From: Saccoglossus kowalevskii
Taxonomy: Eukaryota > Hemichordata > Enteropneusta > Harrimaniidae
NCBI RefSeq assembly: GCF_000003605.2
Contig: NW_003118931.1
Coordinates: 700,324 to 756,414, forward strand
Direction: 5' to 3'
DNA: 56,091 bases
The notes below the pieces were generated by a model. It did no database searches and was not told the origin of the DNA. It was given only the letters and a program-made list of their open reading frames with translations. Positions 1 to 56,091 of this stretch are shown here, in pieces; the stretch's first letter is position 1; each line of letters begins with the position of its first letter. A program made the position numbers and the translations under genes.

Positions 1-3000
1 TGATACACCATAGGCAGGGTATTTTTCACATATTATGTTATAGGATACCACCATAGGAAGGGTATTTATCACATATTACGTTATAGGATACCACCATAGG
101 CAGGGTATTTGTCACATATTACGTTACAGGATACCACCATAGACATGGTGTTTGTCGCATATTACGTTATAGGATACCACCATAGGCAGGGTATTTGACA
201 CATATTACGTTATAGGATACCACCATAGTCAGGATATGTGTCACATATTACGTTATAGTATACCACCATAGGCAGGGTATGTGTCACATATTACGTTATA
301 GGATACCACCATAGGCAGGGTATTTTCACCTATTACGTTACAGGCTGCCACCACAGACAGGGTGTTTGTCTCATATTACGTTATAGGATACAACCATAGA
401 CAGGGTATTTGTCACATATTACGTCATAGGATACCACCATAACCAGGGTATTTGTCACATATTACGTTATAGGATACCAACATAGACAGGGTATTTGTCA
501 CATATTACGTTATAGGATACCACCATAGGCAGGATATTTTTCACATATTACGTTATGGGATACCACTGAGGCAGGGTATGTGTCACATATTACGTTATAG
601 GATACCACCATTGGCAGGGTATTTTTCACACATTACGCTATAGGATAAACCATAGGCAGGTTTTTTCACATATTACGTTATAGGATACCACCATAGCCAG
701 GGTATTTTTCACATATTACGTTATAGGATACCACCATAAGCAGGGTATTTGTCACATATTACGTTATAGGATACCACCATAGGCAGGGTATTTGTCACAT
801 ATTACGTCATGGGATACCACCATAGGCAGGGTATTTATCACATATTACGTTATAGGATACCACCATAGCCAGGGTATTTATCACACATTACGTTGTAGGA
901 TACCACCATAGGCAGGGTATTTTTCACATATTACTTTATAGGATGCAACCTTAGGCAGGGTATTTTTCACACATTACGTTATAAGATACCACAATAGCCA
1001 GGGTATTTATCACATATTACGTTATAGGATACCACCATAGCCAGGGTATTTATCACATATTGCGTTATAGGATACCACCATAGGCAGGGTATTTTTCACA
1101 TATTACGTCATAGGATACCAACATAGGCAGGGTATGTATCACATATTACGTGATAGGATAGCACCATAGGCAGGGTGTTTATCACATATTGCGTCATAGA
1201 ATACCACCATAGGCAGGATATTTATCATATAATACGTCATAGGATACCACCATAGACAGGGTATTTGTCACATATTACGTTATAGGATACCACCATAGGC
1301 AGGGTATTTGTCACATATTACGTCATAGGATACCACCCGAGGCTGGGTTTTTGTCACATATTACGTTATAGGATACCACCCGAGGCAGGTATTTGTCACA
1401 TATTACGTTTAGAATACCACCATAGACATGGTGTTTGTTACTTATTACGTTATAGGATACCACCATAGGCAGGGAATTTGTAACATATTAAGTTATAGGA
1501 CACCACCATAGGCCGGGTATTTGTCACATATTACGTTATAGGATACCACCATAGGCCGGGTATTTGTCACATATTACGTTATAGGATACCACCATAGGCC
1601 GGGTGTTTGTCACATATTACGTTATAGGATACACCATAGTCAGGGTATGTGTCACATATTACGTCATAGGATACCATCATAGGTAGGGTATTTGTCAGAT
1701 ATTATGTTATAGGATACCACCATAGGAAGGGTATTTATCACATATTACGTTATAGGATACCACCATAGGCAGGGTATTTGTCACATATTACGTTACAGGA
1801 TGCAACCATAGACAGGGTGTTTGTCGCATATTTCGTTATAGGATACCACCATAGGCAGGGTATTTGTCACATATTACGTTATAGGATACCACCATAGTCA
1901 GGATATGTGTCACATATTACGTTATAGTATACCACCATAGGTAGGGTATTTGTCACATATTACGTTATAAGATGCAACCATAGGCAGGGTATTTGTCACA
2001 TATTACGTCATAGGAAACCGCCATAGGCAGGGTATATGTCACATATTACGTTACAGGACACCAACATAGACAGGGTATTTTTCACATATTACGTTATAGG
2101 ATACCACCATAGGCTGGGTATTTTTCACATATTACGTTATAGGATACCACCATAGGCAGGGTATTTTTCACATATTACGTTATGGGATACCACCATAGGC
2201 AGGGTATTTGTCATATATTACGTCATAGGATACCACCATAGTCAGGGTATGTATCGCATATTACGTTATAGGATACCACCATAGGCAGGGTATTTTCACA
2301 TATTACGTTATAGGCTACCACCATAGACAGGGTGTTTGTCACATATTACGTTATATGATACCACCATAGGCAGGGTGTTTGTCGCATATTACGTTATAGG
2401 ATACCACCATAGGCAGCGTATTTTTCACATATTACGTTATAGGATACCATCATAGACAGGGTGTTTGTCGCATATTACGTTATAGCATACCACCATAGGC
2501 AGGGTATTTGTCACATATTACGTTATAGGATACCACCATAGACAGGGTGTTTGTCGCATATTACGTTATAGCATACCACGATAGGCAGGGTATTTGTCAC
2601 ATACTACGTTATAGGATACAACCATAGGCAGGGTATTTGTCACATATTACGTTATACGATACCACCATAGGCAGGGTATTTGTCACATATTACGTTATAG
2701 GATACCACCATAGGCAGGGTATTTGTCACATATTACGTTATAGGATACCACCATAGGTATGGTATTTGTCACATATTACGTTATAGGATATCAACATAGA
2801 CAGGGTGTTTGTCACATATTACTTTATAGGATACCACCATAGACAGGGTGTTTGTCACATATTACGTTATAGGATACCACCGTAGGCAGGGTATTTTTCA
2901 CATATTACGTTATAGGATACCACCGGGGCAGGGTATTTTTCACATATTACGTTATAGGATACCACCATAGGCAGGGTACTTGTCACATATTACGTTATAG

Positions 3001-4290
3001 GATACCACCATAGGCAGGATATTTCTCACATATTACGTTATATGATGCCGCCATAGTCAGAGTATGTGTCACATATTACGTTGTAGGATACCACAATAGG
3101 CAGGGTATTTGTCACACATTACGTTATAGGATACCACCATAGACAGGGTATTTTTCACACATTACGTTATAGGATACCACCATAGACAGGGTACTTGTCA
3201 CATACTACGTTATAGGATACCACCATAGGCAGGATATTTGTCACATATTACGTTATAGGATACCACCATAGGCAGGGTATTTTTCACACATTACGTTATA
3301 GGATACCACCATAGGCAGGATATTTGTCACATATTACGTTATAGGATACAACAATAGGCAGGGTATTTGTCACATATTACGTTATACGATACCACCATAG
3401 GCAGGGTATTTGTCACATATTACGTTATAGGATACAACCATAGACAGGGTATTTGTCACATATTACGTCATAGGACACCACCCGAGGCTGGGTTTTTGTC
3501 ACATATTACGTTATAGGATACCACCCGAGGCAGGTATTTGTCACATATTACGTTATAGGATACCACCATAGGCCGGGTATTTGTCACATATTACGTTACA
3601 GGCTGCCACCACAGACAGGGTGTTTGTCGCATATTACGTTATAGGATACCACCATAGGCAGGGTATTTGTCACATATTACGTTATAGGATACAACCATAG
3701 ACAGGGTATTTGTCACATATTACGTCATAGGATTTGTCACATATTACGTCATAGGACACCATAGGCAGTGTATTTGTCACATATTACGTTACGAAACAAC
3801 CATATGCAGGGTATTTGTCACATATTACGTTACGATACAACCATAGGCAGGGTATTTGTCACATATTACGTTGTAGGATACCACCATAGGCAGGGTATTT
3901 GTCACATATTGCGTTATAGGATACCACCATAGGCACGGTATTTTTTACACATTACGTTATAGGATACCACAATAGGCAGGGTATTTATCACATATTACGT
4001 TATAGGATACCACCATAGCCAGGGTATTTATCACATATTACGTTATAGGATACCACCATAGGCAGGGTATTTTTCACATATTACGTTATAGGATACCACC
4101 ATAGGCAGGATGTTTGTCACATATTACGTCATAGGATTTGTCACATATTACGTCATATGACACCATAGGGAGGGTATTTGTCACATATTACGTTACGATA
4201 CAACCATAGGCAGGGTATTTATCACATATTACGTCATAGGATACCACTATAGGCATGGTATTTATCACATATTACGTTACGATACAACAT
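1..4290. repeat. 43-bp tandem satellite array, about 100 monomers, open at left edge
   Basis: Almost every base belongs to head-to-tail copies of a 43-bp monomer. The period was measured from successive ACGTTATAGG or ACGTCATAGG anchors, for example 421 to 464. A representative piece is CACCATAGGCAGGGTATTTG. Monomers vary at fixed sites: GTATTTG/GTATTTT/GTATTTA, ACGTTA/ACGTCA and GTGTTTGTCGC. A shorter 41-bp form containing GTTACGATACAACC appears near 3790-3850 and 4190-4280, and truncated units of about 25 bp occur near 3727 and 4131. The period is not a multiple of three and there is no long open frame, so it is non-coding. The right border decays after about 4280. The array begins mid-monomer at base 1, so it continues outside the window. 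It could be a pericentromeric, subtelomeric or interstitial satellite; the sequence alone does not say. Confidence 0.97.
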
Positions 4291-5294
4291 AATATTACCT
4301 GACACTTTATCAGTCCAGCGTACACTATAATATTACGTGACATCAATTGCGCGTGCACAAAATGTAACACATTCTCTGTTGTAAAGCCACAGTAACGCTA
4401 CATAAAGTTACGATTACACGGGATTATACACGCCGCTACTAATAACAATAGAAGTAGAATAATAACTAATAACTAATATTAATTAATATTATTTTTCCTC
4501 ACATTAAATTACATGTTTGTATATTCGAATTATAAGACGAGATTTAAATGTAATCAGAAAACATGTTACATCTAGTGTAGTGTGTGTCTTTTTCGTGAAA
4601 ACAGTGTCAATACTTTGTGTACTGCAGTGATGTGTCTTCAGCAAAACGTGATTCTTATTCTTGGGTCTTAAGAGTTACATATGTAATTATGTTATGAAGT
4701 TAATTTGATTTAATTGGGAAGATGTCAACCTTTGCAGAAACGTCAAATCAAGTGTAAAGCTAATGGATATATTATAACTGCCGTTTGACTGGAATTCAGT
4801 AAAAAACAAAAAACAGATGTCGGTGAAATCACATTTTTATGGTTATGCGACCGACCAATGTGTTACGGATTTTCACAGCAACATCGACTCAACACGGACC
4901 TTAGCTTCCAGTAACCGTGACGGCTTCACATTACAGAATACGCAACTGAAACGCCGCGTCATTTAACCGCAGAAGGTCTGTATCCTTGACTACCGTTACA
5001 ACTACAAATTGACGCGAGGCACACAATGTTTGACGCGTACTTTATTTATTGGATCGGGTCCCGAGAGTCTCCCGCCCCTAGGCTTTTTCGTGACTGGACA
5101 GTCTTTATCTTGAAACCGCCGGGCACCAATACAGCTGTACAAAGCCCACAAATCTTACCATAATTGGCATTTCTTTAGTTCTTTTCCTCAAGGAATCCAG
5201 ACCGACTCAGCCCACACCCTGAAACCTAGTGTAACCCATGAGAGACATTAGGCGAAACATGCACAATGAAAACACCTCCAGCATAACATTGAAC

Positions 5295-5317
5295 CATGGA
5301 ACTATAAAAGTTCCATG
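5295..5317. other. Perfect 9-bp stem hairpin with 5-nt loop
   Basis: The arms CATGGAACT (5295-5303) and AGTTCCATG (5309-5317) are exact reverse complements around the loop ATAAA. No poly-T or gene context explains it. It may be a small palindrome of no function. Confidence 0.5.
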
Positions 5318-5916
5318 ATTGAACCGTCGCGATGCCATGGAAATAAGGGTGCTTTAACTCTCCTATTCATTTGCAAATGACTAGGTATTCTGTGATTTGT
5401 TTTGGGTAGGGAACTTAAACCGTTAATCCCTATACGTGTTGTTTTTTAATTCCAACTCCAATTTAAGTTAATTAAATAATTAACATGGTAATTGCTGAGA
5501 TTCTTTTAGCTCGATTCACCGACAAAAGAAACAATTACATGTGTTCTAGTACTTCGTATAGCAATCTTGTTAATCCATGGCAACCGAATTATAGGAAATA
5601 TTTACGCGACATCTTAGAGTAAAAACCACCGGTACGAAATACCAATAGGACATAATCTTGGCGAACAAAATACCGTACTGAAATTTAAGATAAAAACAAC
5701 ATTTTTTACAGCATCATGGTAACATCGAATTCTAGAAAATTGTGTATTAAGAAGTGATCTACATTTTGATTCTGACAGCACCGTGTAAAGCATTATTCCA
5801 TATGGGCATACTGCACACAGGTTACGAACCAGGCTACATGCTTGTATAAATTATAAAAAGTGTTAACATGAAAACTGAATGCATTATTGGATTAACATAG
5901 TACTTTGATTTTCTCT

Positions 5917-6010
5917 CCAAGGATATTGTCTTGCGGGATTTCGTCTGTTGGGTTTTTATTTGGTATTTTGTCCGCCGGGATTTCGTTCATAGGGATTTTC
6001 TCCCGGAGAC
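5917..6010 (-). repeat. Degenerate 15-bp repeat encoding 5-residue periodicity on the minus strand
   Basis: Units of about 15 bp starting GGGATTT or GGGTTTT recur five to six times. On the minus strand, inside a 69-codon open frame (5892-6101), they translate as a loose pentapeptide pattern x-(D/E/N)-(K/E)-I-P, for example EKIPMNEIPADKIP. One unit is a residue short. It may be a coding fragment of a lost gene or simply a minisatellite that happens to be open. No family was recognised. Confidence 0.35.
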
Positions 6011-6173
6011 TTTGCACTGCATCCTTAAGCGACATACTGAGAAGGTTACTTTGCCCTGCATATGTATCTAGCTTCGCCGTAATGAAATTTGATTTCTTCA
6101 AACATCAAATATCACTAGCCACCAAACATCCTATACCAACACGATGATTTTTCAGTCAAATTCATTTAAAAAT

Positions 6174-6213
6174 AGTTCGAAAGATCGATAGTTCGAAAGA
6201 TCGATAGTTCGAT
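6174..6213. repeat. 16-bp tandem repeat, about 2.5 copies
   Basis: AGTTCGAAAGATCGAT is repeated head to tail two and a half times. It is a short local duplication with no associated gene. Confidence 0.7.
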
Positions 6214-8804
6214 GGTCTTGATGATTTAGTGACCAACGCAAATCATTTATCGTCCGACAAATTTGCATCATTGGGTCACTCAATTGCCATGACTACAATG
6301 GCTGAGAATACGCCAAAAACGACCCTCTAAACCAATCATTGTATTGCTTGCAAAACATAATATCATTTATCTGAGCAAATCCGGGGGCGTACAAGTGACA
6401 GATTTTGATTACTGTGAATGATGTAGCCATGCCGCCCTGGGATGTCGCACGTCACGGATGAAGACTACCAATCTCAAATACACAATCTTAAGAAATATGA
6501 TCGAAATTGCCAATCAGATCCTTCAAACTAGCTGCGCCAAGTACAAGTATAGAGTTGGTACTTGAAATTATTTACAGTTCTAAAACGCATTTTATGATAG
6601 TTGGTTGATTCTACATCTATAATCGATAAGTGTGCCGCGACCCTTGAATATATCAACACGATACTGATTTTTTCAAAACAAATAGAGGTTTTGTTATTAT
6701 GTGAACATGGGTCGTGTTCTAATTGAAGGTCACCTTTTATAATGAAATGAATAACTTATCAAAATATACCAATGCTAAGTGCAAAGTAGTATGAAGTGTT
6801 TTGCAACACACATAGCTTCTATTGTGCCATATTTGTCGTTAAATCAAAACAATTACACGAAGACAGCAGCAATACATTTTACAATAGTATGTATGTGCCG
6901 TTCACTGTATCTACACCCGAGTTTTCATTTTCCGCCTCATTTCGTTCTTTTAGTGGGTCATCGCCAAAACGCATTTCCTCAATTTTTGGCCCCATGATCT
7001 CTTTCATCCCATTTCGCGTGTAACACATCGCAGCGCCTCGCCATGGTACGATGTTCTTTTCTTTCCCTGAACAATTCAAGTCGAACGACGGAATGACAAA
7101 TTAACTTAGTCACGATGACCTATATTTTTGGTAGAGTAGGCGAAACAACGAGAATCCGTGGAAATACTTGTAAACGCCCAGAGAAATAATATACACCGGA
7201 GAGCGTTACGATGAGCATTAAAGAATTTCAGTTAATTTGACAATAATATTTGGATTTGTACAACGCAGCGCAACGCAACGCAGCGAGCCTGTAGGTTGTC
7301 GTGATAAGAATACACCATAACTATCTGAAAGCCAAGAAGAGCACTGTGTCAACGCATCATTCTGCTAATTCCGCTGCTACAGAAAATAATTAACCGTAGC
7401 AATTAAATCGACAAAGAATGAATTTCTGTTATATAAGGTTTATTACAATCGCACTGATATACTAAGTATACTACGGTAATGGCATATTGTGCGGTGAATA
7501 CAGCATTCACTGACTCGTTTAAAGCTTATTGTTGAATAAAGGCTGCTGCCTCAGGCATCAGCGAAAAAAAAAACACGATAGGCAGACAGCGCACCTTTTT
7601 TTTAGTTTTAGATCAAAATCTACTCTCCCCCTTGTCGCTGTGACAACCACCTGTTGTTGGGCTAGCCAGTCAGGCGACTGCTGGTTGTGTCTGTAGGTCA
7701 ATGTAGACAGTCGTCTCTATTCTTTGAACTGTGGATAACACTGAGAAAATTGAAAATGTTTTTGGCGCAAATGATGATTTTATCTTTTTCCCGACCTCAA
7801 AACGTCTCTAGTAATAAATTACCCAGGGCTAGTTGAATCGAACACGAGAACGAAACGTAATTATATTTATACATAACCATATTTGCCAACTGACATAGAT
7901 GAATGTTTAAATGTAACTGCATTTTATTATGTGCAAAATCACTCTGCGCTCATCTGCATACGGACGATGTCTACCCCGTGTCTACCCCGTGCGCCGCTCC
8001 CCAGCCAGTGGTCGACATCATCCCATTCTACGACATCATATAGTATTCCCGTGCTAGCCCAGGCCACGGACGACGTTTATCCGTACCACCCAGCCCACGA
8101 TGAATGTTTTTACAATAACAAACCGGTACGTAATCGATTTCGTGCCACACTTGACTGAATTTGAAGCGATTATCGAAATAAGTAGTTTTATTGTTTTTCG
8201 GTATATTCGGAAGCCATTGCCGGTCTTGCGGCGTCGTAAACACGATACACCGATACAATGGTATTGTAGTAGGTCATCTATGCATTCCAACACTCTCATA
8301 CACACCAACGTATTATCATATTGTTATTACAATTTTAGCCTAAACATGTAGTTCAGTTGGCTTTCAGATCAACCAAATATAGTAAATTGTCATGGAGTGT
8401 CCAACTTGACAAAACGACGAAATCACTCTATGGGGAAGGTGCATAACAAGACAAAACAACGAAATCACGGCATAGGAAGTCTTGTTCAGTGTCACAAAGC
8501 AATATAGTGACTAAAACAAAATTGATTGTCAACTCGAAGACACAATAATATTAATAAAATAAGAAACAAACAAACAAAAACGTCCCTGAAAAGAATATTT
8601 GTTGAAATAATACTTTATCGATTGACCATGACCAGTTTTTTTTGTCTGGTCACTCACGTAGGAGTCACTGACAGTATATCTCTGATTTCAACTTGAAACC
8701 ACAGAACATAGCAAGCGTAAATACTTTAGTACTGCTAGAAAGCCCGAAATGTTTATATTAGGAGAAATTAGAAATTAAATATTCGTTGTATCATGCCACG
8801 ACAG

Positions 8805-8975
8805 TTCACTGTATACATTTCACCATGTATTTGCATACGAATAATAATGTTACTCTAAGTATCTAATTTGTTCAGGGAGGGAACCAAATCCCCGCGAGGA
8901 TTTCTATTCGATTAGTCGTTTTTGTTATCTACTTTATTTCCAATCTTGCTTAATTAAAATCATTACCTAGCTAAT
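8805..8975 (+). repeat. Conserved core of triplicated unit, copy 1
   Basis: It contains the octamer-type word ATTTGCAT at 8829-8836 and the inverted repeat AAATCCCCGCGAGGATTT at 8886-8903. An AT-rich homeodomain-like stretch with TTAATTAAAAT follows near 8950. It is about 80% identical to copies 2 and 3 by eye. Confidence 0.75.
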
Positions 8976-8977
8976 TA

Positions 8978-9283
8978 TTATGTGGGTTTGCACTGAGTAT
9001 CTTCAAGTTCACTGCATAAAGTTGGCGAATACTTGAAATGTGCAAGACCGACAAATAACAACTCTCCATCATGGGTACGTTTTAAGTATTTGACATGTTT
9101 GTAAACAATTATGGAGTTACCATTCGGTAAATATTCCTGACAAAGTTGTAAGTTTAAACTACTGAGTGTCAGAGGTGTTACATTGGTCAATGGAATACCA
9201 TGGTGATCGATCGTGGTGTCATAGAAACTGATAATTCGTCGAAATGTTTTACAAAATATTTGACAAAATGAACAGAACTCCAC
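8978..9283 (-). CDS. Weak open reading frame, unrecognised
   Basis: A frame of about 110 codons without stop lies between copies 1 and 2 of the triplicated unit. It opens upstream of an annotated GTG, after an in-frame TAG near 9313. No ATG begins it, so if real it would be an exon or a relic. It has a Cys-rich start (EFCSFCQIFC) and a mixed hydrophobic and polar composition. Open frames of this length are expected a few times by chance in a window this size, so I do not regard it as established. Confidence 0.15.
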   Translation of the reverse strand: MEFCSFCQIFCKTFRRIISFYDTTIDHHGIPLTNVTPLTLSSLNLQLCQEYLPNGNSIIVYKHVKYLKRTHDGELLFVGLAHFKYSPTLCSELEDTQCKPT

Positions 9284-9604
9284 ATGCTGCTCTAAAGTAC
9301 TATCTGGACATTTCTATGTTATCCCGGTATACTCGTGCTAATCGCATACACATGATTATGAAAGAAGTCAATTGATTTTTAATAAGAGAAACAAGTGTTT
9401 CGTTGACAGAGATACGCATCAGTGTACGGGATCATCGCAATGAGACCACACACAAGGAAACTGAACAATGAAATAATACAGTTATGCCAATGCAATTTTA
9501 ATTACACCAAGCTGGGATTGAGGAGGGAAAGCAGCGATAAAATATCAACCGTATTTTTGTTCGATCACACTGAGGAAAAAACGCATGGCACAGGGTGTCA
9601 CAAA

Positions 9605-9790
9605 TTCACTGTATACATTTCACTTTTTATTTGCATACGAATAACGATGTTGCTCTAAGTACCTAATTTGTTTAGGGAGGGAACTAAATCCCCGCGAGGA
9701 TTTATTTTCGATTATACTGTTTTGGTGTCTCTTTTATTTTCAATCTTTCCTAATTAAAATCATTAACTTGCTAATTACTTGACATTCTAC
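9605..9790 (+). repeat. Conserved core of triplicated unit, copy 2
   Basis: The order of words matches copy 1: ATTTGCAT at 9629-9636, a GGGAGGGAAC block, the 18-bp inverted repeat at 9686-9703, and a CTAATTAAAATCATTAAC stretch downstream. It shares CACTGTATACATTTCAC with copy 1 at its left side. Confidence 0.75.
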
Positions 9791-10509
9791 ATTGATGTTT
9801 TGCAATGTCACATTGCGTTCGATAACCTTGGCGAAATAACAGTTATCGAGACACACAGACACCTAACTAAATTAACTTCAATAAAGTTATAGGGGGCATG
9901 ATTTTGCATCATCGAGCCTTATATCTACCTTTATAATTCAATACTGAAAAATTTGCCGTGTTTCAAGTCGATCGTTGTGACCACTAATCCTAAGTTAAAT
10001 AGCAAGCCGACACGCGTTAGTCAATCAGGTGTACAGAGTCTTGGTGACTTAATTCAATAGACATTCTATAAAGGTGTAACAGGATTACAATACCACTGGG
10101 TAACAGTTTGTGATAAAAAAATCGCTTTTAAGTGTCGTATATCATAGACTCATATAGTCTCATCATAGACACAATGCTACCAGGACATATCTATGTTATC
10201 GCGCTAAAATAAAGGAGTCGATTGATTTTTAATTAAAGAAACAAACGTCTCGTTGCGGAGATACACACAAATGCAAGTCATCATCATGATGAAAATCCAG
10301 ATAAAACACAAAGATCAAGCTTATACTTTAATTCACTTCATGACTGTGTTGAGGTAGGCAAGCAAAGATTTCAACCGATTTTTGTTTGGTCCCACAAGTA
10401 ATAACCATGACAATATAGCTTCCCTAACTGTCAATAAAGCCCGAAAGCCGAACTCTCATTAAGAATTAAAGCATTCGTTACTATATCGATATCTTCAATG
10501 TTTACAGTG

Positions 10510-10710
10510 GCTCTATAAACCTCACCATGTATTTGCATACGAATAACGATGTTACTCTAAGTACCTAATTTGTTTAGGGAGGAAACTAAATCCCCGCGAG
10601 AATTTTCATTCGATTACTTTTTTGTGTGGTCTCTTTTTATTTTCAAACCAACTTAATTAAAATGATTAACGTTTTAATTACTTGACAGATAGCATTGATG
10701 TTCAAGTTTC
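10510..10710 (+). repeat. Conserved core of triplicated unit, copy 3
   Basis: ATTTGCAT lies at 10531-10538, and the inverted repeat at 10588-10605 has one arm mismatch (GAATTT for GGATTT). The TTAATTAAAATGATTAAC stretch and the ATTACTTGACA...ATTGATGTT tail shared with copy 2 follow. It is the most divergent of the three at the palindrome. Confidence 0.75.
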
Positions 10711-10779
10711 GCCCGACAACCTTGATTAGATGACAGTTACCTATCATTTATCGAGTATTGATTGTTGCAATACTATCTG

Positions 10780-13700
10780 TTCATGTCAATGTCATGGACA
10801 TTCTTGTTAAAACGTCAGTCGACAAAGAAATGACCAGCGTGATGTGATGTTCCGGTATAAATAAAATTGGTGATTAAAGTCAATTTGATACACATTAAAA
10901 GTTGGCTGCAATGACCTAGATTGTTGGTCCTTATAACACAGCAAAACACGACTACATTCACGTTTGCTTTACCTGTCATTATTATTATATAAGTCGAATT
11001 GCAGTTTAGTGTACGCTTTATTTTCTCCGCGCGTATCATGCACTTATACTTATATTTCTGTTTTGCTAAATAAGTAACATTTATCCAAAAAAACAGATCA
11101 CAACAACACACTGTATTTAAAATTCTAACCTACTTAAAAAGACTTTAAAAGTGAAGGTATTAAGTTAAGTCCATTGAGACCATTCATTATAGAGCTCAGA
11201 GTGCCATGGATTCCCTGAATAATCTGAGAAGTCATGGGATAATGCTATTATGCTAATGCACAAACAAAACAAAACAATCGTCTTGCTAGAAGTCGCGCAT
11301 TGTAAGTCGTAACACTATACTGAGTACTGATGCTTGATACTGATGTTTCGTGACTGAAAAAACGACCACATATGAGGCGTTAAAGATGATGCGACTGTCA
11401 CCGAATCAGGTTCATGTGACATTATTATATTCAAGTGTGAGGTTGGGTGGTCATTGTAGTAAACAATCAATTACATCGTTCGTTCATCAAGTCTTGTTGC
11501 AGCCACGAAACCTTACGCGTACACTAATAAACTAAAAAAGCAAGCAAACTACTAGTAGTTTAGCAGTTCGGAACCCAAACGGCTCATGCGCTGTGAAAGT
11601 ACGGATCTTGTAATAATGGGACACGCAGTTTAATTGAAAATAAAGAAATCAGAGTGCAGTTACAATTTGGGCAGTGATTTGCTTTTCAGGCTAAGATTGA
11701 TTAGGAAGTTGAACCATTGTCTTGCGTTGCTGTTCACAACGTCTGTAACCACATCGCTTGATCAGCCTAATTTATAGAGGGCGCTGTTAAGGGTAAGACA
11801 CGAATCCAAGCAGTTACGCCACGCTTAGAAGTGTTTATGACAGGCTTTTTTAGTTTTTTAATCTTAATTAAGATATGATCAATTCCGCAATACATAATTA
11901 AAATATGACCAATTCAAAAATTGCCAACTAAGAAATACAATGATGATTGAGGTCGGTGAATTACTATGGTACAAAAACAGTGACTAGCTGTAGAAGAAAC
12001 TACAAAAACGGAATGGTGTTTTGAACAGTGACTTTCTAAATGTTAGACTATCTTCAAAAAATAGCCTTTGAGTGCACGGTATCATTTTCATTTCCACAAA
12101 TGCCACTTTTTTGCCTCTATTGTGTCTCTCGTTGTATGGAGGTGTTGTTTTTAATTAGTTACAGCGAAGTTTAGGTGCTGACACAAATACGAAAAACTTT
12201 CTAAACTTTGCCTCTAAACTAAACTTTGTAAGACCAAAAAGGTTTCATTCACATAGTTCTGACTTGCTACTGAATTAACCATTAATATCACTCCCCACCA
12301 CCACAAAACAGTTCAGTGTCCGCGGATCGACACGCATTGAGCAGTTGACGTCATCTGCATTGTTTTTGTGTATTTATGTGTGGATGGGTTTTTATGAATA
12401 TTGGTGTCACAGATGTCGGGACCCGTTTTCAAAAGTATGTTATCGTGAACGGATGTTGCAGGAAGTGAGAATAGTTTATACAGATAGACACAATCCAATA
12501 ACGTAAACAATAACATGAATCGATTTACTCAGTGCAATTTCAACATTCTCAGAACAGAGAAAATATAATACATGTACTTATATTATAGCTGAAAGACAGA
12601 ATTTTGGAACGAGAATGAATAAGGGCCGTGTGACGCGACGTAAATGGAACTGCGTTTTGCAAGTTTTGGTAGACATTATATTGGTTACTTTTTCTTGAAT
12701 AAACACATAGTACAAGGGCAGCGGCGGTGTTTTGTTGGAAGAAAGGCGTCTCTTACATAGGTATCACGTCCCCATGCTTGCTGTGCAAATACAGGACGCC
12801 ATACATACCCTCGTTGATAAGCTGTTAGAAACAGTCTCTACGATAATGCCGACTTCATCTCATACGTGATTGCAACATAAATTTTGTATAAAGAGAATAG
12901 ATTTGTTATACCACGAATGCTTTTAATTAAAAATGCTACTTGAGGTGATGGAGCTAGAGCTAGTTTTTTTAAAGATATTATTTAAAAAACAATAAGTTAT
13001 TTTAAAATACAGACTCTGTCAAATTTGTTGTATCATATTTTCTACGTTGAATGCAGCGGCTTTTTGTTGTTATATGTCTCATCCAACACTGCAGGCATAT
13101 TAGGGAGGAAATCGACAAAGGCTTCAAATGTAGATCACAGAAGAAGCCCAGGTAAACGAGCCAATTCGCCTGGGAGCGGTTGACTTTTAACCGAAGTTAA
13201 TATCTATACAAAAAAGTCAGTAGGATAAAGGCAGTAGCAACTTGGATTAGTCACCGATCCATATAGCGTTACCTTGGAGTGGGCAAACAGCGTGGTTCAC
13301 CTATTTCAACTCTGCTATATTTTCCGCTGGTGATTCCATTGTCGGTTCGCAAGTTATTGTTCAAGATGCGACATCGGGCAACTTTCTTTCTTTCAGTACC
13401 CCCTGTTTTCAAAAAACCTGTTTGAGTGTTTTGCCGTTGGTTTGGCGCTTGAGTATCTTTAACGGGCAATACATAATGAGGCTGTCATTGAATGGCATAT
13501 TGGGCACGTAGTTTAGGATCTCGGTTGCTGCATGGAGTTGGATGTTTGTCGAGCCGCCCGAGTATAAATGATTGTGACCTTTGCTCAGAAATTATAGTGG
13601 GCACATCGCGTGATAACAGTCAACGAGATTTAATTATATCTAATCTCCCTATAACTAACATACTCCCATTTAGATTATATTCTCCTTCGCAATCGTGCGT

Positions 13701-15300
13701 GAGGGCGCTTTAATAAGCGCAGCGTGGCCTCAACTGCGGAACACGTGAGAAATGCACAAAAAATCATACACACAAACAAACGGCTTTTCATTTTAAGTCT
13801 ACAGGATCTTAAATTGTACTTCAACTAATTCAGAGTTTGCTTCACTCGTACTCTGTGGGTGATGGTGGAACGATAGCGATTCCATATGAGTTGCACAGAG
13901 TTTATGATTCGGTATCCGGAAATGCTCTAATATATTAACACACATATCTGAAGGTACCTACAGTTTATGTAGCGAGAAGACAGTATAATGTTAGCGTTAT
14001 TGCTAGAACACCTAGTACAATATAACATTAACTTTCAAGACGTAGTGCTTGTAACTTGTCAATATAATAATGCAGTAGTAAAGCGCACGAATTGAAGCCA
14101 AATTAGCTAAATTGGGCAAAAACCTCGGGCGAAAGGAGTACACAGAAAACCTACCAATAGAATAGTTATACATTGACATATATATATATAATATATATGT
14201 GAATATATATATAATTGCACATTTTCCGCAAGGCGCAAATAAATATAGTATGAAATATGGCACCTTACAAAGTACAAAATTAATTTCAAGATACTGTCGG
14301 AACACGGTGAATGGAACGGCGTTCGGACAATATCCGCACCTAACTATTTTTGCGTTTGCCCTGCGGTAATTTCGATTCAACACTTTGATTCTTTCTTGTT
14401 TTGTCAGTATGAAATCGTTCTGATCGGCATTTCGTGAGTGTGGCATTGGGTGTATTCGACAGTCCAGACGATTGGAACGTCGTCTTATTAAAACACGGTA
14501 ATTGTCAAGTGTGGCTGTAGGCAAAAGTCCTTCATTTCGGTTGGTGTTAATTGTTACACAGCCGTCTTTTACATAAAGTCAAACACCATGTAGAAAATAC
14601 GTAAACACCGGTTGATGGTGTATGTCGGCGACGAAGTCGAGATTTGCAGATCGCCCCCAGGTATAGTGTAGGAGCCTTATTTCATCCTTCAACTGGTTTG
14701 TCTCACTTCGTAGAACCGAACAAAGGCGCGGGAGCTGGACACACAATTGGTTTGATTTGAAATGCTTTCACGGAGCACAGTATAGTGGCATACACTCATG
14801 CGATTTTGCAACGAGCTCCTCCCAAGTTCCAAAACAATGGCATGATGTTAAAATTCAATTGCATCAGAAAGTGTAAGTAAAATTTGAAATCAGTTAAATT
14901 AATTTTATTGTCATGAAACTTCCATATGTAGTTAGATATAGGTATTTACTATGTCGGTCAGTGAGGGACTCGGACGTACACCCAAACCGAAGAGACGCCC
15001 CTGTCAAGTTTATCAATTCGGTATACCGAGTTTCGTTTTTGGCTTTCTGGGAAGTGACTCCAATTCGCACCATAAGACGCAGCTCAAATTACGTTAGAAT
15101 CACGGTTGAAAACATGGCAGCAGCTGATCGTTTACTTTACAGACAAGAGACTCGATATTCTGATGAGAAATTAAATACTATTTGATTAATTGCTTCCAAA
15201 ACAAGGGACCGTTGGAGTCGTGTGCGCAAATGCCACCAATGGCCTTTGTTACGCTAATGCCAGCGAATCACTGTGACGCATGCTTGTAATGAGAAAGGGT
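10780..15300. other. Intergenic upstream of Fer3 paralogue A
   Basis: No recognisable coding exon was found. The longest open frame (14012-14524, minus, 170 codons) is low-complexity and Tyr/Ile-rich over the AT repeat at about 14177-14213, and has no family features. The 90-codon frame at 14913-15185 (+) is likewise unrecognised. Distal regulatory DNA for paralogue A could lie here, but I see no repeated or diagnostic element apart from the AT-rich microsatellite. Confidence 0.55.
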
Positions 15301-15304
15301 TGCA

Positions 15305-15601
15305 CCAATCAGCGAGCCGCACAGTTTGGCTCCTCCCACACACTGCCCGAGGAACGTGCCTGCATATTTAATTCAGTCCACTTGTTGTTCTCTGACAATG
15401 TTTAGAAAATAGACTCCTATTGTTGGAACAATGATCTGACGTGATGTTCACATCTATTATGTGCTCACTTGTTAGCTTTCAATCACGCGTTACTTTAATC
15501 AATGGCGATAACGTGTTGAATTCATCGAACACACAGAACTCGTGCTTCGGAGGGTCTATATAAGGACGAATGTAGAGTGCAGGGAGTAGATCGCCCACGA
15601 G
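15305..15601 (+). promoter_or_regulatory. Proximal promoter of Fer3 paralogue A
   Basis: The block aligns with the upstream regions of paralogues B and C. Elements in order are CCAATCAG near 15305, CTTGTTGTTC near 15381, CTGACGTG at 15436-15443, CACTTGTTAGCTTTCAATCAC (split over 15465-15486), the TATA box TATATAAG at 15557-15564 and GCCCACGAG at 15593-15601. TATA-to-GCCCACGAG spacing is 36 bp, so transcription probably starts at about 15587. That gives a short intronless 5' UTR of about 125 nt with no upstream ATG. CTGACGTG resembles a CRE/ATF half-site; the binding factor is inference. Confidence 0.8.
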
Positions 15602-15711
15602 CCAGTCGACGCTTCACTGCTCAAGACGCCATTGTACGGGTGCACGGTCTTTGCCATACTTTGATCATCCTATAAGTCAATCTGTACGTCTGTAAAGTTT
15701 TTGCAACGACC

Positions 15712-16512
15712 ATGGCGTTTCCTGCTGGACTGATCGAACTCGATGAGAAGCCATTCTACGAGAGTTATGCCGAGGACTCCTGCAGTTCATCGTCATCAGA
15801 GGCAGTCATGTCACCTCCGAAGATGCTGAACAACTTTACCAACGTTGCCGTTCCCGGTGAGTACGATAGTTGGGCTACAGGCTTCACAGATTTCGCCAAC
15901 TACCAGACAGAACCCTTTTACGCTTCTAGTAGCGACAGCTGCTCCAGCAGTATGGAGCAAGGTTCGTCTGTGGCATCGTACGATATGAACCAGATAACAA
16001 ACTTTCCTACTGAACTTCACAATATCAGTGCGCCTGTTGACACGAACTTTATCATCCCTTCACCAACACCGACACAATTTACTGACTCTCCTCCGCCATC
16101 GGGTGTCGAGAACCGCTCTCCAATCTACATCCACCGTCCCAAGTCAACGAAGCCCAAGAGAAAACGAGTAATCAACCCAACGCAGAGAAAAGCAGCGAAC
16201 GTGCGCGAAAGAAAAAGAATGTTCAACATAAACGAAGCGTTCGACGAACTGAGAAAGACAGTCCCAACTTTCGCATACGAGAAGAGGCTTTCCCGCATCG
16301 AAACACTCAAGTTGGCAATCATGTACATATCATTTCTCGGCGACGTCGTCAACGGTAAGGAAGTGGACGAAGTACAGCTCAGAAAGTTAAGAAGCAGCTT
16401 CAATCAATTGACAAGTCTCGGCGTGGACGATAGTGAATCCAGTTCTACCGAACAATTTAATAGCACCCCCAGTGCTGTGGACTTCAATTTCAGCCAGTAT
16501 TTCACGTCGTAA
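15712..16512 (+). CDS. Fer3: Fer3-family bHLH transcription factor, paralogue A
   Basis: A single-exon frame encodes 266 residues. The bHLH spans about residues 158-215: basic region [13 protein letters not shown] with the E-box-contacting Glu and flanking Arg, helix 1 [12 protein letters not shown], loop [13 protein letters not shown], and helix 2 from [14 protein letters not shown]. The [14 protein letters not shown] signature separates Fer3/FERD3L from Ptf1a, which has LPYEKRLSKVDTL. The protein should act in the nucleus, binding E-boxes as a heterodimer with a class I E-protein. The N-terminal 140 residues are Ser-rich and acidic with two SSSS-type clusters, unlike B and C apart from a shared LxNFxxxxVPxY motif near residue 39. 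It is longer than human FERD3L (about 166 residues). The start context ACCATGG is strong. A basic KPKRKRV stretch before the bHLH may be a nuclear signal. Confidence 0.95.
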
Positions 16513-16856
16513 TAAGTTACTATATTTTGTTTTATTCAATCTAAAAGTGCAATCTTCAATATCCACCGATCATGGTCACTGTTACCAACATTGTAGAAAC
16601 ATGCAATTTTTAAATACCCGGCCGCTGATAGTGACAGTTAGCTTAGAAATCTTACAATACTACCATTAACACATTGGGTAGACAACAATCATTTACATTG
16701 TGTTCATTACATTGTATGACCGATACATCTGAAATATTGCTGGCATTCCTTGAGTCGGCATTTTGTGTACAATTCGGACTAATTTATTTTTATTTTTTTG
16801 CCAAACACACTGTCGCTATGATTTCCATCAATATGTAACATTCATTTGTCCATGGC

Positions 16857-16862
16857 ATTAAA
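16857..16862 (+). terminator. Candidate polyadenylation signal (ATTAAA) for paralogue A
   Basis: ATTAAA lies about 345 nt after the stop codon. No AATAAA occurs between, so this is the first plausible signal. It is weak evidence on its own. Confidence 0.4.
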
Positions 16863-16921
16863 ATCATTAACAAAAAAGCCCGCCCTCCGTGGCCGAGCTT
16901 GCACACAATGAGGGACATCTT

Positions 16922-16975
16922 TTAATTAAGACTGAAGTAAGGGTACTAATCACCGTTTTGTTCAGTCTTAATTAA
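16922..16975 (+). other. 15-bp perfect inverted repeat downstream of paralogue A
   Basis: The arms TTAATTAAGACTGAA (16922-16936) and TTCAGTCTTAATTAA (16961-16975) are exact reverse complements around a 24-nt spacer. It lies about 60 bp beyond the candidate ATTAAA signal, so it could be in a longer 3' UTR or just beyond the transcript end. No mobile-element protein is nearby. The AT-rich arms could also be a solo inverted-repeat element. Confidence 0.6.
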
Positions 16976-16979
16976 TTAT

Positions 16980-19900
16980 TAGAACGCATAGCTATACTCG
17001 GTCTCGTTTTACGGGCTAACGACTCTGGAATCATCAGTCTATATGACTGCTTTTATTGACGACTGAAAATGTTTTATACTGAAATAGCCGACATTTATTT
17101 TGATAATGTCTGTTTTATGTTCACAGATTTTTATGTATTTACTGTTTTATTGATAATATAATATTTATTAAAATTAACTTAAGTTTCACCATAGATACAT
17201 CGCATCTTTGTTTGATTTGTTTGTCCTACCTTGCAGAATCCCAAGACCATATTTGATATATATCCCCACCCCATGTTCCCACTCCCTCACCCTAGGCATA
17301 TTTTATCATATTTTATAATATGGATCCCACAAAAACTGAGACTAGAATAACATGAGCAATTATAGACGACCGTAACGTTTGCACTGTCTGATCATTTGTG
17401 ACATATTCGGCTGATAGTACTCTCCATGAACTTGTCCAATATATGTCCGTGTCTCGCTAGTTAAACGCTTATTTGTGTGATATTAGCAGACACGTCGTTA
17501 AATGTCAACGACCGCCCGATAGAAAGATCAACTGACCAGAGAGTTTATACTACAACATTGTTTGGGAGAAACATCATCGGGCGTTACTCTTGTACTTAGT
17601 ACTACATGTAGTATCGCACTACAGTGTAACGCCGAGACAAGAGGAAGCAATTTATAGTTACTTTGTCCAAATCTATCTATCTACTACGAAATACGTATAT
17701 GAGACACACTGAAACATTGTCTGAAATAAGGATAACATTAACGAATATTAAATAAAATTAAAGGTAATAAATAATAACCTTATTAAAAGTTTCCATTCAT
17801 AGTAGATTCGATGTACTGTCGAATCTAACTGACTATGACAGTATGCTAGCCCTGTACCGTGCCACACGTCCACCTACATTCTGAACATCGGGTAAACCCG
17901 CGATTCTGAAGGGATAGGAGACCTGTGAAATTCAGGCAATACAAACAAATACTTCGATTTTTTTAAAGTTAAGAAATGCATCATGCTGTAGAGGATTAGA
18001 AAAAGCCACATTTAACGAAAAAGAATCGGATTAAAAAAGAAGCCTAAAGAAAAACAATAAATGCGATTTGTGGTGTTCGTAATTAAATTGGCCTCTCCAG
18101 TTCACAATGGGAAATCAGTACGACTACGACGATGTTTTATTTACGGGGCGGTCCATTCTTTCGAGTAAAGTCATGAATACACAAAAAACAGTGTATTCTA
18201 ACATTAGAAGCTCGCAGACAGTCCAAGAGAAGCCTCTAAATCACAGTTATTACATGTACATGTACATACACACACAAAAGACCGAGTTCTCATTTCAATG
18301 TGGCGTGATCTGCACTGAAGTAGAGTGATTGTATCCTTCCACAATTGATTCAAGTTCAACTCATAAATGACATAGCTTTAAACTCTTCGATAATTAACTT
18401 ACGAGCTTGACAATGATGATGAAAAGCGTGGTGGCTTTGAATATGGGTCCCGTAGTTTCTCGTCGTTTGCTTAGATTTGGTCGGACTTAAAACTAAGAAT
18501 TGCAATCCTCGAGACAGAGTAGCGTACATAAAATACGAGTTGTTTTACGTCCACGACGTCCTCAAAACACATACTTCTGCCACAATTGTAATTTTTATTT
18601 GCTAACATTGATATTTCATAAAGTGTCCAACAAGTCTAAAGCTAATAATTGATTGCTTGGTATCAATACGTCTCTGCTCAGCTTTCTTATAACGGAAAGG
18701 TTTCCTCCGATTAACTGTTACGTAGCATAGGGAACTGTTTCTTTGGAGTACCTTCGTGAAAAAATAAATAAATAAATACATATTTTTAATAAATATAATG
18801 TTTAATAGTTAAAAGATAATTTCAGGGATAACCCGCATATATTGGGTAATACTCAACATATGTTACCATGATGGCAACTTTTCTCACGAGCAGCAACATG
18901 ATAATTAATTGTGACGTCACAAATGATAAATACTGCCACATAAGTATATGTACCCAGTGTTATATGGAAAATGTCGATTGATTATTAAAAATTAATAACA
19001 TAATATTGCTCGTTGCGTCAGTGAATAGTGGTAAAAAGACCAACGTATCCATATGAGAACAAATCAACTAACGAATACAAAACGGTGATAGGTTATATAC
19101 GTTGGAGGTGTTCTCACCCTTCTGAATACTGCGAACGAAATTATATACGGTAATTGTTTAGCTCGTTTTCTTAAAGTATGCTGACTGTAGCTGGCATTGG
19201 AAGCTTTTACGAAGTGACGACATAGGTAAACAGCCTGGTATACTCATTCACAATACTATGTTTTCACGTACTCTGTTATGGGATTAAACATATCAGCAAC
19301 GAAACGTCAGAGTGGAAAAAAAATGTTAAATTAAGAACAGTTCTATGCCGATATTTGTCCACTTATTGTTTTGTGAAACATTTTATTGGACGTAACATTT
19401 GTCGCAGTGTTACGTTGAATTTGAACTAGCAATATGATTTCATTTGGCATGCATTGTGTGTTAAGTACAATTTACTAAAATTAAATATTATCGGGCACTT
19501 AGTACGCAACACATGTTGTGGATACGGAAACGTCCCGCTTTCTATCCCTTCAATATGTTACCCACATTGTGAACAAGGTAGCATTGAATCGGAGTTCAGG
19601 AGTGCGAACTGGTTCAATTTACATATATCGATCACGCGTAACAGCTGAAGCAGTGCAAGCAACGTAAATAATATAACATTGTTGTAAAAATAGAATACAG
19701 TGAGTCTGAATTACTGCTAATAAAAAAGTATATTATGGAATCTTTCAAACTATACGAAAAATATTAAAATGCTTTGAAAATGCTGGCACGTATTGTACTG
19801 AGGACAAGACTTGAACTCTAAATTACACCATGTACAAATAGTGATTGGTATTTTACAGACACACCGGTGAAGGATGGATATATTTAAAGAACAGACACTT

Positions 19901-20350
19901 AAAATAAAATTGACACTTGGGTACGTGTCATGGGTTCTGTCTTAATACGGTATATAGTTCACGATAGAGTTGAACATGACGGTGAAGCTGGCATTGCAAT
20001 ATTTGCATACTCAATAAACAAGAATGTTGGTAAAAATATCAAACCACAAATAATTTGATGAACAAGTACGCTAAAGCGTCGTACTGACATTAGAACGTCT
20101 CTGACATATTCGAGCAACGATAAACGTAGAAAGTGCCGCTTTCAGAAAGTCTGCCAATCTTTCAAATAGGAGTCAAAATATGAATTATTTCTTGCCATTA
20201 TCCGTCAACGGTTTCAAATTAACGAATCCGTCAAATCGACAACTTCTGTGTCTTTGGAAGTGCTTTTGATCGTCAACTTGTGTTGTTTTTACCTGTATTC
20301 TCGTATAAGGTATTTTTTAAATTTTGTTTTGTTATATTTTTAATAAATAA
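16980..20350. other. Intergenic, nothing recognised
   Basis: This is AT-rich spacer without splice-bounded open frames or family matches. Frames up to 73 codons (18107-18328, 19454-19648) show no recognisable domain. Confidence 0.55.
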
Positions 20351-20357
20351 TATTCAG

Positions 20358-20359
<2 letters not shown>

Positions 20360-20440
<81 letters not shown>
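20360..20440. repeat. (AT)n microsatellite
   Basis: This is an uninterrupted run of AT dinucleotides, about 40 units, flanked by ordinary AT-rich sequence. Confidence 0.99.
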
Positions 20441-20443
<3 letters not shown>

Positions 20444-20599
20444 AAATTAAATCACACAAAAATATTATTGCTTGACGAAGACAAATTCATGTATAATTAT
20501 AATCTATCCAAATGGAAAATAACGAAATTAATTAAATCTTAAATTATCGTTGTTCATCGTGTTTTGTTTACATTACTCTTAAGATATCTTAAGATGTGA

Positions 20600-20995
20600 G
20601 TCTATAGTGTAGTGTTCATTGTTTTAACCATAATTCCACGAACCACGCTTTCCTCTAAATCTGTGGTTATGTTTACTTTAAAACAATGTCTAATACCATT
20701 ACGACCTGTTGCGCTCATTTTCTACATTTGTTCTACAAGTAAAACAAACAAACACACGCGACATCGGTTTTGACGGACCAAATAAGTCTACAGTTTCAAA
20801 GCAGTGTGCACTATTGTCTTAACCGTAATCCCATGATCTACGCTTTCCGCTAAATCTGGGGTTACTTTTTACAATAAAACAATGTCCATTGTCCCATTGT
20901 GAAAATTCCCGTATTTTGTTTATGAGGGAAAATAAATACAAATAAAGAAAACAGACAAACACAAGCGACGTTGGTTTAGACCGCATCAAAGAAAT
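20600..20995. repeat. Diverged tandem duplication of about 195 bp
   Basis: Two copies align with an offset of 195 bp; TTAACC begins at 20624 and 20819. Shared blocks include ACGCTTTCC with CTAAATCTG, AAAACAATGTC, and ACAAACACA with GCGAC. Identity is perhaps 70-75% by eye. It is non-coding, and a shadow frame in the second copy has no family features. Confidence 0.75.
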
Positions 20996-21009
20996 AATCG
21001 GCTTCTGTA

Positions 21010-22355
21010 TCACACCTCGCGAAGTAGCCCCGACCGACGACCACGCGCATAGGATTTAATCAACTAGCTCCACATTACATGTACAGTAACATGTAATTGT
21101 CAATAATTTTAAGGTGGTATTTTAGGAAGTGTTAAGGTAGTAATCGGGCGTGGACCTGAGGGATATACGAGAAAGACTGTACATCACACCAAATTCAAAT
21201 ATGTAATGTCTAAAACCAAGGAAGGTAACATAACGTTATAGTTTTGTATCCTCGTTTATCAATAATTGGACTGGCTGTATATATTGTGTGGTGTCCTGTC
21301 ACCTGCTAGTATTTTAACGTCGGCGATTGCTCCATTTCTGATAAACGTCCTAATGTTGTTCCAATCCGTCTTTTGATCTTTGCGACGATGAATACAAGTA
21401 TAAGTGGTTTGAACGAAAACTTTGGGACACGAAAGCTGTCCGGAAGAGAGTTGACCTTCGAGCGACTTCACAGTAGTCTAATTCATGTATAGTCACGTAG
21501 CGTATAAAGATATTATCGAGCAAATTTAACTACCATTTATTGCCATGGGTAGGCGCTCGAGACTGATGAAAGCTTCTTTCCTTCGTGTTGTACCCTCGTA
21601 GTTTTAATTCAGGGTCATTTAAGAAGCATCGATATCTTGCCTCCACACATGTTTTCACTGGACACTTGATTATTATACGTGAATAGGGGACAGATACTTG
21701 AAAAGATTGCGAATTGCGGAATATGTGATAAACAACATACACTAGGATTATATACTAACCGACCGATAAATATAGAAACTATGCACTCATTAAGTGTTTC
21801 CTCATAAACCCAGTAAATGTTGGGCGAATTAGTCTGTTACCGAGATTACTTGGAGGAGCGGGTGACAGTGATGCCTATTACACACTCGTGCAGCTGGGCT
21901 AGCACGTTAACATGGTATCTCCACTGAAACAATTAAAGTACAAGCAACAGCAATGAGAAAATGTACATACAATGTCACGAAACCCTTCAAATACTGTGGA
22001 TAACGGAGTAGATCTTCTTTAAAGATCGTCCAAATTTAACAGCAAATTGCAGAAACTCACGTTTAAATTGGAAGGACTTATCATAATGAGGTAAATATCG
22101 ACTAAGGTCAATAGCAAAACTGGTTTTAACATCGTTGGCTCATCGGCGACATTGATAAACATGGGCGTATTATTCGGCTGATGGCGTGTTGGCAGTGATA
22201 GTCATAATTACGATTACAATGAGCAAAACCGACATTGTTAGCCGCACATTACTTAAAATGATGTTAGCAATTTGTTTGCAATTAGCGTTGAGTAGCAGAA
22301 CATTACACTGGCTTGTGTGTGGGGATGTTAATGACATTTAATCAGATAAGATTTT
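21010..22355. other. Intergenic, nothing recognised
   Basis: Short minus-strand frames of about 70 codons (21259-21471, 21530-21742) have no domain features or splice context. No repeat or RNA gene was seen. Confidence 0.5.
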
Positions 22356-22356
22356 G

Positions 22357-22359
<3 letters not shown>

Positions 22360-22448
<89 letters not shown>
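22360..22448. repeat. (AAT)n microsatellite
   Basis: This is a pure run of AAT trinucleotides, about 29 units. Confidence 0.99.
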
Positions 22449-22449
<1 letters not shown>

Positions 22450-22466
22450 CTAAGAATGACTAAGAC

Positions 22467-22490
22467 CACACACACACACACACACACACA
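22467..22490. repeat. (CA)n microsatellite
   Basis: Twelve CA dinucleotides lie 18 bp after the AAT run. Confidence 0.97.
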
Positions 22491-22640
22491 GCACGCGACA
22501 TCATATTAGCGAGATTCGTATGAAATCATAACTGCTCCCAGTAGCTTCCAACTTGAAGCAGCGACAGGTCGATGAAATAGTTCACCTACTCGATTCCTGT
22601 ATCCTAGCACCTCGTCCACGCCAATTTTCAGGTCAGAAAG

Positions 22641-23105
22641 TTGTCAACCGGTGCGCTTTATCGAAATAGAGACGTATTGCTAGTGACATTTTCAATAAAC
22701 AAACACAATATGCCCAGCCAAGCGAAAGCGCAAGACACATTTGTTGGCGAAGAACCCGTCAATATATCCACGCGCGCCGTCAACGTGCCCGGGACCAGAC
22801 CACATATGACCGGCGACCCATTTTTAATGCCCATTCATTTGAGCTTTTTGTTTTGCGAGACAACAAATGGGAAATTCATAAAGAGAACTTTATTAAATCT
22901 GCGAGTGTCGATATCAAACGTACAAACTATCGTACCCGAGTGTATTCCCAGATGCCCGCGCCATGCAAACAGCGGAAAGTTAGCCATGTCCCTTACCCAA
23001 ACAGACGTGGATCGACTGGCGTACCAGCATATGGCAAAGAAACAACGTGTTTATTCATGCACGAAACCGGTGAACAAAAGTGACAATTACACGGCAACTT
23101 CATGA
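22641..23105 (+). CDS. Open frame of 154 codons, unrecognised
   Basis: The frame stays open from just after an in-frame TAG near 22602 to 23105 and lies in a patch richer in G+C than its surroundings. The listed first codon is TTG; the first ATG is near 22710. A pyrimidine-bearing AATTTTCAG|GTCAG at about 22632 could be a splice acceptor, which would make this an exon. The residues show no signal peptide, membrane segment or known domain. A second overlapping open frame (22853-23083) lies on the same strand, which argues for chance openness. By my rough estimate such a frame could arise by chance about once in a window this size. Confidence 0.2.
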   Translation: MSTGALYRNRDVLLVTFSINKHNMPSQAKAQDTFVGEEPVNISTRAVNVPGTRPHMTGDPFLMPIHLSFLFCETTNGKFIKRTLLNLRVSISNVQTIVPECIPRCPRHANSGKLAMSLTQTDVDRLAYQHMAKKQRVYSCTKPVNKSDNYTATS

Positions 23106-23109
23106 GAAG

Positions 23110-26100
23110 AAATGGAAAAAATAACAGATTAAAACTCTTCATCGATTTGTTATGTTGAGATGCAGTGCGGCAAGTAAGATTCGATGGTCGTTCTTGGGAT
23201 GATGTTATATTTATATATAATAAACAAATCGCTAGTACAAAAAAATTTCTTTTCCATTCATGGCAATCAGCATCAATAGACATGACCGAATAACTACTTT
23301 TCACGGAATTGTAGTGATTGCAATAAGTTTTCCCACCAACTACTATAAAATGCGTCCAAACAATCATAGAATTTGAACTTGACAATTTTATAAAAAAAGC
23401 GATAGTTTACAAAGTCTTTGTATGATGACTCACTAATGACGCACATGATTCGGAAAGTCTTCGTTCAAAAAAGAAAAAAACGCGTAATGTAGATTTTAAA
23501 TAAATCTCGAAATGTTTTCGTAACCGAAAATAGCGTTTATTTTAAAGTGATTGTTGCATATATATTTCTCAATGCGCACTACGCGCATGCGTGCTAAACA
23601 ATGAGTATCGTGACGCGAATCAAAAGCATTTAGATATGGGTGTAGATGAGAGAAGGTGTCGTGAATACACAACGTCCCTACTCCAAACAACAACGTCGCG
23701 GCGAGTGCGTCGTATACTTTTAGCTAATCCTACAAAACGTGGAACGATGGTTATTTCTAGTATATGATATTGCATCTAATCAACTGCCCCATCAACTGTT
23801 GTACTTTTACAGAAGAATCGAACACAGTGTGTCTTTGTAAATGTATTACACGTAGACGGGTATAACCACATTGGTTTTCCAGCTGCTCAAAGGAATTGTT
23901 TACCACATTATCACATATCCCATCCTGCAATAATTTATTGCGTCATGAGCATAATAATCGTGACTGGGCCACCTATGTACATACGGTTGCTCTATTGGCA
24001 CTTCAGTTTCCAACCATACTGGACGGACGAACCCGCCTAAATGCAAGTACCGATGTGACCACTTTAAACGTGAGATTAATATTGTATATTTGGTCCTAAT
24101 AGTATGTGTCACCTCCTATTTCACAGTTCACATCCACCATTCCCCTCTTTGAAAGTACATATATCTTAATACCGCTTACTACTTTCTTTTTAACGGGGAT
24201 CACTCCACACGTGCAGCACAGTCCACTTAGCGAGGCGCTACAACAAAGACGATCTTCGAAGACAAAAATTCAGTGCTTCACGGTTTCCTGGTTTCACTAG
24301 TGTGGCAGGTGTGTAGCACACCGCGCGGCTACACCATCTCAGTCTGTTAGCGTGTGGAGGCTCTGTTGTACACTGGCATCTCATAAGAGACTCGAAACTC
24401 ACGCGCGAAGGGGTCGCCAGTGTGATCAGTCATTGGACCTCTCAACCTGTTTTTACGATATGAGAAAGCAACAGGTATTTTTGGTTGACGGGTTTTTTAC
24501 CCTTCCTTTACGATAGCATCGTCACACTGTTATTGCATTGAAAGCTGAAGTTGTCACAATTATTGGTGACAGAAAGCGAGCAATTGTTGAAAAAAACGAA
24601 CGCCGATCAAACTGCAACTTGATTCGGCGGCACGATCATAATTGTTTCACTTTAGTATTGCGCAATAAGCAGCCCATCTGAAACAAGTAATCTGTCATCG
24701 TGGGCTACTTTGGACCAGATACCATTATCGTGTTTCAAACCAATGCGTAACTTGAGCGAAACTACATCTGTGGCTGACAACTATCTTACATAACATTTAA
24801 CATCAATTTTATGTGCCGTATCACGGACATCTGCAAACAGGCGCCGAAAAGTATACATTAGTTTTAACATTCTTCCGTTTGGAAAATATAGAGACTGATT
24901 TTGTTTTTAAAGATCACTTAAATTAAAATATGTTCATGAAACTATGACATTTTGGACGTTTTCTTTTTCACATTTGGACGTTTTCGTTGTGGATGCAAAC
25001 ACTAACTGATGTAACATGGGAAATACGATGAATATGCGGTTTGACGAGTAATTTCATTAATTTCGATTGTGTGCCCATGGTGGTACATTTGTATATATGG
25101 TATATATATGATACCCGAAAATATTTCCATTGCCAATTTATTTTTGACATCTAATTTGTATTATCCAGAGTTGCTCATGTTGTTTTTCGTCTTCCTACTG
25201 AAGTTTGTTTCAATGTAATAGGAACTAGACACCCACCACTGTATGCATGCGGATTATAAACTTGAATGGAACATAACAGTCGCCGTCGTAAGAAATTCAG
25301 AATGCTACGCACAAACTTGACAGTCTATTTACTAACAAATCTCTTTCGAGGTAATTGGCGACCGCGACCACATAACAAGACTTAGGCAGTGATCTGTTAT
25401 TGAAATAATGCACCAATTGTAAGACTTGGAATCATAAGTGAATAACTTGTAATACGTCACTTTTTAATCGCAAGGCGTAGCATACCACCTTCACCAAAAA
25501 TAACGTTGGTTGTACAGCTTGACCGCGATAGCTTTTCTAGATACACACGAGGGATTCTCTGCCTTTACAATTGCATGTGTTAAAACGAACCCCGGGTTCC
25601 ATTGTACCCTTCTTCTATTATCCAAAAAAGGAAAAAAGAATTACCAAATACAAAGTCTTTTGAAAGTGTCAAAGCCTTTATACTCGGGGTTCTAGCTACC
25701 ACGAGAGGCGCCCCGCGGCGCCAGACACACTGAAACAGCGGTGCATTGATTGAATTACCCAATTCGTGTTCATTTCTTACTTAATCTTGTAAACCTTAGC
25801 TTGTTTAGAGGGCGTGAGTAAACACGTGATGATTTCTGATATAATTATAAACAATAGTAAATTGCTTCCTCTCCTATGTCACGTAAAAACCACCACAACA
25901 TTTTATTTGCCGAGCATATAGTTATGTACACTGGCTTCCGAGTAAACCCGAAACGTACCGAGAGTACTCCACGGATTTACGTATATGAAATAAAGCGTAT
26001 AAACGTTGTGATGGGATTTAGGGGAGCGGAGGCAGGTATATTACGAGGCTCGTTATAATAACAACCACATTCACTGTTAAGGCACGAGCTATGCCTGGAG

Positions 26101-26480
26101 CAAGCTATCATTTTCCTACTCAGATGTGTTATTGTTTTTTTTCTTTAAGGTTCAAGAACTCCTTTCAAACTCGTGGGAAGATCAAGTATTTTAAAGCGGC
26201 AGTATTTATGATTTGTGGTTGTTTTTACGAGAGAAAGAGACTGAGAGAGACGGGATAGCCTTGCCTGGGCATAACGGTCGTGATTTATCACTCAAGTTCA
26301 GGCTTCTATTCAAACGGTTGTAAAGCTGGTTTTAACCGTTGAGGACAATTATATCTATCTAGATTCAAGTTTACATGAAGGTACGCAATAAAGTTTATGT
26401 AAAATTGATGCGGCTCCGTTTCGTGTAAATTTTATATGCGATAACAAAATGTTGTAATTAATATAACTATCAATGTGTTT
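23110..26480. other. Intergenic, small GC-rich palindrome only
   Basis: No recognisable gene was found. At 25707-25722 two copies of GGCGCC flank CCGC, a compact GC-rich inverted repeat in otherwise AT-rich DNA. Frames up to 67 codons have no features. Confidence 0.5.
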
Positions 26481-26481
26481 T

Positions 26482-26655
26482 CAGAGGGGACCGAATTCAG
26501 CCTTCATCCACTGGTAGCGGGCTAGCATGTCCCAAGTTCCCCGAACGGTACGCTCTAAGCACGTGCCGTCGCCGAACAAGTCGCGACTGATCTTCCGTAT
26601 GGGTTGGGAGTGAACGCACACATGTTCCCAGTGGAGTTGTCCTCGTTGGTGTCAC
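26482..26655 (-). CDS. Putative terminal exon of an unrecognised gene, possibly frameshifted
   Basis: Read on the minus strand, a strong acceptor (CTTCTTTTTTGCAG, preceded by a long A/T tract) ends at 26656. It is followed by a G+C-rich patch of about 174 bp ending in TGA. One frame begins DTNEDNSTGNMCAFTPNPYG, then meets TAG. A second frame from about 26597 onward reads RDLFGDGTCLERTVRGTWD and continues to the final TGA, with several Trp and Cys residues that look protein-like. A one-base insertion or two-base deletion near 26595 would join them, so this may be a decayed exon or a sequence error. No upstream exon or protein family was identified. Confidence 0.35.
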
Positions 26656-26659
26656 CTGC

Positions 26660-29600
26660 AAAAAAGAAGTGGTGTTTTTTTTAACTGCCCGTGTTTGGTA
26701 CCCGTCCGAACCGTGAGAGTATTTCTACAATATACGGATAAGGTCACAGAGCGTCCTTACGAGTTTTTTTGTTCTATTCCTCGGGGGAATCGTCAAATAA
26801 TAATAAAAAAAAAGTGGAATACCGAAATTCAAGTACAACTAACGACCTGCACAGAGCGATGTTTAAATTGACCACTTCGGACTCGGAGAAATATGCCATC
26901 CCGTCCGATCATGTATGTATGTATGTATAATGATAATGAATAAAATGAAAGTAACACTTGAAGATCAAGGTGACATTGCTTCCCTCACATCGCTTCGTAG
27001 TTTTCGCTATTTTTTTTCGTGGTATGTTTATTGTTAGCATGTTACATGACCCCCATAGTCGTACCAATGTTACGGGAAAGATTGTTGAACACAACAATAA
27101 TAACGAAAACGTAAATCGTTTATATATATCAAGTTCAGGATCACTTATTCCTATGAAGTGAATGTAAATCATGTTAAACGGGTTATGTCCTGTCAAGATT
27201 TAACCAAATATTCCCATTAAGTGGTCAACAGCACGATCGACCCCGGCATTCTGGTCACAAGCATAGTCTGAGATTGAGTTGTTTGTGATGTGGGCGTGGG
27301 TTTTTTACCACCTCTCCGTGACCCACTGCCCCGTCATTGTGATCTGAAATGTCGTACCAATTTCCATTGTTGTTTCATCTTAATTATAGATGTGCAACGG
27401 TCCAAATTATTCATTATTCGTTTTTGAAATAGTTGCAATTGCACGAAGAAAGGTGCGGACAAACATGTCTATGTTTTAGATTTGAATACCGTGCCAAGTC
27501 CGCTGGTTGACGTATCTCATCGAACAAACATAACACACATAGCAAAAATCAGAATCATGAACACGTATACGGTTTATTTTGTACCTGTGTCGACCTTTTA
27601 GTTTACTTATGACGGGGTCCAACACCTTAAGTAAGTAAAACGCATATTCACTGAAATGCAGGCGAGAATTAAACGAGAATGACGATTTCTAGAATTCAAA
27701 TGTCACACTTTGTTTTGATGCGCAACAGGTGTTGTTTAGTAATCAAGTAGACCCTTAGATGCACAAAAAGTGTTTTTCCATGTTGTGTGTTATTACTGCG
27801 TGCTCCTCACATGACCATGGGGCAAGTGTACTTTATTTTCCGATGAATAAATGACATTTTATGACTGCCCATAGACCGAGGTACATGACACACAACCTTC
27901 ATTCTATACATCACCTGTTCAGTGTTGTTCTCACGTTCATCCCTCTCGTGGTTAAGTCCACTTTAATGATATACCTCTTTTATTGTCCCATTCCAAACCG
28001 CTATTGAGACGTTGAACTCTCAGCAGACCAACTGCGTTTCATTGATTTGCACTGGAGCCATAAATGCTCGAGCGGTGAGATCCCAGCAAGGGATGGTGAT
28101 ACCAGCTACACCAAGTCACGCGTTCGTCTAATTAAACAGCGTCAAAACATAATTGTTTTAGCCCATTTCCCTGCTATAAGTACCTTCGTTTACCACCATG
28201 ACGCTAAAAATGAACGACGTGGCACGTGGCTGTTTTTCACACATGTTGGTAACTGTATTCGGCCGCTAACACAATTCCCTTGTAAATCAACTCACGGGAC
28301 CAATAAATTTACTTAACTCGTATTCAATATTTTGTCAACTAGATGAAACAACTATTTTCTTCTCTTTAGGCGCGTTGCCATTATACCGAACACATACATT
28401 CCAGTAATAATAATTGGTCAGTCATGACCTCTAAGAACATCACCGTGTGCGAACACAAACAGAAAGTCGATTGACTTCGCGTTTTTACTAAATATTCATT
28501 GTCACTATTACCAATTAGTCCTACCAATCCGACACAATTAGCAATGTAAAGTATTTGTCACATTTGTGTTGCTATACTTTACCCTTAAATGCAAAGTTAT
28601 CAAACTTTAGTTAGAATCGAATCTAAAAAAATAAACAATTTAAATAAAAAGGATTAGACGAGTTTAACTGCAGTGAGTTATTCAATATTACCAATTGTTG
28701 TCTTAATAAATTGTTCGTGATGATTTAGCATACAGAGATCTACCAGATACTGTCTATTTTCTGACAGTAGACTAGCTTGCTCATTTCATCCCAGAGAAAA
28801 AATGGTTGAAAACTCAACGAAAACTTTGACACCAACATATGGAAAATACACTACGATATACAAGTGTGTTAACAAGCACCACAATAGGTAGTACATGTCA
28901 GATCAGCTTATCACGTCCGACCACAATTTTAACCGATTGAAGTCTATAAACTGTTCGACAACGCTCATTTGACTAATTAAATACACATAATAAATTTACA
29001 CGTTCTTACAGAGACCCAGGTCGGTTAGATGGAATAATAATATCATACTTCTGTGTCAGAATCACAACCATAACGCTTACTCTTCTAGATTAAAACCCAT
29101 TTTTTTTATTTAACATGTTTTAGAACATTATATAATAAGTTTGACACTATGCAGTAAACTAAATGCAAATGTAGAGTAGAAAATGTAAATATATATATTG
29201 TTAATATTATAGACGTAGAAAACAAATGTCACTCATTTTTTGCGGACACACGAAGGGCAAAGTAAAATTAGAACTGAGGGTAAAGTAAAATTAGAACTGA
29301 GAAACAACAAATTTACAGAGAAAACCTAATTTTAGTGCACCCGGCGTATATTTGAGATACAAAATGGCAAATAACCCAGTAAACTAAAATAGTAACCTGC
29401 TCCCAAAGAAGCCAGCAATGCCAGCTATGTCAATAGCTTAGGCCTAATTGATATTTGCAATATTAAGAGCACGCTCTTCTCCATGCTGTTAAAGTGGCAT
29501 ATATTTTTAAATTTATTTTATGATGTATTCATCATAGTCGCACTCACCACACTACTATCGCTTGATAGCGCACCAGCAACATTACTTGCGTCCCCCTTTT

Positions 29601-32600
29601 GTGTAAGAAAAGTACACCGACCCATTTAAAACATTAAGTTGATTGTTTGCTAAGATATCATTTTTATTACTGAAACAGTCTAGAACTGGTTCACTACGCA
29701 TACTCTAATGAAGTTACGAAAAAAAAGCACAAACACTTTTACTAATAACAAACCGTATTACTGCTATCGACATAATTATATTTTCCGTTTCCAAATTTTG
29801 CAAATGTAGGCTTGTTTACAATTTTAATTAACCAGTAGAATCGCATAACTGAGACTACCTCTCCTGTAATCCGTCCATGCACTTACAGGCAAACCATTAA
29901 ACGTTTGACTTTCATTATAACATCACAATAACCATTGATCACATCGTTTATATTTTGGTTAAACTTTTTGGTTAAACTAATTTAAAACATTAACAGTAGT
30001 ATTTTGTACCCAAATCATAATAAACCGGATGTGGTTTAAACCTTCATTGGCCTGAACAAAACATAAATATGATTTAAATGCGGACTAGATTCCACTTTGA
30101 CAGTGTTATCAAGTCTATCTAAGTGTATCTCAAATATTGACCCAATCACCGGAACCTACCAGTTTGTCTGAGTATACTTAAACTCATAAAACACGCAATT
30201 AACAAATAATCCGAAACTCCATATTCAAGTACATTAAAATAGCACACCAAACAAACAAAAAAAAACTCCGCTGAAATAAGATTATAATCAAAAACAGCAA
30301 ACCCCTTGTATTAGTTCATTGGTCGTAGTTTTTATAAAGCCATTAATATTTAATACGTAAGAGGACAAAGGATTTACCAAAACGATGCGTAGACTTGTCA
30401 TTTGATTCACGATTGCGGGTCAACCAAGCACTCGTCTATTCAGTCACGTCGTCAATAATCGACAGGGCCAATGAAATAACACGGATCTCCCGACGCCGCG
30501 GTGCTAAAGTTAAGTTTTCTGTTAGGATAACTTTGGAGTCCATTATTAAATAGTCGCCTTCGAAATACCATTCTCGTTGTATAAATTTCCATCCACAGAG
30601 GTGTGATATAGGGGGATTTTAATTAAAAACTAAAACATGGTTCACCTACAATATTAGCGAAATATAGCGCACCCGCGATGGAAGCAAGGAAGATGTTCAT
30701 CCTTATTGTGGACCCACAACGTTGTTATGTGGCACATCGCCATAATCCATTTCCATGTTAATTTTCTTCTTCTACGTGATTGTGTGTGTATACCTATTAC
30801 TCTGTCGCACCACTAACTCAAGGCAATGCCCTAAAATGCGAATAAGTCAATGCTCATATCAGTGTGCGTAGTATGCATTATGAAGGGCGAATTGTAGTAT
30901 TAAAAAGGTAGAAGAATACATCTATGAGATTTGTGATCTTTTGACGACAACTTATTCCAGTATCTCTAAAACATGGAATGACCATTTTCGAGTATAGTCG
31001 CTCTTTTAATTGTCTTTTAGCGATTCGAGTTAGGTGTTTGGCAAACTATACACCTGGGCAATAATATAATTTAGCTTGGCCATAAAGATATATCAAGGAA
31101 TAACTAATCAGAGGCTGATCTACATTGATAATTATTTGCCAATAATATATACACATGTGATGTGCATGTGGTAACGTTGATTATAAATATTTGTTGTAAG
31201 TGTACACTCGTTTGATGATGTACTAAGCAAGATGTAAGCAACTGATGATGTTGTACATCTTCAGGGAAAAAAATGGTAAAATTCTTTTAAAAATTCGATT
31301 TTGGTTTGTTTTCGATTCAGCTTGAGCACTTTTGACATATTTATCTACAAACATGAAAGGAACTAATAGCGTCATATTGGCCTAGATGTATTTCTTTAAT
31401 TTATTCTGTGATTGATCAAATATATTTCGTGTTTTTTGTTTAAATATTAGTTTGTTATGTTGGCTAGTTGATGTACAAACATCATATCATTATCATTAAT
31501 ACTGTTCGAGACAGCGTGCGTCCGCTGGTTGTCATGGCGATAATACAGTGTAATAAGAACATCGCGAAATTACAACACAATTCCTCAATCTCATCTGATC
31601 AATTTTCCCACGATTCAGTGTGCAATAAACTAAAATGAAGGTGTGTGACGTCATCATGGGACCGACCCGTTACTAGTCAATGTGTTATGTATTTTTGTTT
31701 GCGGATTTTTCCCATCATTTCACAGTTGATTATTAGCATTACCCATTAATTTTGACCCCATCAAAATCAACTTGAAAGACAAGACTTTGTTCTTTTCTTT
31801 CGCTTCTATACACAACTTTAAGAGTGTTTTCAGTTTAACGTGCTTAGTTGATGACCGTTGGCCTATACAACACACTTTCTCATGAACTCCGTTCGAGTTA
31901 TGCTCGCTTCACTTGTTCTTGTTCAAAATAAACGCGCACGGTAGGTTTGAACAAATTATCCCCAATTTTCTCAATTCTTTTAATAACCGAACCAACAAGC
32001 AGGAACTCTCGGCATGCGTGCATTGTCGGGTGGCGACGCGCTGTCTTCAATTCAAACCTTAACCGTCTTGTACTGAGCTGAACTTTCACAATTGTCACTG
32101 GGTTTCGACATGAGCAATGACAATCGGCTCTGCATTGCATTCAAAAGATGTACGGGTGTCAACGGGGGTAAAGGGATGATAAATGCCGTAAGTTCAAAGC
32201 AGGTGCAAGACCACGGCGAGCCGGGGAGCGGACAATTAATCTGAAGTGGTTGCAAACTCCGTCGTATTGGCAATGACGGTGCGGTACGATAACGTAGGCG
32301 TCGATCATACGTAGGCAACATTGAGTTGAGTTGGAAGCGGAGCGCTTTTGGATGCGTGCTGATCAAGAAACTCAAGTATACATTTTCACTGTCAATTTAG
32401 TCACGTGGCAATATTGTCCCGAACTAAATAAAGCAATACTGAATAATCATGAAAAAGTGAAAGGTCGTCTAGTCTGTACGGGTTACCATAGTTACACGTG
32501 CGTAGTTCATACTTGTCTCAATGCTAAGATATAAATGTGTAAGTATAAGAAAGATATGTACGCACTTTCAACTTGAATCAAAATTCGTCGGTCGGTGGTG

Positions 32601-34585
32601 ATTTTTATCTCAACAAAGGTTATTTCCGTGTATTATATGTTTAATGCTTATGCGTGAAGGTGAGTGATGTACTCTTTGCCTTGATTGGAACTTGAGTAGA
32701 CGTGTTTATTTCTATATTTATTCCATGACGATGGTTGATAATGAATTCATTTGAATATACATGTATAATAGTATATATAAATACACCACTGGTTCTGGGT
32801 TTGAGGTAATGTTTTTTTAAGTAGTGCATGTATAAAACTCAAGGTCGATGTGCATGGCTATACAAGGTAATTTCGTATCGATAGTTGTAAAACAAATAAT
32901 ACATTTCGAACGTAAATTTAACAATCTCCGCGGAACACCAAAACGATATTGATAATACGTCATTAGAAATATAAAAATCCAAAACAAGTAAAAACACGTC
33001 AGTTTGTGTAAAAAGATTTATTTTATGTGTATAATCCTCCCCACCGCACAATCATACACATTGCAGTCACATGACATACTTAGTAGCGCTTCAGTTCACT
33101 ATCATAAAACCTATACGGTCAGTGGCTACAATACGTCTTCCGCTGCGTTCTCACGTGCGTACTAATTAGACTAATTTGCATAACAATCAACCATTTACTA
33201 GTGGTACTGAAATGGAGTTAAATATTATAATTCCAAAGGTAGTCGACGTGCACAGTTTTAGGACTTAATACCCAGAGTTTCGTCTTGTCTAATAACTCAA
33301 GTTTTGTGTAAATAGTCACGACGTCAACGCAGCTTGTTTAACTTAGCATTAAGTTCAAACTAAGCTATATTAGTAAAATATTAAATGTTTATAAATTTAT
33401 ATAATTATCGTCTAAGTGATCAACCAGAGTGTTTAGCTATGCGATGTTACAAAAATCAATACATACGTAACAATTTAACTTTTAAAGTTGCGATAAAGAT
33501 CATAATTGCCCTATTTTAACTGTAAAATAGCCCAAAGATGGTAATCAACACTAAACACTGGTTTCCTGAGATCACGTGGATGATATTATGCCTGTATAAA
33601 TGGATGATTAGGAAAGGCACGATTGAACGTAGAAGATAACCGGCTATAGTCGTTCATTGTACGCCACAGATCAGATACCGTGACTAACACGTGTCACTGA
33701 ATAGAACACACGCTGGAAAGAACAGAGCAGTCAAATTAAGACAACTAAGAAGATATCGATTTTTAAATGTGTTTACCCACAGCAAAGTTCCGGTTCATAC
33801 CCTAGGTGGTATTGTCACACACTGCGCATGCGTTTAAAGATAATGATGATTAACGAATGAAGTGGACCATCGATACATGCTTGCAGATAAGACCCTGCAT
33901 ACCCAAGGTTTTCTATTTCCATGAAAGAATTTATCAGATGGCGATCTCGTTCGTTCGACGAAAAAAAAGCGTTCCGAAAAAGCAATTTCAAAGCTGGTAA
34001 AAAAACATTATCTGGCCATAAGATGACGCAGTGTTGTCGTCACCCAGGGCCTCTTTTTCCGAACAAGAAATGCAGTCGAAAGTAGTATTTCAATCACCAT
34101 ACAAACGATCGTACGATATTTTGTGACAACGACTACGGTGGTTACATTGCAGCTGCATAACCTCCCACAGTGACATCTCGCCGTTCTTTCGTATTGACAC
34201 AAACACGAGTCATAATAATGAGTATTTACGTAAACACAATCATCGAAATGATGAGGTATTTCGACCCAATGAGTACATATTGGGAAATAAAAGATTAACA
34301 ATAATAAATAATATATTCCCGCACGCTGTACAGACTATTGGGTGCAATGGTATACGGAAATTTGGTGGATGGTGCCACATACTTTTAATTTTACACTTTG
34401 CCATTACTGCGAGCTTCATCTACATTATCTATTATTCATATTTCATATGTGTTTTTGCCGAGAACTATAATATGGCTTTGTTGGTCCTTACATAATCTAT
34501 TAGAAATATAGCATACAAAATTTACCAAGCTGTGACAGTGCTCTTTTCGACATCAACATAAATTGTATGCCTTTCATTACGTGTC
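26660..34585. other. Long intergenic stretch between paralogues A and B
   Basis: No confident gene was found. Two overlapping minus-strand frames (31898-32140 and 32052-32375) lie in a slightly G+C-richer patch and have no recognised domain. A 23-bp word containing AAAGTAAAATTAGAACTGAG is tandemly duplicated near 29263-29306. The stretch 28047-28316 holds an 89-codon plus-strand frame without features. Otherwise it is AT-rich spacer. Confidence 0.5.
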
Positions 34586-34589
34586 AAAA

Positions 34590-34890
34590 GTGACAGTTCA
34601 AAACAAAATGTAGCCAATCAGCAAACCCTCACTCCCACTCATATGCGGTTGTCAGCATTTGGACGTTGCGCTATTTGTTGTTCTTGTGCAGTGTTCGCCA
34701 AATAGCTACGCATTGTATAACAATAAACTGACGTGGGGCTTGAATTTATTGTTACTTTTCGATCACTCATTACTTTTAACCAAAAGCGATAAGTTGATGA
34801 ATGGACTGGGTCTGACAGAAAACTCGGCTTACTGAGATGTTCCTATAAAGTCGCGTGCCACGTCACATCGGCAAGTTCTTCGCCCACGAG
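34590..34890 (+). promoter_or_regulatory. Proximal promoter of Fer3 paralogue B
   Basis: The block is strongly similar to the upstream region of paralogue C and more weakly to that of A. Elements are TGACAG near 34591, CCAATCAG near 34613, GTCAGCATTTGGACGTTGCG from 34651, CTGACGTG at 34728-34735, AATGGACTGGGTCTGACAG from 34800, the TATA box TATAAAG at 34844-34850, GTGCCACGTCACA just after, and GCCCACGAG at 34882-34890. TATA-to-GCCCACGAG spacing is 38 bp. The probable start site is near 34875, giving a 5' UTR of about 150 nt. Confidence 0.82.
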
Positions 34891-34951
34891 TCACCACCGT
34901 ATAAGGTAGAAACGCCAACTGACCGTAACACTGAGTCATCCTTCTCCGCCA

Positions 34952-34975
34952 ATGTTGCGTACCAAGTTTGTTTAA
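34952..34975 (+). promoter_or_regulatory. Seven-codon upstream open frame in the 5' UTR of paralogue B
   Basis: ATG at 34952 opens a frame of seven codons ending in TAA at 34973-34975, 51 bp before the main ATG. Paralogues A and C have no ATG in the corresponding UTR. It could lower translation of B, but this depends on the inferred start site. Confidence 0.4.
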
Positions 34976-35026
34976 CTAATTGTTAGCACGTTAGCTTTCC
35001 ATTCAGTAAAGCCACATTAGAACATC

Positions 35027-35424
35027 ATGGATTCTCCTTCAGCCAGTAACCAACTTGAAGATAATCCTACATCATGCGAGAGTCCTTACACCAATGATAA
35101 TAGTGCATCGCCGGTGTCGTCGGTGAGTGAGCCACTAACAACGTTGACTAATTTCAGTTCCACGGTCGTGCCAGATTATGCCAATAATATGAACTATAAT
35201 GCAACCGAACAACAGATAGTAAGTGATGTACAGTACAGTTATGTTCCGACGACTGAATGTTACCAGTCTTACAGTCGAGCAAATACAATGGACACCGGTC
35301 TTTTGTCGACATGGCCAGCTCCGAATCATCCATCCAACACATCTATGAATGTAACGATGCAGGGAATGCCTATTGATGTAAACATGATTCCCTCAACTTC
35401 CACATTTATGTCGACAAGACCAGC
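35027..35424 (+). repeat. Inverted near-identical tract, B copy (gene-conversion candidate)
   Basis: From the ATG to 35424 the sequence matches paralogue C (50079-50470, opposite strand) with four mismatches and one 6-bp indel. From 35075 to 35424 there are only two mismatches, both synonymous. Identity drops abruptly after AGACCAGC at 35424 and is also low immediately upstream of the ATG. Confidence 0.93.
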
Positions 35425-35854
35425 GTTCATGGATATCGCACCTCAGCAATATCACCATTTTCAGCACCATAATCAACCACAAACCCAACTTTCCAAACCC
35501 AAACGGAGGAGGGTGGCTACCGTTGCACAGAGACGAGCGGCGAACATACGTGAAAGGAAACGTATGTTCAACCTGAACGAAGCGTTTGACGAGTTGAGGA
35601 AAAGGGTGCCGACTTTCGCCTACGAAAAGCGACTCTCACGTATTGAAACCTTGAGACTGGCCATAGTTTATATCGCATTTATGGGGGACATCGTCAGCGG
35701 GAAAGATGAAAAAGACGTTAAACTGATGCAGATCAAGACAAATTTTAACCAGCTGAAGAAATTGGTACTGGGACCATCTTCTCACCATGCGTCCACGGGA
35801 ATGGTCATGTCTATTGGCCAATCTCTGCCATGTAGCGAGTTTCTTGCAGATTAA
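35027..35854 (+). CDS. Fer3: Fer3-family bHLH transcription factor, paralogue B
   Basis: A single-exon frame encodes 275 residues. The bHLH spans about residues 168-225: basic region [13 protein letters not shown], helix 1 [12 protein letters not shown], loop [13 protein letters not shown], and helix 2 [14 protein letters not shown]. This is the closest of the three to the FERD3L/Fer3 consensus. KPKRRRV before it is a probable nuclear signal, and a His/Gln-rich stretch ([11 protein letters not shown]) precedes that. Residues 1-134 are Ser/Thr/Asn-rich and nearly identical to paralogue C, which suggests a transferred or homogenised activation region. After helix 2 the C-terminus keeps an NFNQL motif shared with A (SFNQL). 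The product is expected to bind E-boxes as an E-protein heterodimer in the nucleus. The start context is ATCATGG. The bHLH is 49/59 identical to both A and C. Confidence 0.95.
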
Positions 35855-36484
35855 CATTTTTTCTAAATATCGTTGTTTTTATTACGCGCTTTTCACCAAT
35901 ACCTGCGTATTGTATGACGTTTAATCCTTTGCTTGGACACATTTCGTGCCAACTCAACTGGCCATGCCGGTAAGTCCCCGGCCAGTGCCACAATATGCGC
36001 ACCAGTCATTAAGCCATTTATATTCTAAATATTTCATATCATCATTGCTTTTTGTTTTCATGTCTTCTTCATTCTGTATTTATTATTTCGTTTACGAACT
36101 CTGATCTTGAGAATGTCTCTTAAGAAAACGTCTGGTTCCTAGCACACGATGTGAAAACAGGTGTGGCGTTGGTAACTTGACTGTTGCCGAGAGCTACAGA
36201 TCCCGTTATTTTTGGAATGCCGACTGACTGCTACAAGTCAAGCATGCATCATTACAATCATCATAACATCGTATACGGTGCATAGATATAATAAGTTCAC
36301 ATTGGTAAGAGTTTAAACTCTTCGTGTTTTCAATCGTCTATAACTACCTCCACGATTGGTGTCAGCCAGTACAGAATCAACGGGGTTCTCACAAGTTTTT
36401 CTACAATAGTAAAAAAATCGAGTTTCTTCAAGTTCATATGTATTTTTTCCCGTTTTTTTATTGAAAGGGCTTAACAAATGTGTC

Positions 36485-36552
36485 TTATTTATTTATTAAT
36501 TTATTTATTTATTTTATCTACTGATCTATATTTTATTTATTTATTTATTTAA
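36485..36552 (+). promoter_or_regulatory. AU-rich element cluster in the probable 3' UTR of paralogue B
   Basis: ATTTATTTATT-type words recur in two runs (about 36485-36515 and 36532-36551), giving many overlapping AUUUA pentamers and nonamer-like UUAUUUAUU words. No AATAAA or ATTAAA occurs between the stop codon and this cluster, so it should be transcribed. AU-rich elements of this class destabilise mRNAs. It could instead be a plain (TTTA)n microsatellite. Confidence 0.5.
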
Positions 36553-36628
36553 ACGTTTCGCTATTTATGACTATTTTCTGATATGTAAATTATTCCAATA
36601 ACATATTTTTTATCTCAAGCATACTATG

Positions 36629-36634
36629 AATAAA
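36629..36634 (+). terminator. Candidate polyadenylation signal (AATAAA) for paralogue B
   Basis: This is the first AATAAA after the stop codon, about 775 nt downstream and 77 nt after the AU-rich cluster. Confidence 0.5.
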
Positions 36635-36639
36635 AGCAA

Positions 36640-39600
36640 TCACTATACGGATCTTATAGTGAGAATACTCTGCTCTGACACTCCCACAGTGCATTAATGT
36701 ACCACTATACTTATATTATCTATATAATTGGTGAACCAGCTTTTATTTTAAATAGTACACCTTATTATTAATATTTGGTTATTGAAATATAATGGACAAT
36801 GTCCACTTATTGCAGACTCGCGTCTTCGACTCACTCATTCATACGATGATACGTTTTGTGTGCACAATGACTATGTTTGAAAACGCACACCAAAAGCAAG
36901 ATCGTCACTTTGGTTGAGAAGTTGAAAATATTATTCTTTTAATATTTTGTTTTTGTGAGTACCAGGCAACATTTCCTGATATTGAATTCACTGCTGTCTC
37001 TTCTGACTGACTGAAGTTTAGGCGCATTCTTGTCTTTCAAATATAATGTTTGGAAAGGAGGGGAGATGTACTTGTATTTATACTGTTGCATGAGTCGGCT
37101 CTGGAAATAAAATCTACAACCTCCATGGTGTAAAACGATCATGCTGAATACTGTACCATTGCCAAGGTTCGTAATATCAATTGCCATTGTCGGAAACCTT
37201 GTTATTGTTCGACATTTTATTCAAGTGTTGTTTAGGGATAGCTTATTTACATAATAAAAATGTCACAATATTTTCAGGCTCAAAACAGTATTTAAAAATA
37301 TCAGTTTTAGTATTTTGTTTTATTTTAGATTTGGAATATTACAACTATTGATATCAAGTTTAGTGAACGATATATTTCGGCGACTTTTCCTTATTTTCAG
37401 TGTATCTAATACCACGGCTGTTACATGTTGATAACATCGACGACGCGTTCATCAATATTGTCGTTGGCAACAGCTCTCTGTGCCGAGGTCAGAGGCAACA
37501 ATGAACTCTAAGATCAACATTATTTTTCTTTCTCATCTTTTGTTTTTAATGTCAGTTTGTACTTGTTGCAGTCACGTGGCTATTTGGGGCTATATTCAGC
37601 GAAAATCGGCGACTGATATTGAACTAATTCGTCTGCGTGAAATTGCGCAAACAAGTAAACATTGATTATACAGAAATTTCCTTCCCTCCCCAAAGAATTC
37701 CACAAGTTATATATCCTATGTCAGATAATTTAAAGGTGTTCAATTTGCAGATCACCTGCTTACATTCTCCGCCACCTTGTGAGAGTGATTGACTCATTGT
37801 CTTCTCTGTCCCATAGTCCCCTCCCTTCCACACCATGATCATCCATGCCGTTAGTTGCCATGGGTACTGACTGGGCAACCTCTCGGCACTACCCTTCAGA
37901 GCAGAAAATCACCATGATGAGTTCAGTTATCGAACAAGGCCGCGAGCAAATCAAACGACTAGTGACTATTTGTCTTTTCATTTTCCCATGGTGGACATGT
38001 GCGAAGTTTCAGAAAATGCATCTGTCGAGTATCTCCCCGGCCAACCTGAAAAAATGAGAAAATCCACTACTTCTAGCGGTGTTCAGTCTATACACAAAGA
38101 CCCCCAAGCACAAACCATGAGTGCTCTTCATTGCAATAAGCTTTGACATAACCCATATCGTCACAATGGCCACCAACCCTAGCTATACATTTTTTGACGA
38201 ACAAAGGATTCTTTCATACACAGAAAAACACAGATGAAAATCTGATTTCACAGAATACTATAAATAAAACGTTTAGATTGGTATGTTCAGTCAAGGGCGC
38301 AAAATAACCCAATTGTAAATGTCACCATTGGGAAAGCTTTCGTATTGTTTAAAGATAAAACTATTGCGCCATTAATACAATGTTGGAATAACTGTGTTGA
38401 GATATAAAGATGGAATTAAATTTCGATTACTTAAACATAATAGATTTAAGAATTTGGTTGTAAGGTTTCACCCTGTGCTAATTGCAGTGTAGTGAAAGCA
38501 TTCCTTGAGTATGATCCGGCATGATGCATACTGGACGCATAGTGTGAAATTTAGCTAATGCGCTCAATACTTGACTCGGAGCTGATTGCGTTTCTAATTG
38601 TTTAGACATGAATCAAATGATATTGAGTATTGAGCAAGAGTCACCTTCGCGATTGTTATTTTCTGAAAAAAAAAATTGCCAAGTCGCCTAGAATAAAGTA
38701 CAATCACTTATTAATTATTTGCAGCGAAATGTTATCAACATCATCTATGAATTCCTTAACATGTTGGACCCGCATTTAGCAAAATACCGCCAAATATGCT
38801 GGTTGGAAATGCGTTGTAATATTGAAAGCAAATGCCATCATAGGACGTATGCGTAGTTGAATTCATTGTTCCAATATCTATACATAGGATAATGATATTC
38901 ATAGGTGATTGGTAGTATTGTTTTATAAATTCACAAGTTTGAAAAAAATAGAAACTATGGTTAGAGTCATGCTAATAATGCACTAAAAGTTATCGGTGTT
39001 ATGAAATATAGCGTAACATATTATATATCCTTGCACTACAAAGTAGGGCTAAACAACTGGAAATATATATATATTGTTGTGTGTCCATTATTCTCCAGTG
39101 ACTGGCGCTTAAATGGCCACAGTTACAATAAGTTACGGCTTAAATAATAAAATACAGAGGCAGAGATGACATCTATTCTACCAACTTTCAGTAAATAATT
39201 TATATTTCACATCACGCCCCGGTTCACCTCTGTATATGTTCGGCCACATCACTGTGACAAATGTACGCCGATTATAGAAAATCACATTTTTAAGAAGAAC
39301 GTAGACGTGTTCTTAGGACGTTCTAGTCTCAGAAACCTGTGGGTCCACGAGGCAATGAATTAACCTCCCTTAAAACTAAGGGATACACCAATTTTTGTAA
39401 CTGAAATTGCCAGGGAACACCACAATCCAAAAAGAATGATTAAATCAATCGGAACAAGCCAAAATTGAATAGAAAAAAAATAAAGAAAAAAAAAACAAAA
39501 CATTTTAGTATTTACAAATATTACCGTTCATTTTATTTGTTCAAAAAGGACGCTATCAACCCTTGACCGGTAAGTCACATTGCAAGAAGTAATTTAGCTC

Positions 39601-41680
39601 CGGCCTTGGTTTTGATTATTTTAACATTTTTTTCCCAAAATAAAATTGTTCGTCTGGGAGAGTGTTATTTACTTCAAAAATAGACACAGAAAAAAAGCTT
39701 TATTGGCCAGGTCGCATAAAAACAGCAAGCTGTCGCCCTAATAACACAATATCGCTAACAGCAGTGTTGGCAACAGGTTGGATGGAGTTGGCGATTTAAA
39801 TTGTTTTATGAATTGACAATATGAGATGTCATCCAACCGACCCCCTAACTTCGCCAAAATATCTTCATTCTCGTAAATTTTTTTTTTATTCGGAAACGAG
39901 TGAAAAACGGAAGGTGTACTTTTGTTTTACTTTTACTTTCACAATTCCTTTTTAATTACATATTTCGTAAAAACGAATATTACACTTTGTGGCGCGTGGT
40001 GTGAGCAGAAGTAGAGGATTGTTGGGATTAATGTATTAAATAGGAAAAACAATGTGATATTAATGGCGGACTTTGCCGACATGATGCACCTTACTGAGTC
40101 TAGTTATTTCCCATTACAAAATATGAAGTAATAATAAATAATTATTGCATTCACCTTCCATGCCGGGTGAGATTCATAATTATGTGTCGAGTTGGCGTAC
40201 TTGAAACAACAGAATGGTCTTTGTGACTAAATTGACATCATCAAGTGACCATGGCGGGTTGAATATGGACATCTTTGATGTACAACGAATTTTGATAATG
40301 TTCAATACTATACTTGAATGTATATGTCTTATGAATATATAATACTACAATTATGCCGTTCCATTTTAATTTTCTACTTCAGCCTAGGTGGTTCCAAGTG
40401 AATGAGAATTTAATATAATATAATATTGCTCGGCAATATATCTCGCGTTTTTTTATGCCAGGACAACGTACAATATTTTCCACAGATACGAGAAAATATA
40501 CAGCTAAAAACAGCAACAGTTTATAGAATTAGGTGGGTAATGAGAGTTGATTTGCATGAAAACTGAAACGTATTGAGCGCCAGCTGACGGTCGATGACGC
40601 GAACTCTGTGGCGGTCAATTGGGTAGTATTGCTGTGCGTGCCAACGTGGCATTAAATACAGCTGCTGAACATGATAAATAGAAAATGAAGTTGAAATTTT
40701 AATCCACACTGACAAGTAAACGGTAGGAATGGAAGAAAAAAATATACCAATTAACAATATAATTACTTGGTACAAAGAATTCACTTTGAAATTGCTATGA
40801 TGACGAGATTCCGACTGGATTTACAGTTCGACTATCTACGTAGGTAATATACAATCGTAGACCGGACGTGACGCAACCGAAGTGTGTTGACCTACGATAA
40901 ACCGGAGAACATCGTAAACGTTGGTAGTCGTCGTCCTTAGAAAATATTTTTGTAATATGTATTGATTCTAGATTGAGCCTATGATCTTTTCTATGAAGCA
41001 GAGGAATATTAATTTGTTATGTTTTCAAAAAAAAGAGGGATACAGAGTTTTCGTTTTCATTTTGAAAAAAAAACACACACAGTTTTTTTAATATTTCGGA
41101 CAACAGCAACACTTCCGTCTTTGAACAATTCCACCTAATCCGATCAACGCATGGATTATGGTGGATTAGACTGAGACAAGAAGTTGCTATGGCTTTGGAT
41201 GAATCAGCTGGCAACATTTCAAGTGGCCAAGCGGAAAGTTTCAATCAATGCTAATCCGTAATTCAAATAAAAAAACACACACCACCTACTCCAAATCATC
41301 GGGTATGACTCCAAACCTCGTCCCAGCAACATTTAATTTCATTCCCACTCGTCGTTTAATTCCATGACTTAACAGTCACAGCATAAACATTCTAAACATT
41401 ATACATTGGCAACAGTAAGCATTTGTTGGTGGGAAGCCGCGGTGATATAAAAAAAGATGGAACGGTCTATGAAGGCGACATCATACTCATATGATTCATT
41501 CGCAAATCGACACGTTTCTGTCGAGGCCCTATTGAGCAATGGAACATGAAAAACAACACACATATTTTGTCATAGCAGAATAGCCGTGCTTCGATATTTT
41601 ATTTCGACCCTCATTACTAGTATCAATCGGATATGATAAAATTATGAAACTTATTTAAAAATCTTACGCCCCACGTGAAC
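36640..41680. other. Intergenic downstream of paralogue B
   Basis: Apart from the small secreted-type frame, no gene is recognised. A 7-bp hairpin with a TCG loop lies at 40423-40439 (ATATTGC/GCAATAT). The minus-strand frame 36939-37187 (82 codons) is unrecognised. Confidence 0.5.
37501..37665 (+). CDS. Candidate small secreted ORF or first exon, unrecognised
   Basis: From ATG 37501 (A at -3) a 54-codon frame starts with a signal-peptide-like segment: MNSKINIIFLSHLLFLMSVC, then a Cys/Ser end suited to cleavage near residue 24. A charged tail DIELIRLREIAQTSK follows. The frame closes at TGA 37663. ACAA|GTAAAC near the end could be a splice donor, and TTCAATTTGCAG at about 37739-37750 is a reasonable acceptor, but the joined frame stops after about 10 codons. 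The composition is suggestive but the evidence is thin. Confidence 0.22.
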   Translation: MNSKINIIFLSHLLFLMSVCTCCSHVAIWGYIQRKSATDIELIRLREIAQTSKH

Positions 41681-41682
41681 AA

Positions 41683-42269
41683 CTTCGTGAACAAGACGTT
41701 CAAAAAATCGTAAACCTGACGTGCACCAAATCGCAAACCTCACTTGCATCAAATCGTGAACCTCACTTGCATAAAATCGTGAACCTCACATGCATCAAAT
41801 CGTCAACCTCACGTACATTAAATCGCGGACCTGGCGTGCATTAACGGTCGTGAACCTCACTTGCATCAAATCGTGAACCTCATATGCATCAAATCGTCAA
41901 CCTCACGTACATTAAATCGCGGATCTGGCGTGCATTAAGTCGTGAACCTCACTTGCATCTAATCGTGAACCTCGCTTGCATCAAATCGTCAACCTCACAT
42001 GCATTAAATCGTCAACCTCACGTACATTAAATCGCGGACCTGGCGTGCATTAAGTCGTGAACCTCACTTGCATCAAATCGTGAACCTCGCTTGCATCAAA
42101 TCGTCAACCTCACATGCATTAAATCGTCAACCTCACGTACATTAAATCGCGGACCTGGCGTGCATTAAGTCGTGAACCTCACTTGCATCAAATCGTGAAC
42201 CTCACTTGCATCAAATCGTGAACCTCACTTGCATCAAATCATTAATCCCATCCAGTGCACTAAATCGTG
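41683..42269. repeat. 23-bp minisatellite with 115-bp higher-order repeat
   Basis: About 25 head-to-tail units of a 23-bp motif are present, for example AAATCGTGAACCTCACTTGC plus three bases. Unit subtypes are ordered. The distinctive CGCGGACCTGGCG unit recurs at 41824, 41918, 42033 and 42148; the last two steps are exactly 115 bp (five units) and the first is 94 bp. Edges decay into degenerate units, with CGTAAACCTGACGTGCACC on the left and ATTAATCCCATCCAGTGC on the right. The array lies between the convergent paralogues B and C. Confidence 0.93.
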
Positions 42270-45200
42270 TGCTCGTAGATATGACCCCGATTATTTCTGA
42301 AAAAGAAATATCTACCAGGGTATAGCAGTATTTTAAAAACAAACGACAATAATTTTTCACGGTTTGTGTGATTGACACATCTAATATTTTCTTGTACGAG
42401 TATTGGAATTTTTCAAGACATACCATAGTCGTAGTTTGTGGTTTCGGGACTGAACCAAGGTAACTTCATGAAACAGTACTAGAAATTATTATATAGGCTA
42501 CTAATAATAACTTTCTTTGGAAAGCGGTGTTTAAAAACAAACCGAAGAGTTTAAACGCATCGATAAAGAACTAGTTTTTGTTCTAACTCTTCACCATAAT
42601 CGAGACATCCCTTCCACACAAAGCGCATTTATTTGTGGTTATTTGTTTCCTCCAGCGCACTCAAAACACCAACAACGCGATTTATCGATTTACAAATAGT
42701 TGATAGTTCTATTTTCAAGAAAATAAACCATAACTGTCAAAGAGAAAAGTTATTCGTCATGGAGTCATTTTCCGTCTGTGATATAAATATCGAATCAGTT
42801 AATTCTTTGTCCCTTTCATATTCTCAGTCTCCAGTGTATTATATATGATGCGACATACACACTTGTTTTTGCATGGTGTCCCGATTTCAGAGGAGAAAAT
42901 TGATTCAATTTGATCTCATCGTCCTTTAATAGTTCAATCAATTCAACCTACTGGCAAGTAAACTTGCAAAAAAAAACAACGGTCAACAATATTCACTTCC
43001 ATTATTTTTACTTTCGCCTATCAGGCCACCCCGGGGTCGCCATCGAAGTAACGAAACTTACATGTTTTGGTCGCGGTAATTGTGATTAATCAGCACACGG
43101 AAAGCCGAACAACACTCACGACAACCTGATGCACCTATACATTAGCGCGATGGTTTAAGTTAATGTATTGCACCTCCGAACAAGCCAACGTGTTACCATA
43201 GAACACGTGTCCCGGCAAGCTGTGTTCCACCCTTTCTCACAGAAACTCTCACATATACAATGGTAACGGGGGAAAAACAAAAATAATCATTTTCATTAAT
43301 TGATTTCTGAAAATTTGGGCGAGGTCTAACTTTCCCTTTGAGGGAACGTTGAGTAATTAAAAACACAGACGTGTTTTTTTTTGTATCCGTGTTGGGTCGA
43401 GGGACAGGTGAAATGAGATCTGCCCGCATCTAACTTTCTTCTATCAACACCAACTAAGACCTGTCAGGTAATTTTTTTGGAAGTCGATCACTATATTGGG
43501 GCTGTCAATTTCAAAGTCGTTGCACCAATCTTACATTAGAGGGCATTGCTCTGCGTGTCCATCTTGTATGATCGGCGGCGATTTTGTGACGACGGCAGTG
43601 TTCCTCTTCTCAGTACAAAATGTTGCCTGTGATTCCAAATCAAAATAGCCAACGAGCAGATATGCCTTAGTCGGTTGTTATGTTGGGATATCTCTCTGTT
43701 GTCTGTTGTAGATGACACAAGTTTCTGCAGTTGGCCACACCAAGGTAGACACCGCACCCACCCCCTATCAAGGCACTGAGTCAGACGTCAGTGTTGTTTC
43801 AGAGTGCAATGAACTTATCACTCAATTGGTGAGAATGGCTAACGTGCTCAAGACGGTTTTTTGGGAAAACAATTGCCTCGATTGTTAACACTCTCCGCCT
43901 ACGATAGTTGAAAGTGCGTTTAATTGTTACCAACGATAGAGCCGTACCCCGTATTTTGTTTAATGATGTTGGCTGATAAGTTAGAGAAAGAGTCATTGAA
44001 TCGACCAATAAAATGGAATGGCATTTTTTTATGCTGGCTAACAGACAATTGTAAACTGAAATCAATTAAACCATTTTTTTCTGAGGAAAACGATATATAA
44101 TGCTGTTCTGCAGTTGAACATAGCTCATGTAACTAACTGCACGCGACTTATATATCTGTGGCGACCCACTAGGAGATGGGCCGGCCAAATTAAAATCAAT
44201 CGTAAACTTTATTACCATTATACGGATTGTGGAAACTCTTAGACCTCATTCCTTTGTCTTGTATTCTTGTATTTACTCCAATAATTACTGCTGTGCATAT
44301 GGGCGCAATTGGGCCTGTGTTATTGCTACCGCCATAACTGCACGATAATTTTGCACGCGGCTGCTTTGATGATGCGTATTAAAAACAAGCCACATACTGT
44401 TTTTTATCGCTGCGACTCAAGGACCACTTTTTGCTTCTACATCCTATATTGCGCCTCGTGTGTGAGAAATGCTGTCAAAAATAGTACAATGCGGTGTAAG
44501 CCACGAATCACAAATATGCACGTAAAAACCCACTTTAAACGCAACATTTTACAACTTGTTATAATTACCAAATACGCCTTGGGAAGGGAGTGTGCGATTT
44601 GCCTCGTTTGTGGAATAGTTAAATAAAAGGTATCTATAGAACCCCGCTTTGCTATACAAAGCGCTATTAGAGTCACGTCTCCAAGTCAAGTCGGTGATTG
44701 ACATCAGGGAAGGGGAATTAAAGTCCGTTTAATACTTATCTAACTGTTGTTCAACCGTGACTTCCCATGATGGAATCGACATCATTTCTGTCACTCAGAT
44801 GTTAGCTTCACATACTACTTCGGCGGGCAGTTGTCGTAATCCAATGATTCACTGAGATTTTCGCATGGGAAACAGGGGAGATAATTGAGCCAACGTCTCG
44901 GACAGCTGTCTTCTTTCTCGCTTGGATGTCACATAAAATGTGTATTTTGCCACGGAATGAGAATCAATTTGTGAACAATTTCAGGTATCTGTTACACCAA
45001 AATGTTTGTTTTCAAACTCTAGTTTTGTAAGAGCTCTATCGTACATAGTATTGATCGAAAACGAGTATAATTACCCCACAGTGACAGCCAAGCGTTTTAT
45101 TTGAAAACCACACATTGTGTGAAGACCGAAACCGCCGTTATAGAAAGCTGTCTGTCAAACTTTATAGCATTTTATTTTTATTTTAATGAGATTATCGATA

Positions 45201-45996
45201 AAGCGTTTCTTTAGATTTTAATTTTTTAATGAGGGGTTTATTGTCAGTGTTCGATTTAAAAACATTTAGGTGGTGAGTCGAATTACAAAGTAGACTAACA
45301 CAGCTAAGTCTACTCGCTTAATTACAGTTGTGTATTCAGAGTCAAATCACGGCGTGCAACGCAACATGTTACGACGACAAAATATCCTCATTTTAACGTG
45401 TATATGCTTCGAGTGGATCTCTCTTCACAGTTAAAATTGTGTTCATTGTTTTATTAACGTTAAAATTAGGAATGAAATGAACGATTTGTTAAAAACTAAT
45501 ACACTATATAGAATATAACACATATTATAAACGATATGTCGCCTTTGACGCTTTATAAAAATAGTTGAATAATTTAACAATCCAGAGCTTTGCCAAGTGG
45601 GAGTTTTATATCTATCTATGCGTGTGATGGTGAAACGAATAAGATGAGAATTCGTTTGTTATTTCATTGGTAACTGTATCCCTACAACGGCAGTGTAATA
45701 AAACACTAATGACTTACGTTAACTGTGGTGCTTTTTGGAAAAGGAATTCCGATTCAATTAACGTGATATTACCCTTTCAATAGAAATCGCATTTTGTTAA
45801 CTAATGGAAACATATTAACAAAAACATATTAACAAGACCAGAACAATTAGTAGGCGATAAGGAGCACGAGAGTGCGACACGAATTCCTTATCATGGCGGC
45901 GGTAACTATGATGAAGTGTGTGAGAAATGAACGAGTTTAGAGAGCGTTGTCAAAGGATATGCGCTCGAGTTTTTTACAGTTGATATTGTATTCGCA

Positions 45997-46022
45997 GGGT
46001 CACCGAAGTCACCGAGGTCACC
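45997..46022 (+). promoter_or_regulatory. Three nuclear-receptor-type half-sites spaced by three bases
   Basis: GGGTCA, AAGTCA and AGGTCA follow each other, each separated by CCG, a 9-bp period. Direct repeats of AGGTCA with 3-bp spacing are the known DR3 geometry for some nuclear-receptor heterodimers. It may equally be a short 9-bp tandem duplication. Confidence 0.3.
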
Positions 46023-46223
46023 ATACAACTAGAAGTCTTATTATGGGAGCTAAAACGTCCACGATTGTGCCCAATATCTGTCATATCACAACATTTATTT
46101 CTGCTTTATTATGGAATGGAATATAACAGACGGTCATCTGGTATACTGATAATAAAGTACCAGACCAGCCCGGAGTATTGGGATACTTCTGGGCATAGTT
46201 GGAATCTATGAGACCAGTACTAA

Positions 46224-46442
46224 ATGGGACTTGCTCTGGTCGGTATTTCTATAATGATAATTGTAATATTAGCAAAACGCTCTGATTACTATCTTGTACG
46301 GTTTGAGACAAGTATTAACGACTTTGCAACGCGGCTTACAATGGAACTAGAAACAATGCTCCCAATTTATCCTAAAGAACCACATGTAAATGATTATGCT
46401 AAACTAGTGCTACTGCAACAGAGAATAGAACACATCATATAA
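46224..46442 (+). CDS. Candidate small single-pass membrane protein, unrecognised
   Basis: A 72-codon ATG frame is closed by TAA. Residues 2-17 (GLALVGISIMIIVILA) form a convincing hydrophobic segment followed by KRSDYY, consistent with a membrane anchor and cytoplasmic tail. The rest is mixed and amphipathic, with acidic MELETM and a Gln/Arg/Glu-rich end. An in-frame TAA immediately precedes the ATG, so the frame cannot extend upstream without a splice. No homologous family was recognised, and it could be chance. Confidence 0.22.
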   Translation: MGLALVGISIMIIVILAKRSDYYLVRFETSINDFATRLTMELETMLPIYPKEPHVNDYAKLVLLQQRIEHII

Positions 46443-47394
46443 GTATCTTTATAAACACAAAGATGAACAAATGACTAGTGAATAGTTGGCACATTGTTGT
46501 AAGGGAGGAGGTAAGAACTAGAGCAACTGTACCACAGCCGCACAAATCGTGACCCGCAGTCGTAAACGGAGAAAAATGATGATTTGGGACAGACTATCGT
46601 AAATCCGATAACGCTACGCTGCTTATTAGATGAATCGTTCACATTGAAGTGATTAGGAGTGGATATGTAACATAGTCACGCGGTAGAGAACTAGTATCTG
46701 TGTGGATGAAACAATAACATAAATAAAGATTCGTCGACTGTTTTTGCACAACTGTTATGTTATTCCATGTTCTCTACTTCTAGCCAGTGCCACAGTGACA
46801 TGACGTGTCAATTCGATAATACAACACTACTGTATGTTTAGTATGTCAATGTAATTTATTGTTCACTGTGATGAATAAGTTTATCATCATTCAGACAAAA
46901 AGTATCAGTTTATGCTACTATGTTTCAAATATCTACTTTTTGTCACACCCGTTGTAGAAACAGAATGTCGCACATAAACAAAATTAGTTTAACATAAAAC
47001 ACACATCAATCACAAAGCCATCTAGTGCATTCGAAATCAACCGAGGAAAAGGGCAAAGTTCTATAACACTATTCACACTGTGTTACGAAATAGAAAAAAA
47101 GGAACTGTTTATTTACGACGGGGCAACGGATGTAGAGCCATAGACAGTCTATGGCAGAACGGATATGTCGAATAACTGTATATTAAAAGTCACAGCACGT
47201 CACGACTATGCTGCACAGATCCAATCATGCATGAAAGCGTACACCTTTGTATCCGAGAAATGATACCCAGAGACGTCGACTCAATTAGCAAAACAATATT
47301 TACTTTTTACTCTTTTACATATGCCCTACTTCGTTCCTTTCTTTCCCAGGCGAGTTAAATGTAGCAATGTCCAACCTGGGAAAGCTGTATATTT

Positions 47395-47640
47395 ACAAAT
47401 GCACTTCGCCCGTTTTTGTCTACTTCCGAGTTATAAATGCTCCGAGCGACGCCGGGTCGCAATCACGTGTCTATATTTTAGCGTAACCATGTAACGACTC
47501 GACAGCTAGTTGACGTACGGCATGCTTCGCTCCGTGCTGTCCCGTACTTAAGCACATAACAAAGTGTGGCCTCTTCTCTCACTGCCTCCGTCGGAGTTTG
47601 AGTAAATCACAGATCCGAGTGAAACTGCAACTTCATTAAA
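47395..47640 (+). promoter_or_regulatory. CpG-richer patch with TATA-like box and CACGTG E-box
   Basis: In AT-rich surroundings this patch has many CpGs, TATAAAT at 47432-47438 and CACGTG at 47464-47469. No open frame follows on either strand, so any transcript would be non-coding or spliced. It does not carry the Fer3 promoter words. Confidence 0.2.
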
Positions 47641-48060
47641 ACAAACAGGCCATGTGGTGTACAGATGTTGTAAGGGAGACTGAGTTCGGAGCACGTGACA
47701 GTGACGTCAGTCTCTGGGTACTGATGACAGACAACTGTTAGACAAAATGGCGATATGTCTTAATTTGTAAAAACCATGTCGAAAACGGAAACTGGAGCGC
47801 GGCTCTGGTCCTTAACATCTTACAAATTGATTGTGAAATGTTTGATTAAATTATGGCTGTGCCTTTCATGTATTTAAGAAACAAATAACTTTAATTTTAT
47901 CAAAAATCTAGATAGTTGGTTTGTTTGATGGTACGGCGGTTTTACCTTCGATGTCAATGATAATGTCATATAATTGTATTTATGCCCCGATAACGTTATA
48001 AATATTGCCTGGTTATCCTGCTTTGTGTGGCATAGGTTTCATAAACAAAATAGTAATAGT

Positions 48061-48085
48061 AAAAAAAAAAAAAAAAAAAAAAAAA
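48061..48085 (+). repeat. Poly-A run, 25 bases
   Basis: An uninterrupted run of A follows non-coding sequence. It may be the tail of an old retroposed copy or a simple repeat; no tRNA-like head or target duplication was recognised. Confidence 0.9.
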
Positions 48086-48980
48086 CTTTCGGTTTCGAAA
48101 AATAATTAAATATGCCTACCAGCACTACAGTTTTGTGTTTAATTCTTTCGAATAATTAACTTGGACAATGTGTCTTCCTTATTTAGCAGTATACAAAAAA
48201 GTCAAGTTGTCAGTAGATACAGTGTACAATTTCAAACAAATGAGAAAATATCAAAAACTATATTTTTAAATTTGTCAACACATATTTCAGTACAGTCATT
48301 AAACAATTATAAAAATATTGCCATTAAAATATGACATTGTGGGCTGGACATCTCCCTGTGCATATTTATTGAATGACCTTGGCCTGTCTACAACAATATT
48401 TACAAAATTTGAGTATTAATTGTCAAGAGCATTGTTCTCTGAAGTGCACGCTTTGTCCCTTCCCTTGGTTGTATGTGATTTAAATATATTGCTGCATAAA
48501 TGTGTTTTATACCTTATTTCGTTGAGAAAATAATAAATTCTAGAAAATAATATATATATATGTATTTTAACACTGATGCTCGATGGTGGAATTACTGCTG
48601 ATGCATGTTATACACAGATTATGATTTGGAACAGCTGTGGTGATTTAATTTTTGTAGGGGGAGTAACCGATTTTGTTTGGTCCTGATGCCGTCCCAAAGT
48701 ATTTCTTTTATATAAATGATGTCATCGTGCAACATACAAAGATTACACATTTCACCCACACGCTTCACGGGCTGCGTCACATGCGCTGTTCATCGTCAGG
48801 AGAGCTTGAGTCCGAAACCTATGGCGATGGCGTGTTCAAGACACGGAAACGAAAATCTCGCCCACCTTAAGGGAATTCAGCTACCATTAAAAAGGATTTC
48901 TCTTGTTTCAGGAAATCAGCTAATAAGTAGAGCAAATGAAAATGTTACGTTATTAACAAATTTTCACCAAATATATATAA

Positions 48981-48986
48981 TTTATT
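48981..48986 (-). terminator. Candidate polyadenylation signal (AATAAA, minus strand) for paralogue C
   Basis: TTTATT on the plus strand reads AATAAA on the minus strand. It is the first such hexamer after the stop codon of C, about 690 nt downstream. Confidence 0.35.
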
Positions 48987-49675
48987 CATCATTACAAAAA
49001 AATCATCATTGTAATAAATATAACATTGGCATTATTAAAAATATTACTATTTTCTAAACAAAAATACACCCGCTTTGGCAGTTATTATAGATAACCTTTT
49101 TCCAAATATATATAGGGATATTTATATTATTATTTTTCCAAAACAATAGTCTATAGTTGAGCTTAACTTATTAGAGAATTGTTGGAGCATCTCGGTTCTA
49201 GCAGGGGTTAATATACACTTGTCCATCTATTCACACCGAAACCAAATTAAGAAAATTCGATATTTATCTGAGACCAGACATCTGGGAATTGTTACTTGCC
49301 CTGTAGCCAAATCGATAAATCAGATTCCTACTATGCACCTATTCAGTCTAGGCAAATACAGGCGATTGGCAAACATTGGCAACGCACAAGTTTAAAGCTC
49401 TGCCGCAGATCTAATTACAAAGTATAAAGTTATATTTGCAAGTAAACATAGGATATAAATGAGTGTTTTTTTAAACTTTTTTTCTTCAATTCGCAGTTAG
49501 GATTTCACGTGTCGGGTGTCACATCATGTACTAAACTCGCCGCGGTCATTCCAGTGTTGAGTCAATTGTGTTATTACCAGGATTTTAGTAGAAAAGTATA
49601 TTCCGTTGTATTTCCATAGTGAATAAGTCATTACGAGAGAGGGAAAAGCTTGGCGATTTGCATAATTTATCACAC

Positions 49676-50470
49676 TCAACAGGTTATAACTGACTCCATA
49701 TCTTGGTTTGATAACGGCGACATGTCGTAAACGACGCCATCATCTTCTGCAAGTCTCGACTGGTCGTACAAAAGTTTTTGCCTCAGCTTAATCTCCTGTG
49801 CTTCTTTGCCGCTCAGCATATCCATCATGAAACCAATGTAGACGATAGCTAATCGCAGGGTCTCTATACGAGACAATCGTCTCTCGTATGCAAATGTCGG
49901 TACTCTCTTACGCAACATGTCGAATGCTTCATTGATGTTGTACATTCGTCTCCTTTCTCGTATATTTGCAGCTTTTCGTTGAGCGGTGGTGATGACCCTG
50001 CGTCTTTTTGGTTTAGAACTTTGCGGTTGGTGATTGTGGTGATAATGATGATACTGTTGGGGTGCCATATCAATAAAAGCTGGTCTTGTCGACATAAATG
50101 TGGAAGTTGAGGGAATCATGTTTACATCAATAGGCATTCCCTGCATCGTTACATTCATAGATGTGTTGGATGGATGATTCGGAGCTGGCCATGTTGACAA
50201 AAGACCGGTGTCCATGGTATTTGCTCGACTGTAAGACTGGTAACATTCAGTCGTCGGAACATAACTGTACTGTACATCACTTACTATCTGTTGTTCGGTT
50301 GCATTATAGTTCATATTATTGGCATAATCTGGCACGACCGTGGAACTGAAATTAGTCAACGTTGTTAGTGGCTCACTCACCGACGACACCGGCGATGCAC
50401 TATTATCATTGGTGTAAGGACTCTCGCAAGTTGTAGGATTATCTTGGTTACTGGCTGAAGGAGAATCCAT
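49676..50470 (-). CDS. Fer3: Fer3-family bHLH transcription factor, paralogue C
   Basis: A single-exon frame encodes 264 residues. The bHLH spans about residues 164-222: basic region [13 protein letters not shown], helix 1 [12 protein letters not shown], loop [13 protein letters not shown], and helix 2 [14 protein letters not shown]. All E-box-contact positions are kept, but helix ends have unusual Met substitutions (DMLRK, MMDML). KPKRRRV before it may be a nuclear signal, and a His-rich stretch (YHHYHHNHQ) precedes that. Residues 1-132 are almost identical to B apart from a two-residue deletion and one S/T change. The C-terminus ([15 protein letters not shown] onward) resembles neither A nor B. 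The start context is ACGATGG. It is convergent with B. The degraded TATA box suggests expression different from its sisters. Confidence 0.95.
50079..50470 (-). repeat. Inverted near-identical tract, C copy (gene-conversion candidate)
   Basis: This is the partner of 35027-35424. The match ends sharply at 50079; beyond it codons for the same residues differ at many third positions. Confidence 0.93.
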
Positions 50471-50600
50471 CGTTGTATTTTTCTTACAAATTGAGTTTCA
50501 CGAATTAAAAGTTATGTTAAACAAACACTGTAAATCAAAACCCTTTTTCAATACAATCGTTCTCAGTAAGTTGCGAATGAGCGTCGTCGAAGAACTGTTT

Positions 50601-50911
50601 CTCGTGGGCTAAGTGCACGCCGCTGTGACGTGGCACGCGGCTCTATGTGGACAACCCCCGGACACGAGCTTACTGTCAGACCCAGTCCATTCAGGAGCGT
50701 ATCGTTTCTGATTAAGTTAATGAGTGATTGAAAGGTAACAAGTGGTTCTATAATAGATGCGAGCACCACGTCAGTTTATTGTTAGTACAATGCGTAGCTA
50801 TTTTGCGAACACTGCACAGGAACAACAAATAGCGCAACGTCCAAATGCTGACATCTTCCGTACGAGTGGGAGTGTCAGAGCTTTTGATTGGCCCATAATT
50901 CAATCTGTCAC
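50601..50911 (-). promoter_or_regulatory. Proximal promoter of Fer3 paralogue C, TATA degraded
   Basis: Read on the minus strand the words follow the B order: TGACAG, GGCCAATCA, GTCAGCATTTGGACGTTGCG, CTGACGTG (50767-50774), AATGGACTGGGTCTGACAG, GTGCCACGTCACA and GCCCACGAG (50601-50609). At the position of the TATA box the sequence is CATAGAG (50641-50647), with the same 38-bp spacing to GCCCACGAG. It also shares CACTTGTTAxCTTTCAATCAC with A. The block is diverged from B at many sites, unlike the coding tract. Confidence 0.8.
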
Positions 50912-51048
50912 TTGTTGATTGTTCATTTCAATAATTGGTCATGCAAAACATATGAAGCATGTTCCCGGGTCATACGAATCTGAATCTCACTGGCTAACAA
51001 GTAATGGTCTATTTTTGGTTTTCGTAACGGAATAATTGTATGTAGTAC

Positions 51049-51072
51049 TATATATATATATATATATATATA
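51049..51072. repeat. (TA)n microsatellite
   Basis: Twelve TA units lie within a CTATAT...ATATAG palindrome. Confidence 0.97.
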
Positions 51073-51074
51073 GT

Positions 51075-54000
51075 AGAAACTGTTTTATTACAACTATTAA
51101 TTATGTAACATAATAAATTCAAATTTTAGCAAATTAAAATATCAAGCCTCTATCAAGCGGGATACGTTCACTGATCGCTTCACGCCCCTGGAATAAAGCT
51201 CCACGATGTGGAAAGCAATGTTGGATAAAAGAAAGGCAAGAAAAAAACATCCACATTAAAAATGATGTGATATAAAATATCACAGAGCAGACAGGGATTA
51301 TATGCATTATATTTTATTTTTATCATTAATTAATCCGTTGGTATTACATTGGCAGCAGCTGTAGGAATGTTACTCTCCGCTAGTCATCGCCATGGCAACC
51401 CCTCATATAATAATTACAACCAGCGCAAAGCGTCCCCTACGACCAAATATTAACCTGATGTGTGGGTTGGGGTTAGACCCCCCTCCACGTAACATAGGTG
51501 TATGGAAAGGACATGATGTAATTCATATTTCTTTCTAACCGGCAATAGTTGAGTACGGGACGAGGGGTCCAAATCGTCCATGATCCATTCTTTAGCATGT
51601 ATAAATCTAAATTTCTAATTATAGTGGCCCTTATTACTATAATGCCCTTCTCTACGCACTAACTTCAAGATGGCACTCCGCTATACATAGGTAGTCACTG
51701 ACATGTTCCACTGTTACAATGATCGCGCCATGTACTGTAACACTGAATCACGACGTGTAAAACAGTGAGCGGCATTATTTTGTCATTTTGCGATAAGCGA
51801 GTGAAGATGCGAACGAGCAATTAAACCCCGACCTGACCTATGTGTATAGGCGGCTCCTAATACCTGTCACTTAAAGTCATTGTATCATTAAAAAACAAAG
51901 CCATCGTCCTTATGTTAGTCCTTATAAGAGGTGTAATTTTCAAGTTAAAACAAGTAGAGTCTGGACATTCTTTGCAGAACACATACATCCTACCTATACC
52001 TATCATGTACTGCCCCGGGCCAAACCAGTTTTCACTCATTTGCACTTTATTCAAGAAACGACTCAATATCCTTGGAGATGCAATGCCAATGTTCATGCAC
52101 AGGGTGTCGATTCACTGCTAGATATATTCGAGTTTACGTGAATATCATGATGCTTAACAATTGTGTCTTCTTGGTAATTAAGTCCGCTGGTCTGGAAATG
52201 TGCCCTCTACGACTGAAAACATGAAACATTGTCAATAACAACCGCTATAAGTGTCAAGCACACGGTGTGTCAATGGCGCCATGCGAATAGAAAATACGAA
52301 CGATACTTACCATTCGAGCTTGTTTTCACTTACTTATAATAGATACCTTAAGTAAATATTTGATAAAAAGAATAAATTATGAATTTTGATTGGTTTCGAC
52401 ATTTCCCGCGCTATGGCATTATGTTTTAAAATAAATCATAAATTTTAAATTTAATTAAATAAGTTTTTGATAATAATAGCGACACCTCATTGTCTAGTAT
52501 CGTCTAGTGTGTACACAATAGGTCATTTACCCAAGAAACTGTAGAAGACACGATCGTCAACCATCAATACTTCATTTGCATAATGGCCGCCATAGAACGG
52601 CATAAAATAGGTATGTGTTCCAAAGAGAGTACTACGTGGTAATGTAATCCCACCAAAAAGTTACCAAAGGGGTAAGAATTGCCTAGATCAATTTTAAAAA
52701 ATGAATATGTATTTGAAATCGTTTGCAGTAAAAATGAAAGCCATATTCATAACGACAGACCTCACAACCACACAATATGACTTGAGTTTTACATTTAATT
52801 TTGAGAGAACTGTTGACGAATGGTGAAATTAAATGAAAATCTAAACTAACATATTTAGAGTAAAAACTAAACTTACTTATGTGTTGTTTCGTCTGATTTG
52901 GTTAGCTAACCACCGTCACATTCAGACCAGAAAGAAATTAACATACTTGTTATATAATCGGGATAGTATAATATTTATGACTCTAGACATGATGGGTTAA
53001 CCAGGTAATATAAAATATTTAACGATGTCGGGTATTAAGCTAAAGAGAGCTGGCACACTTTCAGTTAAAGTCTTATATGAACGTGTTATGGGTAATTTCA
53101 GTATTTTTTTTCATTTCAAGTGTTGTAAACAGTGCTTATTAAATACAATGTCAAAAAATCACATCTAGTATGAGTACCTATTTGTTAACCTATGTGCTAC
53201 AGCAACAGCTGACAAGGCGATCAATACATCACTATATAAAATGAAAACATCAAGAATAACCAGCCATTTTTATTGTTATTTTGGGGCCATATCATTACAG
53301 TTGTATTATTTGCACCACTGAGTTGAAGTCTTTAACATAATGCAGTAAATCGAACCATGAAACGAAATCGATAGTTATAGCGTTCGTAAGTTAAGAGTGT
53401 TAGAACGAGAAAAATGCGGTTTCGTATTCTGCTTCGGAACACGCTTAAAATAGAATTGACAGTTCACATTCACATACTAAAGTGTTAAGATGTATACTAA
53501 TAAGGTTATCGTGAGAATACCACAAAATACTGGGATCTCATGAACCTCCGTTACGCGTCGGTCGATAAGATCTATATTGTGTTTCGTAATCTGTAGCATC
53601 GTTCCATCGTTTTGGTGACCGCAGTAGCTTCTGACCCGGATCTTACGAACACCCTAATTGTTGCATTCGGTATATTGCACGAATTGTTTCATATAACAAA
53701 AACAAAATACTAGTACATCTGATAATAGAACATCAAACATCATGATTTTTCGTCTCATTTTAATAATAACACAACTACCGCGTTATATACATAAATTATA
53801 TTTGTTACGCAATCTTAAATTTATAATTTACAAGCAACTGTAAGTAACTATACTTTTATGGAACCTATGTGTGAGAAGAATTGTCGATTTGACAGTTGTC
53901 TGCAGCGTCGGAACTCTCAGCTACTAATAGAATATAGAAGGTCAATTAATAGACCTTGCTTCGTGAGTCAACTGCTTTTAGAATATTGTTTTCGACAACC

Positions 54001-54640
54001 TGAGTTATCATGCTGACATTGAATGGAAAAGAAATGGCATTTGAGAAATGAAACATCGTAAGTTGTCCAACAACACGAAAACTCTCCGATGTACCTAAAA
54101 TTCACTTTTCTTACGCATCACACACCAAAATGACATTGAAAAACACGTTTCAACTCAAGTCATTATACAATAGACATGATTCGTTTACCAAGTTCGTATA
54201 TTACGAAGCAATTGTAGTGAATGACAAGTTTTTTTTTGTTTTTCTCAGTGCATCATGTTTTACTCTAAATGCCAAGAAACACGCCCCTATGGGTCCTTGA
54301 AAACTGCAATTCAAAAATGATAGACGCGTTATTTTTTATAAATTATACTTTGTAAAGTGTGGTGGTAGTTGGTTTGAAACACCGCGCAACTACCCCCGAA
54401 TCCCGGGCGATGGTTATCATGAAAAAATATATAGCAGAATATGTTAGTCATTTTAATTTTGTTTACGTGTGTTTCCATAGGAATACGAGTTAATTTGTGG
54501 TCAGAGTACTAGTATGTACAGCCTGCAATGTTTCGTTTATATGCGGGCAACGGTTTTGGCATCTTTGCCGCTGACACAATGCGATATGCCATAAACTGTT
54601 ACACTTGGTGTTAACGTGTCTTTTCGTGACTCTGAAAAAC
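51075..54640. other. Intergenic, one weak minus-strand frame
   Basis: The frame at 51857-52096 (minus, 79 codons) has protein-like composition, including NWFGPGQYMIGIGRM and a CKECPDSTC Cys pair. It lacks a clear acceptor or family match and overlaps a plus-strand frame of similar length. Nothing else was recognised. Confidence 0.4.
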
Positions 54641-54995
54641 AGAGTCATACCCCGACCCGGCTCATCGCGAAAACGGTGTCAACAAGTTCGTTCGTCGATT
54701 GCCGCGAACAATGGATGCGACAACGAGGAGCCCTGCTCGTGAAACGCACATAAAGATACAGTCGCGTGTCAGCGGGCTTTGAAACAATGGATTGTTAAAC
54801 TAATTATCATGCGACAATGACCGCACCGCCCACAGTGCAAAACAACTTTTGGAGGACACCGGACATTAGTCACCTAGTCGCGAACCTATCTATTGTAAAT
54901 GATTTTAAACGATTCCCCCTGGAGGGGAGGAGTCCCCTCTCTCCACTAGTACAGTAGTCCGAAGCTCACTTACCCGCGCGTGTCAGCCGGGATTT
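54640..54995. repeat. CpG-richer patch with a 213-bp-spaced direct repeat and a hairpin
   Basis: CGCGTGTCAGC followed by GGG and TTTGAAACAAT occurs at about 54763 and again at about 54976. GAGGGGA-GGAG-TCCCCTC at 54922-54939 is a perfect 7-bp hairpin. There is no open frame. It may be a regulatory patch or the edge of a gene to the right. Confidence 0.4.
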
Positions 54996-54999
54996 GAAA

Positions 55000-55352
55000 C
55001 AATACAAGTGTAAACAACACTAACATATTAAGATAAGCGACATAGTGCTCCATAAAATTGACAATGCGTTCTTTAGGAACAGCTTGGGCCAGGGACAAAC
55101 CGGCGTTTTATAGATAGTTTCCGGCATATTCATACCCTCCTGGTAAGAAGGTGTAACATCTTGCCGGGACGAATAATGCGGTTAAAAGATTAAGTTGTTT
55201 TGTGTTCTCTTTAATCTTATTTCAGGCAATTCAAAGAGACTGATAGCAAAACAATTATTTTCATTCATTTGCCGAATATGCATATATTTTCTTGTATATC
55301 CAGCGTTCAATTACTCAATATTAAAACATATAGTGACGTTATTTTCATTTTA

Positions 55353-55417
<65 letters not shown>

Positions 55418-56091
55418 AATCCCGAAAATATAATATTTTCAGACATATAGGTACACATTGTAATTATTTTATAATTATTATTTACGCTGTTCAGTGCACA
55501 TAGTTCGTTGGCGATATATACTGACATTATAAAGAACCATAATTCTATCAGCCATTCTAGTTTTAATCTTAGCGATACAACAGGGGATTTAATGCAAGTT
55601 TTATTCACAGGAAAAAAAAACAAAAAACAAAAAAACAAACAAAAAAACAGAGATTGCAGAGTCTCACTGACCAATCCCCCAAGGTACCAAGGTATACAAC
55701 ATGTGGTTACATTAAACGCTCCTATAGCATATCTGATGCGGGCGGCATTATTAAAACCTATATTTAAAAATACTAAACAAATTTAGGGCGTGAACAGCAA
55801 CAACTAACTTTCAAAACACTTCGCGGGTATTATTAGAGATTGCGTAGTGCTTTGTGACGATGTGATAATGCGGTAAAACTCATCCAAATTAAGAAACCAT
55901 ATTAGATGTATACATATATTTTAATCCACAGGACAATCAATTTATAACAATTTATACCAATCCCACATTAAAACAAATCAGAAGAGAATAGGGAAAATAC
56001 ATGAAAGTCTAGATCATTTTCAAAACTTCAATATAGAATATTTGTTAGTGCCGACGGACAACCGATTCAGTAGAAATACACCCGACTTTGT
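55000..56091. other. Intergenic at the right edge
   Basis: It holds an AT microsatellite and A-rich runs near 55613-55648. The frames crossing the microsatellite are low-complexity artefacts. Confidence 0.5.
55356..55413. repeat. (AT)n microsatellite
   Basis: About 29 AT dinucleotides run without interruption. Confidence 0.99.

Follow-up and report, generated by a model that had tools for sequence, protein, structure and literature searches.

Homogenised 5′ coding halves in two inverted bHLH paralogues of Saccoglossus kowalevskii: probable ectopic gene conversion

Two single-exon bHLH genes of the hemichordate Saccoglossus kowalevskii, here called B and C, are very probably old paralogues in inverted orientation in which ectopic, non-reciprocal gene conversion has homogenised the 5′ halves of the coding sequences. 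Both lie in a stretch of 56,091 nucleotides, referred to below as the window (contig NW_003118931.1, C1169:700324-756414), from an assembly of 572 Mb in 4830 contigs. They are oriented tail to tail, their stop codons separated by 13,821 bp, and a third paralogue, A, located in the same window, provides an outside reference. We consider ectopic gene conversion the best reading of the data and the process to have been probably recurrent. The genes, their HLH domains and the homogenised tract are as follows.

15712-16512, + strand: gene A, third bHLH paralogue, single exon; open reading frame of 266 aa (PF00010, E 3.9e-20)
35027-35854, + strand: gene B, single-exon bHLH gene; open reading frame of 275 aa (PF00010, E 6.9e-20, aa 168-218)
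49676-50470, - strand: gene C, single-exon bHLH gene; open reading frame of 264 aa (PF00010, E 3.8e-18, aa 164-214)
35528-35680, + strand: HLH domain of B (Pfam PF00010), beyond the tract
49829-49981, - strand: HLH domain of C (Pfam PF00010), beyond the tract
35027-35424, + strand: homogenised coding tract of B, 398 bp (25/25, a 6-bp indel at 35052-35057, then 363/367), from segmentation and mismatch list
50079-50470, - strand: homogenised coding tract of C, 392 bp, from segmentation and mismatch list
L004:1498-2034, - strand: D, bHLH open frame of 178 aa
L006:1369-2064, - strand: E, bHLH open frame of 231 aa

With Pfam HLH scores of 71.8 (A), 71.1 (B) and 65.5 bits (C) at a cut-off of 20.7, all three proteins belong to the bHLH class; B is putatively Fer3/FERD3L-like, going by its motif. 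Two more bHLH matches, at 768297-768602 and 631857-632069 of the same contig, correspond to D and E, which flank the three genes on either side and bring the bHLH matches on the contig to five.

Starting from the ATG, B and C agree at 25 of 25 positions (35027-35051), then differ by the in-frame indel, and agree again at 363 of 367 positions (35058-35424). The four differences in this last part comprise a TCA/ACT codon swap (Ser/Thr; 35072 and 35074) and two synonymous sites, 35287 (A/C; Thr, ACA/ACC) and 35308 (G/A; Ser, TCG/TCA). A base-level listing thus confirmed what had been read from the letters alone, namely that 35075-35424 matches the complement of C over 350 bp with two mismatches, both synonymous; the partner segment had been given as ending at 50420, and the correct pairing is 50428-50079. 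Identity does collapse directly after AGACCAGC, which ends at 35424, the next 306 columns being 68.6% identical. It also collapses on the 5′ side, where the break lies at the ATG itself (35027): over the 145 columns 5′ of the ATG, identity is 34.5%. When B and C, once aligned, were divided by a penalised segmentation that was blind to these borders, ten segments resulted, with breaks including 35027 and 35424. The tract therefore has two sharp borders, with a barely alignable leader as its 5′ neighbour, and occupies homologous in-frame positions on opposite strands with strongly diverged sequence on both sides.

Synonymous divergence follows the same borders. Inside the tract, 3 of 83 synonymous sites differ (proportion of synonymous differences, pS, 0.036), and one of these three belongs to the edge codon just beyond 35424. 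Outside it, pS reaches 0.85 in the C-terminus, 0.86 in the linker and 0.89 in the bHLH region, where it is saturated. Among degenerate codons encoding the same residue, identical codons were used in 12 of 12 cases at 35027-35074 and in 106 of 110 at 35075-35426 (two of the four differing codons lie past 35424), and in 10 of 19, 14 of 49 and 3 of 11 cases in the linker, bHLH region and C-terminus, respectively. In a 20-codon sliding profile, each window up to 35416 contains 0-2 same-residue codons that differ; from the window starting at 35387 through the bHLH region, the number is 4-14. The longest identical coding run measures 212 bp, a length reached in none of 20,000 permutations (mean 25, maximum 64); likewise, the longest identical run of same-residue codons spans 81 of 201, with a permutation maximum of 42 (0/20,000 reach 81). 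These tests follow the GENECONV principle and were run with a custom script, not with the GENECONV program. The expectation of the sequence-only reading, divergence at synonymous sites near zero inside the tract and saturated outside, is borne out, as is its view of the bHLH domain as the less similar half: 54 of 64 residues are identical over the stretch used here, where 49 of 59 had been counted over another. Third-position GC gave no information on the direction of conversion between the two genes.

Paralogue A served as the reference for telling constraint from conversion. Over the 64-residue bHLH stretch, A is nearly equidistant from the other two genes in a near-star arrangement (identities of 51 for A-B, 49 for A-C and 54 for B-C). 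Over the tract, A and B differ with pN 0.56 and pS 0.76, compared with pN 0 and pS 0.036 for B and C. Since the N-terminus of A has diverged although A is about equally distant in the bHLH domain, the identity of the tract is not due to amino-acid constraint; the N-terminal region is fast-evolving in this family, and a homogenising process is needed to account for its identity between B and C. A tree of bHLH domains, built from seven rows from the same genome without named members, resolved none of its four inner branches and so speaks neither for nor against B and C as sisters; eight domains were intended, and L007, another locus of this genome, was dropped because the motif used yielded no frame.

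A second patch of high B/C similarity, a new observation of this analysis, lies in the proximal promoters and is separated from the tract by diverged sequence.

about 34648-34736, + strand: B copy of the second patch, in the proximal promoter (3′ edge at 34736, 34748 or 34772 by three criteria)
50766-50855, - strand: C copy of the second patch, in the proximal promoter (coordinates taken from the alignment)
34739-34890, + strand: core promoter of B as we read it, with TATAAA at 34844, read as a TATA box, and GCCCACGAG at 34882
34891-35026, + strand: diverged stretch separating patch and tract in B, presumably the 5′ leader (34.5% identical to C)

The inverted arms at 34650-34717 and 50786-50853 are 97% identical. 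Across 34650-34738, B and C agree at 86 of 89 positions (A-B 56/89, A-C 57/89), and in the adjoining 34739-34890 at 108 of 143 (A-B 94/143, or 93 in one alignment; A-C 92/143). A three-way scan of informative sites picked 34648-34736, a result matched in 7, 7 and 10 of 20,000 permutations for three alignments under one scoring scheme; a scan on B-C identity alone, run on three alignments under one scoring scheme, picked 34650-34772 (24, 33 and 23 of 20,000). The contrast between the patch and the adjoining block gave a Fisher p of 4e-5 or 1.2e-3 depending on the alignment, for blocks chosen post hoc. By segmentation the patch extends to 34748, where B has a gap of 12 columns; these columns are present in A and C, where 7 of 12 are alike. 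The patch is thus real as a local excess of B/C similarity, its 3′ edge is not fixed, and it may reflect either conversion of older date or constraint on an element that only B and C share. Further downstream, GCCCACGAG occurs in all three genes, 36-38 bp 3′ of a TATA-like site (A at 15557, B at 34844, C degenerate at 50647), the two together spanning 15557-15601, 34844-34890 and 50601-50647, respectively. This shared arrangement, together with proximal promoters that can be aligned among A, B and C, indicates that the cis-regulatory layout outlasts the 5′ leaders.

Three other explanations of the tract were weighed. Extreme purifying selection at the nucleotide level, acting through an exonic enhancer, an RNA structure or an overlapping frame, could have preserved the tract without conversion. 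In its favour, the coding tract, like the promoter patch, is located in DNA that is presumably functional, the 5′ border falls on the ATG, and a stop-free antisense frame of 62 codons is open in B and C alike. Its presence in both copies is, however, no independent evidence because the copies are near-identical. Such selection would have to have allowed two changes in 350 bp while synonymous sites of the bHLH region became saturated, and A shows no nucleotide constraint in the corresponding region. An RNA structure in particular was considered and rejected, since the tract of B folds no better than shuffled sequences (z +1.07; 86 of 100 shuffles fold equally well or better). An Rfam scan of the whole window returned no match at gathering scores. 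We regard purifying selection as an improbable cause.

A chimera of assembly or polishing, in which the 5′ half of one gene was written into the other, would be easier to accept in so fragmented an assembly, but it demands two in-frame junctions at homologous positions on the opposite strand, and B and C remain distinguishable by a 6-bp indel, a codon swap and two synonymous sites, which makes an artefact very hard to credit. Hardly any weight attaches to a recent partial duplication, in which a fresh 5′ copy of one gene was fused to an older bHLH half to yield C (or B). The highest B/C similarity does reside in the promoter patch and the N-terminus, as such a fusion would suggest, but what lies between them is diverged both in the core promoter and in the leader, so that no continuous recent copy is present, and comparison of the window with itself revealed no other long repeat over the borders. 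Gene conversion, for its part, does not predict a 5′ break exactly at the ATG; this border counts against it and is unexplained.

The sequence-only reading had proposed a recent conversion between inverted paralogues as the simplest account. Conversion itself holds up well, given the contrast in pS, the sharp edges and the fast-evolving N-terminus of A, whereas the picture of one simple event is not supported. Mismatches number 2 in 350 in the inner block and 2 in 42 aligned positions, plus the indel, at the 5′ edge; together with the promoter patch, which stands apart from both, this hints at several events, although the edge difference alone is no more than suggestive (Fisher p 0.059). The patch probably stems from an earlier or separate conversion. 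We propose that conversion has occurred repeatedly since the duplication, most recently not long ago, and may have maintained the tract as an island of similarity, a scenario suggested by the present divergence of the flanks, in which recombination would not readily begin. Conversion requires stretches of high identity, and bHLH halves that are 69% identical would offer none; a repeatedly converted tract would thus remain open to conversion, and the remainder would escape it. On this view, the part comprising bHLH and C-terminus would have dropped out of conversion early, and selection against conversions that erase HLH or C-terminal differences may have helped to fix the border.

The tract encodes 118 consecutive identical residues in B and C, and Ser (22), Thr (17), Asn (14) and Pro (13) are abundant among residues 1-133 of B. 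A Pfam search of the A, B and C proteins identified nothing beyond HLH, and none of five proteins matched NCBIfam, a bacterial and archaeal library; to call the product of the tract an activation surface is a guess. The further claim that the two factors differ in DNA binding found no backing, as their basic regions (13 residues each) are distinguished by just two K/R swaps, which does not indicate a different DNA target. Most of the other changes in the domain fall in the HLH helices, and further ones in the C-terminus; this distribution suggests that, if anything, dimerisation may be affected. One could imagine a modular form of concerted evolution, in which two modules, the N-terminal half and an element of the proximal promoter, are repeatedly homogenised by conversion and the core promoter, the leader, the HLH interface and the C-terminus diverge, leaving B and C with a shared expression input and effector surface and with different dimer partners; we hold this extension to be rather unlikely.

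Conversion covers most of the coding region in inverted Hsp70 and alpha-amylase pairs, which, unlike B and C, are not transcription factors. Conversion between these and similar closely linked inverted genes is cited in PMC3199776, so that the linked, inverted arrangement of B and C is one for which it has been reported in other pairs. Closer still is the Dlx pair of Capitella teleta described there, in which linked tail-to-tail transcription-factor paralogues carry a mosaic conversion tract of 150 bp (detected with GENECONV) and are otherwise diverged (PMC3199776). Mosaic conversion in tail-to-tail transcription-factor paralogues is already known, and B and C represent the same kind. The difference is that the Dlx tract comprises the 5′ part of the homeobox and the adjoining intron, whereas that of B and C is longer, covers a fast-evolving N-terminus and leaves the DNA-binding part unconverted. 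Mammalian TPRX1 and TPRX2, which flank CRX in opposite orientation, have undergone repeated interlocus conversion, with the 5′ part more prone than the 3′ part and a breakpoint within the coding sequence. They resemble B and C in all these respects, but there the homeobox lies within the more converted part and the evidence comes from many species (PMC8208926). Conversion of the B/C kind in bHLH genes was not found among the literature matches listed. If our reading is correct, conversion here maintains similarity in the half of a transcription factor that evolves fast and spares the conserved half, the reverse of Capitella Dlx. Trees built from complete sequences of genes like these would be misleading, and B and C would offer a natural test of separate selection on N-terminal and dimerisation modules.

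Further copies and relatives were sought in the same genome and in other collections. A protein search of the same genome with B scored all 37 candidates and gave 32 matching places (repeat counts are lower bounds), among which only B, C and A start before residue 119; the tract thus seems not to be a dispersed repeat, and no third copy emerged from these matches. Comparison by blastn of the tract and the three promoters with D, E and six other loci of the same genome (L005, L007-L011) gave no hit at E < 0.05, the best being 0.054 between the A promoter and L008 (L004 and L010 contain some N; L009 and L011 are N throughout). Viral contigs, GTDB genome contigs and plasmids, collections that hold no animal genomes and have no bearing on orthologues, yielded no relatives. 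Several repeats of other kinds are present in the window. A minisatellite with a 43-bp unit occupies 2-3733 with about 87 copies and continues with variant spacing to 4288, and a 173-bp direct repeat occurs three times (8805-8977, 9605-9777 and 10507-10679), the second and third copies being 86% and 69% identical to the first. Between B and C, a tandem array at 41685-42240 is built of a 23-bp unit within a higher-order unit of 115 bp.
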